From: Elusimicrobiaceae bacterium
Lineage (GTDB): Bacteria; Elusimicrobiota; Elusimicrobia; Elusimicrobiales; Elusimicrobiaceae
Direction of reading: 5' to 3'
NCBI GenBank assembly: GCA_017525025.1
Contig: JAFXUJ010000014.1
Span: 62,001 to 126,000 of the forward strand
Length of the DNA stretch: 64,000 bases
Shown here: positions 1 to 64,000 of the stretch, in pieces
Layout of the letters: the number at the start of each line of letters is the position of its first letter
Position numbering within the stretch: position 1 is the first letter of the stretch
Notes under the pieces: model-generated
Database searches by the model: none
What the model was told of the DNA's origin: nothing
The model's input: the letters and a program-made list of their open reading frames with translations, nothing else
Translations under genes and position numbers: made by a program

Positions 1-286
1 GGATATCGCCTTTAATGCATGCCGGGGCTAACACTTCCAGCATTTCCGCGCAAACATTCCCTTCAATTGCGCCACCGCATACAACGACTTGGGCAGATAC
101 ATCTCCAATCACTTTCCCGTCTTTGCCTACAATCACGTGCCGGGCATTATCCACAGATCCTTCCAATGTTCCGTCTACCCGCAAAGATCCTTGCACACTA
201 AGCGTTCCTTGGAAATAGCACTCTGCGCTTACAACAGAGTAATGCTCCCCAGAGGAAAAATCAGAGTCCTTTTGTAAAAATCCCAT
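1..286 (-). CDS. Bactofilin (polymer-forming cytoskeletal protein), 3' part outside window
   Basis: The first 95 residues are visible. They begin with a short polar N-terminus (MGFLQKDSDFSSGEH) and continue into the short repeating beta-strands with glycine turns typical of the bactofilin right-handed beta-helix (for example GTLSVQGSLRVDGTLEGSV and HVIVGKDGKVIGDV). Bactofilins self-assemble without nucleotide and scaffold local peptidoglycan remodelling at the inner membrane. The ATG at 286 has a strong upstream AGGAGG-like site (on the minus strand, ttcaggaggagcgt-ATG). The gene starts 15 bp after the stop of an M23 endopeptidase, a pairing repeatedly seen in bactofilin systems such as the Helicobacter CcmA/Csd cell-shape genes. 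The C-terminus lies beyond the window edge. Confidence 0.88.
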   Translation of the reverse strand, partial: MGFLQKDSDFSSGEHYSVVSAECYFQGTLSVQGSLRVDGTLEGSVDNARHVIVGKDGKVIGDVSAQVVVCGGAIEGNVCAEMLEVLAPACIKGDI

Positions 287-301
287 ACGCTCCTCCTGAA
301 A

Positions 302-1222
302 TTATTTAAAATAGTTACTTGGATTGACGGCTTGACCGTCTTTCCAAACTTCATAATGCAAATGCGTCCCTGTGGAACGGCCACTTGAACCCATTGTAGC
401 AATTTTATCCCCGCGTTTGACAACGTCCCCCGCTTTCACCTGGATAGCCGTTGTATGGGCATATAGCGTAGAATAACCAAATCCGTGATCTACCAAAATA
501 GCTTGCCCGTAACTGGGCACCCAACCCGCGTGCCGCACGACACCGTCTGCGGTAACTACGATAGGGCTATCGGGTTTCCCGGCAAAATCTACTCCGTTAT
601 GACGTCTGGACGTACGGCGGCCCACCGGGTCCAACCGGTAACCAAAGCCCGAACTGATACGCGCCGTGGAAGGCCGGATAGAAGGGGTAGAGTTCAACCC
701 TTCGCGGCGGTTGGCGTAAAACCAAGCAATTTCCTGAAAGCTTGATAAACGCATTTGCACGGCTTCTTCCAGCGAATTAATATATTCTTCAAATTCTTCT
801 ACCGATAAATCTTTAACATCTTTTTGGAACAAGGCCCGGGCGCGGTCATCTTCTTTTTCTTTGGTAGTCTCCCATCCTTTAGGTAAATTAATAAATTTTC
901 CGTCAGGCATGCCCAGCATTTGGCGCATTTGTTTATCCGTGGTGCGGATCAGCTCCAACGACTTGCGCCCGCGTTCTAATTCCTCGCCGATTAACTTCAT
1001 TTTTACACGCATCAGTTCATTATCGGCCTTGGTAATTTGGTAATCATACCCGCGTGTAAAAAACAACAACCCCGCTACGGTAATGCCCACCCACAAGATG
1101 ATCAAAGCCAGTAGCGTCAACGCGTGCATTTTAAACTTAATGGAAGAACCCAAGCGGGGCATAATTAAAATATCTACCCGCTCTCCCAAAAGTTTACCTA
1201 AGGAATTGATTCTTTTCCCCAT
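302..1222 (-). CDS. M23 family murein endopeptidase, membrane-anchored
   Basis: 306 aa. A basic cytoplasmic N-terminus is followed by one transmembrane helix at about residues 33-54, then a charged, probably coiled-coil stretch (about 60-190) and a C-terminal LytM/M23 domain. Zinc and catalytic residues are visible: H208 and D212 in HNGVDF, the YAH histidine near 256, and HLH at 287-289 followed by YEVW. The enzyme should cleave peptide cross-links in peptidoglycan from the periplasmic face of the inner membrane. The bactofilin gene follows 15 bp downstream, so the two probably act together in cell shape or local wall remodelling. The promoter should lie in the 59-bp gap shared with the divergent thioredoxin-like gene. 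Confidence 0.9.
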   Translation of the reverse strand: MGKRINSLGKLLGERVDILIMPRLGSSIKFKMHALTLLALIILWVGITVAGLLFFTRGYDYQITKADNELMRVKMKLIGEELERGRKSLELIRTTDKQMRQMLGMPDGKFINLPKGWETTKEKEDDRARALFQKDVKDLSVEEFEEYINSLEEAVQMRLSSFQEIAWFYANRREGLNSTPSIRPSTARISSGFGYRLDPVGRRTSRRHNGVDFAGKPDSPIVVTADGVVRHAGWVPSYGQAILVDHGFGYSTLYAHTTAIQVKAGDVVKRGDKIATMGSSGRSTGTHLHYEVWKDGQAVNPSNYFK

Positions 1223-1281
1223 CTTTTGTATTCTATCATAATAAGAGCCCCCGGGGCGAATTTATATTTAAAGGAGAAAAT

Positions 1282-1767
1282 ATGAAGAAAGTATACTTAG
1301 CCGTATTATTAGCGGTTTGCAGCGCGGCTTGTTTAACGCCGTTACCTGCTATTACCACCTTGCCTGACGTGCAACTGCCGGTAGCCACCCAAAAAGATGC
1401 TACGTGGAAATCGGCCGATTATGATCAAAAACCCATTTTAATGGTGTTTATGGGTTCGTGGTGTCCCTATTGCAAGATGACTATTCCGGCCGTCAACGTC
1501 ATTGCGGAAGAATACGGAGACCGGGTAGAAGTTATCAGCGTATTTATGGACCAAGACGCCGAAGCCGTACAAAAAGCCATTAAAGAGCATGATTTGAAAG
1601 TAACTGCCTTGTATAACGGCGGAGAACTGGCCGAAACCATGGAAGTACAAGGTTTGCCGCACTCCGTACTGTTTGATAAAAAACACCAAGCCATCAAACA
1701 CTGGGAAGGCTTTGATCCTAACCGCGTAACACACTTCCGTGAAGCGTTAGACAAAGTCGTTAAATAA
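1282..1767 (+). CDS. Exported thioredoxin-fold protein (TlpA/ResA-like)
   Basis: 161 aa with an N-terminal hydrophobic signal (about residues 4-20). It contains a Cys at position 17 with a poor lipobox (SAAC), so lipoprotein status is uncertain. The thioredoxin-fold active site is W60-C61-P-Y-C64, followed by the expected cis-Pro region (GLPHSVLFD). It probably works as a periplasmic thiol-disulfide oxidoreductase, reducing rather than oxidising by family precedent; the partner is unknown. The start ATG follows a clear AAGGAG site. It is a single-gene unit that ends in a strong bidirectional terminator at 1784-1814. Confidence 0.82.
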   Translation: MKKVYLAVLLAVCSAACLTPLPAITTLPDVQLPVATQKDATWKSADYDQKPILMVFMGSWCPYCKMTIPAVNVIAEEYGDRVEVISVFMDQDAEAVQKAIKEHDLKVTALYNGGELAETMEVQGLPHSVLFDKKHQAIKHWEGFDPNRVTHFREALDKVVK

Positions 1768-1783
1768 ATTAAACAACTATAAC

Positions 1784-1814
1784 AAAAACCCCCGGTATTA
1801 AACCGGGGGTTTTG
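1784..1814. terminator. Bidirectional rho-independent terminator
   Basis: The perfect stem ACCCCCGGT / ACCGGGGGT (1788-1796 with 1802-1810) has a five-base loop. A-rich sequence lies on its left and a T tract on its right, so it can stop both the thioredoxin-like transcript (+) and the facing pilin-like transcript (-). Confidence 0.9.
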
Positions 1815-1830
1815 CATTTATTTTTAAAAA

Positions 1831-2385
1831 TTAGTTAGCGTACTGTTCCAGCGTTACGCCTTGTGCTTGGCATTGAGCAAGGGCATCCGCGCCAGCCGGA
1901 TAATGACGTTCTCTAAGCCATTGGCAAAGAACCTGATTGGGCTCCTCCCGTATCCCAGAGATATACCATGTTCTGGATCCATTGTCTCTGCGCAAAGGGA
2001 CTCCCATGCCCGCCGGGAAAACACCGCTGTTCCCTCTCCAGGAGAAATGTACAACAGCGCGTTGTGAGTCCAACTCTACAGAGCCGAGCCAATTGTCCAT
2101 TATACAGTGCGTTTCATTCGTGCAATCTCCGGGCATACTAAAATCGCCCTCGCCGTTGGCCCCCGTTAACCACACCGTTCCAGAAGGAAAACCATTTGTT
2201 AATACATATAATTCCACCGCTTTTTTACCGGCATCTACAAACGTATCTGCTTGGGTTAAACGGGCTTTGGCTACCGCTTTTTGGTATTGCGGCAGGGCCA
2301 CACTGGCTAAAATCCCAATAATTAACACCACTACAAGAAGTTCTATTAGGGTAAAACCCTTCTTACAACTGATTTTATTTTTCAT
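1831..2385 (-). CDS. Type IV pilin-like / pseudopilin protein
   Basis: 184 aa. A class III signal is present: basic [10 protein letters not shown], then cleavage after G10 before F11, with the methylated Phe+1 and Glu+5 (E15) both in place ([10 protein letters not shown]). A single N-terminal hydrophobic helix follows, then ALPQYQKAV and a soluble C-terminal head with several cysteines. It would be processed by a PilD-type prepilin peptidase and assembled into a type IV pilus or a type II secretion pseudopilus. No assembly ATPase, PilC or PilD gene lies nearby, so it is an isolated pilin-like gene. Upstream (2386-2453) there is only an A-rich spacer with no structured leader. Confidence 0.88.
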
Positions 2386-2453
2386 GCGTACTCCTATACG
2401 GGAAAATTGATAAAATCAGTGTATCAAAAAAAAAAAAAATAAAACAAGCCCGG

Positions 2454-3752
2454 TTACAAAAAAGACCTCGTTACGGCCGGATCTTCCATGCACAAATATA
2501 CTTGCGTCTGCGGAAAAGTTTTACGCAGTAGCGGCACCAAGAACCGGTAAACCTCTTGGCGTTGCGCGGTATCATAACGCATTTTACCGTCAAAATCTAA
2601 TAAGAATTCGCCGTCTAATATAAAATTCTCGGGGAAACGCGTTTCTATCTGTTTTTTCAATTCGCGGCTAAAGCGTAACGTTCCCACGCTAATCCACGCA
2701 ATTTTATCCGGGGGCAAGGTATCCGCCATTTGCTGAATCGTACGCACATAATCGGGTTGGTAGCCGTCATAAATTACCACCGGATCAAAATGAAAACCAA
2801 GCCGGTATCCGGCCTTAGCTACTTCACAAGCGGCCGCTAAACGAGCGGTTAAATCCGGCGTGAAATGTTCGGCACGGTCCGTAATTTTTGAAGAATTGAC
2901 CGACCACGATACCACTACATTTTCACAACCGCCTACTTGTAAAAGTCCGCCGATATTCGTGCTTTTTGTCTTAAATTCAAACTGCCATTGGGGACGTTCC
3001 CGAAAGAACGGTACAAGTTTTTGGGAGTATTGCGTTAAATCGTCAAATACCAGCGAATCGGTAAATTCTCCGCTGCCGATACGGGGCCGGTCAAATAATC
3101 CTTTGTTAAATTTACCGACCGCTAATTTTTCCAAAAATTCATCTATATTGGCCGGCAACAAAACGGCGTGCAAATTTTGGTATTGTTGCAAAAAGCAATA
3201 CTCACATTCAAAACGGCAGCCAAAACCTAAATTGATTAAATTGTATCCGCACCCTGCCGAGCCGCAACTGCACGGGCACGGTTTTAAAAAATCGTATTTT
3301 TCGCGGTGTATAAATAACGTTTCCGTCCGGCGGGAAAAATTATCACTCCCTACTTGGGTTTTGCCGTCTGTTTCTTTAAAATCCGCTTTCGGGAATGCGG
3401 CACGCACACGGGCTGCCAACTCACTATCTGTTACAGCCGTTTCTATATAAACAGTTTTGGGATAAAAAGGCCGCGGCGTTAAATCTGCCCGGCGGGAAGG
3501 GTCTAATTCCAACTTGGGCAAATAAAATTGATTCTTAGCGGCGGTTTTAAACGTGGCGGGATAGCGGCGTTTAAGCAGCTTTTTTTTAACCGCTTCAAAA
3601 GTTAATTTTTCTTCCACAGGCAGCAGCTCCCGCGGGTCCATTTGCTCCCGCTTGGCAATTTCATATACCAAGCGCACGAGTTCCCGCAATTTATTCGGGC
3701 CGATTGACGGAAGTTTTTGTTTTACTTGTTGTTCCAGTTCCGCTACGTTCAT
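2454..3752 (-). CDS. SPL family radical SAM protein (spore photoproduct lyase-like)
   Basis: 432 aa. The radical SAM cluster is C179-x3-C183-x2-C186 (CRFECEYCFLQ), preceded by a cysteine-rich stretch (CPCSCGSAGC at about 159-168) that could hold a further metal site. The family is related to SplB, which reverses 5-thyminyl-5,6-dihydrothymine in spore DNA. Members in bacteria that do not sporulate have no settled substrate, and DNA photoproduct repair is only a hypothesis here. The start overlaps the aldo/keto reductase stop as ATGA (3749-3752), indicating translational coupling. It is the last gene of the addB-to-SPL operon. Confidence 0.85.
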   Translation of the reverse strand: MNVAELEQQVKQKLPSIGPNKLRELVRLVYEIAKREQMDPRELLPVEEKLTFEAVKKKLLKRRYPATFKTAAKNQFYLPKLELDPSRRADLTPRPFYPKTVYIETAVTDSELAARVRAAFPKADFKETDGKTQVGSDNFSRRTETLFIHREKYDFLKPCPCSCGSAGCGYNLINLGFGCRFECEYCFLQQYQNLHAVLLPANIDEFLEKLAVGKFNKGLFDRPRIGSGEFTDSLVFDDLTQYSQKLVPFFRERPQWQFEFKTKSTNIGGLLQVGGCENVVVSWSVNSSKITDRAEHFTPDLTARLAAACEVAKAGYRLGFHFDPVVIYDGYQPDYVRTIQQMADTLPPDKIAWISVGTLRFSRELKKQIETRFPENFILDGEFLLDFDGKMRYDTAQRQEVYRFLVPLLRKTFPQTQVYLCMEDPAVTRSFL

Positions 3753-4681
3753 GTATGACTCTCTAAAAAATCAATATCAGTTTGCGTTAAATTTATCTTT
3801 AAGCCGGTAACGTTTTGCTGCACTTGCTCTTCTCGCCGGGCTCCACATAAAACGCATGATACTCCCGGCCTATCAAGTGCCCACGCAACAGCCACCGCCG
3901 CAGGAGGCACTTTCAATTTTCCTGCCAATTGTTTTACACGATTTACTACCGGTTGTACTTGCCGAAAAGATTCGGCCCGGTAACACTTATAAAAATAATT
4001 GCGCGCGTCTGCCCGGCGAAAATGCGGCTCTTGGCGGTACTTGGCGCTTAAAATTCCGCCGCAAAGGGTACCGTATCCTATAAAAGAAATTCCTAACTCC
4101 CGACATACCGGCAAAACCGTTTCGCCCGCGGCGCGATGCAGTAAAGAATATTCATTTTGCACGGTGGCAATGGGCCCTTCTTTATAGGCCCGACGGATTT
4201 GTTCTTCCGTTACATTACAAAGCCCCACGGCCCGAATTTTTCCCTCTTGCCGCAAGCGCAACAATTCTCCCACGGCTTCTTCCAAAGGAACCCGCGGATC
4301 CGGGTAATGAATTTGATATAAATCTAAATAATCGGTTTGCAAACGAATTAAAGAAGCTTCCAACTGGGCCCGAATCGCAGCCGGGCGCAAATCATGATCG
4401 GTCCAAGAACCGTTTTTAACAAGACCGCACTTGCTGGCTAACAAAACCTGCCCGCGCACGTCTTTCAAAACGTCTCCTAAAAACTGTTCGCTTTCACCGT
4501 TTCCATAGATAGGCGCGGTATCAACTAACTGAACACCCGCTTCCAGCGCGGTCCAAACGGCCCGACGGGCAGACGGTTTGTCTACAGGGCCCCAATCGTA
4601 CCCTCCGCCAAATGCCCAAGTGCCTAATCCCATACGGGGCAAAGATAGGCGAACAGGCCTGGAGGCCGTTGTATGCTCCAT
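3749..4681 (-). CDS. Aldo/keto reductase
   Basis: 310 aa from the ATG at 4681; a TTG at 4687 would add two residues. The ATG is preferred because it forms a TAATG stop/start overlap with the upstream CoA-binding protein gene. The catalytic tetrad is D54 and Y59 (LVDTAPIYGNGESE), K84 (LLASKCG) and H125 (YQIHYPD). This is an NADPH-dependent (beta/alpha)8 oxidoreductase of the cytosol; substrate unknown. It overlaps the SPL gene by 4 bp. Confidence 0.88.
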   Translation of the reverse strand: MEHTTASRPVRLSLPRMGLGTWAFGGGYDWGPVDKPSARRAVWTALEAGVQLVDTAPIYGNGESEQFLGDVLKDVRGQVLLASKCGLVKNGSWTDHDLRPAAIRAQLEASLIRLQTDYLDLYQIHYPDPRVPLEEAVGELLRLRQEGKIRAVGLCNVTEEQIRRAYKEGPIATVQNEYSLLHRAAGETVLPVCRELGISFIGYGTLCGGILSAKYRQEPHFRRADARNYFYKCYRAESFRQVQPVVNRVKQLAGKLKVPPAAVAVAWALDRPGVSCVLCGARREEQVQQNVTGLKINLTQTDIDFLESHT

Positions 4682-5046
4682 TACCAAAAACCGTTATCTG
4701 CCATGAAACACCCTTCCATGGCTTTGAGGCCCGCAGTGATAGCTAAGTGATAGGCCTCTTCCGACCGGGAACCGGGTTGAAACCAGATTTCACTTACTTT
4801 GGCCTCAATACATTGTTCAACCGCGGGTACTAAGGCTACCGGCGGAATAACCATGATGGCCACATCCGGTTTCACGTTTAAGGCGCTTAAGTCGGTAAAT
4901 AGTGGCTTATTGTCCACTTCGCCGCCTTTGGGGCTTATGCCGTACACCTCTAACCCCATCCGGCCCAGTGCCGTAAAAATTTTATGTCCGTATTTAGCCG
5001 GATCTTGCGAAACTCCAAAGACAACTATTTTTTTATTTTTGTACAT
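4681..5046 (-). CDS. CoA-binding domain protein (YccU-like)
   Basis: 121 aa, entirely a Rossmann-like CoA_binding_2 domain: VVFGVSQDPAKYGHKI at the N-terminus, then YGISPKGGEV and the VAIMVIPPVALVPAVEQCIE strand-helix, ending near WFQPGSRSEEAY. The family binds CoA; its physiological role is unknown. It sits 3 bp downstream of ybaB and is joined to the next gene by a TAATG overlap. Confidence 0.85.
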   Translation of the reverse strand: MYKNKKIVVFGVSQDPAKYGHKIFTALGRMGLEVYGISPKGGEVDNKPLFTDLSALNVKPDVAIMVIPPVALVPAVEQCIEAKVSEIWFQPGSRSEEAYHLAITAGLKAMEGCFMADNGFW

Positions 5047-5049
5047 AGT

Positions 5050-5346
5050 TTACGCTTGTGGCATTCCGCCAAAGCCCCCCATTGCCTGCGCCGCCATGGC
5101 CTGGCTATCACGCACGGCTTTGTTTATCACGGCTTTTAGATCTTCTGCAATTTCCGCTTCCGTAAAATTTTTTACTAAACTTTCTACTTTGACTTCCTTA
5201 ATTTCTTGCGAACCGGAAATAGTAATTTCAAATAAATGACGCGGGCTATCGGCCTTAATGACCATATTATCTAATCTTTTCTTGATTTCTTCCACCTGGC
5301 TTTTGAGTTTCCATAAATCTTTTAACTGTCCCAATTTATCAAACAT
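5050..5346 (-). CDS. YbaB/EbfC family nucleoid-associated protein
   Basis: 98 aa, the usual length. It begins with MFDKLGQLKDLWKLKSQ and an amphipathic helix, then beta-strands (FEITISGSQEIKEVKVES), a helix (AEIAEDLKAVINKAVRDSQ) and a Gly/Met-rich tail. The dimer binds DNA and is often linked to recombination genes (classically dnaX-ybaB-recR). Here it follows addA by 39 bp, so the association with recombination is kept but with a different partner. Confidence 0.9.
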   Translation of the reverse strand: MFDKLGQLKDLWKLKSQVEEIKKRLDNMVIKADSPRHLFEITISGSQEIKEVKVESLVKNFTEAEIAEDLKAVINKAVRDSQAMAAQAMGGFGGMPQA

Positions 5347-5385
5347 AGACTCCCCCTCCTCTTGCGGATTTTTTATATTGTATCT

Positions 5386-8300
5386 TTATAAATCGCATAT
5401 CGCAAATGCTCGCACAAATACCGCCGAACAACGGATGCGTTCTCCGGCAAATAGTCGCCGGGCCGCCTGTGCATACACGGTTAATTGCGGGCGATATTTT
5501 TCTAACAAGGCCTCCGGCCCCTGCGCGGGAATTTGATCCGTTTTATAATCAATTACCCAAATGCTTCCGTCCGGTTGGCGCAGGACCGCATCCATTACTC
5601 CGCTTTCAACTAAACCGCCTGGCGTTACAAACGAAAAAGGCATTTCACTGGCCAAACACGTACTTCGTTTCAATTCGGCAAACGTTTTAGATTGGATGAA
5701 AGGCAATAAAATCTCGGCCGCTTGGCTTTCCCGGTTGGGCAAATTCGCCGCTTGCGCAACTTGATGAATCACCGCTTCTACGGAAGCAGACGGATTCGTT
5801 AAAATCAGTTGCAAAGCACGGTGGCAAACCGTCCCTACCTCGGCCCCGATTTGTTGCGCGGCGGAAAGATCCGAATTTTCTTCCCCCAAAGCACTAGGCG
5901 CCCAAACTTGTTCCTTGCGTAATCGGTCATAACACGCTTTGCGTGCTTGATACGCCCGGCGCCAAATCGGTAAATCTTGTAACGGCTCTTTGGCTAGCGG
6001 AGCTTGAACTTGGCGGTAAATAAAATGTTCCGGTTTATCATAGGTAAAGCACGAAACCGGTATTTGTATTTCATCGTTTCCCACTTGGGTACACGTTGCT
6101 TGCGGCAAAAGCCCTGCCGAAGCAAAACCGCGCGCGGCTTTTTCCGCCCCCTTGCGCCCGTCCCCCAGCAGTAACATGCGTTCTTTAGCACGCGTGAGGG
6201 CTACATATAAAATACGGGTTTCTTCACAACGCTCGTGCTTTTTTTGTTCTTCTTCTAGAAAGGCCAAATTAGCATCGCAAATTCGTCCCACCCGCAGACC
6301 GTGCATATTATATTGCCACGAAAAAATATGGTGCGCCGACGCACCGGCAGCAGCAGCTTCTTTGCGGGATAAATCAACTAAAATTACTACCGGAAAATCC
6401 AACCCCTTAGATTTATGCACCGTCATGACAGTAACCGCATCCGCTTCATCGGTATACGCGACTCCCAACTGTTGCGGGTCGTTTTCTAAAATATCCTGCA
6501 CCGAAGCCAAAAACTGCCCCAATGACACAGGTGTTTGTCCGGCCGTTCCTTGGGCCAGCGATACTAATTGCCTGAGCACCGCGAAAGTCTTTTCTCCGTC
6601 ATACGCACAAGCACACGCCTGGGGTAAAAAAGTATGGTCCAATATTTCATCCAAAAGTGTTTTTAACGGCAAACGGTCTACTTGCTCGGACAGCGAAAGA
6701 ATCTTCACACATAACGTGCCCAAAGCAGGCGATTGGAGCCCGGCATTTAATGATAGTTTCCCCTGCTCATGCAATTGGTAAATTTCCTCATCACGTAACC
6801 CCGCTAACGGACTGCGCAAAACACCTACCAACGCTTTCGTATCGGTTGGATCTGCTAGCAAACGTAAAAAATTTAAGAAATCATTTATTTCCTGCCGGCG
6901 GAAGAAATTCTTTTCGCTATCGGTTTGGAACGGAATTCCGTGACGGCGTAACGCATTTAAATAAGGACCGGCCGTGGTAGAAGCGCGCGATAAAATAGCA
7001 ATATCTTTGTAAGCCAATTTTTTCTTGTCAGCCAATACCAAATTCCCCACGTTCTGTTCAATCCAGCGGGCCATTTGCTCCGCTTCATTGTCCCTAAAAT
7101 CATCCGCCGAGGCTTCCGGCCCGGCCGCCTCTACAAATAGCCAACGCACCGATTCTCCCGTCGATTTTTTGGTAGGGAAAATAGGCTCATAAGCCGGTTG
7201 GAAAGCGGTTTGCTGCACCATCGCCCGGCTGCACACCGCATTGGCCACGGCCACGATGTCGGGCGTACTGCGGAAGTTGCGACGCAAAAAACATTTTTCT
7301 CCACGTTGGCTTAAGATAAGTTGTGTAAACAATTCATATGCGGTAATATCTGCTCCGCGGAAGCGGTAAATGGATTGTTTGGGATCCCCCACTACCAACA
7401 ATTTACCGGGCTGGAGTTTGACGTCTTGCCAACGGGAAGCCGAGCTACTTTTTTCTTCGGCCAAAAAGAGAAGAAGTTCCCCTTGTACAGGATCCGTGTC
7501 CTGAAATTCATCAATAAAAAGGACATCAAATTTCTCTTTTAAAACCCGGCGGACGTATAAATCTTGCTGGACTAAATTACGCGTTTTAACAATCAAATCA
7601 TCAAAACTTAGGATTCCTTCGCGCATATAATCAGCCCGAATTTGTGCCGTAACTTCTTGCACGAGTTCCAACGCTTGACGGAAAACTTGTTGTTTTTCCG
7701 GCTGGACTTTAAGCGCAAACTGAAATAATGCCCGTGCTTCTTCAAAGGATTCTTCTTCCCACCCTTTCGGTAAAGAGCCGCTTAGTACCGGGGGTTCTTC
7801 CGTTACTTGGGCAAGGGGTTTGCGGCGCAAAAACGCAGCCGAACGTGCCAAAGAATCCGCCGCCCAAGCAAGCGCTTTTTCCACCTTGCGCGGCTTAGGA
7901 TTTTTTACGTCCAAATACGCGGTGCTTAATTGCAAAGCACGACGGGATTTTTCTTCGCAAACAGAGGCCAACAGGGAAGCATGAGAAAAATAATCATACT
8001 GTTCTATTTTCCCGCTGCATAACTCTTGTGCAAAAGCTTTTAATTCTTCCAAAGAAATTTCCGGCAAAACCGCCTTCCACAAATCGGCCCGCAGAGCTTG
8101 TAAGCCCAATTCTTTGTCCAAAAAAGTATTCCAACGTTGGGCAAACAGGCGAGCCGCTTTGGTGCCGGAATCAATCTCGCTGTTAGGGGCCAATCCGGCT
8201 TCCAAGGGAAAAGTTTTCAAGATATCGGCACAGAAACTGTGGATTGTCCCTACACTGGCGCGGTCCAACCGGGCCAAGGCCGCCCGAGCCCGCGTTAAAA

Positions 8301-8622
8301 TCACGTTATCCGGTACCGAAAAAGATTCCCGTAACAACGTCACTAAATCATTATCATCCGCGGAGGCTTGCTTGGTGTGAATGTCTTGTACCACCCGGTG
8401 CAGGGCCGTTACTAACCGGTTTTTGATTTCCGCAGCGGCCTTTTCCGTAAACGTCAAAGCCACAATTTTTTCCACCGGAGTACCTTGGGCCAACACAGCT
8501 AAGCAAATACGCGTAATAAGTAGCGTGGTCTTGCCGGTGCCCGCACCGGCTTCTACCACCATGTTAACACCCAAATGAGTCTGCACCTTTACACGGTCTT
8601 CTATCGTTAAATCAGGCGCCAT
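5386..8622 (-). CDS. addA: AddA-type helicase-nuclease (RecBCD functional analogue, A subunit)
   Basis: 1078 aa, somewhat shorter than Bacillus AddA. It is an SF1 (UvrD-like) helicase with Walker A GAGTGKTT (K31) and Walker B FIDEFQDTDP near residue 370. The later helicase motifs include the VMTVHKSKGLDFP segment. A C-terminal PD-(D/E)XK nuclease domain carries MDAVL and DYKTD near residues 1012-1027. With AddB it processes double-strand ends for RecA loading. It overlaps addB by 11 bp, supporting a co-translated complex. Confidence 0.93.
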   Translation of the reverse strand: MAPDLTIEDRVKVQTHLGVNMVVEAGAGTGKTTLLITRICLAVLAQGTPVEKIVALTFTEKAAAEIKNRLVTALHRVVQDIHTKQASADDNDLVTLLRESFSVPDNVILTRARAALARLDRASVGTIHSFCADILKTFPLEAGLAPNSEIDSGTKAARLFAQRWNTFLDKELGLQALRADLWKAVLPEISLEELKAFAQELCSGKIEQYDYFSHASLLASVCEEKSRRALQLSTAYLDVKNPKPRKVEKALAWAADSLARSAAFLRRKPLAQVTEEPPVLSGSLPKGWEEESFEEARALFQFALKVQPEKQQVFRQALELVQEVTAQIRADYMREGILSFDDLIVKTRNLVQQDLYVRRVLKEKFDVLFIDEFQDTDPVQGELLLFLAEEKSSSASRWQDVKLQPGKLLVVGDPKQSIYRFRGADITAYELFTQLILSQRGEKCFLRRNFRSTPDIVAVANAVCSRAMVQQTAFQPAYEPIFPTKKSTGESVRWLFVEAAGPEASADDFRDNEAEQMARWIEQNVGNLVLADKKKLAYKDIAILSRASTTAGPYLNALRRHGIPFQTDSEKNFFRRQEINDFLNFLRLLADPTDTKALVGVLRSPLAGLRDEEIYQLHEQGKLSLNAGLQSPALGTLCVKILSLSEQVDRLPLKTLLDEILDHTFLPQACACAYDGEKTFAVLRQLVSLAQGTAGQTPVSLGQFLASVQDILENDPQQLGVAYTDEADAVTVMTVHKSKGLDFPVVILVDLSRKEAAAAGASAHHIFSWQYNMHGLRVGRICDANLAFLEEEQKKHERCEETRILYVALTRAKERMLLLGDGRKGAEKAARGFASAGLLPQATCTQVGNDEIQIPVSCFTYDKPEHFIYRQVQAPLAKEPLQDLPIWRRAYQARKACYDRLRKEQVWAPSALGEENSDLSAAQQIGAEVGTVCHRALQLILTNPSASVEAVIHQVAQAANLPNRESQAAEILLPFIQSKTFAELKRSTCLASEMPFSFVTPGGLVESGVMDAVLRQPDGSIWVIDYKTDQIPAQGPEALLEKYRPQLTVYAQAARRLFAGERIRCSAVFVRAFAICDL

Positions 8623-11600
8623 AGCGGGCCTCCTCTACTTGCTGACTCGGCGCACTTTTGCGGGCACGCATTAAACATTTAAAACTATCTTTACGGCAAA
8701 TCGTTTCGTACGGGCAATACAGGCAGGAATCAGTAGGATTTAAAAAGAATTGCCCTTTTTGCACGAGCCCGGCCAACAAGGTTAAAAACGCTTGTGCCCG
8801 CGGGCGTAATTCTTGCCATTGCGCCGGGGTCAATTCTCGGCAGTCATACGCGGGTGCAATTGATACCAAGCACGATCCCGCCGAAGAAAACCCTTTTAAT
8901 TCATCCATCTTTTCGGCCGCCAGCACATATAAAAAAGGCTGAAAAAACAAATGTGTGAAAAACGTTTGGGCTAAATCTTTTGTTCCCTTACGAGAAGATT
9001 TATAATCCACCACGCGAAACTTTTTCTGTTGCGTGTCTACGTCAATGCGGTCTATAATTCCACGCAAAGTAAAGGGAAGTTCGGGCGCGGATACTTTGGC
9101 AAAAGCCTGTTCAAAATAGGCAGGGGTAAATGTACCTAATTTTTGGATATCCGCCTGTACAAACGAAACCAGCTGCTTGCGCATATCATCCAAAATTAAC
9201 TTCCACACCAAAGGATAAATACCAAAGACACGGTAACTTTGCTCCGTGTAATGCCGGGCGAGGGCGCGGTCCACATATTGTGCTACGCCCGCGTCAAACA
9301 ATTGATGCGTTAACCCCAACTCGTTGAGCTCACGGTATAAATCTTCCAATACGGCGTGGTAAGCCGTCCCGCGCTTGTCGGCGGATAATTCACAGCGGCT
9401 ATAGGTATCTTCCTCGTCGTTCAAATCCAACACCCTGTCAAAAAAATATTTCATAGGGCATGATGCTAGCGTTTGCAGGGCCGAGGGTGAAAACCCCTTC
9501 CCTTTGACCTCGGCAAAGACCTTTTCTCCGCTGGCAATAAACCCATCAAAAGGGCCGGCCCCGCCGCTACTGCCCAGTTGGCATGCGGCTTGCAAACTAT
9601 GCTCTATTTGCGGGCCGAATAATCCGGCCAAGCGGTAATTCTCAGCACAATTTTGTCCGTTTAAAATAATTGCTTGCGATAATTCCTGCGGCGTCCAAAA
9701 ACGCATAGGAGCCCCCGCCAAACGTCCGGAAACGGAGCTGCCGATACGTGGTTTTTGTTCTGCTGTCCAAGCTTTGCAACAGGCACGGGCCAATTCGGCT
9801 ACGTACACGGAAGGCACCCTTTCCTTGCCATCTTGCCCCCGGCAAGCGTACGACCCATATACCCGTTCGGTCGCGGCAGAGACCGCAGTAAAAAAGAGTA
9901 ATTTTTCCTCGTCTATACGCTCGGCTTTTTGACTGATCCAATACCCCAGCACATCCCGCAAAACGTACCGGTAGCGGTCACTTAAAATAGGGTCTTCGGG
10001 CACTAGTTGCGGGAATATTTTTTCGTTAATACCCAAAACGAAAACCACTTTAAAACCAAGGCCGCGTGCACGTTGTATATCCGCAAACACCACCCCGTTG
10101 GGGGCCCCTTCCGTTTCGTTAACGGTGATAAAAGACAACGCGTCCACCAGCACCCGGATAAATTCTCCGCGCTTGGCTTGCGGACGGACGGCCGCATACT
10201 GCGTGAGTGAATCTAAGCACGTGCAAATTTTTTGGAAAATTTCTTTCTCTTTTCCCTGCAACACACGTTCGTCCAAATTAGCGGCTAAAAATTGGCGGGC
10301 CTGTGCACTTTTTTGTTCCCAAGGGCCCGGCTCCGCCAATGCGGACAAGTGACGGTGGCAATCTTCCAGCCAGGCTAAAAAGTCGGGATCAAAGCCTTTT
10401 GTTTGCGGAAGTAAATCCCGCCATTGGTTTAAATGCAAACTGACCAACGATTTTTCTGCCAACACCCGCCAAGCATGTTTTTTCTCCGCGCGGAAATACG
10501 GCGAAGATAAAAGGGCGAGTACGCTTTCCCGGTCAAAACCGTTATCTTCCAGTAAAAACAAATTAAAACAAAATACCCCAAGCGGAAATTGAGAAAGCGG
10601 GTAACTAAAAGAGGCATTCAAGGCAATACAATGTTGGGCAAAAATCCGGCGCACTTCATCCTGGTAAGGTTCTTGCGCACGCACTAAAACCCCAATATCG
10701 GAAAATTGATATTTTTCTTCTTCTACCAAGCGTAAAATTTCTTTGGCGGCAAAATTAACTTCGCCGGATGTATCCGCCGCCGATATAATTTCTACACCCG
10801 AAGCTTCTGCGCTTCCCTCGGCGGCAAACAAAAAAGGGGCACTTTTCCCCAACGCACCGCCTGCCTCGGCAGTTACATCCGTAGCAACGGTCGCCGCCCC
10901 CAGCCAATTGGTTTCAAAAAATTTCCGGGCAAAATGATACGCCGGAAAACGGCTATACGGGGCAAATACAACCGGTGCATAAAACGCACGGACCTGGCTA
11001 ACCAGTTCCAACAAACGCCCCGTCATATCGTAGAAACCATAGAAAATAATTTTGTTAAAACCTTTTAAAAAGGCAGATTTTTCCACCTGATTGATGGCCC
11101 GCTCAAAAAGAGCTTGATACGAACGGAAACCCGGCAGTTGTGCTTCCCTCTCGGTATAGCGTTTGTAAACGCGGACAATCCACTCCAAACGATCCTGCCC
11201 TGCCGCAAAAGGATCCGGCGTAGTGGTTTGCAGTTGTTCTTCTAAAACAGCCGGGTCAGCCAAACTGTCGGCCAAATCACGCAACGAGTCTTTAAGTGCA
11301 TGAATAAATCCGCGGGAAATAGGGTACCGGTTTAAACCCGGCTCGGTTAAAATTTCCCGTAGCAGAAAATCGCGCAAATGGTCTTGCGGAAAAACCGGTA
11401 ACGACGGGCCGGCCTCTTCATCCAAGGTATATAACAAAGAGCTTCCCGTACAAAAATGGATATTGGCAACAGCCCCGTGCTGATGCGCCAGTTGCACACT
11501 CAACCGTTTCGCCAGCGTAGCCGAAGCACACACCACCAACCACGGCTCTAACGGGGAGCGTCGTTGCTCTTGGACGTAGCGCAAAAAAGCATTTTCCAGC

Positions 11601-11629
11601 GAAGCGTAAGGAGCGTAAAAAAGTTCCAT
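8612..11629 (-). CDS. addB: AddB/RexB-type subunit with Fe-S nuclease domain
   Basis: 1005 aa. The N-terminus (PWLVVCASATLAKRL) sits where Bacillus AddB has a P-loop, but I see no GxxxxGKT, so this resembles the ATPase-less RexB type. The C-terminal nuclease has GIIDRID and VVDYKSS (near 873-877). The Fe-S 'staple' cysteines are visible: one before PMKYFFD (near 723) and C-x2-C-x5-C in CLYCPYETIC plus a nearby FKC. AddB normally hosts Chi recognition in the complex. It is the first gene of the operon; its promoter must lie in 11630-11709, shared with sixA. Confidence 0.9.
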   Translation of the reverse strand: MELFYAPYASLENAFLRYVQEQRRSPLEPWLVVCASATLAKRLSVQLAHQHGAVANIHFCTGSSLLYTLDEEAGPSLPVFPQDHLRDFLLREILTEPGLNRYPISRGFIHALKDSLRDLADSLADPAVLEEQLQTTTPDPFAAGQDRLEWIVRVYKRYTEREAQLPGFRSYQALFERAINQVEKSAFLKGFNKIIFYGFYDMTGRLLELVSQVRAFYAPVVFAPYSRFPAYHFARKFFETNWLGAATVATDVTAEAGGALGKSAPFLFAAEGSAEASGVEIISAADTSGEVNFAAKEILRLVEEEKYQFSDIGVLVRAQEPYQDEVRRIFAQHCIALNASFSYPLSQFPLGVFCFNLFLLEDNGFDRESVLALLSSPYFRAEKKHAWRVLAEKSLVSLHLNQWRDLLPQTKGFDPDFLAWLEDCHRHLSALAEPGPWEQKSAQARQFLAANLDERVLQGKEKEIFQKICTCLDSLTQYAAVRPQAKRGEFIRVLVDALSFITVNETEGAPNGVVFADIQRARGLGFKVVFVLGINEKIFPQLVPEDPILSDRYRYVLRDVLGYWISQKAERIDEEKLLFFTAVSAATERVYGSYACRGQDGKERVPSVYVAELARACCKAWTAEQKPRIGSSVSGRLAGAPMRFWTPQELSQAIILNGQNCAENYRLAGLFGPQIEHSLQAACQLGSSGGAGPFDGFIASGEKVFAEVKGKGFSPSALQTLASCPMKYFFDRVLDLNDEEDTYSRCELSADKRGTAYHAVLEDLYRELNELGLTHQLFDAGVAQYVDRALARHYTEQSYRVFGIYPLVWKLILDDMRKQLVSFVQADIQKLGTFTPAYFEQAFAKVSAPELPFTLRGIIDRIDVDTQQKKFRVVDYKSSRKGTKDLAQTFFTHLFFQPFLYVLAAEKMDELKGFSSAGSCLVSIAPAYDCRELTPAQWQELRPRAQAFLTLLAGLVQKGQFFLNPTDSCLYCPYETICRKDSFKCLMRARKSAPSQQVEEARYGA

Positions 11630-11709
11630 GAATCCCTGATAATTAGTAAAATAAAAAAGGCTTACTTTATTATGGCATTTTTAGGCCCGGATTCAAAGTA
11701 GGATATAAA

Positions 11710-12168
11710 ATGATAAAAACACTCGTTTTAGTTAGGCATGCCCACGCCCTTTCCCGCGCGGAAGCGCAGGTAGAAACAGATGCATTGCGGCCTCTTTCTG
11801 CCGAAGGGCAACGAAAAGCTGCGTTTACCGCCAACCGCCTAAAAAGTCTTCACTTACAGCCCGCGCGTATTTTGACCAGCCCGCTCTTGCGCGCCAAGCA
11901 AACCGCCGCCATATTGGCCCAAACGTTAGCTTGCCCGGTGGAAGAAACGGCCCAATTAAACGGCATGCAGGAAGATAATGAAGTGCGGGATTTTCTATGT
12001 GAGCAACTGGAAACTGCCGATACCTTGGTAGCGGTAGGGCATAACCCCAATATCGCCTACGTAAATCATTTGTTGTGTGGGCAAATTCATTCCTTTGTAC
12101 CGGGTTCTTTTATTGTGTTACACCTGGAAAATAACAAAGCACTTCCTTCTTTTGTTTTTGGAGAATAG
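11710..12168 (+). CDS. sixA: SixA-like phosphohistidine phosphatase
   Basis: 152 aa, single domain. It is a histidine phosphatase with the catalytic RHAHA motif at residues 9-13 and GHNP near 109, plus the SPLLRAKQTA segment. SixA removes phosphate from protein histidines (in E. coli ArcB or NPr); the target here is unknown. The gene lies 2 bp before uppP, suggesting co-expression. The only -10-like hexamer directly before it (tataaa) abuts the ATG, so the promoter is unclear. Confidence 0.85.
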   Translation: MIKTLVLVRHAHALSRAEAQVETDALRPLSAEGQRKAAFTANRLKSLHLQPARILTSPLLRAKQTAAILAQTLACPVEETAQLNGMQEDNEVRDFLCEQLETADTLVAVGHNPNIAYVNHLLCGQIHSFVPGSFIVLHLENNKALPSFVFGE

Positions 12169-12170
12169 AA

Positions 12171-12962
12171 ATGACTATTTTAGATGCCGTATTTTTGGGT
12201 TTACTTCAGGCGTTGGGGGAATTTTTACCTATTTCCAGCTCGGCCCATTTGGTATTATTACCCTACTTGCGCGGGCAAGAATACCAAGGGGTATCCTTTG
12301 ACGTCATGCTACACGCCGCCACTTTACTGGCGGTGCTTTTATATTTTGGGAAAGATTGGTGGGTGTTAATCAAGCAAGGCCTTACCGCCCCGCGCTCGCG
12401 CCAAGGGCGTATGTTATGGTATTTAGCCGCGGCCACTATCCCCGCGGCGATAGCCGGGTTGTTCTTAGACGATTGGGCCGATACCACCTTGCGCCACCCG
12501 GTGCTGATTGCCGTTAATTTAATGGTATTTGCCCTTATCTTATGGGCCGCCGATCGGAAAGCAAACCGCGCAAAAGAGGGCGATTTTTTTGATGTATCGT
12601 TTCCAACGGTTTTCCTCATCGGTTGTGCACAAGCATTGGCCCTTATGCCCGGTGTATCGCGTAGCGGCATTACCATTACGGCCGCTTTATTTTTAGGGCT
12701 CTCGCGCAGTGTCAGCGCACGGATTTCCTTTTTACTTTCCGCCCCTATTATTGCAGGGGCCGTAGTGTTGAAAGCCAGCCAATTATCCCCCGCGGACGTA
12801 AATGGCGCGTTGGCCGCCGGATTCATCAGCGCGTTTCTCGGGGCGGTATTGGTCATTGGCGGACTCATGCGCTACATTAAAACGCACACGTTTAATGTAT
12901 TTGTCATTTACCGATTACTTCTGGGTGCAGGGATTATACTTCTTTACTCCTTTCGGGGGTAG
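12171..12962 (+). CDS. uppP: Undecaprenyl-diphosphatase UppP (BacA)
   Basis: 263 aa, the usual size for this polytopic inner-membrane enzyme. Signature segments are GEFLPISSSAHL (residues about 16-27) and PGVSRSG (about 157-163), which carry the catalytic Glu/Ser/Arg residues. It recycles undecaprenyl pyrophosphate to the monophosphate carrier for peptidoglycan and O-antigen synthesis and gives bacitracin tolerance. Its 3' end overlaps the convergent nuclease gene by 29 bp. Confidence 0.93.
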   Translation: MTILDAVFLGLLQALGEFLPISSSAHLVLLPYLRGQEYQGVSFDVMLHAATLLAVLLYFGKDWWVLIKQGLTAPRSRQGRMLWYLAAATIPAAIAGLFLDDWADTTLRHPVLIAVNLMVFALILWAADRKANRAKEGDFFDVSFPTVFLIGCAQALALMPGVSRSGITITAALFLGLSRSVSARISFLLSAPIIAGAVVLKASQLSPADVNGALAAGFISAFLGAVLVIGGLMRYIKTHTFNVFVIYRLLLGAGIILLYSFRG

Positions 12963-13689
12963 AATCTTCAACCGGTAATACGGCGGCTGGACAGCGAGTC
13001 CTAAACGGGCAAACGGCGCAACTATTTGTATTAGGCGTGTAATCTTCGGCTACGATTTTTTTACCCGTTTCAATAAAGGTATCTATCAGTTTTTGTTCGT
13101 CAAACGCTTCAAACGGCGCGCTGATTGTTTTGTCAAACGCTACAAAATAAAACGTGGCTTTACCTTGTTGCATATGCCATGCGCGGCGCGCACCCACGGC
13201 GTAAATACCCAGTTGTAACGAGTCCGTAATCGCCGCTTCCAAATCTACATCCGTGCCGGTTTTATAGTCAATTACTTCCCAGGAGCCGTCCGGGTGTTTA
13301 TCAATGCGGTCAATTTTCCCGCGAAAGGTCCACTCCCCTTCCTGGAAAATAAATTCGCGCTCGGTACTGTCCACGGTGGTCTTCCGTTCGTACTCGCGCT
13401 CTTGGTACGTTTCCAACATTTTTTTGCCTTTTAAGTACCATTCCATTTGTTCGCCCGCGCTGGCATACCCGGCACCCAGCCAACAATCATCATAATATTC
13501 CAACAATTCGGACGGATCATTACTGCTGTGGTGGTATTCTTCCAACGTGCGGTGAATGGAAACCCCCAACGAAGAAGCCGGCACTAACCCCTCGCGCTTG
13601 CCGTCTACGTATTTATATTTATACGCTAGCGGACACTCGCGGTATGTTTTAATCTTAGAATAATTTAATTCGTGCGGATCATACTGCAT
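12934..13689 (-). CDS. Stand-alone RecB-family PD-(D/E)XK nuclease with probable Fe-S cluster
   Basis: 251 aa from the ATG at 13689; a GTG at 13719 would add ten residues, but the ATG gives a normal 11-bp overlap with rsmD. The domain (PDDEXK_1 type) has FRGKIDRID followed by EVIDYKTG. A lone Cys sits in YRECPLAYKYKY, and C-x2-C-x5-C (CAVCPFRTRC) lies near the C-terminus. The order matches the Fe-S nuclease domain of AddB and Cas4-like proteins, but there is no helicase. Likely a DNA exonuclease; the pathway is unknown, and no CRISPR locus is present. Confidence 0.82.
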   Translation of the reverse strand: MQYDPHELNYSKIKTYRECPLAYKYKYVDGKREGLVPASSLGVSIHRTLEEYHHSSNDPSELLEYYDDCWLGAGYASAGEQMEWYLKGKKMLETYQEREYERKTTVDSTEREFIFQEGEWTFRGKIDRIDKHPDGSWEVIDYKTGTDVDLEAAITDSLQLGIYAVGARRAWHMQQGKATFYFVAFDKTISAPFEAFDEQKLIDTFIETGKKIVAEDYTPNTNSCAVCPFRTRCPAAVLPVEDSTPERSKEV

Positions 13690-14284
13690 GGGCGTTCTCT
13701 TTGGGGGCCGGCTTTTCACGCAAGAAATGTACTAAGGTATCGCCGTATTTTTCCACGCGGTAAATTTCCAACGTTTCCGGCACGGCAAATTCTTCCGTTT
13801 TGTGTGTTTGCAAAATAATAATTCCGTTGGGAGCCAACAACCGGGCTTCGGCTACGTTTTTAAGGGACGGCTCGGAAAAGGCAAGCATTTTATTGTTGAT
13901 GTCCCGATACGGCGGACCCATAAAAATAATATCGTACCCTTCATTATCGCTATAAGCCAACAGATAATCCAACGGCTTTAACACGTCGCCGCGCAACACT
14001 TTGGCGCGGTCAGCAAATCCCAAATGTTCCAAATTGCGGTGGATATTTTTAATACACGCCGGTTCCCGGTCCACCATGACCGTACGCATGGCCCCGCGCG
14101 AAAGTGCCTCCAACGATACATTCCCCGTTCCGGCAAATAAATCCAACATCATGGCTCCCGGTATACGCGGCCGAATGATATCAAAAACCGATTGTTTAAT
14201 CCGGTCCGAAATTGGTTTTACAGGTAGATGTTTAGATACGGAAAAGATTTTTCTTCCGCGGGCACTGCCGGCAATAATACGCAT
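13679..14284 (-). CDS. rsmD: 16S rRNA (guanine966-N2)-methyltransferase RsmD
   Basis: 201 aa. It opens with MRIIAGSARGRKI, typical of RsmD, then RPISDRIKQSVFDI (here preceded by VK), the SAM-binding LDLFAGTGNVSLEALSRGA and the catalytic loop near 121-125. That loop reads MGPPY rather than the commoner DPPY/NPPY. It methylates G966 of 16S rRNA in assembled 30S subunits. It overlaps the downstream nuclease gene by 11 bp. Confidence 0.9.
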   Translation of the reverse strand: MRIIAGSARGRKIFSVSKHLPVKPISDRIKQSVFDIIRPRIPGAMMLDLFAGTGNVSLEALSRGAMRTVMVDREPACIKNIHRNLEHLGFADRAKVLRGDVLKPLDYLLAYSDNEGYDIIFMGPPYRDINNKMLAFSEPSLKNVAEARLLAPNGIIILQTHKTEEFAVPETLEIYRVEKYGDTLVHFLREKPAPKENAHAV

Positions 14285-14298
14285 GTTTTACCTTCCTT

Positions 14299-14943
14299 TT
14301 ATAATTGGGCGATCCCTTCTTTGATAGCAAAGCGCACCAGTTCCGTTTGCTTATGGATGCCCAATTTCTTCATAATGTTATTGCGGTGTACGTGAATCGT
14401 ATTCAAAGATAAATTAAAAGTTTTGGCAATTTGTTTGCTGCTATATCCCTCGGCAATCAATTGCAGGACTTCTTTCTCTTTGGGTGTTAAACCCGAACCG
14501 TCACGCTTGCGCGAAGTTGTTTTGCCCAAGAACCCCTGTACAATATACTTGGACACCTTACTGCACAAATAAAAACGTCCGGCGTTGACTTCTTCTATGG
14601 CGTCTACAATTTCATCCGCCGCGCACACCTTAACGATAAATCCTCTGGCTCCTGCTTTGAGCGACTTTTCCACCGACATTCTATCATCATACATGCTAAG
14701 CATTACGATTTTAGCGGCCGGATTATGCTTGATGATTTGTTCTACGGCTTCTATCCCGTTCATTACCGGCATAGAAATATCCACAACATAAATATCCGTC
14801 GGGTGCGCTTTGGCATACGTTACTAACTCTTTTCCGTTTTCAATTTCGGCGGCCACTTCCATCCCTTTTCCCAAACGCTCTAATACGGCACGCACCCCCG
14901 TACGGACAATCGCGTGATCGTCAGCTAATACAATTCTTTTCAT
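14299..14943 (-). CDS. NarL/LuxR-family response regulator
   Basis: 214 aa from the ATG at 14943, chosen because it overlaps the kinase stop as ATGA (14940-14943); an upstream in-frame start would add an unlikely 11 residues. Receiver domain: acidic pair ADDH at 7-10, phospho-acceptor D55 (VVDISMPVMNG), then a linker and a C-terminal LuxR helix-turn-helix (LTPKEKEVLQLIAEGYSSKQIA...NTIHVHRNNIMKKLG). Transcription regulator; target genes are not evident from this window. Confidence 0.92.
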   Translation of the reverse strand: MKRIVLADDHAIVRTGVRAVLERLGKGMEVAAEIENGKELVTYAKAHPTDIYVVDISMPVMNGIEAVEQIIKHNPAAKIVMLSMYDDRMSVEKSLKAGARGFIVKVCAADEIVDAIEEVNAGRFYLCSKVSKYIVQGFLGKTTSRKRDGSGLTPKEKEVLQLIAEGYSSKQIAKTFNLSLNTIHVHRNNIMKKLGIHKQTELVRFAIKEGIAQL

Positions 14944-16016
14944 TTTAATTTTCCCCCATATACAATACACGGGCAAGACACTTCTATGTGCGTGCCCTTA
15001 CCGGGCGCACTCTTGATAGAAATGGTCCCCCCTAATAATTCTACACTGTCTCGCATAGCCAGTAAACCAACATGCTCAATAGACAGCTGTTGGGCGGGCT
15101 CAAACCCAATCCCATCATCCCATACTTCTAAGCGAATGCGCGTTCCCCCCTGCTTAAGACTGACGCGGATGTGTTTAGCATGCGCATGCTTAACCGTATT
15201 GGTAAGGGCTTCTTGCACAATACGGTATAATAAAATTTTTACGTTTTCCGATAGGCAAAGTCTTTCGTCAACCGGGTCGTAATCAAACCGGTAAGGGATA
15301 CGGCTCAGCTGGCTGATATTTTCCAACAAATCCCGAATGGCTCCCCCCAAACCGCCTTTATTTTCCAAGGAGGGCGGACGAAGCGAGACAATGACATTTT
15401 TGATACGCTCAATGCTGGATTTTAATTGTTCATCCAGTTGCGTTAAATCCCGCAACGCTTGCGGACGGTTCCCGCTCTTGATACTGGCCCGCACCAGACT
15501 TAAAAGAGCCGTCAGCATAACTGCACTGGAACCGACTTCATCATGGAGTGCTTTGGAAATCTCCTTTTTTTCCGTTTCCCGTGTGGCCAGTAAAATCTGG
15601 GCAAACGTACGCGGAGAAGACCAATCCCGCAAAGAATCGGACCCGATATACGGATAATAGCTCTCTGTAATGTCGCGCGAAAAGGAAAGCACACTCCCCG
15701 CGTGCCCATCCGGCCGCGGCAATGAAACGCAGGTCGTTTGATAAAGCAGTTGCTTGCGGCGGCTTTTTATGCTCCACTCGTAGTGATAAATGCCACGCTT
15801 AACGGCTTCTTCCAATGCGGCTTTATGCAATGGATTTTTTTGATATAAATTCTTTACAGGTACCCGGCCGTTTAATACTTGGCCGCATCCGGTTTCTTTA
15901 TTTATCAATAATATGAAATCATACCCGCTTGCCGGTTGCTTAGTCATTTTCCCCTGTTTGGCAGCAGATTGGGCGGTATTCTGTGATGATTTTTTACCTA
16001 AAACTTTACGTACCAT
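14940..16016 (-). CDS. Cytoplasmic NarX/DesK-class sensor histidine kinase
   Basis: 358 aa. There is no transmembrane helix. The N-terminal 30 residues are basic and low-complexity; about 32-125 looks like a PAS-type sensor (YDFILLINKETG ... VLSFSRDITES). The HisKA_3 dimerisation helix carries H158 in KALHDEVGSS, and the C-terminal HATPase has WDDGIGFEP near 305. It should sense a cytosolic or membrane-proximal cue and phosphorylate the co-translated LuxR regulator. Confidence 0.88.
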   Translation of the reverse strand: MVRKVLGKKSSQNTAQSAAKQGKMTKQPASGYDFILLINKETGCGQVLNGRVPVKNLYQKNPLHKAALEEAVKRGIYHYEWSIKSRRKQLLYQTTCVSLPRPDGHAGSVLSFSRDITESYYPYIGSDSLRDWSSPRTFAQILLATRETEKKEISKALHDEVGSSAVMLTALLSLVRASIKSGNRPQALRDLTQLDEQLKSSIERIKNVIVSLRPPSLENKGGLGGAIRDLLENISQLSRIPYRFDYDPVDERLCLSENVKILLYRIVQEALTNTVKHAHAKHIRVSLKQGGTRIRLEVWDDGIGFEPAQQLSIEHVGLLAMRDSVELLGGTISIKSAPGKGTHIEVSCPCIVYGGKLK

Positions 16017-16132
16017 ATTCTTTTAACCTTCGTTTACACTTACAATATATATATTTTACAATAGTTTTGCTAAAACTTACTACAAAAGGGTAAGGAAACA
16101 AACTTTACCGAGCTAGCTGAAAGTAATTTTGA

Positions 16133-16138
16133 TATAAT
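16133..16138 (+). promoter_or_regulatory. -10 hexamer TATAAT upstream of the PBP1A gene
   Basis: A consensus TATAAT ends 8 nt before the ATG at 16147. A start site about 7 nt downstream would leave almost no 5' leader. See the finding on leaderless-type promoters. Confidence 0.6.
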
Positions 16139-16146
16139 CTAGAGGT

Positions 16147-18273
16147 ATGATTCGTAAAAAATTTTTATTTTCCAAGCCTGTTATTTTTACAGCCCTAACC
16201 GGGTTGTTTGTGTTCATTATTTTATCGGCTTGTTTTATGCGGTATATTTTTTCCGGCTTGCCGCCCGTTTACGAAATGGAAGAATATACGCCGTCCCTCA
16301 CTACCAAGGTATACGACCGCCACAACCACCTAATTCACGAATTTTCTATTGAAAAGCGCAGCATGGTACCTTTGGAGGATATCCCCGTAGACTTGCAAAA
16401 TGCGGTGGTCGCGATGGAAGACCGTAACTTTTTTAAGCATGCGGGATTTTCTTTGCGCGGTATCATACGTGCCGGGCTCTACGATTTAATTACCGGCCGC
16501 GCCAAACAAGGGGCCTCCACGCTCACGCAGCAACTCTCGCGCGGGGTATTCCTTACCCAAGAAAAAAAGCTAATTCGCAAAATCCGTGAAATCATTTTGG
16601 CTATTCAAATTGAACACCGATTTAGCAAGCAGGAAATCCTACAACTCTATTTGAATGAAATTTATTTGGGAAGCGGGGCCTATGGTGTAAAATCTGCCGC
16701 CAAGAAATATTTTGATAAAGACTTATCCGAAATTACCACCGGAGAAGCCGCCTTATTGGTAGGGTTAATTCCGGCACCGGGGCGCTACAACCCGTTTGCC
16801 AACCCGGACATGGCCCGCAACCGCCGCAATTTAGTTTTAGATGTCATGTACGAACAAGATTATATTTCCCGGGACGAACTAAAGAAAGCAAAACAAGAAC
16901 CCTTGCCGGTAAGACCGCCCGCCCCCGAAAAGAAACCCGGTCAATATTTTATTGAACACATCCGCCGTATTTTGGAACCCAAGTACGGAATGGACGTATT
17001 GTGGAAAGCCGGTTTGAATATTTACACTACTTTGGATATTGAACAACAAGCTCTTGCAGAAAAAATTATGAATCAAAAACTGCAAGAATATGATGAACAG
17101 GTGGCCAAAGGGCTCGGCATAGAAATAGATCCCAATGATGCCGAGGCCGATGCTCCCTCCCAAACAGACGAAGAACAGGCCACCCCGCAAGAACGCGATT
17201 CTTATCCGCGTTTGCAGGGAGCTTTTATGGTACGGGATGTTAAAACGGGTGCCGTGCGCGTACTGGTAGGCGGACGCGAATTTGATGAAAGTAAATTCAA
17301 CCGCGCCACGCAAGCCAAACGCCAGCCGGGTTCCTCCTTTAAACCTTATGTGTGGATGGCCGCTTTGCAACGCGGATACACCCCCGCCACTTTGGTAAAA
17401 GACCTTCCCACCATGTTTTATTACGACGGCCGCAACTGGCACACGTTTGATGAAAATGCCGATTTGTATTCATTAGATTTAGCTAAACAAACTTTTATTG
17501 CCGGCAAAGATTTCAACGTCTGGGTTCCGCAAAACTACGGCGGAAAAAATGATGGCTGGGTAACCCTTCGGCGCGGACTGGAAAAATCCAAAAATTTAGT
17601 TGCCGTCAACTTGATTGATGCCGTTACCCCACGCGCCGTTATCCAGGTGGCGCGCAAAGCCGGCTTAACCGCCAATTTACCCAACGTACCCGCTTTGGCC
17701 TTAGGGGTAAGTGTGGTACAAATGGACGAACACCTGGCGGCCCTTACTACTTTTGCCAACGGCGGCATTCACACGGATAATTACTACGTAGAACGGGTAG
17801 AAGATGCTAACGGCCGCATTTTAGAGCAACATATTCCCATAGAAACCTCTGCCTTTTCCCCGCAACACTCGTACTTACTCGTCAATATGATGAAAGGCGT
17901 TACGCAACGCGGGAGCGGAGCAACCGTCGCCCGGTTAGGACGCAACGTGGCCGGTAAAACCGGGACTACGCAAAGCCACCGGGACATGTGGTTTGTAGGT
18001 ATGACGCCGCACACCGCGGCCGCGGCTTGGATGGGATATGATGATGATACCTCCCACGAAAATGGTGCCCGTTTCACCGGTAGTACCACGGCGCGTTGGT
18101 GGACCGAAATTATGGAACAAATTTTAAAAGAAGAACCGAATGATGATTTTGCCGTTCCGGAAGGTATTTCATTCTCTTACATCAACCCCACTACCGGCAA
18201 ATTAACCATGCCCACGGACCGCAATAAATTTTTGGAAGCTTTTATCACCGGTACCGAACCGGAAAGTTTTTAA
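16147..18273 (+). CDS. Class A penicillin-binding protein (PBP1A family)
   Basis: 708 aa. An N-terminal membrane helix (about 11-33) is followed by a GT51 glycosyltransferase domain (EDRNFFKHAGF near 91, then QGASTLTQQLSR). An insert with an acidic Q/E-rich stretch near 330-350 precedes the transpeptidase domain. Transpeptidase motifs are SxxK as PGSSFKP (near 396), SxN as SKN (near 480) and KTGTT (near 604). It polymerises and cross-links peptidoglycan. mfd follows 12 bp downstream, so they are probably co-transcribed. Confidence 0.92.
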   Translation: MIRKKFLFSKPVIFTALTGLFVFIILSACFMRYIFSGLPPVYEMEEYTPSLTTKVYDRHNHLIHEFSIEKRSMVPLEDIPVDLQNAVVAMEDRNFFKHAGFSLRGIIRAGLYDLITGRAKQGASTLTQQLSRGVFLTQEKKLIRKIREIILAIQIEHRFSKQEILQLYLNEIYLGSGAYGVKSAAKKYFDKDLSEITTGEAALLVGLIPAPGRYNPFANPDMARNRRNLVLDVMYEQDYISRDELKKAKQEPLPVRPPAPEKKPGQYFIEHIRRILEPKYGMDVLWKAGLNIYTTLDIEQQALAEKIMNQKLQEYDEQVAKGLGIEIDPNDAEADAPSQTDEEQATPQERDSYPRLQGAFMVRDVKTGAVRVLVGGREFDESKFNRATQAKRQPGSSFKPYVWMAALQRGYTPATLVKDLPTMFYYDGRNWHTFDENADLYSLDLAKQTFIAGKDFNVWVPQNYGGKNDGWVTLRRGLEKSKNLVAVNLIDAVTPRAVIQVARKAGLTANLPNVPALALGVSVVQMDEHLAALTTFANGGIHTDNYYVERVEDANGRILEQHIPIETSAFSPQHSYLLVNMMKGVTQRGSGATVARLGRNVAGKTGTTQSHRDMWFVGMTPHTAAAAWMGYDDDTSHENGARFTGSTTARWWTEIMEQILKEEPNDDFAVPEGISFSYINPTTGKLTMPTDRNKFLEAFITGTEPESF

Positions 18274-18285
18274 CCAAACTTATCC

Positions 18286-21200
18286 ATGGATACAAAATCA
18301 ACCAATCCTCTTCCCTTTTTTTATGGGTTGCCCAACAGTGCCGCCAAGGCTTTCTTTATTTGCCGGCATTTACTTTCGTTGGAAAAACCGTTGATTTTTG
18401 TATCCTCCGAAATGGATCCGGTAGATTTTGAAGAAGCCGCCCGAGAATTTCTCCCCCCGTCGGCCACTTTGTTGAATTTTGCCGATAACGATTTGGCCCG
18501 CCTGGCCGCGCTACACCAATTGCTTCAAGCGGGAAAAACGTCCTTGCTGGTAAGTGCTTCTTATGAAAATTTAACATGCCCCTTACCCGCACGGGATGAA
18601 TTTCAAACCCGTACATTTACCCTACACCGCGGGGATATAATACGCCGCCAAGAGTTATTGGACAAGCTGGAAGCTAACGGCTACGCGCGGGAAGATTATA
18701 CCGAAACCCCCGGCCAATATGCGGTGCGCGGTAGTGTAGTGGATATTTTTTCCCTAACCGCTCCGCGGCCTGTGCGTTTATATTTTGCCGGGAACCGTTT
18801 GGACATGATCAGCACGTTTGATTTGGATACGCAAAACACCTTAAAGCAGGAAGATGAAATTGTTATTTTACCGCTTTGTTTCGAGCAAACCCCGGCTGTT
18901 CTGACAGATTATATTCCCAACGCTTCCTTTATATTTGATGAACCCGCGGCCGATTTTGCCCTCCGGGATTATCCGTGTCAGGCCGTATTGATTCCTTACC
19001 CGCAAGCTCAGGCACAAGATGCCGGACTAAAAGCAAATATCCCCTTTCAAACCCATATGGATTTAGTGGACCGGGAAATAGCTTCTTTCTTACAACAAGG
19101 ATTTTCCGTACGCCTTTGCTGCTTGAACCGTGGGGAGTTAGACCGCATTACCGAATTGCTAGCCCCTTACCCGCACGCCGCCAAGGCCCATTTTTGCATT
19201 TCCTCATTAACGCAAGGGTTTTACAGTCCGGCAGATAAAATAGCTTTCATTACTTCTAACGAACTGCTAAACCGGCGTTATAACGTAGCCCGCGTCATTC
19301 AACATTTTGATCTGGAAAACGCCAAACGGGTGCGGTTTAAAGAATTGGAAAAAGGAGATTACGTCGTCCATCAGGAGCATGGAATCGGCCGTTACTTAGG
19401 CTTGGAAGTACTGGATAAAGAAGAAAATCCAACCGATTGCCTCATCTTGGAATACCGCCGCGGAAGCCGGTTATACGTGCCCATGTATGATTTCAAAAAA
19501 GTACAAAAGTATATTGGCGCGGGCGGCAAACGGCCCACGTTATCTGTCCTGGGCGGTTCTTCGTGGAAAGAAATAAAGAAACGCGTCAAAGAGAACGCCC
19601 AAAAAACCGCTCAAGAAATTTTAAAATTAGAAGCTAAACGCCAAGCTTCCCCCGCCCCGCAAATGCCCGGAGATACCCGCATTGAACAAGAATTTGCCGA
19701 CTCTTTCCCCTATATCCTTACCCCCGGGCAACAACAAGCGATAGAAGAAACCTTACACGATTTAGATTTACCCAAACCCATGGATCGTGTGCTGGTGGGA
19801 GATGTGGGTTTCGGCAAGACGGAAGTCGCCATGCGGGCGGCGCTTAAAGCAGTTTTGTCCGGCACGCAAGTCATGATGCTGGTGCCAACTACTATTTTAG
19901 CTGCCCAACATTATAAAACATTTACCAAACGCATGGCCGGATTTCCGGTGAATATTCGTATGCTCTGCCGCTTTCAAACTCCCAAAGAACAACACGCCGT
20001 GATAGATGAACTGAAAAACGGCGTATGCGATATTGTAATCGGTACCCACCGCTTGATGAGTAAAGATATTACTTTTAAAGAGTTGGGCTTAGTTATTATT
20101 GATGAAGAACATCGCTTCGGAGTGAGACAAAAAGAAAAAATACGCGCCAAATGCAGCGGCGTACACTCTTTAATGTTGAGTGCCACGCCCATTCCGCGCA
20201 CGTTGAACCAGTCCTTATCTGCCTTACGCGATATTTCCCTTATTGATACGCCGCCGCGCGGACGCACCCCTATCAAAACGGTAGTTACCCCCTGGAATGA
20301 GGAACTGGCCGCAGCTGCTATTTCGCAAGAACTCGCCCGCGGAGGGCAAGTATATTACGTCTACAACAGCGTACAAAGCATGCAAGCCCGTTTAGCCATC
20401 TTACAAAAAATGGTTCCGCAAGCCCGTATTTGTATAGCGCACGGGCAAATGAAAGAAAAGGAACTGGAACAAACACTATGGGATTTTAACGGCGGCAAAT
20501 ATGATGTATTGCTCGCCTCTACGATTATTGAATCTGGTATTGATATTACCAATGCCAACACACTCATTGTAGAGAATGCCCAAAATTTTGGACTTGCCCA
20601 ACTGTATCAGTTGCGCGGAAGAATCGGCCGCGGAGATTGCAAAGCCTACTGCTATTTATTCCACCCCGATTGGTTATTTAAACAAACAACCCCCGAGGAA
20701 GATAACTTCGCCGATTTAGCCGCCGTTCGCTGGAACCCCACCGCCCAAAAAGATCCCACCCAAGAGGCCAAACAACGTTTAGCCGCACTCATGGAATTTG
20801 GCGAACTGGGAAGCGGATTTCGCTTAGCTTTGCGTGATATGGAAATACGCGGTGCCGGTGAACTCTTGGGAGTAAAACAACATGGTTATGTAAATGAAGT
20901 GGGCCTGAGTTTGTATTGCGATTTAGTAGCCGCGGAGGTAAAAAAACTCCGCGGGCAACTTTCGCAACAAACCTTACGCGCCACCATCAGCTTGCCTTTG
21001 CCCGCCTACATTCCGCCGGATTACTTGCCCGACGAAGCCGAACGATTGAAATATTACAAAGCCCTCATGAGTGCAGACGAAGCCAAAACGAAAGAATTGC
21101 TGGCCAAACTAACGGATTTGTGTGGCTATATTCCGGCCGAAATTACGAATTTAACGGAATTGTTTGCCTTATCCACCCGCGCCGGAGCGTTACATATATA

Positions 21201-21432
21201 TCATTTGGATTTTATAGACGAACGTTTGGAACTGTTGTTTGACCGCCGTTTTAAAATGCCCCCCAGCTTCCCGGCCGAATTATTAAACCGCTTCGGGGCC
21301 CAACGGGTAGCATTTACTAAGTCAAAAAACGGAGACGGTTTACGCATTCAACCGGGCAAAAACCAACCCCCCTTATCTTTTGCAAAAGAGGTTTGCGGCT
21401 TTTTAGAAAAAATACTTTCCGTTCAAAAATGA
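18286..21432 (+). CDS. mfd: Transcription-repair coupling factor Mfd
   Basis: 1048 aa, a little short for Mfd (about 1150). An N-terminal UvrB-homology region is followed by the RNA-polymerase-interacting CarD-like domain (KGDYVVHQEHGIGRYLGLE near 355-375). The RecG-like SF2 translocase has Walker A GDVGFGKTE near 504 and DEEH near 605, then the helicase C domain and the C-terminal TRCF domain. It removes stalled RNA polymerase at lesions and recruits UvrA. Lies between the PBP and two folding factors. Confidence 0.95.
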   Translation: MDTKSTNPLPFFYGLPNSAAKAFFICRHLLSLEKPLIFVSSEMDPVDFEEAAREFLPPSATLLNFADNDLARLAALHQLLQAGKTSLLVSASYENLTCPLPARDEFQTRTFTLHRGDIIRRQELLDKLEANGYAREDYTETPGQYAVRGSVVDIFSLTAPRPVRLYFAGNRLDMISTFDLDTQNTLKQEDEIVILPLCFEQTPAVLTDYIPNASFIFDEPAADFALRDYPCQAVLIPYPQAQAQDAGLKANIPFQTHMDLVDREIASFLQQGFSVRLCCLNRGELDRITELLAPYPHAAKAHFCISSLTQGFYSPADKIAFITSNELLNRRYNVARVIQHFDLENAKRVRFKELEKGDYVVHQEHGIGRYLGLEVLDKEENPTDCLILEYRRGSRLYVPMYDFKKVQKYIGAGGKRPTLSVLGGSSWKEIKKRVKENAQKTAQEILKLEAKRQASPAPQMPGDTRIEQEFADSFPYILTPGQQQAIEETLHDLDLPKPMDRVLVGDVGFGKTEVAMRAALKAVLSGTQVMMLVPTTILAAQHYKTFTKRMAGFPVNIRMLCRFQTPKEQHAVIDELKNGVCDIVIGTHRLMSKDITFKELGLVIIDEEHRFGVRQKEKIRAKCSGVHSLMLSATPIPRTLNQSLSALRDISLIDTPPRGRTPIKTVVTPWNEELAAAAISQELARGGQVYYVYNSVQSMQARLAILQKMVPQARICIAHGQMKEKELEQTLWDFNGGKYDVLLASTIIESGIDITNANTLIVENAQNFGLAQLYQLRGRIGRGDCKAYCYLFHPDWLFKQTTPEEDNFADLAAVRWNPTAQKDPTQEAKQRLAALMEFGELGSGFRLALRDMEIRGAGELLGVKQHGYVNEVGLSLYCDLVAAEVKKLRGQLSQQTLRATISLPLPAYIPPDYLPDEAERLKYYKALMSADEAKTKELLAKLTDLCGYIPAEITNLTELFALSTRAGALHIYHLDFIDERLELLFDRRFKMPPSFPAELLNRFGAQRVAFTKSKNGDGLRIQPGKNQPPLSFAKEVCGFLEKILSVQK

Positions 21433-21445
21433 TATAGTGTATATA

Positions 21446-22261
21446 ATGAAGAAGATTTCACTTTGTTTAGTTTGTATCTTAGGGGTGTGGGGTTGTCAAA
21501 AATCTACCCCGGTGGATTTTGCTGAGCCGAACTGGCCGGACAAACCGACCGTAACCGAAGAAGATTTCCAAGCGCATATAAAGCTGCTTTCCAAACAAGA
21601 CGCCGAATTCGCCGCTACACCGATCGGCCGGCAAAACCTGTTGCAAGTAATCACGCGGGAAAAACTGATCTTGGCCGATGCCCTGGCACACGGGCTTCAC
21701 CAAACGGCTGATTTTAATACCCTGGCTACCGATAAACACAAACAACTGGCTGAGATTTACCAAGCTTATTTGTTCCAAACCTTGGAAGATTTGTGGTATC
21801 AAAAACAACAGCAGTCTTTGCAAATATCCGATAAAGAAATTGAAGACTACTACAAACGCTATCCGTATGAAATGACGGTCAAACAAATCATTGTGGGAAA
21901 TGCCGAAATTGCCGATCAAGTACTGCGCACCCTAAAACATTCCCCCGGCCGCTGGCGGGAAATGGAACGTCAATATAGCGTCGCTCCGGAAGCAATCCGC
22001 GCCCAGGGTGTTACGTTCATGCCCGGCGAATTCCTACCGGAAATCGAAGTTATCGCGGCCAATTCCGGCTCCGGAAGCGTGCAAGGATTTATCAAAACCG
22101 CACTCGGATTTCATATAATAATGAAAACAGGAGAAAAGCGTCTCTCCAAAAAAGACGCTGAGCCACGCATTCGCGCGGTATTAGAAAATAAAAAGCTGGA
22201 CCAAATACTAGAATCTTTGCAAAACAAATACGAGGTTACAATTGATGATGAAAATGAATAA
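21446..22261 (+). CDS. Parvulin-type peptidylprolyl isomerase lipoprotein
   Basis: 271 aa from the ATG at 21446; an upstream GTG (21437) would add three residues before a good signal peptide. Signal and lipobox: MKKISLCLVCILGVWG|C17. The layout resembles SurA/PrsA: an N-terminal chaperone-like helical part, then a rotamase-like region (VKQIIVGNAEIADQVLRTL ... FIKTALGFHIIMKTGEK). The rotamase core is short and may not be active. Likely a periplasmic folding factor for outer-membrane proteins. It overlaps the next isomerase gene by 17 bp. Confidence 0.8.
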   Translation: MKKISLCLVCILGVWGCQKSTPVDFAEPNWPDKPTVTEEDFQAHIKLLSKQDAEFAATPIGRQNLLQVITREKLILADALAHGLHQTADFNTLATDKHKQLAEIYQAYLFQTLEDLWYQKQQQSLQISDKEIEDYYKRYPYEMTVKQIIVGNAEIADQVLRTLKHSPGRWREMERQYSVAPEAIRAQGVTFMPGEFLPEIEVIAANSGSGSVQGFIKTALGFHIIMKTGEKRLSKKDAEPRIRAVLENKKLDQILESLQNKYEVTIDDENE

Positions 22262-23420
22262 ATGGTTAGTAGCTGTTTCTTTGATTGCCGCACTTGGATT
22301 AAGTGCTAACGGTAAAGTTATGGAAAGCTCCGTAGCTACCGTAAATGGCCGCCCGGTATTAGCCTCAGAATATGACTCGCTCTTAGACGGAGTTGTGGAA
22401 CAATATCAGGCTGCCGCGCCTCAATTTTTGGAACAACCTTATGCCAAAGATATCTTGGGTAAGGAAGTGCTTAAAGAGCTCATTTCCAAGGAACTTTTAT
22501 ATCAAGCTGCCGACGAAGCCAAGGTGCAGGTAAAAGATTCCGAAATAGACAGCGGTATCAACGAAATCAAATCCCGTTTTATTGTAGATGAAAAAACCGG
22601 CAAAGAGGATCCGGCCGGCGCCGATAAACGCTTTACCGAAGCGCTAAAAAAACAAGGCTTAACCTTAAAACGCTACAAAGAAAAAATCAAAAAAGATATT
22701 GCTGTACGCAAACTCATGGAAGAAAAAATCAAAGAGAGCGTGAAACCCGTTGAAGAAGCTGACGCCAAAGCTCTCTATGAAAATGTAGAAGCGGTCATGA
22801 AAAACAATACTAAAAAAATAAAAGCTATTGAGAAAGAAGACCCCATGAAACTGCGCGAAGCACAACTCATCGCTGCCAAGCTCAAACAACTCACAGCCGA
22901 GCAAGTCCGCATCGGGCACATCTATTTGGCCGCTACCAAAGATATGAAACCCGAAGAGGTTAAGAAAAAAGAAGATTTGGCCAAACAAATTAAAAAAGAA
23001 TTAGATGAAGGCTTGGATTTTTCTGCCGCGGTACAAAAGTATACCGAGGATAAAGCGTCCTTGGCCGGCGGTGGTGACATGATTTTAATTAAAGGCATCG
23101 CCCCTAAAGGAATTGACGAAAAAGCTTTCTCTCTTTCCGTCGGTAAAGTCAGCGCGCCTATCAAAACGGAATTAGGTTATCACATCATTAAAATCAAAGA
23201 AAAACGCGCCGAAAAAACGATTACTTTTCAGGATGTGGCACAAGATCTGGGCCAATACCTAGCCCAACAACGCATCCAAGCGGCTATGGCACAATATATT
23301 GAATCGCTTTATTCCAAAGCCGATGTTAAAGTAACCAAGACGTTTGAATCGGATAAATTGATAGAAGAAGCCGCCGCTAAACAAGCCGCACAACAAGAAA
23401 GCAAACCGGCTTCCAAATAA
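22245..23420 (+). CDS. SurA-like periplasmic peptidylprolyl isomerase
   Basis: 391 aa from the ATG at 22245, which sits 9 nt after a GAGG site inside the preceding gene; ATGs at 22248 and 22254 are alternatives. A signal peptide (KWLVAVSLIAALGLSANG) precedes a SurA_N-like helical region (VATVNGRPVLASEYDSLL). One complete parvulin domain spans about 215-320 (RIGHIYLAA ... GIDEKAFSLSVGKVSAPIKTELGYHIIKI). The Lys/Glu-rich C-terminus ends in an Ala/Gln tail. It probably chaperones outer-membrane proteins towards BamA. Confidence 0.87.
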   Translation: MMKMNKWLVAVSLIAALGLSANGKVMESSVATVNGRPVLASEYDSLLDGVVEQYQAAAPQFLEQPYAKDILGKEVLKELISKELLYQAADEAKVQVKDSEIDSGINEIKSRFIVDEKTGKEDPAGADKRFTEALKKQGLTLKRYKEKIKKDIAVRKLMEEKIKESVKPVEEADAKALYENVEAVMKNNTKKIKAIEKEDPMKLREAQLIAAKLKQLTAEQVRIGHIYLAATKDMKPEEVKKKEDLAKQIKKELDEGLDFSAAVQKYTEDKASLAGGGDMILIKGIAPKGIDEKAFSLSVGKVSAPIKTELGYHIIKIKEKRAEKTITFQDVAQDLGQYLAQQRIQAAMAQYIESLYSKADVKVTKTFESDKLIEEAAAKQAAQQESKPASK

Positions 23421-23434
23421 TAGTTTTCCTACAC

Positions 23435-23467
23435 AAAAAGGGAATTCCAAGCGAATTCCCTTTTTTT
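23435..23467 (+). terminator. Rho-independent terminator after the isomerase pair
   Basis: GGGAATTC / GAATTCCC stem around a CAAGC loop, followed by seven T. It ends the PBP1A-mfd-isomerase series. Confidence 0.92.
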
Positions 23468-23485
23468 ATGAGAGGCAAAAATCAC

Positions 23486-24394
23486 ATGAAGCCTATCGTC
23501 CTTATTACAGCCGGTGATCCTTTAGGCATCGGGCCTGAAATTACCGTGAAAGCCCTGTCCGATCCGCGCGTTAAGAAAGCTTGCCGCGCAGTGGTTATTG
23601 CGGAACCGACCTCTCTAATTAAAGCCGGGTTCACCGCTTCTTTGGCAGATTTAATCGCCCTTGAATTACCTTCGAGGCTCCCGGTCCGCCACGTTCCCAG
23701 CCGGATAGGAGGCCTTTTGTCTTTCCGGGCCGCAAAACTGGGGATTAAAATGGCGTTGCAAAAGAATACCCCTCTTGTTACGGCACCCATTTCCAAGCAG
23801 AGTTGGACACTTGCCCAAGTGCCTTTTACCGGCCACACCGAGCTTTTACGCGCGGCAACTCGGTGCAAAGAGGGGCTTATGATGTTCGTAAGTGGGAATT
23901 TGCGTTGCGCACTAGCAACCGAACATTTTGCGCTCGCGCACCTGCCTCTAACCCAAAAGCTCGTGGAAGAAAAAGCAATCCACTTTGTCTCCGCTCTTAA
24001 AAAAAGCGGAATCAAAAAACCGAAAATTGCGCTCTGTGCCGTCAATCCACATGCAAGTGATAACGGCAAATTTGGGGATGAAGAAAATAAAATTTTATTG
24101 CCTTCCCTTAAACACTTACGCCGAAAAGGCTACGCTATAAAAGGCCCGCTGCCTTCAGATAGTGCCTGGATATCCCATATCCGGGGCACGTATGATGGCT
24201 TGCTGTGCATGTATCATGACCAAGCCCTACTGGGTCTAAAATTAGCCGCCCGACACCCCATTGTACACATAACCGCCGGGCTTCCGTTTATACGCACCTC
24301 CCCCGCGCATGGGACTGCCTTTGATATTGCCGGACAAAACAAAGCGGACCCGGAAAGCATGATTGCGGCTATTTTATTTGCAGCCCAAAAATAA
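23486..24394 (+). CDS. pdxA: 4-hydroxythreonine-4-phosphate dehydrogenase PdxA
   Basis: 302 aa from the ATG at 23486, preceded by GAGAGG with 10-nt spacing. The earlier in-frame ATG at 23468 overlaps the terminator T run and adds six hydrophilic residues. PdxA signatures: TAGDPLGIGPEI, PFTGHTELL, metal-site MYHDQALLGLKL, and ITAGLPFIRTSP...HGTAFDIAG. In the last motif the residue before HGT is Ala where Asp is usual. The enzyme oxidises 4-phosphohydroxy-threonine in the DXP-dependent pyridoxal phosphate route; no other pdx gene is nearby, so a PdxA2-like relative is possible. Confidence 0.87.
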   Translation: MKPIVLITAGDPLGIGPEITVKALSDPRVKKACRAVVIAEPTSLIKAGFTASLADLIALELPSRLPVRHVPSRIGGLLSFRAAKLGIKMALQKNTPLVTAPISKQSWTLAQVPFTGHTELLRAATRCKEGLMMFVSGNLRCALATEHFALAHLPLTQKLVEEKAIHFVSALKKSGIKKPKIALCAVNPHASDNGKFGDEENKILLPSLKHLRRKGYAIKGPLPSDSAWISHIRGTYDGLLCMYHDQALLGLKLAARHPIVHITAGLPFIRTSPAHGTAFDIAGQNKADPESMIAAILFAAQK

Positions 24395-24450
24395 TCCCGT
24401 TTACATTTTACATTCGGTTTCATGATCCCATTGGGCACGTACGAATTTGA

Positions 24451-24456
24451 TATAAT
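24451..24456 (+). promoter_or_regulatory. -10 hexamer TATAAT before birA
   Basis: TATAAT ends 6 nt before the birA ATG (24463), and no ribosome binding site lies between. A leaderless or near-leaderless transcript is likely. Confidence 0.6.
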
Positions 24457-24462
24457 AATAGT

Positions 24463-25167
24463 ATGAGCTATCTGCTGCATTTGGAAGAAGTTGATTCCAC
24501 CAATACGTACCTCAAAATCCGGCAGGGCTCATTGCCTCATGGTACGGTTGTATATGCGGACCGCCAAACCGCCGGGCGCGGGAGATACTCGCGCAAGTGG
24601 ATATCCGACGAGGGCGGGCTTTATTTTTCTGTTCTTTTAAAAACGATACAAGATTCTTTTTCACCAAACTTAACCCAACTCATGGCACTTAGCATTTGCT
24701 ATGCGTTGGAAAAGTTGGGGTTGTCTCCCGCCCTTAAATGGCCCAATGATGTACAAATTAACGGCCAAAAAATCAGTGGAATTTTGAGTGAAGCCGTCCT
24801 GGAAAAAAACAGGTTACAAGCCGTCGTGTTAGGCGTAGGAATCAACCTACACCAAAAAAATTTAGAACACGTCGGGCAACCTGCTACTTCCTTGCAATTG
24901 CTCGGAGTGCATACGGATCGCGATACGCTATTAAACAGCGTCCTGCATTTTTTCTGGCAAGGGTATCCCGACTTATGTGAAAAAGGATTTGAATCCATCC
25001 GCAAAGATTATACACAACGCTTTGCGGCGTTAGATAAACAAGTTTCCGTTCAACACGGAGAAAAAACGATTTCAGGCCGGGTGCAAGGGGTTTCCCCGCG
25101 CGGGGCGCTTCTGTTACAAACTGCCCAAGGCCTTCAAGAAATATATATAGGAGATTTACAAGCATGA
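24463..25167 (+). CDS. birA: Biotin-protein ligase BirA, monofunctional
   Basis: 234 aa. It has the catalytic domain only: TNTYL, the biotinyl-AMP loop GRGRYSRKW near 38-46, and LKWPNDVQINGQKISGIL near 87-104. A short C-terminal SH3-like domain follows. There is no N-terminal DNA-binding helix-turn-helix, so it is a class I ligase with no repressor role. It overlaps oadG by 4 bp (ATGA at 25164-25167) and lies just before oadA, whose C-terminal domain it should biotinylate. Confidence 0.93.
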   Translation: MSYLLHLEEVDSTNTYLKIRQGSLPHGTVVYADRQTAGRGRYSRKWISDEGGLYFSVLLKTIQDSFSPNLTQLMALSICYALEKLGLSPALKWPNDVQINGQKISGILSEAVLEKNRLQAVVLGVGINLHQKNLEHVGQPATSLQLLGVHTDRDTLLNSVLHFFWQGYPDLCEKGFESIRKDYTQRFAALDKQVSVQHGEKTISGRVQGVSPRGALLLQTAQGLQEIYIGDLQA

Positions 25168-25388
25168 ATGCAGAAAGTTTGTTTTTGCAATCGCTCAACA
25201 TTACCGCTATCGGTATGTTGATTGTATTTTCGTTTCTGATTCTTTTAATCGGAATGATGAAAATATTGGAGGTTTTAGTAGCCTGGATGGACAAACATTT
25301 TCCTTCCGCCCAACCGGCTGCCGAAGGGGCTGACAATACGCTCTTGGCCGTAGCCATTGCCGCTGCCAAAAAATTTCAAGGTAAATAA
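25164..25388 (+). CDS. oadG: Small membrane subunit of Na+-pumping decarboxylase (OadG-like)
   Basis: 74 aa. One transmembrane helix (about 12-34, ITAIGMLIVFSFLILLIGMMKIL) is followed by a short hydrophilic tail ending AIAAAKKFQGK, the typical plan of OadG. It anchors alpha to beta and helps assemble the pump. It sits between birA (4-bp overlap) and oadA (17-bp gap); sequence alone is weak but the context is strong. Confidence 0.82.
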   Translation: MNAESLFLQSLNITAIGMLIVFSFLILLIGMMKILEVLVAWMDKHFPSAQPAAEGADNTLLAVAIAAAKKFQGK

Positions 25389-25405
25389 TTTAAAAGAGGA
25401 ACTAT

Positions 25406-27199
25406 ATGAAAAAAATTAACTTTATGCTTACTGCGTTTCGCGATGGATTTCAATCCGTCTATGGAGCGCGTGTACTAACCAAAGATTTTATGCCCGCGGT
25501 AGAAGCCGCCCGCCACGCCGGTATTACCCACATGGAGTTTGGCGGCGGGGCGCGTTTTCAGGCATTATTTTTCTACTGCAACGAAAATGCTTTTGATATG
25601 ATGGATACCTTCCGCAAAACTGCCGGACCGGATGCGAACTTACAAACCTTGGCCCGCGGCGTAAACGTAGTAGGGTTGGATAGCCAATCTTCCGACGTCA
25701 TTAAAGCCCACGCGCAATTATTCAAAAAACACGGCACCACCACCATTCGCAACTTTGATGCACTCAACGACGTAAACAACTTAATCTATTCCGGCCAATG
25801 TATCCACGATGCCGGGCTCAAACACGAAATCTGCGTAACCATGATGTCTTTGGCTCCGGGTTGGGACACCACCGGCAAGATCCACACCGCCGCTTTCTAT
25901 GAAAAAGTGCTCAAAGATATTTTGAAATCCGGCGTTCCGTTTGACTCGGTATGTTTCAAAGATGCTTCCGGTACTTCCACTCCGCATACAGTAGGTGAAA
26001 CCATTGCCATGGCCCGCCGCGTATTGCCGGCCGGTACTAAAATTGTTTTCCACACGCACGAAACAGCCGGAAACTCTATCGCTTGCTGTTTGGAAGCCAT
26101 TAAAGCCGGTGCGGATTCCTTGGACCTGTCCATGAAACCTGTTTCCGGCGGCACCTGCCAGCCCGATATTTTAACCATGTGGCACGCCTTGCGCGGCACC
26201 GAATATACCTTGGATATTGATCCAAAGAAAATCCAAGAGGCTGAAAATGTCTTTCAAGAATGTATGGCTAAATACTTCTTACCGCCCGAAGCTACCAAGG
26301 TCAACCCGATTATTCCGTTCTCTCCGTTGCCCGGCGGTGCCTTAACAGCCAACACGCAAATGATGCGCGACAACGGCACCTTTGATAAATTCCCCGAAGT
26401 AGTAAAAGCCATGGGAGAATGCGTGAAGCTTGGCGGATTCGGCACTTCTGTAACTCCGGTTTCACAATTCTATTTCCAACAAGCCTATTCCAATGTAATG
26501 TTTGGCCCGTGGAAGAAAATTACCGAAGGATACGGCAAAATGGTACTTGGCTACTTCGGCAAAACCCCGGTAAAAGCAGATCCGGAAATTGTCAAAATTG
26601 CCAGCGAACAATTGAAACGCGAGCCCACTACCAAAACGCCGCTTGAAATCAACGACGCCGATCCGAAAAAAGGCTTAAAAGTAGCGGAGGCTAAACTCAA
26701 AGAAGCGGGTTTACCCATTACGGATGAAAACAAATTCATCATTGCTACTTGTGCCGATAAAGGACTTATGTACCTAAAAGGCGAAGCCAAAGTAAACGGT
26801 ATCCGCTGGGCCGCTGATGTTAAACCCGCTACGAAGCAGGACGGTCCGGTCAGCGTAACTGTGGAAGGTAAAACATATACCGTTTCGTTTGAAAACGATA
26901 CTACCGCGGTGGTAAACGGCAAGCGCTATACCGTCGGAACGGGTGTAACCCAAGCGACAACGGCAGCCAAGCCGACTGCGGGCGGCGCAGGGGCAACCGT
27001 AAATGCCCCGGTACCGGGTGCGGTACTCCGCTTCTCTGTTAAAGAAGGCGATAACGTAGCCGAGGGGCAGGAAATTCTCGTTATGGAAGCCATGAAAATG
27101 GAAACTCCGGTAGCGGCAACTGCTGCCGGAACGGTACACTTTGTTGTCAAACAAGGCGACCAAGTACAAACCGGCCACGCCTTGGCGGAAATTAAATAA
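25406..27199 (+). CDS. oadA: Oxaloacetate decarboxylase alpha subunit-like, biotinylated carboxyltransferase
   Basis: 597 aa. The N-terminal DRE-TIM carboxyltransferase domain has FRDGFQS, the catalytic Lys in CFKDASG and metal-binding HTH (FHTHETAG). Conserved OadA pocket segments differ: FGGGARFQ for the usual WGGATFD, and RGVNVVG for RGQNLLG. A linker leads to a C-terminal biotinyl domain with EAMKMET (Lys near 563). It transfers CO2 from a keto acid to biotin; decarboxylation by OadB then exports Na+. Oxaloacetate is the default substrate by family. Confidence 0.88.
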
Positions 27200-27210
27200 G
27201 GGGAAACACC

Positions 27211-28374
27211 ATGGATTTTGCACAAGCATTTAATCAAATTTGGCAAACTACAGGTATATACTCCATTACGTGGCAACAACTTGCCATGATTGCGGTGTGT
27301 TGTTTCCTGTTGTGGCTCGGTATTAAAAAGCAGTTTGAGCCGCTTTTGTTGGTGCCGATTGCCTTTGGCGGTTTACTGGCCAACATTCCTATGCCGGTAG
27401 GTGAGGAAATTGCCGGACCAAACGGTTTTTTGGGCATTGTATTTAACGCCGGGATTAACACCGGGTTATTTCCGTTGTTCATCTTTATGGCGGTAGGAGC
27501 CATGACGGACTTTGGGCCGCTAATTGCCAACCCGAAAATGGCCCTGTTGGGCGGAGCCGCGCAGTTTGGCATTTTCGCTACGCTCATCGGAGCAATTGGT
27601 TTATCTTACGTCCATGTGGGCGGAGACCAACTATTCGCATTTGGTTTAAAAGAAGCGGCTTCTATCGGTATCATCGGCGGAGCGGACGGCCCGACGTCTA
27701 TTTATTTGACTTCGCGCCTGGCACCCGATTTGTTAGGTGCGATTGCCGTGGCCGCCTATTCTTACATGGCACTCGTACCGATTATCCAACCGCCCATTAT
27801 GAAACTGTTGACGACCGACGAAGAGCGTAAAATCCGCATGACGCAACTTCGCCCGGTATCCAAGCGTGAGAAAATTTTATTCCCGCTAGTCATTCTACTC
27901 TTATGCGCGTTCTTGTTACCTTCCGCCGCGCCGTTAATCGGGTGTTTGACATTTGGAAACTTGGTAAAAGAGTCCGGTGTCGCCGAACGCTTAAGCAAAA
28001 CTTTGCAAAACGAATTTTGCAATATCGTTACTATTTTGCTCGGCTTATCCGTAGGTTCCAAATTACAAGCAGACCACTTTTTAGTTACCGAAACCCTGGG
28101 CATTTTGGTACTGGGCATTATTGCCTTCTCTATTGCCACCGCGTCGGGTGTGTTACTTGCTAAACTGATGAACGCATTTAGCAAAACCAAAATCAACCCG
28201 CTTATCGGTTCTGCGGGCGTATCTGCCGTACCGATGGCCGCTCGCGTGTCTAACAAAGTGGGCTTGGAGTATGACAAGCAAAACTACCTGCTCATGCACG
28301 CCATGGGCCCGAACGTAGCGGGCGTAATCGGCAGTGCGGTGGCAGCCGGTATCTTGCTAGCACTATTGAAATAA
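27211..28374 (+). CDS. oadB: Na+-translocating decarboxylase beta subunit
   Basis: 387 aa polytopic membrane protein of the OadB/GcdB/MmdB family. Hallmarks are the [14 protein letters not shown] segment near 150-164, whose Asp is implicated in Na+/H+ coupling, and repeated Gly-rich helices at both ends. It decarboxylates carboxybiotin and pumps Na+ outward. It starts 11 bp after oadA and ends at a strong terminator, completing birA-oadG-oadA-oadB. Confidence 0.95.
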
Positions 28375-28389
28375 AATTTTACCTAACAC

Positions 28390-28428
28390 ATACGGGGGAA
28401 AAGCCAATGCTTTTCCCCCGTATTTTTG
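28390..28428 (+). terminator. Terminator of the birA-oadGAB operon
   Basis: Long perfect stem TACGGGGGAAAAG / CTTTTCCCCCGTA (six-base loop) followed by TTTTTG. Confidence 0.95.
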
Positions 28429-28447
28429 TAATACAACACACTTGAAT

Positions 28448-29026
28448 TTATAGTGGGTAATAATTTGTTCCGTCCAACGGATGTTTTACGGGTTCTTTCC
28501 CGCTTATTTCTTTACAAAGCGCATCTTCTTCCTCATGCTTCGTACTCCATGACACTTTGTCGTGAACAGCAGAACAATAAACATGGTCTCTAAACGAGTG
28601 AGAGAGAGCATCCCCTATCTGCAGTACAATTTTCCCATCTACTGTACAGAATACGGATTTTGTTGTTGCAACACAACCCCAGTTATGATTTTTACAACTG
28701 GTAGAATTGCCACACGGAACTTCTTTTCTATGTAAAATATCATTATGTACCCAATGGCTTGGCCAATGAACCCCTAAATCAGCCCCATCCGGGAAAGATA
28801 CACAAATGCCTTTCTCTCCAACACTCTTACAATAGTTTCCATGTGTTTTATACCAATTTTCTTGTGCTTCAATCCATTGTTGCATGATCGGGGTTATTCT
28901 TTTTACTTGCCATTTTAACAACATTGATTTCCCCTGGGGCGTACTCACAACTGCTTTAACTATCAAACCAATAACTATTACAACTAATAAGAACTTAAAA
29001 AACGAAAAGCCACTATTATTTTTCAT
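28448..29026 (-). CDS. Divergent pilin-like protein lacking Glu+5
   Basis: 192 aa from the ATG at 29026, supported by CGGAGG about 9 nt upstream. The N-terminus MKNNSG|FSFFKFLLVVIVIGLIV has the class III layout (Gly then Phe, hydrophobic helix), but the Glu normally at mature position 5 is Lys. The soluble part is cysteine-rich (at least ten Cys). I do not recognise the head domain. It may be a tip-like minor pseudopilin or a former pilin now used as a membrane-anchored protein. No adjacent pilus machinery. Confidence 0.72.
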   Translation of the reverse strand: MKNNSGFSFFKFLLVVIVIGLIVKAVVSTPQGKSMLLKWQVKRITPIMQQWIEAQENWYKTHGNYCKSVGEKGICVSFPDGADLGVHWPSHWVHNDILHRKEVPCGNSTSCKNHNWGCVATTKSVFCTVDGKIVLQIGDALSHSFRDHVYCSAVHDKVSWSTKHEEEDALCKEISGKEPVKHPLDGTNYYPL

Positions 29027-29089
29027 CTCAGTATCCTCCGTTTGGATTATATCATTTTCTGCAAGCACAAAATAAGTTTTATGATAAAT

Positions 29090-29118
29090 AAAAACCCCCG
29101 GGAAGTCCCGGGGGTTTT
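29090..29118 (-). terminator. Terminator of the secreted orphan gene
   Basis: Stem ACCCCCGGGA...TCCCGGGGGT just after the stop of the minus-strand gene at 29139. A-rich plus-strand sequence on the left gives the T run on the transcribed strand. Confidence 0.88.
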
Positions 29119-29138
29119 ATTATTTACATCTATTACTT

Positions 29139-29738
29139 TTAAAATAAATTACATATATCAAACGCCCAACGTCTAAAAACATTGATTTGTTTATTTGAAT
29201 AAGGATCCTCTACCAAGGTTTCCTTTACTTTTTTGAACCGGGCAGCTTCGTCTTGGTATACAAAACGGATAATCTTTCCGTGCCCTCCGGACGAAGAAGC
29301 AACCAAACGTTGGATAATAAACTTGGGATCAGGGTCTTCCCGCGTTCCCGGTTCTTCCCACATGATAACCTGACCGCCACCGCAATATAATCCTCCGCCA
29401 CCTACCAATCCGGCAGCTTCAATTTTCTTTACCAAAGTTGATGCCAAAGAATTTAAGAATTGATCATTAAATTTAGTCCCGCTCTGGATATCAAACCATT
29501 TATGCGTATTGTCAAAGGTTTTTCCTTCCGGCACGTACGTTCTAAGCATATAATAAGAGGCTCCCGCTCGGTCCTCGGAGTTGGCTATTTCCAAGGGCAC
29601 GGCATCCAGTAGCGCGGCATCCGCCAGCTCATTTTCAAGCACATATCTTTCTCCATCAAAAGAAAAAGAAGGAGCCGCAAACCCCACGGCCGCATAAAAT
29701 AATAAAAATATTCCCGACAAAACAATGATTTTTTTCAT
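29139..29738 (-). CDS. Secreted protein of unknown function
   Basis: 199 aa from the ATG at 29738 (MKKIIVLSGIFLLFYAAVGFAA signal); four upstream codons in frame are not needed. The mature part has a Gly-rich patch (GLVGGGGLYCGGGQ), an acidic EEPGTREDPDPK loop and two Cys far apart (YCGG and DICNLF). I do not recognise a family. Isolated gene with its own terminator, lying in the accessory patch beside pilin-like genes. Confidence 0.65.
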   Translation of the reverse strand: MKKIIVLSGIFLLFYAAVGFAAPSFSFDGERYVLENELADAALLDAVPLEIANSEDRAGASYYMLRTYVPEGKTFDNTHKWFDIQSGTKFNDQFLNSLASTLVKKIEAAGLVGGGGLYCGGGQVIMWEEPGTREDPDPKFIIQRLVASSSGGHGKIIRFVYQDEAARFKKVKETLVEDPYSNKQINVFRRWAFDICNLF

Positions 29739-29785
29739 AACGTTCCCCAATAAAAAATCTAATACTCTTATTATATAATAAATAG

Positions 29786-30060
29786 TTATTTTTTCAAGTT
29801 AGTTGGATCTGCGTTGGAACAATACTTGCTTAGTGTACACTTTTCACATAATGGCTTGCGCGCGGGGCAAATACTGCGTCCGTGCAAAATAAGTGCTATT
29901 GCCACCCACCCCCAATACTTATACAGAATAAGTTTTGTCAGATCTTTTTCCACTTTGATGGGAAAAGTAATCACCCAACATGACATCGGCCGTTTTGCGT
30001 ATCCTCTGTCCCTTGACGTGATTGCCACCACGCCCATACGGGGCACTTGCCCACGCAATA
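29786..30060 (-). pseudogene. nth (endonuclease III) pseudogene fragment
   Basis: The C-terminal portion reads as Nth including all four Fe-S cysteines (CPARKPLCEKCTLSKYC). Upstream the RKTADVMLGDYF segment is present but in another frame. The roughly 75 bp between, which in the intact gene encodes the catalytic Asp (VDTH), are missing at the junction. 29862-29956 matches the intact nth at 31032-31126 with only two differences, while the flanks diverge clearly. No start, no catalytic Asp: non-functional. Confidence 0.88.
29862..29956 (-). repeat. 95-bp direct repeat, copy 1 (nth fragment)
   Basis: Same orientation as 31032-31126, 93 of 95 bases identical by eye. The two copies bracket the structured leader and the pilin-like gene. 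Confidence 0.92.
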
Positions 30061-30187
30061 CGGCTCAAATTTGAAAAAATCATATAATCATCTACAAAGT
30101 TAGTTTACGGTTCGTAAGTTTTGTAATTCGCAAAAATTCGCTCTTTACGAGCGGATTTTTTTGTTATAATGAATTTACAATTTAATT
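30061..30187 (+). promoter_or_regulatory. Intergenic region with promoter of structured leader copy 1
   Basis: The gap from 30061 to the pilin ATG at 30430 holds no gene. A -10 TATAAT lies at 30165-30170 with only a weak -35 (tcttta, 30142-30147). The segment TTACAATTTAA (30175-30185) is also present at the same place in leader copy 2. A short hairpin, CGCTC-tttac-GAGCG, followed by T7 lies just before the -10 and may be a degraded terminator. Confidence 0.6.
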
Positions 30188-30392
30188 CTGTTTTTGGAAC
30201 CGTATGCAGAATGCGGTGGACTGGCGAACAGCCGGTACAAGCAGACTCCAAAAGCAGTCGTTATCAAGCACAAAATAAACGGCTTAATTACCCGATTGTT
30301 TTGTGCTGAATGTTTGCCGTTCTTCGGAACGGCAAACTACGGCTGTTGTTTTGGGCTCCGTCTGCTTGACCCAAGATGATGGCCGTTTTTTT
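30188..30392 (+). ncRNA. Structured leader RNA with 3' terminator, copy 1
   Basis: Elements in order: CTGTTTTTGG (30188-30197); hairpin ACCGTAT/ATGCGGT (30199-30217); 5' strand of a long-range stem, AGCCGGTA (30230-30237); hairpin AGCACAAAA/TTTTGTGCT (30267-30307); an 11-bp hairpin capped by TTCG (30312-30337); 3' strand TACGGCT (30338-30344). Then a 17-bp G-U-containing terminator stem (30339-30355 with 30370-30386) with seven T. The terminator's 5' arm contains the long-range stem's 3' strand, so the two are mutually exclusive. Nine bases of the terminator loop (30360-30368) are perfectly complementary to 30238-30246. It controls the pilin-like gene 37 nt downstream. The same plan recurs at 54716-54920. 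I do not recognise a known riboswitch consensus. Confidence 0.75.
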
Positions 30393-30429
30393 ATGGCTCA
30401 TGGCAGGTCTGGTTTGTAAAGGAGTAATT

Positions 30430-30966
30430 ATGAAACAAGGTTTTACTCTCATTGAGTTATTAGTTGTCGTTTTAATTATTGGCATTCTGGCGACGGTGGC
30501 ACTGCCACAATACCAAAAGGTAGTAGAAAAATCAAAAGCCACTCAAGCATTGTCTGTGCTTAAATCTATTCAAGCTGCGCAACAAATGTATTATTTGAGT
30601 AACGGGCAAATGCCTTCTTCCTTCTCGGATTTAGATATAGAACTAAACTGGGACGGAAACACGACTTGGTTATGGGCACAAGCAGATGCCGCACTGGATA
30701 CTCGCTCTAATAAGGAGTGGTCCTTACAACTTACTTCCTCAGGAATATATATGGGCAGAATTTCCGGAGATTATAAGGGGGCAGGATTTATTTTATACAC
30801 CTTAAATCACAGAAACATGCCTCCTAACAGATTAATTTGCGCTGAACGGCGGTATGCCGGGCTCACTTTTTCAAAAACAAAGGGGGATTATTGTGAGAAA
30901 TTATATCACGCAAAACCAATCAGCAATTCAGGAACCGATGCTATTTACGCCTATTATATGCCTTAA
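30430..30966 (+). CDS. Type IV pilin-like protein under a structured leader
   Basis: 178 aa from the ATG at 30430, with AAAGGAG 6 nt upstream; the longer in-frame reading would start inside the terminator stem. Class III signal [14 protein letters not shown] with Phe+1 and Glu+5, then [19 protein letters not shown] and a soluble head of about 120 residues containing WDGNTTWLW and three Cys. Prepilin peptidase substrate, probably a minor pilin or pseudopilin. The stop is 1 bp from the end of the convergent nth gene. Confidence 0.88.
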   Translation: MKQGFTLIELLVVVLIIGILATVALPQYQKVVEKSKATQALSVLKSIQAAQQMYYLSNGQMPSSFSDLDIELNWDGNTTWLWAQADAALDTRSNKEWSLQLTSSGIYMGRISGDYKGAGFILYTLNHRNMPPNRLICAERRYAGLTFSKTKGDYCEKLYHAKPISNSGTDAIYAYYMP

Positions 30967-30967
30967 A

Positions 30968-31606
30968 CTATTTCACACTGCCCTTAGCGCAAAACTTGGC
31001 TAGTGTGCATTGAGCACACAACGGTTTACGGGCGGGGCAAATACTGCGTCCGTGCAAAATAAGCGCTATTGCCACCCACCCCCAATACTTATACGGAATA
31101 AGTTTTGTCAGATCTTTTTCCACTTTAACGGGATCTGTTTGTTTGGTTAGCCCCAGCCGAAACGCCAAGCGCTTGACGTGTGTATCCACCACAATACCCG
31201 CGGGTTTTTTGAAATAATCGCCCAGCATTACGTTAGCCGTCTTACGCGCCACACCGCGCAAGGTAAGTAAATCGTCCATATTCTGCGGCACTTCGCCACC
31301 GTATACTTCGCAAAGACGTTTAGACATTTCTATTAAACTAAGTGCCTTGCTGTGGTAAAACCCGGCCGAATGGATAATTTTTTCCACATCTTTAATGTTG
31401 GCTTTGGCTAAATCGTAAACCGTCGGATATTTTTTAAACAAATGCGGGGTAATGGTGTTCACGCGGGCGTCGGTACACTGAGCCGATAAGATAACGGCAC
31501 ACAGCAATTCCCATGCACTTTTATGGTGTAGCGGGATAATGTGTTTAGGATAGAGCCGTTTCAATTCTTTTAAAAACGGCTCTACGGGAAAATCTTTTTT
31601 AACCAC
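30968..31606 (-). CDS. nth: Endonuclease III
   Basis: 212 aa. HhH-GPD DNA glycosylase/AP lyase: catalytic K122 in LRGVARKTANVM, D141 in VVDTHVKR, and the 4Fe-4S cluster C190-x6-C197-x2-C200-x5-C206. The HhH hairpin reads LRGVA rather than LPGVG. It excises oxidised pyrimidines. Start is GTG at 31606 with AAAGGGG upstream; the first 8 bp overlap the znuB stop region, so it is translated from the zinc-uptake operon. Its 3' part is duplicated as the pseudogene at 29786-30060. Confidence 0.93.
   Translation of the reverse strand: MVKKDFPVEPFLKELKRLYPKHIIPLHHKSAWELLCAVILSAQCTDARVNTITPHLFKKYPTVYDLAKANIKDVEKIIHSAGFYHSKALSLIEMSKRLCEVYGGEVPQNMDDLLTLRGVARKTANVMLGDYFKKPAGIVVDTHVKRLAFRLGLTKQTDPVKVEKDLTKLIPYKYWGWVAIALILHGRSICPARKPLCAQCTLAKFCAKGSVK
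31032..31126 (-). repeat. 95-bp direct repeat, copy 2 (within nth)
   Basis: Counterpart of 29862-29956, about 1.17 kb apart, same orientation, two mismatches. Confidence 0.92.
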
Positions 31607-32408
31607 GTGGCACCCCTTTGCTTAATAGGTAGCCAGCAAATAAGAAAAATAAATTAATTAGAATAATAGCTGCACCGGACGGAATATTAAAAATGAAAGA
31701 AATATAAATGCCTATCCATACGCTCAGCACGCCAAATCCGGCTGCTAACCATAGCACTTGTTTAAACGTACGCGAAATGAGTAGCGCGGTAACAGGTGGG
31801 ATAATAATAAGTGCAGAAATTAGAAAAATACCTACTACTTTAAACGATAACACCACCGCCACCGAAGTTACCAACACAAGGCCCGTATCTACTATCCGCA
31901 CCGGCACCCCACGCGTGCAGGCAAAAGACTCATCAAAACAAGTAGCCACCAACAAACGGTAGAATAGAAAAATTCCCCCTGCCACTATTAGAAGTAAGAG
32001 GGCGCAAAGTATGGTTTCCCCGCGGGTAACCGTCAAAATACTACCAAACAGATACCCGAGCAAATCGGTATTAAATCCACCGGCCAAAGCCGTCAGCAAA
32101 AGCCCTACCGACAACCCCGCCGCACTAATGATACCAATGGCGGCATCTCCGTAAATTTTAAATTTTTTGGCAAGCTTCATAATCCCCAATGAAGCGACTG
32201 CCACGACCGGAATAGACATATACACCGGGCTGGTAGACGTTAATAACGCAACCGCCACCCCGGTCAAACACACGTGGCTCATGCCGTCCCCAATTAAAGA
32301 GAGTCTTTTAAGAACCAAAAACACGCCCAATAGCGCACACGCGGCCGCCACCAGACTCCCGGCCAAAAGCCCCCGTTGCACAAAACCATAGCTTAAAAAT
32401 TCAACCAT
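31599..32408 (-). CDS. znuB: Zinc/manganese ABC transporter permease (ZnuB/MntB family)
   Basis: 269 aa from the ATG at 32408, with AAGGAG upstream; a longer in-frame start would add 21 poorly hydrophobic residues. Eight or nine hydrophobic segments of the ABC-3 family, with the conserved GDGMSHVCLTGVA segment near the start and ALIIIPPVTALLIS near the C-terminus. Inner-membrane channel for metal uptake. It overlaps znuC by 8 bp and nth by 8 bp. Confidence 0.88.
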   Translation of the reverse strand: MVEFLSYGFVQRGLLAGSLVAAACALLGVFLVLKRLSLIGDGMSHVCLTGVAVALLTSTSPVYMSIPVVAVASLGIMKLAKKFKIYGDAAIGIISAAGLSVGLLLTALAGGFNTDLLGYLFGSILTVTRGETILCALLLLIVAGGIFLFYRLLVATCFDESFACTRGVPVRIVDTGLVLVTSVAVVLSFKVVGIFLISALIIIPPVTALLISRTFKQVLWLAAGFGVLSVWIGIYISFIFNIPSGAAIILINLFFLFAGYLLSKGVPRG

Positions 32409-33192
32409 GATGGCACTCCTTGCACGATGCCCCCAACGGACAATGCCCGTGCTGATTATGCAAGTGATCAATTGTGTGTTGGGCGAACGGACCGAGTTGC
32501 TTGGCTACTGCCGGCGAATGGCAAAATTCTTCCCGGGTACCAAAAAATACTAATTTTTTATCCACATACATAAATTTGGAAATGTGTTTACCGACTTCGC
32601 CTGTATCGTGTGTAATTAGTAAAATAGTAGTGTGATATTTGGTATTGAGCTGTGCCAGTAAATCAAAAAACATCTCCCGGGATTCAACATCCAAAGCCGT
32701 AGAGGGCTCATCTAAAATTAACAGTTCCGGTTTACTCACCAACGCCCGCGCCAACAAAACACGTTGTTGTTGCCCGATAGACAGATCATTAAAAATACGT
32801 CCAGCATATTGGCGGGTGCGCGTTTGGCGCATGGCCGCATACACTTCTTTTAATTCGTTGCGGCCCACACGGGCGCCGCGTCCCGGCAATCCCATCAGAA
32901 CCACTTCTTCAGCCGCGATTGGAAAGCGGCTTTGCGCCACCGGACTCTTCTGCGCCAAATAGCCGATCTTATTCCAATCTGTAAATTTTTCAAGGGCGGT
33001 GCCGAACAGTTGAATTTCTCCGCGCCCTTTTTCCAAGCCGAGAAGCACTTTAAGTAGGGTGGTCTTTCCCCCACCGTTCGGGCCGATAAGCCCAATATAA
33101 TCCCCCGCCTCTACGGTAAAGGAAATATTCTCCAGTACCGGCATTCGCACGTAGGCAAAACTGATATTTTTAGCAGTGATTACGACCGGCAT
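32401..33192 (-). CDS. znuC: Zinc/manganese ABC transporter ATPase with His/Cys-rich tail
   Basis: 263 aa. Walker A GPNGGGKTT (K43), Q-loop YLAQKS, signature LSIGQQQRVLLARAL, Walker B LLILDEPST, H-loop ITHD. The last about 25 residues are unusually rich in possible metal ligands (HLHNQHGHCPLGASCKECHH), not needed for the ATPase fold and suggestive of a metal-sensing or storage tail. It overlaps znuA by 13 bp and znuB by 8 bp. Confidence 0.9.
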   Translation of the reverse strand: MPVVITAKNISFAYVRMPVLENISFTVEAGDYIGLIGPNGGGKTTLLKVLLGLEKGRGEIQLFGTALEKFTDWNKIGYLAQKSPVAQSRFPIAAEEVVLMGLPGRGARVGRNELKEVYAAMRQTRTRQYAGRIFNDLSIGQQQRVLLARALVSKPELLILDEPSTALDVESREMFFDLLAQLNTKYHTTILLITHDTGEVGKHISKFMYVDKKLVFFGTREEFCHSPAVAKQLGPFAQHTIDHLHNQHGHCPLGASCKECHHG

Positions 33193-34064
33193 ACTAGTCC
33201 TTGTTTTAAACTTTTCAAATTACGTTGCATCAATTGGGCATAAGTAACCGCAGAATCAAAATCGGTTTTTGATACGTGTTCTATTGTATACAACGGCAAC
33301 ATTTCAGCTCCGGTTTCGGTAGCTACTGCTTCTGCCAGCCGCGGAGAAACCGCTTCTTCCGTAAATAACGTCTTTACTTGTTTTGCCCGGATATGCTTGA
33401 CCAGATCCGCTAATTTATGTGCGGAATGTTCCCCGTCGTGAGAAGTCCCCGCCAAAGCGGTAATAGACAAATGGTAACGTTTCGCCAACGCCCCAAACGC
33501 TAAATGGCCGATATGTACGATTTCCCGATGCTGACAAGTAACCAAACTGTTGGCGAAATCACGGTCTAAAACGGCAATTTCTGTTTCAAAACCGGCTAAA
33601 TTGGCCCGGTAATCCGTCGCATGGGCCGGGTCTATCTCTGCCAACAGGGCTTCTATCCGACGGGCCATATCTATGACCTGCCCAAAATCCATCCATACAT
33701 GGGGATCCTCTCCCACCGGTAATTCAGCCGCCAGTTCCACTACACGGGTATTTTGTCCGGCAGCACCTAACACATCCCGTGCCCACGGCTCCAAACGGTT
33801 TGACACGTACACAAACGCGGCCGCACGGTGTACTTGCACCAGACTGCCCGGGGAAGGCTCAAAAGCATGTGGTTCCGCGTTGGGAGGCAACAGCATTTCT
33901 ATATTTAATTGCCCTCCGCTCAGTTGTTTGGCTAACGTATACGGGACATAACTTGATACTACAATTTGCGGTTGTGAAACCGTCGGATTTTTAACTTTTT
34001 TCCCATAGTAAAAACCGAGAATAATTAAAACAATTAACACAAGCGGGAATAACATTTTTTTCAT
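33180..34064 (-). CDS. znuA: Metal ABC transporter substrate-binding protein (ZnuA family)
   Basis: 294 aa. An N-terminal membrane/signal helix (residues 4-21) has no lipobox Cys, so it may be periplasmic or tethered. Cluster 9 binding-protein ligands: His in EPHAFEP, DPHVWMD and HIGHLAFGALAKRY, plus an acidic residue near TEEAVSPRLAE. The His-rich loop between the first sites that typifies ZnuA is missing, so Mn or Fe specificity cannot be excluded. First gene of znuA-znuC-znuB-nth. Confidence 0.87.
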   Translation of the reverse strand: MKKMLFPLVLIVLIILGFYYGKKVKNPTVSQPQIVVSSYVPYTLAKQLSGGQLNIEMLLPPNAEPHAFEPSPGSLVQVHRAAAFVYVSNRLEPWARDVLGAAGQNTRVVELAAELPVGEDPHVWMDFGQVIDMARRIEALLAEIDPAHATDYRANLAGFETEIAVLDRDFANSLVTCQHREIVHIGHLAFGALAKRYHLSITALAGTSHDGEHSAHKLADLVKHIRAKQVKTLFTEEAVSPRLAEAVATETGAEMLPLYTIEHVSKTDFDSAVTYAQLMQRNLKSLKQGLVCRS

Positions 34065-34120
34065 ATATGTATATTATACGATTTCAGCCCCGCGTGTGCG
34101 ACAACAATCCGCTAAAATTA

Positions 34121-34126
34121 TATAAT
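34121..34126 (+). promoter_or_regulatory. -10 hexamer TATAAT before the EamA transporter
   Basis: TATAAT lies 24 nt upstream of the ATG at 34151, with an AAGGAG site between. The 86-bp gap is shared with the divergent znuA promoter. I see no convincing Zur box. Confidence 0.55.
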
Positions 34127-34150
34127 GAACATAAACAAGGAGAAAACAAC

Positions 34151-35047
34151 ATGAGTTACGTATTAGCCATCAGCTTGGCTCTGTGCTGGGGAACTGCTTT
34201 TTTATTTTCTAAAAATATTGTAGATGTACTCCCTCCCTATTGGGGAACTTTTTTTCGGGTGTTGGCCGGGCTTGTGTTTTTTGCCATTTTCTTTGGCGTG
34301 CGCCGCGATAGTTTAAAGTGCCCTCTGCGTGAATTATGGCGTCCGGCAGTGATTGGTTTTCTGCTCATTTTGTTTCCGTTCGCGGCCTTATCGTGGGGGA
34401 TTCAACATACAGTACCCACGGTAGCCGGTATCTTTAATGGCACCGTACCGATGTGGAGTTTTATTGCCGGGGCTATCTTGCTGCATGGAGAAGACCGCTT
34501 TACTTGGCGCCGGGCCGCCGGGGTACTAATCGGCTTGGCCGGACTACTGGTTATTATGCGGCCGCAATGGCAAACTGCCTTACACGTTCCGGCAGGGAAA
34601 ATGGCTCTCTGTGGCTACGGGGCTTTACTGGCCATGGCGCTTTCTTACGGTCTGGGGAACGTGCTAACCAAAAAAATTATGGTAGATAACCACTCCGTTT
34701 CTTGGCAAGCCAATACCTTTTACCAATATTTATTAGCGGCCATTGCATTGCTGGGGCTTTCATTCGCGTTGGAGCCCACCCCCTCTTGGCACGTGTTTAA
34801 CACCAAAGTAGTCGTATCCATTATTTGTGCCGGGGTGCTTTCTTCTGCGGTGGCTTTTTTAATTATGATAGCTCTTTTAAGACGTTGGGGGGCCACGCGT
34901 ATGTCTTCCGTTACTTATTTTTCCCCGGTTATTGCCATGGCAACCGATATGATTTTCCGTTCCCGTATGCCACACGGTGCGGAAATAGTGGGTTTGGCCC
35001 TCATTTTTATAAGTCTGTGGCTCATCCAAAAGAAGGTACAAAGTTGA
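34151..35047 (+). CDS. EamA/DMT-family transporter
   Basis: 298 aa from the ATG at 34151 (AAGGAG at about 9-nt spacing); the longer frame adds 28 hydrophilic residues. About ten hydrophobic helices in two EamA repeats: the first begins LALCWGTAFLFSK, the second LLAMALSYGLGNVLTKK. Inner-membrane exporter or permease of small metabolites; the substrate cannot be told. Single-gene unit ending at a strong terminator. Confidence 0.87.
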   Translation: MSYVLAISLALCWGTAFLFSKNIVDVLPPYWGTFFRVLAGLVFFAIFFGVRRDSLKCPLRELWRPAVIGFLLILFPFAALSWGIQHTVPTVAGIFNGTVPMWSFIAGAILLHGEDRFTWRRAAGVLIGLAGLLVIMRPQWQTALHVPAGKMALCGYGALLAMALSYGLGNVLTKKIMVDNHSVSWQANTFYQYLLAAIALLGLSFALEPTPSWHVFNTKVVVSIICAGVLSSAVAFLIMIALLRRWGATRMSSVTYFSPVIAMATDMIFRSRMPHGAEIVGLALIFISLWLIQKKVQS

Positions 35048-35065
35048 GTCTTTCCCCTTTCAATC

Positions 35066-35093
35066 TGCCCGGGTAATCGGCCCGGGCTTTTTT
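35066..35093 (+). terminator. Terminator after the EamA transporter
   Basis: GCCCGGG / CCCGGGC with a seven-base loop and six T. Confidence 0.95.
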
Positions 35094-35198
35094 AATCTTC
35101 CAAAAGGGTTAGAAAACCCAACGAACTCTGCAAAAAATGGTAAAATATAATAGATAAATTGTGCATTTGGGAATTTTAAAAGGGTGAGGTTTGAAATT

Positions 35199-36068
35199 AT
35201 GGAGAAAAATTTATCTTCGGGATCGTTGGTACGGCACATCGTAAAAGATGTACAGGCCGAAGCGGACATCCCCGCGGGTTACGGCAAAACAGAGAGTTTT
35301 TTGCTGCCTAAAGATCCGGCGTGGCTGTTCCTGTTTTGGGAAATTACTGCCGGTACTTTGGATTATATTAAAAGCCAATACGGCGCGGAAACTTTGCGCC
35401 AAGCACGTACGGTTATCCGTTTACACGATATCACAGGTGTTAAATTGTTTGACGGGAACAATTCCGTTTGTTACTACGATATGCCGGTCATCTTTGAAGC
35501 CAAAAGCTGGTATATCAATGCGCCGCAATCCGGCCGGGAATACGTGGCCGATTTGGGCTACTTAACCGCGGACGGACGGTTTATCCTCGTTTCGCGCAGC
35601 AATGCTACCAGCTTGCCGCCCGGCAAAATATCCGATATCATTGACGATAAATGGATGATTGTGGAGGGTGATTTCCAAAAGCTCTTAAAGCTCTCCGGGG
35701 CTGACTACATCGGTTTAGGCGCCAGCGAACGGATGCAAATTGTCGGCCAACGCTGGAAACTGACCGAACTGACTCCGTCCGGAGCCCCCAGCTCGTGGTC
35801 CTCTTTTGCCTTGCATTTGGATAAGGTACAAGAAGATGAAGATATTTGGCTCAAAGCCGATTGTGAAATCATCATCTACGGTTCCGCTTCCAAAAATGCC
35901 ATCGTCACCATTAACGGCAAAGAAATTGAACTTAAAGAAGGGAAATTCTCCATCCGCCAACATCTGCCCGCCGGCAGCGTGGTGGATTTGCCTATTCACG
36001 CGCGCAACGCCAAAGGCGATAAAACGCGCCACATTAACATCAAAGCTCTGCGCGAGCAAGGAAAGTAA
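35199..36068 (+). CDS. DUF4912 protein
   Basis: 289 aa from the ATG at 35199 after a GGGTGAGG site (a GTG at 35184 overlaps that site). The DUF4912 core spans roughly 30-150: LPKDPAWLFLFWEIT, then TVIRLHDITGVKLFDGNN, WYINAPQSGREYVADLGYL and FILVSRSNATSLP. The C-terminal part is strand-rich and may bind carbohydrate. DUF4912 proteins frequently precede GH57 branching enzymes, exactly as here (2-bp gap), so a role in glycogen metabolism is likely; the biochemistry is unknown. Confidence 0.87.
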   Translation: MEKNLSSGSLVRHIVKDVQAEADIPAGYGKTESFLLPKDPAWLFLFWEITAGTLDYIKSQYGAETLRQARTVIRLHDITGVKLFDGNNSVCYYDMPVIFEAKSWYINAPQSGREYVADLGYLTADGRFILVSRSNATSLPPGKISDIIDDKWMIVEGDFQKLLKLSGADYIGLGASERMQIVGQRWKLTELTPSGAPSSWSSFALHLDKVQEDEDIWLKADCEIIIYGSASKNAIVTINGKEIELKEGKFSIRQHLPAGSVVDLPIHARNAKGDKTRHINIKALREQGK

Positions 36069-36070
36069 CC

Positions 36071-37693
36071 ATGGGACAAGAGAAAGGTTATTTAGCGCTT
36101 GTACTGCATGCACATTTGCCCTTCATTAAACACCCGGAATACCCGGATTTCTTAGAAGAAGATTGGTTTTATGAAGCTATGGTGGAAACCTATATTCCGC
36201 TGCTGAACGTGTTTGAAAATTTAACAGCGGAAGGAACCGATTTCCGCCTTACCATGACGCTTACCCCCCCGCTTTGCAACATGATGGAAGATCCGCTACT
36301 CATTGAGCGTTTCCGTCATTACCTAAACAAACGGGTAGAGCTTTCCGGTCGGGAATTAGACAGAACCCGCGGGACAGAATTTGAAAACGTCGCCCGCATG
36401 TATTTTGATAAATTCCGCCGTTACCAAGATTTATTTGAAAACCGCTATCACGGGCACGTCTTGCAAGGTTTCAAAAAATTCCAAGACATGGGCAAGTTGG
36501 AAATCATTACTTGTTGTGCCACACACGGCTATTTGCCGTTGATGGTACATAAAGAAAGTGTAAATGCCCAAATCAAAATCGCCGCTAATGATTATCGCCG
36601 CCGCTTTGGCCGCGGTCCGCGCGGCATTTGGTTGGCCGAATGTGCCTACAACCCCGGAGATGATAAATTCTTACGGGAAGAAGGCATCCGTTTTTTCTTT
36701 ACCGAAGCTCACGGCATTTTACACGGAACTCCGCGCCCGAAATACGGCATTTATGCCCCGGTGTATTGCCCGCAAACGGGTGTGGCGGCTTTTGCGCGTG
36801 ATATGGAATCGGCCCAGCAAGTGTGGAGTGCCGAATCCGGCTACCCCGGCGATCCGCGCTATCGCGAATTTTACCGTGATTTAGGGTACGATTTGGACTA
36901 CGACTATATTAAACCCTACTTACATTCCGACGGCGTACGCCGCAATATCGGCATGAAGTATCATAAAATTACCGGCAAAGTGGCCCTTAACCAAAAACAG
37001 GCATATAATCCTTACGAAGCCCGCGAAATCGCCGCCGAACACGCCGGAAATTTTATGTTCAACCGCCAAAAACAAATAGAATACCTCAGCACGGTAATTG
37101 ACCGCAAACCGTTGGTGGTATCTATGTATGACGCTGAATTATACGGACACTGGTGGTACGAAGGAATTGATTTCTTAGAGTTCTTATTCAAGAAAATCTA
37201 TTACGACCAAAAAGACATTAAACTCATTACCCCCAGCGAATATTTAGGTATCTATCCGCAAAACCAAGTGGTACAACCTTCCATGTCCTCTTGGGGAGAT
37301 AAAGGTTATCACGATGTTTGGCTCAACAGCGGGAACGATTGGATCTACCGCCACCTCATCAAAGCGTCCGAACGCATGATGGAACTGGCCAATAAATTCC
37401 CACATGCAGAAGGTCTCTTGCGCCGGGCCCTTAACCAACTGGCCCGGGAATTAGTGCTGATGCAATCGTCTGATTGGGCCTTCTTGATGACTACCGGCAC
37501 CGCCAAAGAATATTCCACAAAGCGCACGAAGGATCATGTGAAACGGTTTAACGAACTGTATGAACAAGTCCAAGGCAACCGCATAGATGAGGGATATGTG
37601 TACGATTTGGAACAAAAGGATTCTATTTTCCAACACATGGACTATAACGTCTATTCTTCCGCAGCCAAAGAAGCAGTAACGGCTAAATATTAA
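36071..37693 (+). CDS. GH57 family 1,4-alpha-glucan branching enzyme
   Basis: 540 aa, usual length. N-terminal GH57 barrel (YLALVLHAHLPFIKHPEYPDFLEEDW), catalytic nucleophile in WLAECAYNPG (Glu near 190) and acid/base in MYDAELYGHWWYEG (Asp near 353), with a C-terminal helical (DUF1957) domain. It introduces alpha-1,6 branches into glycogen-like glucans in the cytosol. Operon partner: the DUF4912 gene. Confidence 0.93.
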   Translation: MGQEKGYLALVLHAHLPFIKHPEYPDFLEEDWFYEAMVETYIPLLNVFENLTAEGTDFRLTMTLTPPLCNMMEDPLLIERFRHYLNKRVELSGRELDRTRGTEFENVARMYFDKFRRYQDLFENRYHGHVLQGFKKFQDMGKLEIITCCATHGYLPLMVHKESVNAQIKIAANDYRRRFGRGPRGIWLAECAYNPGDDKFLREEGIRFFFTEAHGILHGTPRPKYGIYAPVYCPQTGVAAFARDMESAQQVWSAESGYPGDPRYREFYRDLGYDLDYDYIKPYLHSDGVRRNIGMKYHKITGKVALNQKQAYNPYEAREIAAEHAGNFMFNRQKQIEYLSTVIDRKPLVVSMYDAELYGHWWYEGIDFLEFLFKKIYYDQKDIKLITPSEYLGIYPQNQVVQPSMSSWGDKGYHDVWLNSGNDWIYRHLIKASERMMELANKFPHAEGLLRRALNQLARELVLMQSSDWAFLMTTGTAKEYSTKRTKDHVKRFNELYEQVQGNRIDEGYVYDLEQKDSIFQHMDYNVYSSAAKEAVTAKY

Positions 37694-37699
37694 GTTTAC

Positions 37700-37733
37700 G
37701 TCCCCGGGTTTATACGTTTTACCCGGGGATTAT
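37700..37733 (+). terminator. Hairpin terminator after the branching enzyme
   Basis: TCCCCGGGT / ACCCGGGGA stem, followed by a weak T-rich ttatta. A second perfect hairpin, GACCTAG-taacgg-CTAGGTC, follows at 37744-37763 without a T run. Confidence 0.75.
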
Positions 37734-37808
37734 TATGCCCCAAAGACCTAGTAACGGCTAGGTCCTTAGGCCCTTGTATTTCCTCGGCAAACACAGTATC
37801 CTATAAGT

Positions 37809-39017
37809 ATGAAAAAGCCCTTTTTATACACATTTTTCTTTATTTTTTTGCTAACTCCGCTGGTGGCGTTTGGACAACCTAAGACCTTGGAGGGCATGGG
37901 CAAAGCAGCTACATCCACGGATAGGATTACGTCCAAAGTGACGGCCGGTGTTAACGCCGGCACAGCCGCCGGTGCTTGCAATACGCAACGTTTTATTTTG
38001 CCGGAATTTCATTTAGCAAGCCCTTCAAACTTGGCCACTACCTTGAGAGATAGCCCGTATAAGGAACTTCTTAATTCTCACACCCACTATACCCAACACA
38101 ATGCCCAAGCTTGGCAAGCATTAAAAGAAATACACACTTTTGCTTTCTCTCCACGTACAGAAAAGGGCTCGCCGTACTTAATCGGGAAATTAAAAGCCTT
38201 TGTAAAAGATCCCTATTTTATGCAAGTAATGGAACAAAATTTATCTGCCCAACGCTATGAAACGGCCATGCGGGACTTGTCCAACTTCTACGGCTTAAGT
38301 GCGGAATTTATCCCTCAAAATCTTAACTTTCCACAGGCCACCACACCCGAGCAAGCTTTCGTAAATACCACCTTGGACTTTTTGGACCAACACCCGCATA
38401 AAGTATCCTTACAACTACGCGAAGTGTTGAAAAATCCGCAAGTTCGCCCCTTTAAAAAGGGTATCAATACCTATATTCACCATTCTTCCACTTTGACGCC
38501 CCAAGATAGGGAAAATTTTACCGACATGTTACATGAAATTTACCGCATACATGTTCAATCGTTAAAACAAGCCTATCAGTCAACAGACGTCTGCGTTACG
38601 GTATCGTTCTATAACAAAGCCCTTAGCGAACTGGAAGATTTTGTGAAAGCCCACAACCGCAGACCGCGTTGGGACGGCCCCCTGGAAGAACGGCAACTAT
38701 ATAACCAACTCATGATCATTACCCATGAGAACCCCTTTAATCTTTTTGCCGAAGCGCTCTTCCCTTTACAAGAGATCAACCGTATTTTGGCACAATATCC
38801 GTCTATCATGCTTTCGTGGGAATCCACCTTAGAGCGCATAGAAGCATTTATCCAGCAAAACGGCTTTTATCCGCGCTCATACGAGAAAACCGGCGGCAAC
38901 ACGACCGAGGAAGAATTATGGTTACTGGATCACGTCAAGCACCATCTCCATGCTAACCCCCTATTGTACCCACGACTAGAACAACTAAAAATTAAATACA
39001 ATTTACCGCTTGAATAA
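37809..39017 (+). CDS. Secreted protein of unknown function with two helicase-associated-like repeats
   Basis: 402 aa with a signal peptide (about 1-22, ending VAFG|QP). Most of the protein is predicted helical without hydrophobic segments. Two C-terminal segments, ELEDFVKAHNRRPRW near 275-310 and RIEAFIQQNGFYPRS near 340-375, share an aromatic/proline pattern reminiscent of small 'helicase-associated' (HA) repeats. No enzyme motif seen. Single-gene unit closed by the terminator at 39019-39046. Confidence 0.6.
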   Translation: MKKPFLYTFFFIFLLTPLVAFGQPKTLEGMGKAATSTDRITSKVTAGVNAGTAAGACNTQRFILPEFHLASPSNLATTLRDSPYKELLNSHTHYTQHNAQAWQALKEIHTFAFSPRTEKGSPYLIGKLKAFVKDPYFMQVMEQNLSAQRYETAMRDLSNFYGLSAEFIPQNLNFPQATTPEQAFVNTTLDFLDQHPHKVSLQLREVLKNPQVRPFKKGINTYIHHSSTLTPQDRENFTDMLHEIYRIHVQSLKQAYQSTDVCVTVSFYNKALSELEDFVKAHNRRPRWDGPLEERQLYNQLMIITHENPFNLFAEALFPLQEINRILAQYPSIMLSWESTLERIEAFIQQNGFYPRSYEKTGGNTTEEELWLLDHVKHHLHANPLLYPRLEQLKIKYNLPLE

Positions 39018-39018
39018 C

Positions 39019-39046
39019 AAAAACCCCCGGTGCAACCGGGGGTTTC
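39019..39046. terminator. Bidirectional terminator
   Basis: Perfect ACCCCCGGT / ACCGGGGGT stem with a GCA loop, flanked by A and T runs, between convergent genes. Confidence 0.92.
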
Positions 39047-39065
39047 ATTTATCGGAAAAATCACG

Positions 39066-40394
39066 TTATTTTTGCAGTTTGGCGGCGTCCGTTACCAACA
39101 TGGCAAAGTAGGGAGCCTTGCCCTCTTCTTCCGCGAAGATAGCATACCGGCCCGTTACGTTAAAGTAACGCGGCGTGGGCTTTGCGGAGGGCCCGGCGGT
39201 GCTTTTCCTCGTTTGCAAGATAGCTTCCGATTTTAATTTAACACCGGTTTCATCCATTTTGAATTGAATCGTTTCCAACGCTAAAGCAATTTGAAACGGA
39301 AGGTCCTGCCCGGGAACGTGAATGTCCTGGTTGTAAAGTTCCTTAAATTCCCGCTCATTATTAAATTCAATAACAGGGGCTTTAAATTGGTCTGTCGTAC
39401 TTAAATTATGAATACCTTTATATACCTTTGCGGCAGATGTCATTTGACGGTATAATTCGTCCAACGTGCCTTCTTTATCCGTGCGGTAGAGATGGACTTT
39501 ATCACCCGCTTTGGAAAGTAGCGTGACAGCAAAGTCGTTGCGGTTGCGATAAAACAACACGCGTACGGAATCTTTGCTTTGGGCTTCCCCCAAGCCGAAG
39601 TATTTGACTTTTTCTTGGCTGCCCGCAAACGGACCCGGCAACAATTTTTTAAACGCCGCTACGTATTCAAAGTCCTTTTTAAGCATGGCATATAAAGTAT
39701 AATTCAACGGGCCGGGTTTCCATTCTCCCTTATCCAATACATCACTTGTCTCATTGAATTTCTCTTTAATACCTTGTTCAATAGTTTGTTTCAACTCCGG
39801 GGAGGTAGGGCCCCACGCTTTGTAATACGCACTTTCGGCCAGTTCGTTTACGCTAAACGATTGCTTATTGAGAAAATCAGCCATAGGCGGATTTCCGTTT
39901 ATAAAAGTAACGGGCTCTTTTAAAAGTTCATTGGCAAAATCGTTCCACACCAGTTGGAACGTGCCCGCCCAGGCTTGGTTCGTGGCTGTGGAAGGGGTAT
40001 CTAACGTAGGCAAAATTTCAAAAGTATAGGGTTGGGCAGGTTCTTTGGGCGCCGCCGTTTGGACAGCCTTAACCGGTTGCTTTTTAACGGACTTAACAAC
40101 TTTTGTTTTCTTTTTAACCGGGGTTTGCTTGGGCGATTTAACGGCCGGGGAAGTGGCCGGTTCCGGCAACAATCCTTCATCTTCCGGGCAGTTGCCGTTT
40201 TCATCACACAGGGTAATCTCTACCGAATACGCCTGGGAATTGGCTTTTTTTCTATTGCCAGGTCGGCGAGGGCGCGGACTCTTATGCCCGGCAGAAGATT
40301 GCCCGGGCCTGATTAAATCCGCATAAGACAAAGTCGGCCCACAGATAGCCAACGCTATTACACAAATGCCCAACAACCAGAAAGATTTTCTCAT
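39066..40394 (-). CDS. Exported protein with weak serpin-like C-terminus
   Basis: 442 aa. Signal peptide (about 1-25), then a Pro/Lys-rich linker (residues about 30-130, many PVKKK-type repeats), then a folded domain of about 300 aa. The end (IQFKMDETGVKLKSEAIL, a Thr/Pro/Ser loop, PRYFNVTGRYAIFAEEEG) resembles the hinge, reactive loop and closing strands of serpins by eye. Similar uncharacterised proteins occur in gut Firmicutes as far as I recall. Start ATG follows TGAGGAG. Function unknown. Confidence 0.6.
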   Translation of the reverse strand: MRKSFWLLGICVIALAICGPTLSYADLIRPGQSSAGHKSPRPRRPGNRKKANSQAYSVEITLCDENGNCPEDEGLLPEPATSPAVKSPKQTPVKKKTKVVKSVKKQPVKAVQTAAPKEPAQPYTFEILPTLDTPSTATNQAWAGTFQLVWNDFANELLKEPVTFINGNPPMADFLNKQSFSVNELAESAYYKAWGPTSPELKQTIEQGIKEKFNETSDVLDKGEWKPGPLNYTLYAMLKKDFEYVAAFKKLLPGPFAGSQEKVKYFGLGEAQSKDSVRVLFYRNRNDFAVTLLSKAGDKVHLYRTDKEGTLDELYRQMTSAAKVYKGIHNLSTTDQFKAPVIEFNNEREFKELYNQDIHVPGQDLPFQIALALETIQFKMDETGVKLKSEAILQTRKSTAGPSAKPTPRYFNVTGRYAIFAEEEGKAPYFAMLVTDAAKLQK

Positions 40395-40407
40395 GTGTGC
40401 TCCTCAT

Positions 40408-40442
40408 ATAAAAAATATTCTGCCAAACGGCAGAATATTTTT
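40408..40442 (-). terminator. Terminator of greA
   Basis: AATATTCTGCC / GGCAGAATATT stem with AAAC loop; a seven-T run follows on the minus strand. Confidence 0.9.
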
Positions 40443-40452
40443 AACACATTTT

Positions 40453-40923
40453 TTATTTATATTCCAATTTGATTAACTTATATTTCTTTGGTCCTCGCGG
40501 CAAGATCGCCTCAAACGTGTCACCTTGCGCATGGCCTAACACCCCATTAGCCAACGGAGATTTAACCGATAAAAGACCTTTATCCGGGTTAGATTCCATA
40601 GAACCGACTAACGTATACGTAAACTCAATATCGGCTTCCAAATCTTTAATGGTAACCGTCGCGCCGATACGCGCTTTGGTGTGGTCTACTTCCAAATCAT
40701 CCGTGATTTGCGCATTACGCAAGCGCGTTTCCAAATCTTGGATGCGGATCAGCGTTTCGGCTTGTTTTTCTTTGGCGGCGTGGTACTCGGCATTTTCTTT
40801 TAAATCGCCTTGCGCGGCCGCTTCGCCGATTTCATTAGACAATTGCGCTTTTAATTCTTTTAAATTTTTTAGCTCGTTTACGAGCGCTTCGTATTTTTTA
40901 CGGCTTACATAGAATTGTTCCAT
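40453..40923 (-). CDS. greA: Transcription elongation factor GreA
   Basis: 156 aa. N-terminal coiled coil (KKYEALVNELKNLKELKAQLSNEIGEAA) with the acidic loop DLKENAEYHAAKEKQ that reaches the RNA-polymerase secondary channel, then the C-terminal FKBP-like domain (IEFTYTLVGSMESNPDKGLLSVKSPLANGVLGH). It stimulates transcript cleavage in backtracked complexes. Single gene with its own terminator. Confidence 0.95.
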   Translation of the reverse strand: MEQFYVSRKKYEALVNELKNLKELKAQLSNEIGEAAAQGDLKENAEYHAAKEKQAETLIRIQDLETRLRNAQITDDLEVDHTKARIGATVTIKDLEADIEFTYTLVGSMESNPDKGLLSVKSPLANGVLGHAQGDTFEAILPRGPKKYKLIKLEYK

Positions 40924-40998
40924 AAGTACTTACTCCTTCTTGTCTAATTTAGTGTACCAATTATGCGCATTTATTTCAATCTGCTTTCCATATTATTA

Positions 40999-41004
40999 TA
41001 TAAT
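40999..41004 (+). promoter_or_regulatory. -10 hexamer TATAAT before the S1C protease
   Basis: TATAAT ends 6 nt before the ATG at 41011. The intervening CAAGGT holds an AAGG too close to serve as a normal ribosome binding site. Confidence 0.6.
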
Positions 41005-41010
41005 CAAGGT

Positions 41011-41796
41011 ATGGCCAAGTATTTTACCTCTCTCTTTTTTATGCTAGTGGCGGTCGGTTTCTTATCGGCCGAGGAGCACCATATCCGCATTGCGCGGGAG
41101 AATACCCCCACAGTCGTGGCAGTGAACGTGGCTAAAAAAGACGGCTCCACCTTCACGGGCACCGGTTTTTTTCTCACACCGGACGGGCTATTGGCCACGA
41201 ACCGCCACGTTTGCGAAGACTCCCTTTATGTTAACATTACCGATTATCAAGGTACTGTATCCGGCGAAGCTAAAATCGTAGCGGTCGCCCAAAACGTAGA
41301 TTTAGCTTTGCTCAAAATAGAAGCCCAAAATCTGCCTACGGTTCGGCTGGACGCCACTTCTCCGGTACTTCCCGGGCAGGACATTACAGTAATTGGCAAT
41401 CCGCGCCGCTTGCAAAATACCATTTCGGCCGGGCTCGTCAGCCAAGTGCGTCAAAAAGCAGACGGTATTATTTGGTACCAAATCAGCGCGCCCATTTCCC
41501 CCAGCTCCAGCGGTAGCCCGGTCTTTAATACGGACGGAGAAGTAATAGCCGTGGCTTTTGCCAGCTTGAAAGGGGAAGACAACCAAAACCTAAACTTTGC
41601 CGTCCCGGCCGATTACCTATTACAACTGGTTACAGCCACCGGGTACCGTCTTCCTCCGCCACCGGCACCGAGGCCGGACAACACACCAAAAGTATCGGCC
41701 AATCCCCTGGTTCGTCACGTGCAAAAATCGTGGAACATTTTGAAACGTCTATTGGGTTTTGAGAGCCGGAAGGCCCATATGGAATCTAGGGCTTAG
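41011..41796 (+). CDS. Exported trypsin-like (S1C, DegP-type) serine protease without PDZ
   Basis: 261 aa from the ATG at 41011; the longer frame would start upstream of the probable promoter. Signal peptide AKYFTSLFFMLVAVGFLSA. Catalytic triad in order: His in TNRHVCED, Asp in NVDLALLK, Ser in SSSGSPVF. The protein ends after the protease domain with a Pro-rich linker and a basic tail (RHVQKSWNILKRLL); no PDZ domain, so it is not a full DegP. Probably periplasmic. Confidence 0.87.
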   Translation: MAKYFTSLFFMLVAVGFLSAEEHHIRIARENTPTVVAVNVAKKDGSTFTGTGFFLTPDGLLATNRHVCEDSLYVNITDYQGTVSGEAKIVAVAQNVDLALLKIEAQNLPTVRLDATSPVLPGQDITVIGNPRRLQNTISAGLVSQVRQKADGIIWYQISAPISPSSSGSPVFNTDGEVIAVAFASLKGEDNQNLNFAVPADYLLQLVTATGYRLPPPPAPRPDNTPKVSANPLVRHVQKSWNILKRLLGFESRKAHMESRA

Positions 41797-41886
41797 TACC
41801 CTTGAAAAGTTGTCCAGAAACAGATAGACTATACGTAGCGGTATCGTAGGAAAAACGGAATTTAATTTTATCTTAGGGAACTACTT

Positions 41887-43830
41887 ATGAAAAAATGGAT
41901 TAAATATTCACTCATTGCCGTTTGTGTCGCCTTGTTTTTATTTTTAATGTTGCCGTTTGTATTTTCACCTTCCGCTGACGAGAAAATCGCCAAGCAACAG
42001 ACCGCCCAACAACAAGCAAAACCGCAAATTTTTACTTCTAACCCGCTGACAACTTTAATGGGCCGTATTGCTAAATTTTTTGGCGGACGCAAAGATTCCC
42101 CCAGCCGAAGTGCTTTCAACCGGGCCAATCGTAAGCAACAGGGCCCTGCCGAGGAGTTTTTCATTGCCTCTCAACCGACTGAAAAAGGGAGCCGGAATTA
42201 TATCGCGTCCGCTTCTGCCGACGGAAATGAACGGGAAGACGATCGCCCAAATAGCGACCATTCCACCCCCAAAAATGTCTATGTCGTGCCGGTAGATAAC
42301 AACGTAGAATGGGTGCTAATCCGGCAAGAAGCCCCCAAAGATTCCCCCGCCGGCATGCATGAAGTTAACATAAAGGAAGATCCTTACACCCGGTATGTTA
42401 AACAAGAACGTTTGGCCCGCACGGCGCCTGCCTTAAGTTCCGAGAAACCGCAAGAGGTGCCCGATTCCCGTTTGGCCCGTTTGTTTAGACCGTTGGGACG
42501 ATTTTTTGGACTTAAGCCCAAAACCACCGAGGGAACTCAAATCGCTTCTGCCAACGGAAATACATCTACCGCGCGGCGTACCGGAAACACCTCCAACACG
42601 TTGGACCGAAACCGGGGCAAACAGGTATCTTCTTTACCTAAAGCGCAGGATGTAAACGCCGCGTTTCGTACGACAACAAAAGCCCGCCGCCGATCTTCGC
42701 GAGACCGGGACAGCAACGAAATTGAATTGAAAGATTTGGTAAATCCTGTTTATACCATTGAACAGGCCGCGCAATTGGTGGCTACTTCGGCAGTTGCCCG
42801 CCCGGGCCAACAACAGGGAAATGTGTACCAACAACAAGTACAGCAATACGAGCAACTGGTAGCCGACCGCTTACGCGCTCATTTGTTAGCTCTTTCCGGT
42901 GGGGCTGAACCAACCGACCAACTGGGCAAAACTATCTCTTGTCATATCCCCGAGGGGCTTATTACCTATCGCCCCGCTTGCGATGATGCTCTGCAAGAAG
43001 ACGATATGAATCAGCTGCGTGCGCAAAATCGCCAACGTTTTGAAGAACGCACCAACACTTCGCTGGCCCCCAGTAAGTTAACGCCTGTTTTGGGGGTAGC
43101 CGATAATAATACGTTACCTCAAATTGAAATTGAAGAAGATATTGATATAGGGGCCGACTTAAATATCAAACAAATGTACCGCTTTATGTTGGAAAACAAC
43201 GATTGCAGTGCCAAGAATTGTTATTGGGTAGCCAACTCCGAACAACAACCCAAAGGTCTTGCCGAAACCATCAATGCGGCGGGCGTAGATTTTGAAGGAG
43301 ACCCTTTGCGCAAGTCCGGCCAAATCAAAAATCAATTCATTGAACATGAATTGGCTGCTTTGCCACCGGACGCCACCGATGAACAAAAAGAGCAAAGACG
43401 CGCCGAAATCCAACAATACAATCCGCCCTATGTTTTGTACACCTCCAGCGACATGGAACGGTTGCGCGGGCAATTACAGGAAACCCAAAACACCCCCAAT
43501 GCAACTTCGTTATACATTGCTTCCCCGGAGGATGCACAACATTTGTATGAAACATGGGGCTACAATATGCCTTCTTTCTATGCTCGGCACGCGCACCAGG
43601 CCCTTACCACAGACGAACAGCCCTTGCCGGCCCGCTCGGCTACGTTGGTGGATGATTTGGCGGACCATGTACTCTTTATGCAAGGAGTCATGCAAGAAAT
43701 TCAACGGGATGCCTCCCAGCAAGCCGTGGGAAATACCGTCGGGCCTATTGTTCAAGAAATACAGGACCAGTTAGCCCACGAAAAAGAAACTTTTGATCAA
43801 AACAATCCGTTGGGCAAAACAAAAAAATAG
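41887..43830 (+). CDS. Large membrane-anchored protein of unknown function
   Basis: 647 aa. One N-terminal transmembrane helix or signal anchor (about 7-29); the rest is hydrophilic. Low-complexity Ser/Asn/Arg/Gln-rich regions fill about 60-290. Two related short basic-aromatic segments, GRIAKFFGGRKDSPS and GRFFGLKPKTTEG, suggest an internal duplication. The C-terminal 300 residues are acidic and Gln-rich with two to four Cys (ISCHIPEG, ACDDA, NDCSAKNCYW). No recognised domain. Starts 90 bp after the protease gene; its terminator is at 43850-43882. Confidence 0.62.
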   Translation: MKKWIKYSLIAVCVALFLFLMLPFVFSPSADEKIAKQQTAQQQAKPQIFTSNPLTTLMGRIAKFFGGRKDSPSRSAFNRANRKQQGPAEEFFIASQPTEKGSRNYIASASADGNEREDDRPNSDHSTPKNVYVVPVDNNVEWVLIRQEAPKDSPAGMHEVNIKEDPYTRYVKQERLARTAPALSSEKPQEVPDSRLARLFRPLGRFFGLKPKTTEGTQIASANGNTSTARRTGNTSNTLDRNRGKQVSSLPKAQDVNAAFRTTTKARRRSSRDRDSNEIELKDLVNPVYTIEQAAQLVATSAVARPGQQQGNVYQQQVQQYEQLVADRLRAHLLALSGGAEPTDQLGKTISCHIPEGLITYRPACDDALQEDDMNQLRAQNRQRFEERTNTSLAPSKLTPVLGVADNNTLPQIEIEEDIDIGADLNIKQMYRFMLENNDCSAKNCYWVANSEQQPKGLAETINAAGVDFEGDPLRKSGQIKNQFIEHELAALPPDATDEQKEQRRAEIQQYNPPYVLYTSSDMERLRGQLQETQNTPNATSLYIASPEDAQHLYETWGYNMPSFYARHAHQALTTDEQPLPARSATLVDDLADHVLFMQGVMQEIQRDASQQAVGNTVGPIVQEIQDQLAHEKETFDQNNPLGKTKK

Positions 43831-43849
43831 CCATTCAACTCTCTTTCCA

Positions 43850-43882
43850 AACAAACGGCTTTCACAAGCCGTTTGTTCTTTT
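43850..43882 (+). terminator. Rho-independent terminator
   Basis: Perfect 11-bp ACAAACGGCTT / AAGCCGTTTGT stem, TCAC loop, then TCTTTT. Confidence 0.9.
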
Positions 43883-43985
43883 ATCCTCCTAATATTTGGG
43901 GTTTATTTTCTACCCAAAAACGGGTATAATTTGTAGAGTGGTTTGTATGTGTACCAAACGCATTATTTTGCATAGGAGCCAACCC

Positions 43986-44543
43986 ATGAGAAAATTGCTC
44001 AGTTGTTTATTACTCTGCACACTGGTATTAGCAGCCGGATGTTTTTGGAAGAAATCGTCTCCGTACAATCGCACGAGTGATAAAGAAGATTACGAACGCT
44101 TTTTAAGCAGATATGTTTTTGCGGCGTGTTTAAATATTGATAAGCCCTATGCCACATATTCACTAGCTACTTTGAATAAACGCCCTTCTAAAAATCATCC
44201 CTATCACAGCGTTACTTTTGTAAACGGCCCGTGCAAAGGCATGAGCGTTACCACGCCGTACGTCATTACCAAAACGGAACCTGTTGAAGGCGGCACCTTG
44301 CCCAGCGGTACGTTATTGCTACGCAACTATTGGAATCCGCGTGAACCCTATGACCGGGAACGGCTGGACCGTTGGAACGTAGGAATTGTCAACAACACTT
44401 CCCGTTTAAACAAGGGAATTGTTGATTTAGAATTTCCGCGTGACAGCCAAGATTTTAATCCCACACGCGAAGCTGTTTACATGCACAACGCCCGTTATAT
44501 CAAAGAACCGGAGCTGAAAGATATACGAACTTTTATACGTTAA
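43986..44543 (+). CDS. Outer-membrane-type lipoprotein of unknown function
   Basis: 185 aa from the ATG at 43986 (TAGGAG upstream). Clear lipobox LVLAAG|C (residues about 15-20). The mature part has a YERFLSRYVFAACLNI segment and an extended strand-rich region with PFPRD-like turns; no family recognised. A possible -10 (TATAAT at 43923-43928) is 58 nt upstream, giving this gene a conventional leader. First gene of the six-gene envelope series ending at 48978. Confidence 0.7.
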   Translation: MRKLLSCLLLCTLVLAAGCFWKKSSPYNRTSDKEDYERFLSRYVFAACLNIDKPYATYSLATLNKRPSKNHPYHSVTFVNGPCKGMSVTTPYVITKTEPVEGGTLPSGTLLLRNYWNPREPYDRERLDRWNVGIVNNTSRLNKGIVDLEFPRDSQDFNPTREAVYMHNARYIKEPELKDIRTFIR

Positions 44544-44553
44544 GAGGTAACCC

Positions 44554-45285
44554 ATGAAAATAAAAATTGTTTACTTGTTAGTAGCCGCACTCCTATTTCC
44601 CCTCGCCTTACAAGCGGAAGAAGGCGACCCGATCCGCGTAGAAACCATGGTGTTAGATGTTCCTACCGCCCAAGTGTTGGACCGCTACCAAGCGTCCTTT
44701 CTTTCCCGCGCGTATTCTAACGGGGATTTTATGGAAACGGTTGAATTTGGGATTCATCCGCGAATCAATTTAGGGCTTACCTTAGCCGCACACGAACTGG
44801 TCGGATCTTCCGATCATGTGCGGATCTTAAAACCGGATTTCTTACTTAAGTGGAAATTATACGACGGAAATTTGTATTGGCCGGCAATTGCCATCGGTTA
44901 CGACGGACGCCGCTATGGTTATGGATATGACAAGAGCCGCCACTATACCGGAGCCAAGCGATATTTGGATGACCGCAAAGGGGCCTATGTTTCTTTTTCC
45001 CGGGAAATCATTATTCCGGGCCTCACAGCTACAGCCGGGATGAATTTATCGGATGTGGATCTTTCCGAATTTGCTTTTTTTATAGGAGCCGCTTACCGCA
45101 TTGCCAACCCTATTGGGCTGGTGGCGGAATGGGATAACATACACAACGTTCGCGATTCGCGCGTCAATACCGCTGTACGTTTTTACTTGCACCCGGCGTT
45201 GGCTTTAGACGCTGCCGTGCGCCGCATCGGACGCGGAGATGAAAGCGAACGGATTATCCAAGTCCGTTATGTGACTCATTTTTAA
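44554..45285 (+). CDS. Exported beta-barrel-like protein (YjbH-like)
   Basis: 243 aa. Signal peptide (about 1-21, ending LQA|EE). The mature sequence alternates hydrophobic and polar residues in short strands with Gly/Asp turns (VEFGIHPRINLGLTLAAHELV, WPAIAIGYDGRRYGYGY, LSEFAFFIGAAYRIANPIGLVAEWD) and ends in an aromatic residue (VRYVTHF), as expected for an outer-membrane barrel. Resembles YjbH-domain proteins used in exopolysaccharide export, though I could not confirm that. GAGG precedes the ATG; 10 bp after the lipoprotein gene. Confidence 0.68.
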   Translation: MKIKIVYLLVAALLFPLALQAEEGDPIRVETMVLDVPTAQVLDRYQASFLSRAYSNGDFMETVEFGIHPRINLGLTLAAHELVGSSDHVRILKPDFLLKWKLYDGNLYWPAIAIGYDGRRYGYGYDKSRHYTGAKRYLDDRKGAYVSFSREIIIPGLTATAGMNLSDVDLSEFAFFIGAAYRIANPIGLVAEWDNIHNVRDSRVNTAVRFYLHPALALDAAVRRIGRGDESERIIQVRYVTHF

Positions 45286-45294
45286 GAGGAAGAT

Positions 45295-45762
45295 ATGAAT
45301 CAAACGTCTGCCGAAAAGCCAACTCCCGCCCCCAATTCCCGTCGGGCAACCATTTTAATTAAAAAGGGGTTGCAATTACGTTACATGATGTTAATCATCC
45401 TGAGCGTCTTGTGTGGACTAGCGATTATGACGTTTGAACTCACCGCTACCTTAAGTGATTTGTTTGATACATATCCTGTATTAGTACAACCCATTTATGA
45501 TGAGTTTGTCCCCATTGCTACCAGTTTCTTTTATAAAATCTTAATTTATTTGTTATTTGTGGTCGTTATTTCCGCTATCCTATCTCACAAAATGGCCGGC
45601 CCGGTCTACCGTTTTGAACAGACCTGCAAGGCCATTGCCAAGGGCGATTTTTCACAGCGTGTTCACTTGCGCAAGGGAGATCATTTCATAGAATTGCAAG
45701 AACAATTCAATGCTATGATGGACCGGGTAGAGGCTGAGATAAATAAAAATAAACGGAGTTAG
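45295..45762 (+). CDS. Two-helix membrane protein with HAMP domain
   Basis: 155 aa. Two transmembrane helices (about 25-48 and 75-98) flank a short periplasmic loop (DTYPVLVQPIYDEFV). A HAMP domain follows (HKMAGPVYRFEQTCKAIAKGDFSQRVHLRKGDHFIELQEQFNAMMDRV), and then the protein simply ends. HAMP domains normally relay signals to a kinase or methyl-accepting domain; none is attached, so it may act on a partner in trans. AAGAGG precedes the ATG; tolC follows 6 bp later. Confidence 0.83.
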   Translation: MNQTSAEKPTPAPNSRRATILIKKGLQLRYMMLIILSVLCGLAIMTFELTATLSDLFDTYPVLVQPIYDEFVPIATSFFYKILIYLLFVVVISAILSHKMAGPVYRFEQTCKAIAKGDFSQRVHLRKGDHFIELQEQFNAMMDRVEAEINKNKRS

Positions 45763-45768
45763 ACAGGC

Positions 45769-47073
45769 ATGAAAAAACGTTGCGGACTGATCACACTTTT
45801 ATTACTACTCAGCTGCGTGCCTTCTTGGGCGCAAAAAGAGTATGGGTTACGCTTTTCCAGCCTTATAAACGATAATTTAACCTTGGAAAATGCCATTCGG
45901 CTGGGGCTTGAAAATAATACCGAATTTTTAACAGCCCAGCAGGAAATAACCGTGGCTGAAAAAAAAGTGAACGAGGCTAAATTTTTATACTTACCCCAAT
46001 TTGCTTTACAAGGTACCGCCACTTGGTACGACCTGGACTATCCCATGGTATTGCCTGAAGCGGTAGGCAACCGCTTTTTGCCCGGACAAGTCATTTCAGA
46101 AAAAAGAGACCAATTTTTTGGTGTAGGCGTTACAGCCACGCAATATCTTTATTCCGGCGGACGTATTCATAATACGCTTAAAATGGCGCGCGCCAATTTA
46201 AAACAAACCCAAAGCCGGTATGAAATTGTAAAAAACACAACGGTATTGAATATTAAAAAATCATTCTATAATTTACTTTTTGCCCAAAAATACGACGAAT
46301 TCATGCAACAAACCTTAGACCGGGTACACGCTTGGAATGCGCGCCCCGGCGGTGATTTTTGGAATCAAATACGCATGCAAAACGCACTGGCCCAATTGCA
46401 GGCCCAACGCAATGAAGCCGCCCACCGCTTGACACAGGCCCGCTTGGCTATGCTGGTTAATTTAAATAAAGAACTAAATGCTTCTTTTTCCATCACCGGG
46501 GATTTCCAACCCGTTACGTTGCACTGGGATCTGCCCCAACTAAACTTGCGCGCCATGGAATTTCGCCCGGAGTTAAAATCGGCTATCTATGCCCTTGAAT
46601 TAGACAATATTTCTATTGATTTGGCTCTTTCTAAACGCTACCCGGACATTATTTTAAACGGTTCTTATGAACAACTGGGGGCCGATACTTTAGGTGATAC
46701 AAACAAACAAATCTCATTAGCCGTCCGCTTGCCGCTGCCTTATAATTTTTCCTCTCAAATTGCCCAGAAAAAGGCCGAACAGAAAAAAAGTTCTCTGCGC
46801 CGCAGCCAAATAGAAGATAAAATCCGCGTGCAAGTAGCGAACAGTTATGCCGAAGTAAACTTTTGGCAACAAGAAGTACTTGCCCGCCAAGAAACTTTTA
46901 ACCGATTAACGGCCTTGCTGGATAAAGCCGTGAAAAATTCTTCTACGCAAGGCTTAGCTCCCTTGGAAGCCGTGCAAGCATATACCCAAACAGCTTATAA
47001 CTACCTGGATGCCGTACGCCAAGAATTATTAGCCAAATCGGAGTTAGAATGGGCTGTCGGACAAGATCTGTAA
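45769..47073 (+). CDS. TolC-family outer-membrane efflux protein
   Basis: 434 aa, usual size. Signal peptide ending SWA|QK, then the two OEP repeats: LTLENAIRLGLENNTEFLTAQQEITVAEKKVNEAKFLYLPQFAL, and later LRAMEFRPELKSAIYALELDNISIDLALSKRYPDIILNGSY. It forms a trimeric channel across the outer membrane and periplasm. No membrane-fusion protein or pump gene is adjacent, unusual for an operonic tolC; instead it overlaps a patatin gene by 25 bp. Confidence 0.9.
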   Translation: MKKRCGLITLLLLLSCVPSWAQKEYGLRFSSLINDNLTLENAIRLGLENNTEFLTAQQEITVAEKKVNEAKFLYLPQFALQGTATWYDLDYPMVLPEAVGNRFLPGQVISEKRDQFFGVGVTATQYLYSGGRIHNTLKMARANLKQTQSRYEIVKNTTVLNIKKSFYNLLFAQKYDEFMQQTLDRVHAWNARPGGDFWNQIRMQNALAQLQAQRNEAAHRLTQARLAMLVNLNKELNASFSITGDFQPVTLHWDLPQLNLRAMEFRPELKSAIYALELDNISIDLALSKRYPDIILNGSYEQLGADTLGDTNKQISLAVRLPLPYNFSSQIAQKKAEQKKSSLRRSQIEDKIRVQVANSYAEVNFWQQEVLARQETFNRLTALLDKAVKNSSTQGLAPLEAVQAYTQTAYNYLDAVRQELLAKSELEWAVGQDL

Positions 47074-48035
47074 TAAAATCTCTCGTTTACCGCGTGGCAG
47101 GCCCCGTTTGGCTCGCGGTCCTGTTTGCGCTTCCGTTGCAGGCGCTAACGCCCCAAGCCGATGACTCTATCCTGCGTGAATTTTTGTGGGAAAAATTTAC
47201 GGAACTCCCCGCCAACCAGCGCCCCAAAATCGGACTAGCGTTATCGGCCGGAGGTGTACGCGGTTTTGCACACGTAGGCACGCTGGAAGTTTTCTCCGAT
47301 GCGGGAGTACCGATAGATATGATTTCCGGTACTTCTATGGGTGCGATAGTGGGCTCTTTGTATGCGGGTGGGTTATCGGTATCTAAACTATGGGAAATCA
47401 GCTCCCATTTAACTATGAAAACCATCACCCCGGATTATAACGTGGTGGGGTTGATGCGGGTTTTATTCGCTAAAAAATTACCGGCTTCCACCAATTTGGC
47501 CAATTTCGTCCAAGCACAATTAGGGGATATTCAATTTGAAGATTTGCAAATTCCCTTTTCTTGCGCCGCCATGGATATTAAAACCGGCGAGCGAGTCCTC
47601 TTTGATTCCGGCCCGTTGGCCATAGCGGTACGGGCCAGCATGAATTTGCCCGGCGTGTTTGAGCCGGTTGCCTACCGGCACCGCTTATTGGTAGATGGGG
47701 CTGTGGTAGATTATTTGCCGGTAGAAACGGTTAAACAAATGGGGGCCGATTATATTATTGCTTCTATTACCCCGCCGGATTTTTTCTCAAAAACGCCCAA
47801 AACCGTAGCGGCTTATTTGGCCCGCGTGGGAGATGTGCGCGGCGCCGCGATGATAGAAGAAGCCGCCCAAAAAGCTAATTTTGTATTAACCAACCGGGTA
47901 CTGGATGTAGGTACGTTAGAGCTGGATCAACTGCATAAAGCCGGTGAAGTGGGCATTAAAGAAGCCCACCAACATATGGAGGAATTGCAGCAATCTATTT
48001 TGCTGTTTACATTGCCTTATGTACTTAAACCGTAA
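47049..48035 (+). CDS. Exported patatin-like phospholipase
   Basis: 328 aa. A hydrophobic signal (about 16-32, ending LQA) precedes the patatin fold: oxyanion loop SAGGVRGFAHVG, nucleophile Ser near 96 in GTSMG, catalytic Asp near 217 in DGAVVDYLP. Likely a lipid acyl hydrolase. With a signal peptide and no barrel domain, it probably acts in the periplasm or is exported. It overlaps tolC by 25 bp and the TPR lipoprotein by 17 bp. Confidence 0.87.
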   Translation: MGCRTRSVIKSLVYRVAGPVWLAVLFALPLQALTPQADDSILREFLWEKFTELPANQRPKIGLALSAGGVRGFAHVGTLEVFSDAGVPIDMISGTSMGAIVGSLYAGGLSVSKLWEISSHLTMKTITPDYNVVGLMRVLFAKKLPASTNLANFVQAQLGDIQFEDLQIPFSCAAMDIKTGERVLFDSGPLAIAVRASMNLPGVFEPVAYRHRLLVDGAVVDYLPVETVKQMGADYIIASITPPDFFSKTPKTVAAYLARVGDVRGAAMIEEAAQKANFVLTNRVLDVGTLELDQLHKAGEVGIKEAHQHMEELQQSILLFTLPYVLKP

Positions 48036-48978
48036 CGGATTTTTACTACTAACACTTCTCCTCCTCGGCGGCTGTTCATCCGGGTTTTTGGGGATAGCCC
48101 CTATCGGCGACCGCAAAGAATACGTACAAGCACGTACGTCTTATGAAGAAGGCAACTATCAGGCGGCCGTAACCCAATTAAGCGAATATATTTATAAAAC
48201 TAAAAACGTACCGCGGCGCGAAATACGCGCGTACCGGTTACTGGGAAGAAGCTACGAACAACTGGGACAAACAAACCGCGCCCTGGAAGTATATTTGGAA
48301 GCTTTAGAATTTCACCCCAATCAAGTCTCGCTGCTATTAGAAGCCGCGCGGCTATACCAAGAAAACGGCCTCTTGGACCGCTCTATGGAAATGTATGCCC
48401 GCGCGCTAACGCAAGAACCCGCCAATTTAACAGCACTGGCAGGGCAAGCGGCCAATTACACCACACTGGGTTTCTACTCCAAGGCACGCGTTTATTACGA
48501 TAAATTCTTTACGTTGGCCCCGGAGGTTTCCCCCCATTACCGGGCTTTGTACGCCGCCACTTTCTTGCACCAGCGGGATTACCAACCTGCCTTTATTCAT
48601 ATCACACTCGCCTTAGAACAGGAGCCGAATAATCCGGATTTCTGGCTCCTAAGCGCCAAGGCACGCCGCGGGCTCAAAATGCCACAAGAATCTTTGGCAG
48701 ATTTAGAAACCGCCCTTACACTGGCCCCTACACGCACGGATTTGCTCGCCTATAAAGCTTTGTGGCTCTACGAAGAAGAAAAATATAAAAATTCCCTGCA
48801 AACAGTCGCTAAAATTTTAAAACAAGAACCGGACAACCCACTTGCACAACTCATACAAGCGCTCAATTGGCAAAAGCAAGGGAAACCCAATACCGCAAAA
48901 AAACAACTGGCCAAACTGGCGCAAGAGTACCCGGATTCATTTGTGGGACAAGTAGCCGGTCAGTTGGTAACCCCCTAA
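48019..48978 (+). CDS. TPR-repeat lipoprotein
   Basis: 319 aa from the ATG at 48019; the frame is open further upstream but only inside the patatin gene. Signal and lipobox LLLLGG|C (C19), then an extended array of tetratricopeptide repeats to the end (for example YKTKNVPRREIRAYRLLGRSYEQLGQ, and later FWLLSAKARRGLKMPQESLADLETALTLAP). TPR lipoproteins scaffold envelope complexes such as secretion or Bam-like machines. Last gene of the series; terminator at 48991-49020. Confidence 0.87.
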   Translation: MYLNRNGFLLLTLLLLGGCSSGFLGIAPIGDRKEYVQARTSYEEGNYQAAVTQLSEYIYKTKNVPRREIRAYRLLGRSYEQLGQTNRALEVYLEALEFHPNQVSLLLEAARLYQENGLLDRSMEMYARALTQEPANLTALAGQAANYTTLGFYSKARVYYDKFFTLAPEVSPHYRALYAATFLHQRDYQPAFIHITLALEQEPNNPDFWLLSAKARRGLKMPQESLADLETALTLAPTRTDLLAYKALWLYEEEKYKNSLQTVAKILKQEPDNPLAQLIQALNWQKQGKPNTAKKQLAKLAQEYPDSFVGQVAGQLVTP

Positions 48979-48990
48979 TTTCCCCTCATT

Positions 48991-49020
48991 TTAAAAGGCC
49001 CCTTTTCAGGGGCCTTTTGA
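48991..49020. terminator. Bidirectional terminator
   Basis: Perfect AAAAGGCCCCT / AGGGGCCTTTT stem with TTTC loop between convergent genes. Confidence 0.92.
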
Positions 49021-49022
49021 TT

Positions 49023-50681
49023 TCAATCTATTTTAGGTTTTGAAATAAACGGTTTACGATGCGGTTGGTGTTCTTGCGGTACCAGCTCTACCTCTTGCAT
49101 CAAAATAGAAGGTGCAATCAATACGGAATTTCCATTATTGCTGACCAGTTCCTCTTGCCCTCCTACGGCCAGCACTCCCCGCAAATCACGTTGCGTAAAG
49201 AAATTGCCGTCCCATTTCAAATTAAGCACGGTTTCTTTGCGGCCGTCTGCCGTATACAAACGTTCTATTCCCAGATCGTCGGAAGGATCGGCCTTATATA
49301 AAATATACCCGTATTCCAATCCGAGCTCCCGACACCGTTGCCGAAGTTTTTCTTCCATTTGTTCATCGCTGAGTTGCTCTTTGGGTTCTATAAATACGTT
49401 GGTAAGTCCCTCGCGCGGACCGTAGACACGTTCTATATACGCATGTCCGTTACTGCGGTGGTGTTTGGAAAGCGGCCGCCGGGTAAGCGGGAAATCTTTA
49501 ACGTGGCCGCTTTCAATAAGTGTCAAATTTTCCGCAGCCACCCCCTCGGCATCCACCGGCCGGAAATTATACAAAGGAATTCCTTCAAAATCGCGTGCTA
49601 ACGGCCGATCATAAACCGTTAATAAATCCGTGCTGACCCGTACGTGTTTTTTCTTAAACAAAAGGCCGGCGTCCTCATCATCATCCGCATAGGTAAGTAA
49701 CCACGGTTTACTGTTTGTAAACTCAAACAACACGGCATTGCGCACAAACCGCGCCGCAGCGGCCGGCTTTAATAACACGGGGCCCACATAGGCCTCGCCG
49801 GATGAAGCACCGTGTGCTTGTTTAATCTGGCTCAAAAATTTTTCTACTTTGGAGGTTGTTTGTTCCAAAGTTTGCGTAGCAGTATCTTTCAACCACCATG
49901 TAACGGAAACTTCGGATGTTTTCCCGTCCGGTTGCCGAAAAACAGCACGTCCGTCAAGCCGAATAGAGGGAATCGCATACTGGGAGAATGCCCCGCGACT
50001 GTTTAAATAATACCAATCCATCTGCTTGATACTTAATTCCCAGTTAAACGATTCCAAAAACGGTAATTTCTTCCCTAGTGCGGACCAATCTTTTACCTGT
50101 TGTTCCAAACGCGCCACATCCGGCCATACAAAGGGCGGAATATCTTGCGTAAAATGCCCGGCCGGGGCCGGCACTACATCCGGCAAAGGATCCTGGATAT
50201 TCTTTTTCTGCTTGTAGGCTTGTTTCTTTTTATACAAATCGGCCGCTTGTAAATATGCTTCATCCGTCGCTTTCCATAAATTTTGACGGATGCTATCGTA
50301 GCTGGCCGTTGGGAAGCCATAAGGCATTTGAGCATTATAGTACGCCCAAGAACCTCTTTTGGCATCGGCAAAGCCAAGCCCGTCTTGCTTATCCGAACCA
50401 ACCGACACAAAAGCTTCCAAAACAAGGGAATCCCCCCGATTATTGGGATCATGCACCGCCGGGGCCAACGTTCCCATATCCGCCCGAACAGTTACCGAAT
50501 TATGATGCGACAGCCAATAGGCAATAAAGTATGGTTTGGGATGATCTTTTAAACGTAATCCTTGCAAAGCACGTTGCATTTCATCATTCATCGCACGGAA
50601 ATACATATTGTCCGGCAATTGCGCTGCCGCAGTTCCCAAAGGCCACATCACAAAGAAAATAAAAATAAAGAACCGTTTCAT
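49023..50681 (-). CDS. Exported TldE/PmbA-like protein, probably non-catalytic partner
   Basis: 552 aa. Signal peptide (about 1-20, ending AAAQ). The C-terminal two-thirds follows the TldD/PmbA fold: LLTVYDRPLARDFEGIPLYNF, then LTRRPLSKHHRSNGHAYIE, and DLRGVLAVGGQEELVSNNGN near the end. I find no HExxxH, so like TldE it should lack the metal site. The start overlaps the stop of the catalytic partner as ATGA (50678-50681). Confidence 0.8.
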   Translation of the reverse strand: MKRFFIFIFFVMWPLGTAAAQLPDNMYFRAMNDEMQRALQGLRLKDHPKPYFIAYWLSHHNSVTVRADMGTLAPAVHDPNNRGDSLVLEAFVSVGSDKQDGLGFADAKRGSWAYYNAQMPYGFPTASYDSIRQNLWKATDEAYLQAADLYKKKQAYKQKKNIQDPLPDVVPAPAGHFTQDIPPFVWPDVARLEQQVKDWSALGKKLPFLESFNWELSIKQMDWYYLNSRGAFSQYAIPSIRLDGRAVFRQPDGKTSEVSVTWWLKDTATQTLEQTTSKVEKFLSQIKQAHGASSGEAYVGPVLLKPAAAARFVRNAVLFEFTNSKPWLLTYADDDEDAGLLFKKKHVRVSTDLLTVYDRPLARDFEGIPLYNFRPVDAEGVAAENLTLIESGHVKDFPLTRRPLSKHHRSNGHAYIERVYGPREGLTNVFIEPKEQLSDEQMEEKLRQRCRELGLEYGYILYKADPSDDLGIERLYTADGRKETVLNLKWDGNFFTQRDLRGVLAVGGQEELVSNNGNSVLIAPSILMQEVELVPQEHQPHRKPFISKPKID

Positions 50682-52390
50682 TTGGCTTCTCCTCCTTTAA
50701 CCAGCGAATACGGAGGAGGCAAAAGCGGTGGTTTCTTCTCGCGCTTAGCTGTCCTTTCTATTTCTAAAGATTTCAGTAATACACTGGGTGAAATAGCCGA
50801 AACAGGTACCCAGCCGGACTCAGCCCCGCAAGTCCCGTTAAATACATCGTCGTCATCGGCCGCCGCCAAGATCTGGCCAAAACTTACCAAAGGAGTACCT
50901 ACAATATCCGCTCCGCGCACAATTTCTTTTTTCCCGTCCGGATACATGCGGTACACCAGTTTCGGTTCCAATTTAAATACCTGGGGCATATCGGTATCGG
51001 TCATGGTAAAACCGCCGGATAAATCTTCAATAATGTAACCATACGGTTTTTGCTGGGCCCGGATTTCTTGCAAAAGTTGTTTTTCCAACTCTTCATACGA
51101 AACCGTTTGCGAAGCCATCAGCCGGGTGTTCCCCATACGCGCCACCGGTGCCTTCCCCAAAGCAGCCCGCCCGTGGCCATTTGAAACCGTAAAATTTTCA
51201 ATGGGACTGCTGGACATTAAAAACCCACGCAACACCCCCGCTTGCACCAGGGTAACCGGCACAGCTTTTACGCCCTCGTCATCATATTCATAGAAACCCC
51301 GCAGCGGCTTACCTTTGAAAGATGATAAGGTTGCGTCATCCACAATTGTTACGAAAGGAGCTGTAACTGCTTGGCCGATTTTACTTGTAAATGTTTTTCC
51401 AAACGAATCTTGTTTTTGACGATGCCCCTCCAACCGGTGACCTAAAACCTCATGCACAAAAACAGCCATCGCCCGGCTTCTTAAAATAGCGGGAGCCGTT
51501 ACCGGGTCGGCCTCCGGCGCTTTGGAAAGTGCTTCTAATTCCGCCAAAGATTGCCGAACATCTTGCAAAAATTGCTCCTCGCTGGGAAGTTGGTTTTCAT
51601 CCACCACATCGTAGGCGTTGGTCCGTTCCAATTCTGCCCCGTCTGCCAATTGGTTGCGCAAATCATAAGAAAGACGAACAAACAAAAACGGAATTTTAAG
51701 TTGCGTGCCGACCGAATCGGCAAAATAACGATGGCCTTGTTCTACCCGAAAAGAAAAATTGCTATCCTGCACGAAAGATTTTCCTTTTACTAACTCAGAT
51801 GCTTTGAGTAACAGGCGGCTGATTTTTTCCGTGTCAAATGTTTTTAATTCTTGTTCCCGGCAAAAGCGGGATAAAGGCGGCAATACAAAATCGTTGGAAT
51901 TATCCTGCCGTTCTGCGGCAGCTTGGCTATTTGTTTTTACTTTACCAAATTCTTCTTGAGCGGTTTCCGCCATTTGTTGCGTGGCGCGCCACAGGGCTAA
52001 CCGGAACGCCGTGGGGTTCGCATCAAAAGGATCTACCCCATCCACTTTTTTAGTAAAAACACGGTTGTAATTATCTTCCCCCTTTAAGAGGCGGGTGTTG
52101 TCCATTACCGGACTGCCGGCCCGCGCAAAAACTACCAAAGCGGTGTTGTGAGCCGGATCAGAAAGCAAACCCCCCTGCTCTGCTTGCAAATCAATAATAT
52201 GTTTATCTTCATATGTGTAAGAAAGATAATAAACGGGTGGATTTAATTTTTTGAAAGTTTTAATCCCCCGTTTGAGCTCGGCCGACATTAAACGCAACGG
52301 ATTTTGATCCCGCAACGAGCAATTTTCGCTTGCCAGCAAAGGGCTCACACTTCCAATAAATGTCAAACAAATAGTAATTATTTTCTTCAT
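50678..52390 (-). CDS. Exported TldD-like metalloprotease
   Basis: 570 aa. Signal peptide (about 1-21, SVSPLLAS). The TldD catalytic helix is HEVLGHRLEGH near 311-321 (HExxxH plus a downstream acidic Glu), preceded by AILRSRAMAVF. The core continues with GFYEYDDEGVKAVPVTLVQAGVLRGFL, NGHGRAALGKAPVARMGNT and DLSGGFTMTDTD. TldD/TldE normally form a cytosolic heterodimer that trims unfolded peptides; here both partners are exported. It overlaps the TldE-like gene by 4 bp. Confidence 0.85.
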   Translation of the reverse strand: MKKIITICLTFIGSVSPLLASENCSLRDQNPLRLMSAELKRGIKTFKKLNPPVYYLSYTYEDKHIIDLQAEQGGLLSDPAHNTALVVFARAGSPVMDNTRLLKGEDNYNRVFTKKVDGVDPFDANPTAFRLALWRATQQMAETAQEEFGKVKTNSQAAAERQDNSNDFVLPPLSRFCREQELKTFDTEKISRLLLKASELVKGKSFVQDSNFSFRVEQGHRYFADSVGTQLKIPFLFVRLSYDLRNQLADGAELERTNAYDVVDENQLPSEEQFLQDVRQSLAELEALSKAPEADPVTAPAILRSRAMAVFVHEVLGHRLEGHRQKQDSFGKTFTSKIGQAVTAPFVTIVDDATLSSFKGKPLRGFYEYDDEGVKAVPVTLVQAGVLRGFLMSSSPIENFTVSNGHGRAALGKAPVARMGNTRLMASQTVSYEELEKQLLQEIRAQQKPYGYIIEDLSGGFTMTDTDMPQVFKLEPKLVYRMYPDGKKEIVRGADIVGTPLVSFGQILAAADDDDVFNGTCGAESGWVPVSAISPSVLLKSLEIERTAKREKKPPLLPPPYSLVKGGEAK

Positions 52391-52453
52391 ATTCCCCCCG
52401 ATACAGAATCATTGTAGCATAATTATTGGAAGAGAAATGAAAAAATGCTATTA

Positions 52454-52459
52454 TATAAT
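52454..52459 (+). promoter_or_regulatory. -10 hexamer TATAAT before tRNA-Thr
   Basis: TATAAT lies 10 nt upstream of the first tRNA base; no good -35 at the standard distance. Confidence 0.5.
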
Positions 52460-52469
52460 TAGAAGATAT

Positions 52470-52542
52470 GCCGAGGTAGCTCAATTGGCAGAGCAACGGT
52501 TTTGTAAACCGTAGGTTGTGGGTTCGATTCCCATCCTCGGCT
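52470..52542 (+). tRNA. tRNA-Thr(UGU)
   Basis: 73 nt cloverleaf: acceptor GCCGAGG / CCTCGGC with U discriminator, D arm GCTC...GAGC, anticodon stem ACGGT / ACCGT with loop TTTGTAA (anticodon UGU, reads ACA), T arm with GGTTCGATTCC. CCA is not encoded. A terminator follows. Confidence 0.95.
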
Positions 52543-52550
52543 AAAAATTT

Positions 52551-52575
52551 AAAAACCACCGCAAGGTGGTTTTTC
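52551..52575 (+). terminator. Terminator after tRNA-Thr
   Basis: AAACCACC / GGTGGTTT stem with a GCAA tetraloop followed by TTTC. Confidence 0.88.
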
Positions 52576-52688
52576 TCGTTTCGGCACGCATCAAGTAAAC
52601 ATTTGACGGTTCTTTTTATTTCGGTTATAATGATTAAGTGGCGGAGAGAAAAACAGAAAATTTTTCTTCCCCTTATAAAGGAGATTAC

Positions 52689-54320
52689 ATGCAAAAATTA
52701 TTCAAGTCGGTAAGTTTGTTGCTGGCCGTGGTATCTTTGGCTACGACGGGTTATGCAAAAGATATCATCATTTATCACACTTCGGATACACACGGGCACT
52801 ATTTTAGCCGTCCGGACAAAAACGGAGCGGAATTCGGTGGGTTTGCCCGATTGGAAAGCTTCTTACAGAAAGCTCCCCATACCTTCATCCTTTTAGACAG
52901 CGGTGATTTTAGTAACGGCTCCCACGAGGCCAACTCCTCCAAAGGGGCTTATTCCATCTACCTTATGAATAATGCCGGTAAAACAAGCAAAAACTTTAGA
53001 AAAGCCGGCTACGCCGCTTTAACCATCGGCAACCACGACACCGACGGCGGAGACAAAGGTCTCAAGGCCATTTTAGGTAGTTTTAAAGGCGACATTTTGG
53101 CCAGCAATATCTCCGGTTTTGCCGTACCGAGCAACTCCATCAAAAAATCTGCCATTTATGATGTGGACGGAGTAAAAGTAGGCGTAATCGGGGTGGCCAT
53201 GAACGGCGTGGGCGCAGAACGCATGCAGGTCATTGCTCCCAGAGAGGAAGCACTTCTTACGGAAATCCAAAAACTAAAAGAGAAACAAGCCGATGTACTG
53301 GTGGTTCTCGCGCACGATTCCATGATGGAAACGGGTGTTTCCGAAGACAAAAAAACGGTCTTGTTGCCCCAATTAAAAAATTACGAAGGATTTGCAGATG
53401 TAGATTTATTCTTGGGCGGACATGCGCATAAGCAATTTATTAAACCGATTGAAGAAAACAATGCTCCTGCTCCTTGGATTGTAGAAAGCGGTTCGTATGT
53501 AGAAGGGCTCACCCAAATTATCATCCATAAGGATGATGTTACCGGCAAAGTTACGATTGGTTCACCGGAATACATTGAACTTTACACTCCGGAAGATCCC
53601 CAGGTAAAAAAATATTTGGACCTTATCCGCAAAACTTCGCTCGATAAAACCGTATATGCTTTTGTCCCGAATCGGATTCCCAAATATCCGGAAGCCAGCG
53701 AAGACCGCGCTCCGGCCCGCGCTCGCATGATGGCGGAGGAAATGTATCAACAAATTAAAGAGAAAGAAGCCGGCTTGGACTTAGCCGCCTACTCCTTAAA
53801 CTCTACCCGCAGCGATTTGAACGCCGGCCCTTTAACCGGGCGTGACTTGGCTGATTTGGTGCCGTACAGTGAACATGCCGGCACGTTTGATATTACCGGC
53901 AACCACTTAAAACGCGCCGTAAAAGAAAGTATTGAGTACGATAAAAACTTCGGTTGTTTCTCCGTCTATGGATACTCCGAAAATGTACGCATTTCTTTTA
54001 CTTGCGGAAAAGACGGGAAAGATGTTCAAATCAAGCAAATGACTATCAACGGAGAAGAAGTAAAAAATAACAAAATCTACCGCATGGCTATGTTAACGCA
54101 CTTGCCGCGCGGTTTCTACGAAGGGAAACCGTTTGAAGTCTTGCCGCAGAACATACCGGATGACGGCTCCGTGATTAAGCACTACCGGGACGCCACCAGC
54201 TCCGCGCTTTTGTTTGGCATCGTTGAGAAATTGCCGCAAACAGACGGAATGTCTATTTTCCTGGCTCCTGCGGATGTACAAATCACTCAGCTGGACAGAA
54301 ATACCCCGGCCGGAAAATAA
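52689..54320 (+). CDS. Periplasmic 5'-nucleotidase / UshA-type metallophosphatase
   Basis: 543 aa from the ATG at 52689 (AAAGGAG at 6-nt spacing). Signal peptide ending TGYA|KD. Metal sites of the calcineurin-like domain: HTSDTHGHY near 30-38, DSGDF, GNHD, LAHDS and GGHAH. C-terminal 5'-nucleotidase domain from about 350 with SLNSTRSDLNAGPLTGRDL and DLVPYSEH. It hydrolyses nucleotides (possibly UDP-sugars) in the periplasm to supply nucleosides and phosphate. Confidence 0.9.
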   Translation: MQKLFKSVSLLLAVVSLATTGYAKDIIIYHTSDTHGHYFSRPDKNGAEFGGFARLESFLQKAPHTFILLDSGDFSNGSHEANSSKGAYSIYLMNNAGKTSKNFRKAGYAALTIGNHDTDGGDKGLKAILGSFKGDILASNISGFAVPSNSIKKSAIYDVDGVKVGVIGVAMNGVGAERMQVIAPREEALLTEIQKLKEKQADVLVVLAHDSMMETGVSEDKKTVLLPQLKNYEGFADVDLFLGGHAHKQFIKPIEENNAPAPWIVESGSYVEGLTQIIIHKDDVTGKVTIGSPEYIELYTPEDPQVKKYLDLIRKTSLDKTVYAFVPNRIPKYPEASEDRAPARARMMAEEMYQQIKEKEAGLDLAAYSLNSTRSDLNAGPLTGRDLADLVPYSEHAGTFDITGNHLKRAVKESIEYDKNFGCFSVYGYSENVRISFTCGKDGKDVQIKQMTINGEEVKNNKIYRMAMLTHLPRGFYEGKPFEVLPQNIPDDGSVIKHYRDATSSALLFGIVEKLPQTDGMSIFLAPADVQITQLDRNTPAGK

Positions 54321-54348
54321 CAAAAAATCTTATAGCCGGACAAATCAA

Positions 54349-54377
54349 ACATCCCCCGATAATCTTATCGGGGGATG
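54349..54377 (+). terminator. Terminator-like hairpin after the nucleotidase
   Basis: Perfect 13-bp stem CATCCCCCGATAA / TTATCGGGGGATG with a two-base loop but no T run; intrinsic termination would be inefficient. Confidence 0.6.
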
Positions 54378-54439
54378 GACTTTATACAAACGCAAATATT
54401 CATCCAATCTCTGCTAGCAAAAACCGATTTTTAAAAGAT

Positions 54440-54679
54440 CTATTTCTTTCTTGCACTAGGCATCCCCAACAAGTTACAGCTGATTCGGTACACCTCGGCG
54501 GTAACTCTTTCTAAGCGGTTGTATAGTCCCTCCTCGTCAGCTAATGAAATCAGTTCCCAATTCCTCGTCCGATACAGTCGCTTTTTACAAAGTTCAATAT
54601 ACCGGTGAATATAGGCCAATTCGCGCAAGGTCTTGTGACGCTTAGGATCCACCGACAGCAAACGCTCCTTATCGTTCAT
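54440..54679 (-). CDS. Small protein of unknown function under a structured leader
   Basis: 79 aa from the ATG at 54679, with AAGGAG at 8-nt spacing; an in-frame ATG at 54802 would put the terminator inside the coding region and is rejected. Charged and probably all-helical (PKRHKTLRELAYIHRYIELCKKRLY, then LYNRLERVTAEVYRISCNLL), with two Cys and a basic tail. No signal peptide or membrane segment. I do not recognise the family. It lies 36 nt after the second copy of the 205-nt leader. Confidence 0.75.
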   Translation of the reverse strand: MNDKERLLSVDPKRHKTLRELAYIHRYIELCKKRLYRTRNWELISLADEEGLYNRLERVTAEVYRISCNLLGMPSARKK

Positions 54680-54715
54680 AAACGCGCTCCTTGTCTTGAA
54701 ACCGCTGCTGCCCAT

Positions 54716-54920
54716 AAAAAAACGGCCGATACTATCAAGTCCACTCAATGTCTTAATAGTAACAGCCGTAGTCTGCCGCATAAAGCGGCAGACATTTGGC
54801 AAAACACGCCCAATGGATCAGATTGGTAATGTTGTGCCTCTACCGGCTATTTTTGGACTTGAGTGGAACTTTTGAATGCTTCAAAAGCACCCCGTATCGA
54901 ACATACGGCCCCAAAAACAG
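54716..54920 (-). ncRNA. Structured leader RNA with 3' terminator, copy 2
   Basis: Same 205-nt length and order as copy 1, read on the minus strand. CTGTTTTTGG (54920-54911); hairpin CCGTAT/ATACGG (54908-54892); an extra hairpin CTTTTGAA/TTCAAAAG (54887-54869); AGCCGGTA (54848-54841); hairpin GGCACAACA/TGTTTTGCC (54838-54798) with inner CCAAT/ATTGG. Then a 9-bp GTCTGCCGC/GCGGCAGAC hairpin (54793-54771), the TACGGCT strand (54770-54764), and a 14-bp terminator stem with one mismatch (54769-54756 with 54735-54722) and seven T. The AGCCGGTA/TACGGCT pairing has the same bulged G as copy 1 and again excludes the terminator stem. Confidence 0.75.
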
Positions 54921-54936
54921 TTTAAATTGTAAGAGT

Positions 54937-54965
54937 ATTGTATCAAAAACAACTCGGCTTATCAA
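54937..54965 (-). promoter_or_regulatory. Promoter of structured leader copy 2
   Basis: -35 TTGATA (54965-54960), 17-bp spacer, -10 TACAAT (54942-54937). The segment TTACAATTTAA (54932-54922) between -10 and leader matches the one before copy 1. Confidence 0.75.
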
Positions 54966-55021
54966 ATAACAAAAGTTCTCTACCCCTTGATAATTGCTAT
55001 AATTTTAGAAAGGAGTCAATT

Positions 55022-55957
55022 ATGGAACCTATTTCTACAACCGTTTCCGCTACTTTGTGGGTAGCCTTTTGGATTGTCGTAATAGCGGCCCTTTTTGTAG
55101 ATTTAACCGTACTTAATAAACACCACGGAAAAGTCTCCATGAAGGAAGCTGCCGTTATGGTAGGAGCGTGGATATCGCTAGCTGTTTTATTTGGCGGAGC
55201 AATTTGGCTTTTGGAAGGGCCGCACCACGCACTGGAATTTTACACCGGCTACATATTGGAATACTCTTTATCCGTTGATAATATGTTTGTATTCATTTTA
55301 ATCTTCGGTTATTTTGCTATTCCGCAAGCCTTACAACCCAAAGCCTTACTTTGGGGCGTGTTGGGAGCCGTCCTTTTACGCTTCGCCTTCATCTTCCTGG
55401 GGGTAAAACTTATTTCCTTGTTCTCCTGGACGATTTATGCTTTCGGGGCCTTGTTAATCTTTACCGCACTTAAAATGCTTTTTCAAAAAGAAGATGATAA
55501 ATTTGATCCGCAAAAATCAACAGCGCTTAAAGTTTTGCAAAAATTCTTTCCGCTCAAGACAGATTACCACGGAGAAAATTTCTTCGTGGTAGAAAATGCC
55601 AAACGGTTCGCTACCCCGCTCTTGGCTGCCGTTGTTGTAATAGAAATGTCCGACCTTATCTTTGCGGTGGATTCCATCCCGGCGGTACTATCCATTACGC
55701 AAGATACCTTTTTGGTTTATTCTTCCAATATCTTTGCCATTATCGGTTTGCGCTCGCTTTATTTTTTGCTATCGGGCATGGCCAACAAGTTCCCGTATCT
55801 CAAATACGGCATTTCCGTTATTTTGTTGTTTGTGGGCGCAAAAATGTTACTTTCCCATACGCTACCCGTACCGATTGCGGTCTCTTTAGGCGTAATTGTG
55901 GGCATTTTGGCCCTGTCTATACTGGCCAGTAAAATCTTTCCCCCCAAAACGGCCTAA
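55022..55957 (+). CDS. TerC/Alx-family integral membrane protein
   Basis: 311 aa from the ATG at 55022 (AAAGGAG upstream). About nine transmembrane helices with the family hallmarks YSLSVDNMFVFILIFGYF near 78-95 and MSDLIFAVDSIPAVLSIT near 205-222. Family members are linked to manganese export and metalation of secreted proteins. The upstream region (54966-55021) has a TATAAT near 55000 but no yybP-ykoY element. Confidence 0.9.
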   Translation: MEPISTTVSATLWVAFWIVVIAALFVDLTVLNKHHGKVSMKEAAVMVGAWISLAVLFGGAIWLLEGPHHALEFYTGYILEYSLSVDNMFVFILIFGYFAIPQALQPKALLWGVLGAVLLRFAFIFLGVKLISLFSWTIYAFGALLIFTALKMLFQKEDDKFDPQKSTALKVLQKFFPLKTDYHGENFFVVENAKRFATPLLAAVVVIEMSDLIFAVDSIPAVLSITQDTFLVYSSNIFAIIGLRSLYFLLSGMANKFPYLKYGISVILLFVGAKMLLSHTLPVPIAVSLGVIVGILALSILASKIFPPKTA

Positions 55958-56029
55958 AGCTAGACAGCTCGCTAATTATTTACTAAAATATAAAGGTAAA
56001 AAATTTATCTTGTTATAAGGAAGGAAACT

Positions 56030-56224
56030 ATGGCGTATAAATGTGCAGTATGTGGCAAAGCCCCGGTATCCGGCGGTTCTTACAGCCACTCCAACCTCAG
56101 AACGAAAAGAACGTTCAAACCGAACTTGCAGAAACAAAAAGTCGTGTTAGACGGCAAAACGCAAACGGCGTACGTCTGCGCAAACTGCATCAAGAGCGGT
56201 TTAGCTAAAAGACCGACCAAATAG
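56030..56224 (+). CDS. rpmB: Ribosomal protein bL28
   Basis: 64 aa. MAYKCAVCGKAP at the N-terminus with SGGSYSHSNLRTKRTFKPNLQ, the L28 core. Cysteines C5 and C8 plus a second CxxC (CANC) make this the zinc-binding (C+) form. Strong AAGGAAGG site. Confidence 0.95.
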   Translation: MAYKCAVCGKAPVSGGSYSHSNLRTKRTFKPNLQKQKVVLDGKTQTAYVCANCIKSGLAKRPTK

Positions 56225-56239
56225 TTCATTTTGCAATAA

Positions 56240-56276
56240 AAGCCCGCACGTGCTACCTTGCAGTGCGGGTTTTTTA
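56240..56276 (+). terminator. Terminator of rpmB
   Basis: CCCGCAC / GTGCGGG stem with a 13-base loop (containing GTGC/TGCA) followed by six T. Confidence 0.88.
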
Positions 56277-56300
56277 TAGAGAGGAGGCTGGCTTACGTTT

Positions 56301-58643
56301 GTGAAAAAGATTGCCGCAGTGGCACTAAGCTGTTTTGCTTTTTTTTCGTACGCGCGTGCGCAGGGAGCCGAACCGGCTGAATTAGACCCCAATGGCCCGT
56401 GGATGATTTGCAACGTGGCCGTGGATGGGTTAAAAAACATTCGCAAAAGAACCGTTACAAAAGCGGCTTCCGCTAAAAAAGGCGAAATGTATGACCGCTT
56501 GCAAGTATCCGAAGATATCCAGTCTATCTCTGCCTTAGGAAATTTTGACAGCGTAGAGATAGATATTTCCCCCATAGCCGGCACTCGTAAATCCAAAGAA
56601 GACAATACCGAAGAAACTTGCCACCGCCTTACCTATCTCGTAAAAGAAAAACCTATTTTTGATCACCTTTCCTACGAAGGGCGCAAACACCTGGGTAAAA
56701 ATGCTATCACGCAGGCCATGACGTTGAAACTCAAAGATCCTTTTAACGAGGTTAAACTCCAAGCCGATTTGGAACGTATCAAAACCAAATATGCCGAAAA
56801 AGGATACATCAGCGCTGACGTGAATTATGAATTAACCCGTCATGAAGATTTAGGAACGGTAGATGTTAAGCTGGTCATAACGGAAGGCCAACGGGTACGC
56901 GTGGGAGCCGTTAATTTAGACGGAGCCGAACAACTCCCCGCCAAAAAAATTATTAAAAAAGCATCCAACCGCCCCGGCAAAGTATTCAAACCGCAGAATT
57001 TACAAAAAGACTGGGTAAAAATGATGCTTTACGGACGCAACAAAGGGTATAGCGAGTTTAACCTTACGCAACCTGACGTCGCCTTTAGCGAAGACAAATC
57101 CAATGCCACCATTACGTACCACTTAACAGAAGGGCCGCAAGTAGATTTCGGTACCGTTACATTTGAAGGGAACAATGTTTTCACCCCCGAAGAATTACAA
57201 CAACAAATCTTCTTCCGGGAAGGCCACCGCTATAACCAAAAGGATTTTGACGACTCTCTAAACGCCATCCAAGAAGAATACGCAAATAAAGGCTATTTGC
57301 AAGCCCGTTTAAATCCGATTAAAGATATACAAGACGGAAAACTCAATTTAACAATTGATATTGCCGAAGGCCATATTTTCTACATTGATCACGTAGACGT
57401 GTCCGGCTATCAAAACACTAAAAAACACGTATTTACCCGCGAGTTATCCATCCACCCCGGGGATTTATATGATAATTCCAAAATCCGCCGCAGCCAAACC
57501 AAAATTTTAAATCTTGGGTTTATTAACGACGTACAGATCGACTTACAGCCCACTGCGGATCCGCAAAAAGTAGACTTGGATTTTAACGTGGTAGAAGGTC
57601 GCCCCGGAATGTTTACCGCCGGTGTAGCCATGAGCTCCATGGACGGATTATACGGAGAACTCTCCATCAATCATTTGAACCTGTTCGGCCGCGCCCAACG
57701 GCTTTCGTTGCGTACCATGTTCGGAAAGGAAATTTTAGATTATACCCTCAGTTGGTCTACTCCGTGGATCTACGACAAACCGACCTCGCTGGGAGTTGAC
57801 TTATTCAACACCCGCCGTTACCGCTCCTACGCTACGGACAACCAAGCCTATACCGAAAAGCGCATCGGCGGACGCTTGCGCGTTGGTCCGCGGTTCAATG
57901 ATGATATTTACCAACTTTCCTTCGGCTATTCGTTTGAAAACATTGATATTTATGACATCGATTCCGCCTATCAATGCCCCGGCCCCTATTGCTTGGAAGA
58001 AGGGACCACCAACCTTTCTACTTTCAGCACAGACTTTGCCATTGATACCCGTGATAACATGTGGGATCCTACCACCGGGTGGCGTAACTCACTGGGGTTA
58101 GCTTTAGCGGGTGGGCCCATTGGCGGAGATTTGGACTTGTGGTACCTCAACGCCCGCTCTATTTTTAACTATACCGTGTGGAATATCGGCGGGAATTACC
58201 CGGTCGTATTTGTGTTATCTAACAAATTCGGATCCGTAAAACCGTATGGCCGCACCCATGAAGTGCCTTTCTATGAAAAGTTCTTCTTGGGAGGTGCCGA
58301 TACCATCCGCGGATATGAACGTGCCGGAGAAGTAGGCCCCGAATACGGCGGTACCATGTACTACGTAATGAATGCGGAATTGCGCTTCCCGTTGGCCCGC
58401 GAAGGACGGCGCAATATGGCGCAGTTCGCCTTCTTTTTTGACCTAGGAAACTCGTGGAACCATTTTGACGATTTGGATTTCTCTTTGGGCCCGAACGAAA
58501 ATCAATTTAAGGCCGGCGTCGGGGTAGGATTGCGCTTTACCACACCTTCGTTGCCGATCCGCATTGACTGGGGGTACGGTTTGAATCACCGCCAGAACGA
58601 AGACAGATCACATTTCTACTTCAACATCTCAAACATGATGTAG
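56301..58643 (+). CDS. bamA: Outer-membrane protein assembly factor BamA
   Basis: 780 aa. Signal peptide ending YARA|QG, then five POTRA domains (about 35-430; for example NVAVDGLKNIRKRTV, FDHLSYEGRKHLGKNAI, VRVGAVNLDGAEQLP, VDFGTVTFEGNNVFT, IDHVDVSGYQNTKKHVF). A C-terminal 16-strand barrel follows with FFLGGADTIRGYE (conserved loop 6 RGY) and GVGVGLRFTTPSLPIRIDWGYGL. It inserts barrel proteins. The start is GTG at 56301; the GAGGAGG site is about 13 nt away, rather far. Head of the bamA-to-lpxI block. Confidence 0.95.
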   Translation: MKKIAAVALSCFAFFSYARAQGAEPAELDPNGPWMICNVAVDGLKNIRKRTVTKAASAKKGEMYDRLQVSEDIQSISALGNFDSVEIDISPIAGTRKSKEDNTEETCHRLTYLVKEKPIFDHLSYEGRKHLGKNAITQAMTLKLKDPFNEVKLQADLERIKTKYAEKGYISADVNYELTRHEDLGTVDVKLVITEGQRVRVGAVNLDGAEQLPAKKIIKKASNRPGKVFKPQNLQKDWVKMMLYGRNKGYSEFNLTQPDVAFSEDKSNATITYHLTEGPQVDFGTVTFEGNNVFTPEELQQQIFFREGHRYNQKDFDDSLNAIQEEYANKGYLQARLNPIKDIQDGKLNLTIDIAEGHIFYIDHVDVSGYQNTKKHVFTRELSIHPGDLYDNSKIRRSQTKILNLGFINDVQIDLQPTADPQKVDLDFNVVEGRPGMFTAGVAMSSMDGLYGELSINHLNLFGRAQRLSLRTMFGKEILDYTLSWSTPWIYDKPTSLGVDLFNTRRYRSYATDNQAYTEKRIGGRLRVGPRFNDDIYQLSFGYSFENIDIYDIDSAYQCPGPYCLEEGTTNLSTFSTDFAIDTRDNMWDPTTGWRNSLGLALAGGPIGGDLDLWYLNARSIFNYTVWNIGGNYPVVFVLSNKFGSVKPYGRTHEVPFYEKFFLGGADTIRGYERAGEVGPEYGGTMYYVMNAELRFPLAREGRRNMAQFAFFFDLGNSWNHFDDLDFSLGPNENQFKAGVGVGLRFTTPSLPIRIDWGYGLNHRQNEDRSHFYFNISNMM

Positions 58644-58650
58644 GAGTTGT

Positions 58651-59553
58651 ATGTATAAAAGATTGACCAGTTTGGCAGCTATTTTAATAACTAGCACGGT
58701 GTTTGCCCAACAACAAATCCCGGCGCAAGATACCCTTTCTGCCGAAGAATCCGCTGCCGTAGCAGCTATCCTGGCCAAACACAATGCCGAACAAAAAGCG
58801 TCTGCTACGGAAAAATTAGTCGCCCCGGAGGCAGCAAAAAAAGAAGCCGCGGCCCAAGTACTCCCGCCCGCGCAGCTCCCGGACACGGACGCCCAAGAAG
58901 AAACCGTCAGCACCAAATGTTTGCCGGTCGCTTTTATAGATATAGATGCCGCTTTTAACGAACATCCGCGCACCGTAGCTGTTAAAGAGCAAATCCGTTT
59001 AAAAATTTTATCCAAAGAAGAAGAAGTCCAACAGGCCAAACAAACTATTGAATCTTTGGCACAAGAAAACGCCCGGCTCTCCGGCGAGCTGCGTGCACTC
59101 AAACCCTTCTACGAACGGATTGTTGTAGAACCTACGCAACTTTTGCCCCGCGTGCAAGAACCGGCCGACACTTTATTATTGGGCAATTTGCTCAACCGCC
59201 TTACTTTTTCCCGCGCGGAGGTGCTGGCTGCCAGCCCGTTGGATACACCCAAGCGATTACAACAAATTACGACGCGCATAGCGGCCAATAAAAAAACCAT
59301 TGCGGAGCGTAATTTCTTTATTGATAATTACAAGTATGCCACCCGCGAAGAAATCTTAACGCTGGAAAAGAAAGAAGTAACCGAAATCTTGCAAGATATT
59401 TATACAGAAATAAAATCGTTCGCCCAAAAAAGAAATATCGGCGTCGTAGTGCGCAAAGATGAAATTCTTTACGGGGCCAACCCGGTAAACGTAACCAAAG
59501 ATTTTATAAACCGGTTAAAAAAATCAAAAAAATACCGCAAGCGCGGTAATTAG
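58651..59553 (+). CDS. OmpH/Skp-like periplasmic chaperone
   Basis: 300 aa. Signal peptide ending VFA|QQ, an Ala/Glu-rich segment, then the Skp start strand (LPVAFIDIDAAFNEHPRTVAVKEQIRLKILS) and a coiled coil of about 110-150, with a second helical region and a terminal strand (IGVVVRKDEILYGANPVNVTKDFINRL). Longer than E. coli Skp (161 aa), with an insert near 155-200. It holds unfolded outer-membrane proteins. 7 bp after bamA, 9 bp before lpxD, the classical order. Confidence 0.85.
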   Translation: MYKRLTSLAAILITSTVFAQQQIPAQDTLSAEESAAVAAILAKHNAEQKASATEKLVAPEAAKKEAAAQVLPPAQLPDTDAQEETVSTKCLPVAFIDIDAAFNEHPRTVAVKEQIRLKILSKEEEVQQAKQTIESLAQENARLSGELRALKPFYERIVVEPTQLLPRVQEPADTLLLGNLLNRLTFSRAEVLAASPLDTPKRLQQITTRIAANKKTIAERNFFIDNYKYATREEILTLEKKEVTEILQDIYTEIKSFAQKRNIGVVVRKDEILYGANPVNVTKDFINRLKKSKKYRKRGN

Positions 59554-59562
59554 AGGTGTTCC

Positions 59563-60639
59563 ATGTTACCATTATCCATTGCTGAAATTGCCAAAATCAC
59601 CGGAGCCGAAACAACCGCTCCGGCCGATACGAAAATTACGGCTTTGTGTGCGTTGGACGACGCCCAACCCGGCGGCATTTGCTATCTAACTTCGTTAGAA
59701 AAAACGGATTTATTGCGCGAGTTGAAAGCCGCCGCCGTCATCTTACCGTTGGCTGCCAAAGACAAAGAAATCCCTTTCTCCGGAGCAAAACTGTACGCCC
59801 AAAATCCCGAATGGTCTTTTATTCTGCTTATGAAACACCTGGACAATGCCCGTCCCAAACACACACCGGGCATTCACCCCACTGCGGTTATTAGCTCAAA
59901 GGCTAAACTGGGGGCCAACGTATCTGTCGGTGCATATACCGTCATTGAAGATGACGTTACCATCGGGGATAATACCGTTATTTTTCCCCAATGTTACATA
60001 GGGAAAAATGTATCCATTGGTAAAAATTGTTACATTTATCCGCAAGTGGTCATCCGGGAAGATTGTATCTTAAAGGATCACGTTATCTTGCAAGCCGGAG
60101 CCAGTATCGGGGCCGACGGTTTTGGGTTTACTTTCCATGAAGGTCGCCACCAAAAAATCCCCCAGATCGGCAACGTAGTATTAGGCAACGATGTGGAAAT
60201 ACAGGCCAATGCATGCGTGGACCGCGCTAAAATTTCCAGCACGATAATCGGTGATAATACCAAAATTGATAACTTGGTCCAGGTCGGCCACAATGTGCAC
60301 GTGGGCCAAAGCAGCATTTTCTGCGCGCAAGTAGGTATTGCCGGTTCAACCGAAATCGGCAACGGGGTTATCTTAGCCGGACAAGTCGGTCTGGCAGGAC
60401 ACATGAAAGTAGGAGACCAAGCCCAAGTGGGGGCACAATCCGGTGTGGTAGGATCTTTACCCGGCGGTAAAAAGTACCTGGGTTACCCGGCCGTGGAACA
60501 AAAAGAAGCGTTTAAGCAAATGGCCACCGTAGCTAAATTGCCGGAAATATATAAAGAATTTAAACAACTAAAAAAACAACTCCAAGAAACGGAAAAACTG
60601 TCCTTTTGGGGTAAACTTAAAAAAGTGTTAGGACGTTAA
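59563..60639 (+). CDS. lpxD: UDP-3-O-acylglucosamine N-acyltransferase LpxD
   Basis: 358 aa. An N-terminal uridine-binding domain (SIAEIAKITGAE) is followed by a left-handed beta-helix of hexapeptide repeats (ISSKAKLGANVSVGAYTVIEDDVTIGD) with the catalytic His in LVQVGHNVHVG. A coiled C-terminal tail follows. Third acylation step of lipid A. 2 bp before lpxC. Confidence 0.95.
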   Translation: MLPLSIAEIAKITGAETTAPADTKITALCALDDAQPGGICYLTSLEKTDLLRELKAAAVILPLAAKDKEIPFSGAKLYAQNPEWSFILLMKHLDNARPKHTPGIHPTAVISSKAKLGANVSVGAYTVIEDDVTIGDNTVIFPQCYIGKNVSIGKNCYIYPQVVIREDCILKDHVILQAGASIGADGFGFTFHEGRHQKIPQIGNVVLGNDVEIQANACVDRAKISSTIIGDNTKIDNLVQVGHNVHVGQSSIFCAQVGIAGSTEIGNGVILAGQVGLAGHMKVGDQAQVGAQSGVVGSLPGGKKYLGYPAVEQKEAFKQMATVAKLPEIYKEFKQLKKQLQETEKLSFWGKLKKVLGR

Positions 60640-60641
60640 CT

Positions 60642-61466
60642 ATGCGCAAAACCCTTACAACCGCAACGACTATTAAGGGCATTGGCCTTCACACCGGTCA
60701 ACCCGTTACTATGACCTTTAAGCCGGCCGAAAACGGCATTACCTTTTTACGCACGGATCTCCCCGATGCTAAACCGATTGTAGCAGATGTATATCACGTG
60801 GGCTCTACCTTGCGCGGTACAAATCTCAAAAATGAAACCGCAGAAGTCTGCACGGTAGAGCATGCCCTGTCTGCCTTACATGCACTGGGTATTACAGACG
60901 TAGCCGTGGAAATGGACGGCCCTGAACCCCCGGTAACGGACGGTGCAAGCGACGAATATGTAGATGCCTTTTTAACCGTCGGTTTGCGGGAATTATCTAC
61001 CGAACAACCCGTGCTGAATATTACCCGCAAAATTACGTACTCCAGCGGGAATATTGAATACAGTGCCGAACCGGCGGACAAACTAACCTTTACTTTTGTA
61101 TACGAACACAAACATCCGCTCGTTTCACATTTGGAATATACCCTTGAATTCACCCCGGACAATTACATCCATCAAATAGCCCGCGCCCGCACTTTCGGCT
61201 TTGAAGAAGAAATGGCCTTTTTACGGGAACACGGCTTAGCCAAAGGCGGCAATTTACAAAATGCGGTAATCATTGGCAAAGACCGCTTTTTAAACGAGCG
61301 ACGCTACCCCGATGAGATGGTACGCCATAAATTACTGGACTTAATAGGGGACATCAGCTTGACCGCTCATAAATTGCCCCCACTCAAAATCACTTGCCGC
61401 TGTGGCGGACACAAACACAACGCAATTTTTGCTAAAATTTTGCTAGATAACCGGGAGGGCAAATGA
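60642..61466 (+). CDS. lpxC: UDP-3-O-acyl-N-acetylglucosamine deacetylase LpxC
   Basis: 274 aa, a little short (about 300 typical). IKGIGLHTGQPV at the N-terminus; zinc ligands His in EHALSALHALG, and His and Asp in HKLLDLIGD; catalytic His in CGGHKHN near the C-terminus. First committed step of lipid A. It overlaps fabZ by 4 bp. Confidence 0.95.
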   Translation: MRKTLTTATTIKGIGLHTGQPVTMTFKPAENGITFLRTDLPDAKPIVADVYHVGSTLRGTNLKNETAEVCTVEHALSALHALGITDVAVEMDGPEPPVTDGASDEYVDAFLTVGLRELSTEQPVLNITRKITYSSGNIEYSAEPADKLTFTFVYEHKHPLVSHLEYTLEFTPDNYIHQIARARTFGFEEEMAFLREHGLAKGGNLQNAVIIGKDRFLNERRYPDEMVRHKLLDLIGDISLTAHKLPPLKITCRCGGHKHNAIFAKILLDNREGK

Positions 61467-61951
61467 GCGTAAAATCAACTTCTTTAAAAAACTTTTTATC
61501 GCTCCCTGTGCAAGCTACGTATGGCTTAAATCAAATTAAGGCCAACATCCCGCACCGCGAACCTTTTCTATTTGTGGATGAGGTACGCTTGTTGGAATCC
61601 CGCAAGAAATATATTGGGGTCTATCGCTTACGGCCGGATGAATATTTTTTCAAAGGGCACTTCCCCAATCGGCCCGTTATGCCGGGAGTGCTGATTATAG
61701 AAAGCATGTCCCAATCTTTCGGCGGGGCCGTGATGAACGATGTAATCAACGGAACGAAAACCCTTCCCCTTTTTTTAAGTATTGAAACAGCTAAATTCCG
61801 CGGCATGGTGCAACCCGGCGACACGTTGGAAATGCCCATTCAAATTTTGCGTTTGGGACGCATTTCCAAAATATACAGTGAAGCCTATGTAAACGGAAAG
61901 CTATGCGCACAAGCTGCTCTAAATTTTATTTTAGGAGATAACCCTGCATGA
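61463..61951 (+). CDS. fabZ: 3-hydroxyacyl-ACP dehydratase FabZ
   Basis: 162 aa. Single hot-dog domain: IPHREPFLFVDEV, catalytic His in KGHFPNRPVMPGVLIIE and Glu in ESMSQSFGG. An N-terminal extension of about 25 residues. It supplies and shares 3-hydroxyacyl-ACP with the Lpx acyltransferases, hence its position between lpxC and lpxA (4-bp overlaps on both sides). Confidence 0.94.
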   Translation: MSVKSTSLKNFLSLPVQATYGLNQIKANIPHREPFLFVDEVRLLESRKKYIGVYRLRPDEYFFKGHFPNRPVMPGVLIIESMSQSFGGAVMNDVINGTKTLPLFLSIETAKFRGMVQPGDTLEMPIQILRLGRISKIYSEAYVNGKLCAQAALNFILGDNPA

Positions 61952-62745
61952 CTAACATTCATCCCACTGCTATAATTGACCCCTCTGCCAAAATTGACCC
62001 GTCTACCGTTGTTGGTCCTTATACCATCATCGGCCAAGATGTGGTTATTGGCAAGAACAATAAAATTGGCCCCTATTGCGTGATTGAAAACACCACCATG
62101 GGCGACGGCAACGAACTTATTGCCAGTGCTTTTATCGGTGTAAAGCCGCAAGATTTGTCTTATAAAGACGAACACACCCGCGTTGTACTGGGAAACGGCA
62201 ATAAAATCCGCGAATGCGTTACCATTCACCGCTCTACCAAAGTGGACGTCCCCACTACGGTAGGCAACAATTGCTTATTGATGGCTAATTCGCACGTAGC
62301 ACATGATTGCCATTTGGGCAACAACATCATCATGGCCAACAGCACGGCCGTAGCCGGACACGTTACCATTGAAGACCGGGCCGTTATTTCGGGCCTCATC
62401 GGAATCCACCAATTTTCCCGAATCGGTACCATGGCCATGCTTTCCGGTGGCTCCATGGTACACCAGGATATTCCCCCCTATTGCATGTCTCAAGGGGCCC
62501 GCGCCAGACTCGTGGGAATTAACCTTGTCGGTTTACGCCGCAACGGCTTATCAAAAGAAACCATCCTGGCCATTAAACGCGCCTATAAAACGTTGTTCCG
62601 CAGTGGGCTGCTTCTCAAAGAAGCCATCGCCCAAATAGAGGCCGAAAAGCCTTGCCCGGAAGTACAACATTTGCTCGATTTTTGCAAAAATTCTGCACGC
62701 GGAATTGTAGCAGCTAAACGAAGCATGAGAGAAAATGACGACTAA
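61948..62745 (+). CDS. lpxA: UDP-N-acetylglucosamine acyltransferase LpxA
   Basis: 265 aa. Hexapeptide-repeat beta-helix from the first residues (IHPTAIIDPSAKIDPSTVVGPYTIIG), catalytic His in MANSHVAHDCHLGN, RECVTIHRST, and a C-terminal helical domain with NLVGLRRNGLS. First acylation of lipid A. It overlaps lpxI by 11 bp. Confidence 0.95.
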   Translation: MTNIHPTAIIDPSAKIDPSTVVGPYTIIGQDVVIGKNNKIGPYCVIENTTMGDGNELIASAFIGVKPQDLSYKDEHTRVVLGNGNKIRECVTIHRSTKVDVPTTVGNNCLLMANSHVAHDCHLGNNIIMANSTAVAGHVTIEDRAVISGLIGIHQFSRIGTMAMLSGGSMVHQDIPPYCMSQGARARLVGINLVGLRRNGLSKETILAIKRAYKTLFRSGLLLKEAIAQIEAEKPCPEVQHLLDFCKNSARGIVAAKRSMRENDD

Positions 62746-63559
62746 AAAAATAGGGCTCATTGCCGGCGAAGGGAAAATGCCCGTCTATATTGCCCAAAAA
62801 GCAACCGCCAAAGGGTACGAGGTGGTGGTAGCCGGGATCAAAGGAAACGCGACCGCAAGCGATTACCCAAACGTATACATGTTTAAAGTGTTTCGCTTAG
62901 GGCAGTTGGGCGCGGCTATTGAATATTTTAAAAATAACAACATTACCCGCGTGATTATGGCCGGGCGCGTGCAACACACGTCCATATTTTCCAACATTGT
63001 GCCGGATTTGCGGGGTGCCAAGTTTTTAACTACCTTAAAAACCATGCAACCCAAAGATATTCTTTCTCGCGTAATTAACGAGTTCAAAAAGGACGGCATT
63101 GAGTTTGCCAACTCCGCATCTTTTTTGGAGGATTTCCTACCGAAAAAAGGCGTGCTTTCAGCCCGCAAACCGACCGAAGAAGAACAAAAAGTGATTGAGT
63201 TCGGTTTTCAAACCGCTAAGAAAATTGCCGGCATGGACATTGGATTAACCTGTGTGGTCAGCCAGCAAGCCGTTATCGCGGTGGAAGGCATGGAGGGTAC
63301 GGACCGTTGCATTTTACGAGCCGGGGAACTGGTACGTGAAAGTGCCGAAAAGAAAAATGCGGTAGCCGTCGTGAAAGTGGCCCGCCCCAATCAAGATAAC
63401 CGTTACGACTTGCCTGTTATCGGCAAGGGAACCATAGAAAGTTTGGTTAAAGCCGGGTTTACCGTGCTAGCTTTTGAGGCCGAAAAAACATTAGTCATGG
63501 ATTTGGAAGAAGTCATTAAATTAGCCGACAAACACAAAATCTGTCTGTGCGCGGTGTAA
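62735..63559 (+). CDS. lpxI: UDP-2,3-diacylglucosamine pyrophosphatase LpxI
   Basis: 274 aa, the DUF1009/LpxI family. IGLIAGEGKMPVYIAQKATAKGYEVV at the N-terminus, then RVIMAGRV, ILSRVINEFKKDGIEF, QQAVIAVEGMEGTDRCILRAGEL and KVARPNQDNRYDLPVIGKGTIESL. LpxI replaces the metallo-enzyme LpxH in many bacteria; no lpxB is present in the window. Confidence 0.95.
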   Translation: MTTKKIGLIAGEGKMPVYIAQKATAKGYEVVVAGIKGNATASDYPNVYMFKVFRLGQLGAAIEYFKNNNITRVIMAGRVQHTSIFSNIVPDLRGAKFLTTLKTMQPKDILSRVINEFKKDGIEFANSASFLEDFLPKKGVLSARKPTEEEQKVIEFGFQTAKKIAGMDIGLTCVVSQQAVIAVEGMEGTDRCILRAGELVRESAEKKNAVAVVKVARPNQDNRYDLPVIGKGTIESLVKAGFTVLAFEAEKTLVMDLEEVIKLADKHKICLCAV

Positions 63560-63581
63560 AACCACGCCCTTTCCTTTCCGC

Positions 63582-63611
63582 GAACCCGCTTCTATCGGCG
63601 GGTTTTATTTT
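63582..63611 (+). terminator. Terminator of the bamA-lpxI block
   Basis: AACCCGC / GCGGGTT stem followed by TTATTTTG. Confidence 0.85.
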
Positions 63612-63628
63612 GTCTCTCATCATTTGTC

Positions 63629-63644
63629 TTGATTTCCACATCAA
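63629..63644. promoter_or_regulatory. Inverted repeat upstream of tpiA
   Basis: TTGAT-ttccac-ATCAA within the 190-bp gap between lpxI and tpiA. It could be an operator or chance; low confidence. Confidence 0.3.
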
Positions 63645-63749
63645 ATGGCTCTTTTCATTTTGCTCTCTTTTTGATAGTATGTAAGAGGAGTATTTTCTCC
63701 TGCTAAAACAGGGGATGGTTTTGTTTGATTTTTTATTAGAGGATTTATT

Positions 63750-64000
63750 ATGACCAAAAGAACACCTATCATTGCCGGAAACTGGAAAATGCACAACACG
63801 ATTGCCGAGGCCGCCGCACTCGTATCTGCCTTAGCTAAAGCGGAAAATAAAAATAATGCGGAAATTATTGTAGCTCCTTCTTACACCTCTTTACACATTG
63901 TTACCCGTCTAACCAAAGATACGCCTATCCAGGTAGCCGCGCAAGATGTACACTGGGAAGATAAAGGCGCGTTTACGTCAGCCATTTCCCCGGTGCAGGC
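63750..64000 (+). CDS. tpiA: Triosephosphate isomerase, 3' part outside window
   Basis: First 83 residues: RTPIIAGNWKMHNTIAEA with catalytic Asn and Lys (NWKM), then IIVAPSYTSLHIV and VAAQDVHWEDKGAFTSAISP, the conserved QN/QD and GAFTGE-like region (here GAFTSA). Glycolytic TIM-barrel enzyme. AGAGGA site before the ATG; the gene continues beyond the window edge. Confidence 0.93.
   Translation, partial: MTKRTPIIAGNWKMHNTIAEAAALVSALAKAENKNNAEIIVAPSYTSLHIVTRLTKDTPIQVAAQDVHWEDKGAFTSAISPVQ

Follow-up and report, generated by a model that had tools for sequence, protein, structure and literature searches.

The window, a stretch of 64,000 nucleotides from an Elusimicrobiaceae bacterium, carries a 205-nt leader RNA in front of a type IV pilin-like gene and a related leader on the opposite strand; their features are collected in Table 1. 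The preliminary description of this DNA had proposed the leader at 30188-30392, its 17-bp terminator stem with seven T, the pilin-like gene downstream and the copy at 54716-54920. All four were borne out, both leaders by covariance model matches and the gene by its N_methyl domain. The terminator stem reaches 19 bp if the two pairs beyond the bulge are counted. Compared with dinucleotide shuffles, the folding stability gives z = -7.9 for the 30 kb copy and -7.6 for the 54.7 kb copy, and 0 of 200 shuffles equals it.

Table 1. Features of the two leader copies and their surroundings in the window
Feature	Position	Strand	Evidence or remark
Intrinsic-terminator-like hairpin just 5' of the leader	30132-30160	+	pattern scan
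Putative leader promoter: TATAAT with TG one base 5' (extended -10 type), no good -35	30165-30170	+	sequence
Leader RNA, whole element	30188-30392	+	covariance model match 30188-30390, 164.9 bits, E = 1e-53
P1 5' strand CTGTTTTTGG (segment 1)	30188-30197	+	partner strand 30248-30257; 99.2% of the helix cells paired
Hairpin P2	30199-30217	+	compensatory changes at 6/6 pairs
Hairpin P3, contains AGCCGGTA	30219-30236	+	compensatory changes at 8/8 pairs
Hypervariable antiterminator strand CAAGCAGAC	30238-30246	+	perfect complement of 30360-30368
P1 3' strand CCAAAAGCAG + TCG (segment 2)	30248-30260	+	partner is the P1 5' strand (OFF) or the terminator 5' arm (ON)
Hairpin P4	30267-30307	+	16/16 pairs covary; apical loop CTTAATTAC 30283-30291, palindrome TAATTA 30285-30290
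Hairpin P5	30312-30337	+	5' neighbours: conserved A30309, covarying pair A30310-U30338, bulged U30311
Terminator hairpin	30340-30385	+	5' arm CGGCTGTT 30340-30347 (segment 3); 3' arm (segment 4) ends GGCCG 30385
Terminator-loop strand GTCTGCTTG	30360-30368	+	partner of 30238-30246
Terminator T run, seven T	30386-30392	+	sequence
Presumed regulated gene: type IV pilin-like protein, 178 aa, Shine-Dalgarno AAGGAG	30430-30966	+	PF07963 N_methyl, E = 1.8e-7
Second leader copy	54716-54920	-	model match 54718-54920, 134.9 bits, E = 1.7e-43
ORF downstream of the second copy, 79 aa	54440-54679	-	no Pfam match

The hairpin just 5' of the leader probably ends the preceding transcription unit. A consensus scan found no full sigma-70 promoter upstream of the leader; TATAAT-like boxes occur upstream of many family copies. 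In the 54.7 kb copy, P1 is formed by 54911-54920 and 54847-54856, the terminator occupies 54723-54768, the variable strands lie at 54859-54867 and 54740-54748, and the P4 loop contains GATC.

Apart from the leader itself, the 3' end of the endonuclease III gene (nth) is duplicated at 29820-29963 and 30990-31133 (144 nt, 88%). The duplicates flank the leader and pilin unit on both sides, as if the unit came by recombination beside nth.

Spread and conserved structure of the leader family

With the leader as query, blastn turned up more copies both in the source genome and in the genomes of 14 congeners. When 84,980 species, each represented by one genome, were scanned for an exact pattern, at least 117 stretches were returned. 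Most of the named records are Elusimicrobiota of the rumen and other gut habitats, Candidatus Avelusimicrobium among them. Eight records of the scan belong to other phyla; the covariance model described below gave them either no score or less than 25 bits, and they were taken as chance, as were P1-pattern matches in Bacteroidales, Sulfurospirillum and others (below 25 bits). From the loci 129 candidates were parsed, of which two were misparsed; the remaining 127 include 115 non-redundant members.

The covariance model R1 (30 sequences, 207 positions, 67 pairs) finds matches in 62 of the 66 genomes of the genus and in 98 of the 341 genomes of the phylum, across 10 genera: two of the same family and several of a distant family, f21 (perhaps Endomicrobia), with single weak matches elsewhere. 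The source genome has 12 copies, two opposite-strand shadows being left out. The richest genome searched singly, G057, has about 45-48 among 58 rows, shadows and weak overlaps discounted; for an element of the riboswitch kind, such a number in a 1.5-Mb genome is unusual. In the genus search no more than 36 candidates were scored in any one genome, and its high per-genome counts are lower bounds. Gut Elusimicrobiota carry a large cis-regulatory RNA family, with one to about fifty copies per genome.

The preliminary description had suggested building a covariance model; this indeed brought out both homologues upstream of other genes and strong covariation. In an alignment of 120 matches (118 distinct), which was fitted to R1 and whose counts lean towards that structure, 94.6% of the cells in nested helices pair, compared with 76.1% in shuffles. 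Both sides change at 55 of the 67 pairs, and doubly changed cells number 1408 against 396. Sliding the partners by 1-3 columns lowers pairing to 41-44%. Covariation is found at every pair of P2, P3, P4, P5 and the upper terminator stem; the pair beside P5, A30310-U30338 in the present leader, is A-U in 60 rows and G-C in 52, with the bulged U adjoining it. Most of the same helices are recovered by RNAalifold from the seed alone.

Rfam 15 yielded no match at the gathering threshold for the leader or for ten diverse relatives, and at permissive settings nothing below E = 0.36, the best match being an unrelated sRNA. The classes compared in the preliminary description (c-di-GMP-I/II, cobalamin, SAM, T-box, yybP-ykoY, fluoride and preQ1) likewise gave none at the gathering threshold, and its statement that the features of these classes are not seen holds. 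In the literature searched we found no paper on Elusimicrobiota pilin riboswitches or attenuators; the large 2017 bacterial RNA screen was outside this literature search, so the novelty rests mainly on Rfam. The attenuation leader family is real, widespread and new.

Several observations concern the margins of the family. Short-form relatives of about 165 nt occur in distant genomes of the phylum (L232, L246, L233, L234, L247, L235, L236); they keep the P1/P2/P3 and terminator design with different pairing sequences, and P4 is absent. The weak short-form match in L236 sits upstream of an ORF starting MKKDIHPTYTVAKV, by eye like ribosomal protein L31. In the 60 nt upstream of P1 (115 copies), a conserved aAATTTaaT directly precedes P1; farther upstream, 36 copies have an AGGAG motif, often followed by an extra 5' hairpin. 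In the source genome, locus L187 has two leaders about 1.4 kb apart (1501-1698 and 2882-3080), both with the P4 loop TAATTA, and the first precedes a glycosyltransferase-like ORF.

Alternative folds of the leader

Four strands, the segments of Table 1, are predicted, with support from the comparison of copies, to form two exclusive folds. In the OFF fold, strand 1 would pair with strand 2 as P1 around P2 and P3, and strand 3 with strand 4 as the intrinsic terminator. In the ON fold, strand 2 together with the adjoining 5' variable strand would pair with strand 3 and the terminator-loop strand; the resulting antiterminator of about 20-25 bp with small bulges would form a three-way junction with P4 and P5 inside it and would abolish both P1 and the terminator. 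Strand 2, CCAAAARCAGYCG, has accordingly two possible partners, namely strand 1 or the terminator 5' arm CGGCTGTT...TTTGG.

The arm kept across the family consists, in the 30 kb copy, of GCAGTCG (30254-30260), CCAAAA (30248-30253) and CAAGCAGAC (30238-30246), whose partners are ACGGCTGT(T), TTTTGG and GTCTGCTTG, respectively. The preliminary description had drawn a long-range stem between AGCCGGTA and TACGGCT. This is right for the 54.7 kb copy, where the stem coincides with the antiterminator of the family. The AGCCGGTA of the 30 kb copy, at 30230-30237, belongs to P3, of which it forms the 3' arm and the edge; the true arm is 30238-30260. The two hairpins said to be enclosed by the stem are indeed P4 and P5; as for the enclosing pairings, the second helix P1 (30188-30197 with 30248-30257) and the complementarity of 30238-30246 to 30360-30368 had been missed. 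The attenuation layout itself is supported, the terminator and the antiterminator being mutually exclusive in essentially every copy and also in diverged relatives.

In each of the 115 copies the variable strand matches the terminator loop as a perfect complement over 7-12 nt (mean 9.8), and swapping partners between copies leaves a mean of only 3.8; the swap and shuffle tests treat the copies as independent, although they share ancestry. This complementarity could be read as an OFF-fold pseudoknot that joins the terminator loop to the inside of P1, a reading that is possible and would also fit the covariation. As the sole explanation, the pseudoknot was replaced, since the variable-strand pairing is colinear with that of strands 2 and 3 and extends it into one long antiterminator around P4 and P5. 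Selection for orthogonality of the variable strands within a genome was considered and rejected: cross-complementarity within G057 (3.91) is no lower than between genomes (3.90).

In constrained folding, where energies ignore kinetics and pseudoknots, the ON fold is better in 114 of 115 copies when the terminator 3' arm is left out (median 8.4 kcal/mol), and the OFF fold is better in 110 of 115 when it is present (median 5.5 kcal/mol). Among eleven diverged loci, taken unaligned, the predicted MFE structure flips on removal of the 3' arm in most and a few are not clear-cut; several of them lack P4 and differ from the main family in the sequences of P1, the antiterminator and the terminator (GATAATCG/CGATTA type). 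In the main family the base strands of P1 and the terminator are near-invariant and their alternative pairing shows little covariation; we attribute this to the fact that each of these strands serves in three helices. The free variable strands change fast.

We presume the following order of events. The ON fold would be more stable until the terminator 3' arm is transcribed; once this arm emerges, the RNA would return to the OFF fold unless something holds the ON fold. The holding signal, perhaps a metabolite, a protein or RNA dose, may act at the junction of the antiterminator, P4 and P5. We place the sensor there because the best conserved unpaired bases of the ON fold cluster at this site (A 0.99, A 1.00, bulged U 0.90, A 0.91). 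An intrinsic terminator lies between the promoter region and the gene, and the helix that excludes it is evolutionarily kept. Judging from these sequence features, the leader is very probably a cis-acting two-state transcription attenuation element.

Downstream genes

With ORFs called by a simple longest-ORF rule, the next downstream gene is a same-strand ORF in 108 of 115 copies. The distance from the terminator to the ORF is mostly 30-60 nt (median about 38, few outliers), and the gene on the upstream side can lie on either strand (64 to 43). Among 105 scanned downstream products, 69 contain the N-methylation motif of type IV pilins. The others include seven glycosyltransferases of family 2, four outer-membrane beta-barrels, two heptosyltransferase-like proteins and two EcoRI-type methylases, with LicD, GT8, RgpF, polysaccharide pyruvyl transferase and others found once each. 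The pilin framing of the preliminary description is thus right for most copies and too narrow for about a third of them, where other, mostly surface-linked proteins follow. Since the named non-pilin products are mostly of this kind, we consider that the regulon is the cell surface and not pilins alone.

In the source genome the leaders C14:92188, C10:46301, C2:59156 and C2:49512 precede N-methylation matches. The source genome (G000, 1.55 Mb) has 58 such pilin-like motifs, only 4 of which lie directly behind a leader; the relative G057 has 113. Genes for EcoRI-type adenine methyltransferases lie directly behind leaders at L093:3006-3968(-) and L120:694-1656(+).

The palindromic P4 loop and competing explanations

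Of 112 P4 apical loops, 104 include a palindrome of 4 nt or longer; shuffled loops lead one to expect 41, and the highest number in 1000 shuffles was 57. Palindromes of 6 nt or longer occur in 78 of these loops, where 6 would be expected. The excess persists among the 39 distinct loops: 33 have a palindrome of at least 4 nt (13.7 expected) and 20 one of at least 6 nt (2.1 expected). The P5 loop, used as a control, is not enriched. Of 29 copies parsed from a single genome, 28 have a self-complementary P4 loop. The palindromes include TAATTA, TTATAA, TCATGA, TTCGAA, TTGCAA, TCTAGA, CTATAG, CTCGAG, GATC, GGCC, GTAC and AGCT among others. Of the eight exceptions, several were shortened by the parser and are palindromic in full, and three predict a GACG tetraloop. 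The palindrome is not a by-product of the hairpin's inverted repeat, because in the commonest loops, where 2 nt precede it and 1 follows, it is not centred on the hairpin dyad.

Similar loops are known in other RNAs. The commonest P4 loops are built like the HIV-1 DIS loop: of their 9 nt, 6 form a palindrome, with 2 nt on one side of it and 1 on the other. The 6-nt palindrome of HIV-1 DIS and the GACG loop of Moloney virus are retroviral dimerisation or kissing loops (PMC7357161); one P4 variant predicts a GACG tetraloop. Unlike these, P4 belongs to a bacterial mRNA leader and shows many palindromes, often AU-only, and the dimer is here a proposal from sequence. The guanidine-II riboswitch is likewise a regulatory leader, and its hairpin loops, of the form ACGR, are self-complementary; in that riboswitch they sit on two hairpins of the same RNA, whereas here P4 is the only such hairpin and the partner would be another molecule.

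A loop that changes its sequence yet stays self-complementary is most simply read as a kissing homodimer. We give about even credence to the proposal that the P4 loop kisses the same loop of another RNA copy, and that the leaders would act or be sensed in pairs. Several palindromes are AU-only and would give weak kissing pairs; the few short-form relatives without P4 imply that dimerisation cannot be essential to all. A further step, which we offer tentatively and hold to be rather unlikely, is that homodimerisation through P4 lets each leader sense RNA dose, in a regulon of surface genes with as many as about 48 leaders in a cell. Terminated or nascent RNAs of the same loop class would then kiss and hold the antiterminator junction, and the kissing would turn on a single one or some of the pilin and envelope genes.

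Attenuation could instead be governed by an ordinary metabolite or second-messenger riboswitch, with the P4 palindromes mattering only for local loop structure. We regard this as possible, if somewhat unlikely. The layout is that of an ON-riboswitch, with an antiterminator-closed three-way junction and conserved unpaired A and U, and terminator/antiterminator riboswitches such as c-di-GMP-I/II before pilin or adhesin genes share with our leaders the 5' position, the intrinsic terminator, the exclusive helix and a surface-gene regulon. However, the family matches no Rfam model and differs from those riboswitches in its junction, in the hypervariable copy-specific half of the antiterminator and in the palindromic P4 loop; a ligand pocket would be expected to have more conserved unpaired bases, and local structure does not explain a loop changed many times and still self-complementary.

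It is quite improbable that the element is a stand-alone small RNA (a promoter, a 205-nt structured RNA and its own terminator), the downstream gene being incidental. The compact unit with a putative promoter and terminator would agree with it; the complementary terminator loop would suit a permanent pseudoknot with the strand inside P1, and the palindromic loops hint at intermolecular work, here as a trans-acting dimer. Yet a same-strand ORF with a Shine-Dalgarno sequence stands typically 30-60 nt behind nearly all copies, upstream genes have no such fixed orientation, and the kept alternative pairing of strands 2 and 3 would be left unexplained. The terminated leader RNA could act in trans as well.

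Ribosome stalling on a leader peptide (trp type) or T-box control is extremely unlikely. The pairing of segments 1:2 and 3:4 versus 2:3 does resemble the four-segment trp/his attenuators, but the family has large structured hairpins P2-P5, no Rfam T-box or amino-acid leader match and no biosynthetic genes, such as those for amino acids, downstream; the leader peptide was rejected, since a Shine-Dalgarno sequence with an ORF is found in 17 of 115 leaders, below the 27.6 in shuffles. The chance of a dispersed, MITE-like repeat that happens to carry a promoter and terminator is negligible: the element is multi-copy and flanked in the window by the partial nth duplication, but its diverged copies retain pairing through compensatory change, its orientation and distance to the downstream ORF are fixed, and 2.9 million viral contigs contain no match to the pattern, for which reason a phage origin was also rejected.

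We believe that the reported leaders represent a large class of regulatory RNA that is apparently uncatalogued and belongs to a phylum of bacteria, living in guts and with termites, that has been little studied. One RNA switch would tie together an enlarged set of pilin-like genes, glycosyltransferases, outer-membrane proteins and an EcoRI-type methylase. The turnover of the P4 loop with its self-complementarity kept offers a directly testable case for homodimerisation in transcription attenuation. If the RNA-dose reading is true, attenuation would proceed by RNA-RNA self-recognition and not by a metabolite, possibly with bistable expression of variable surface genes.
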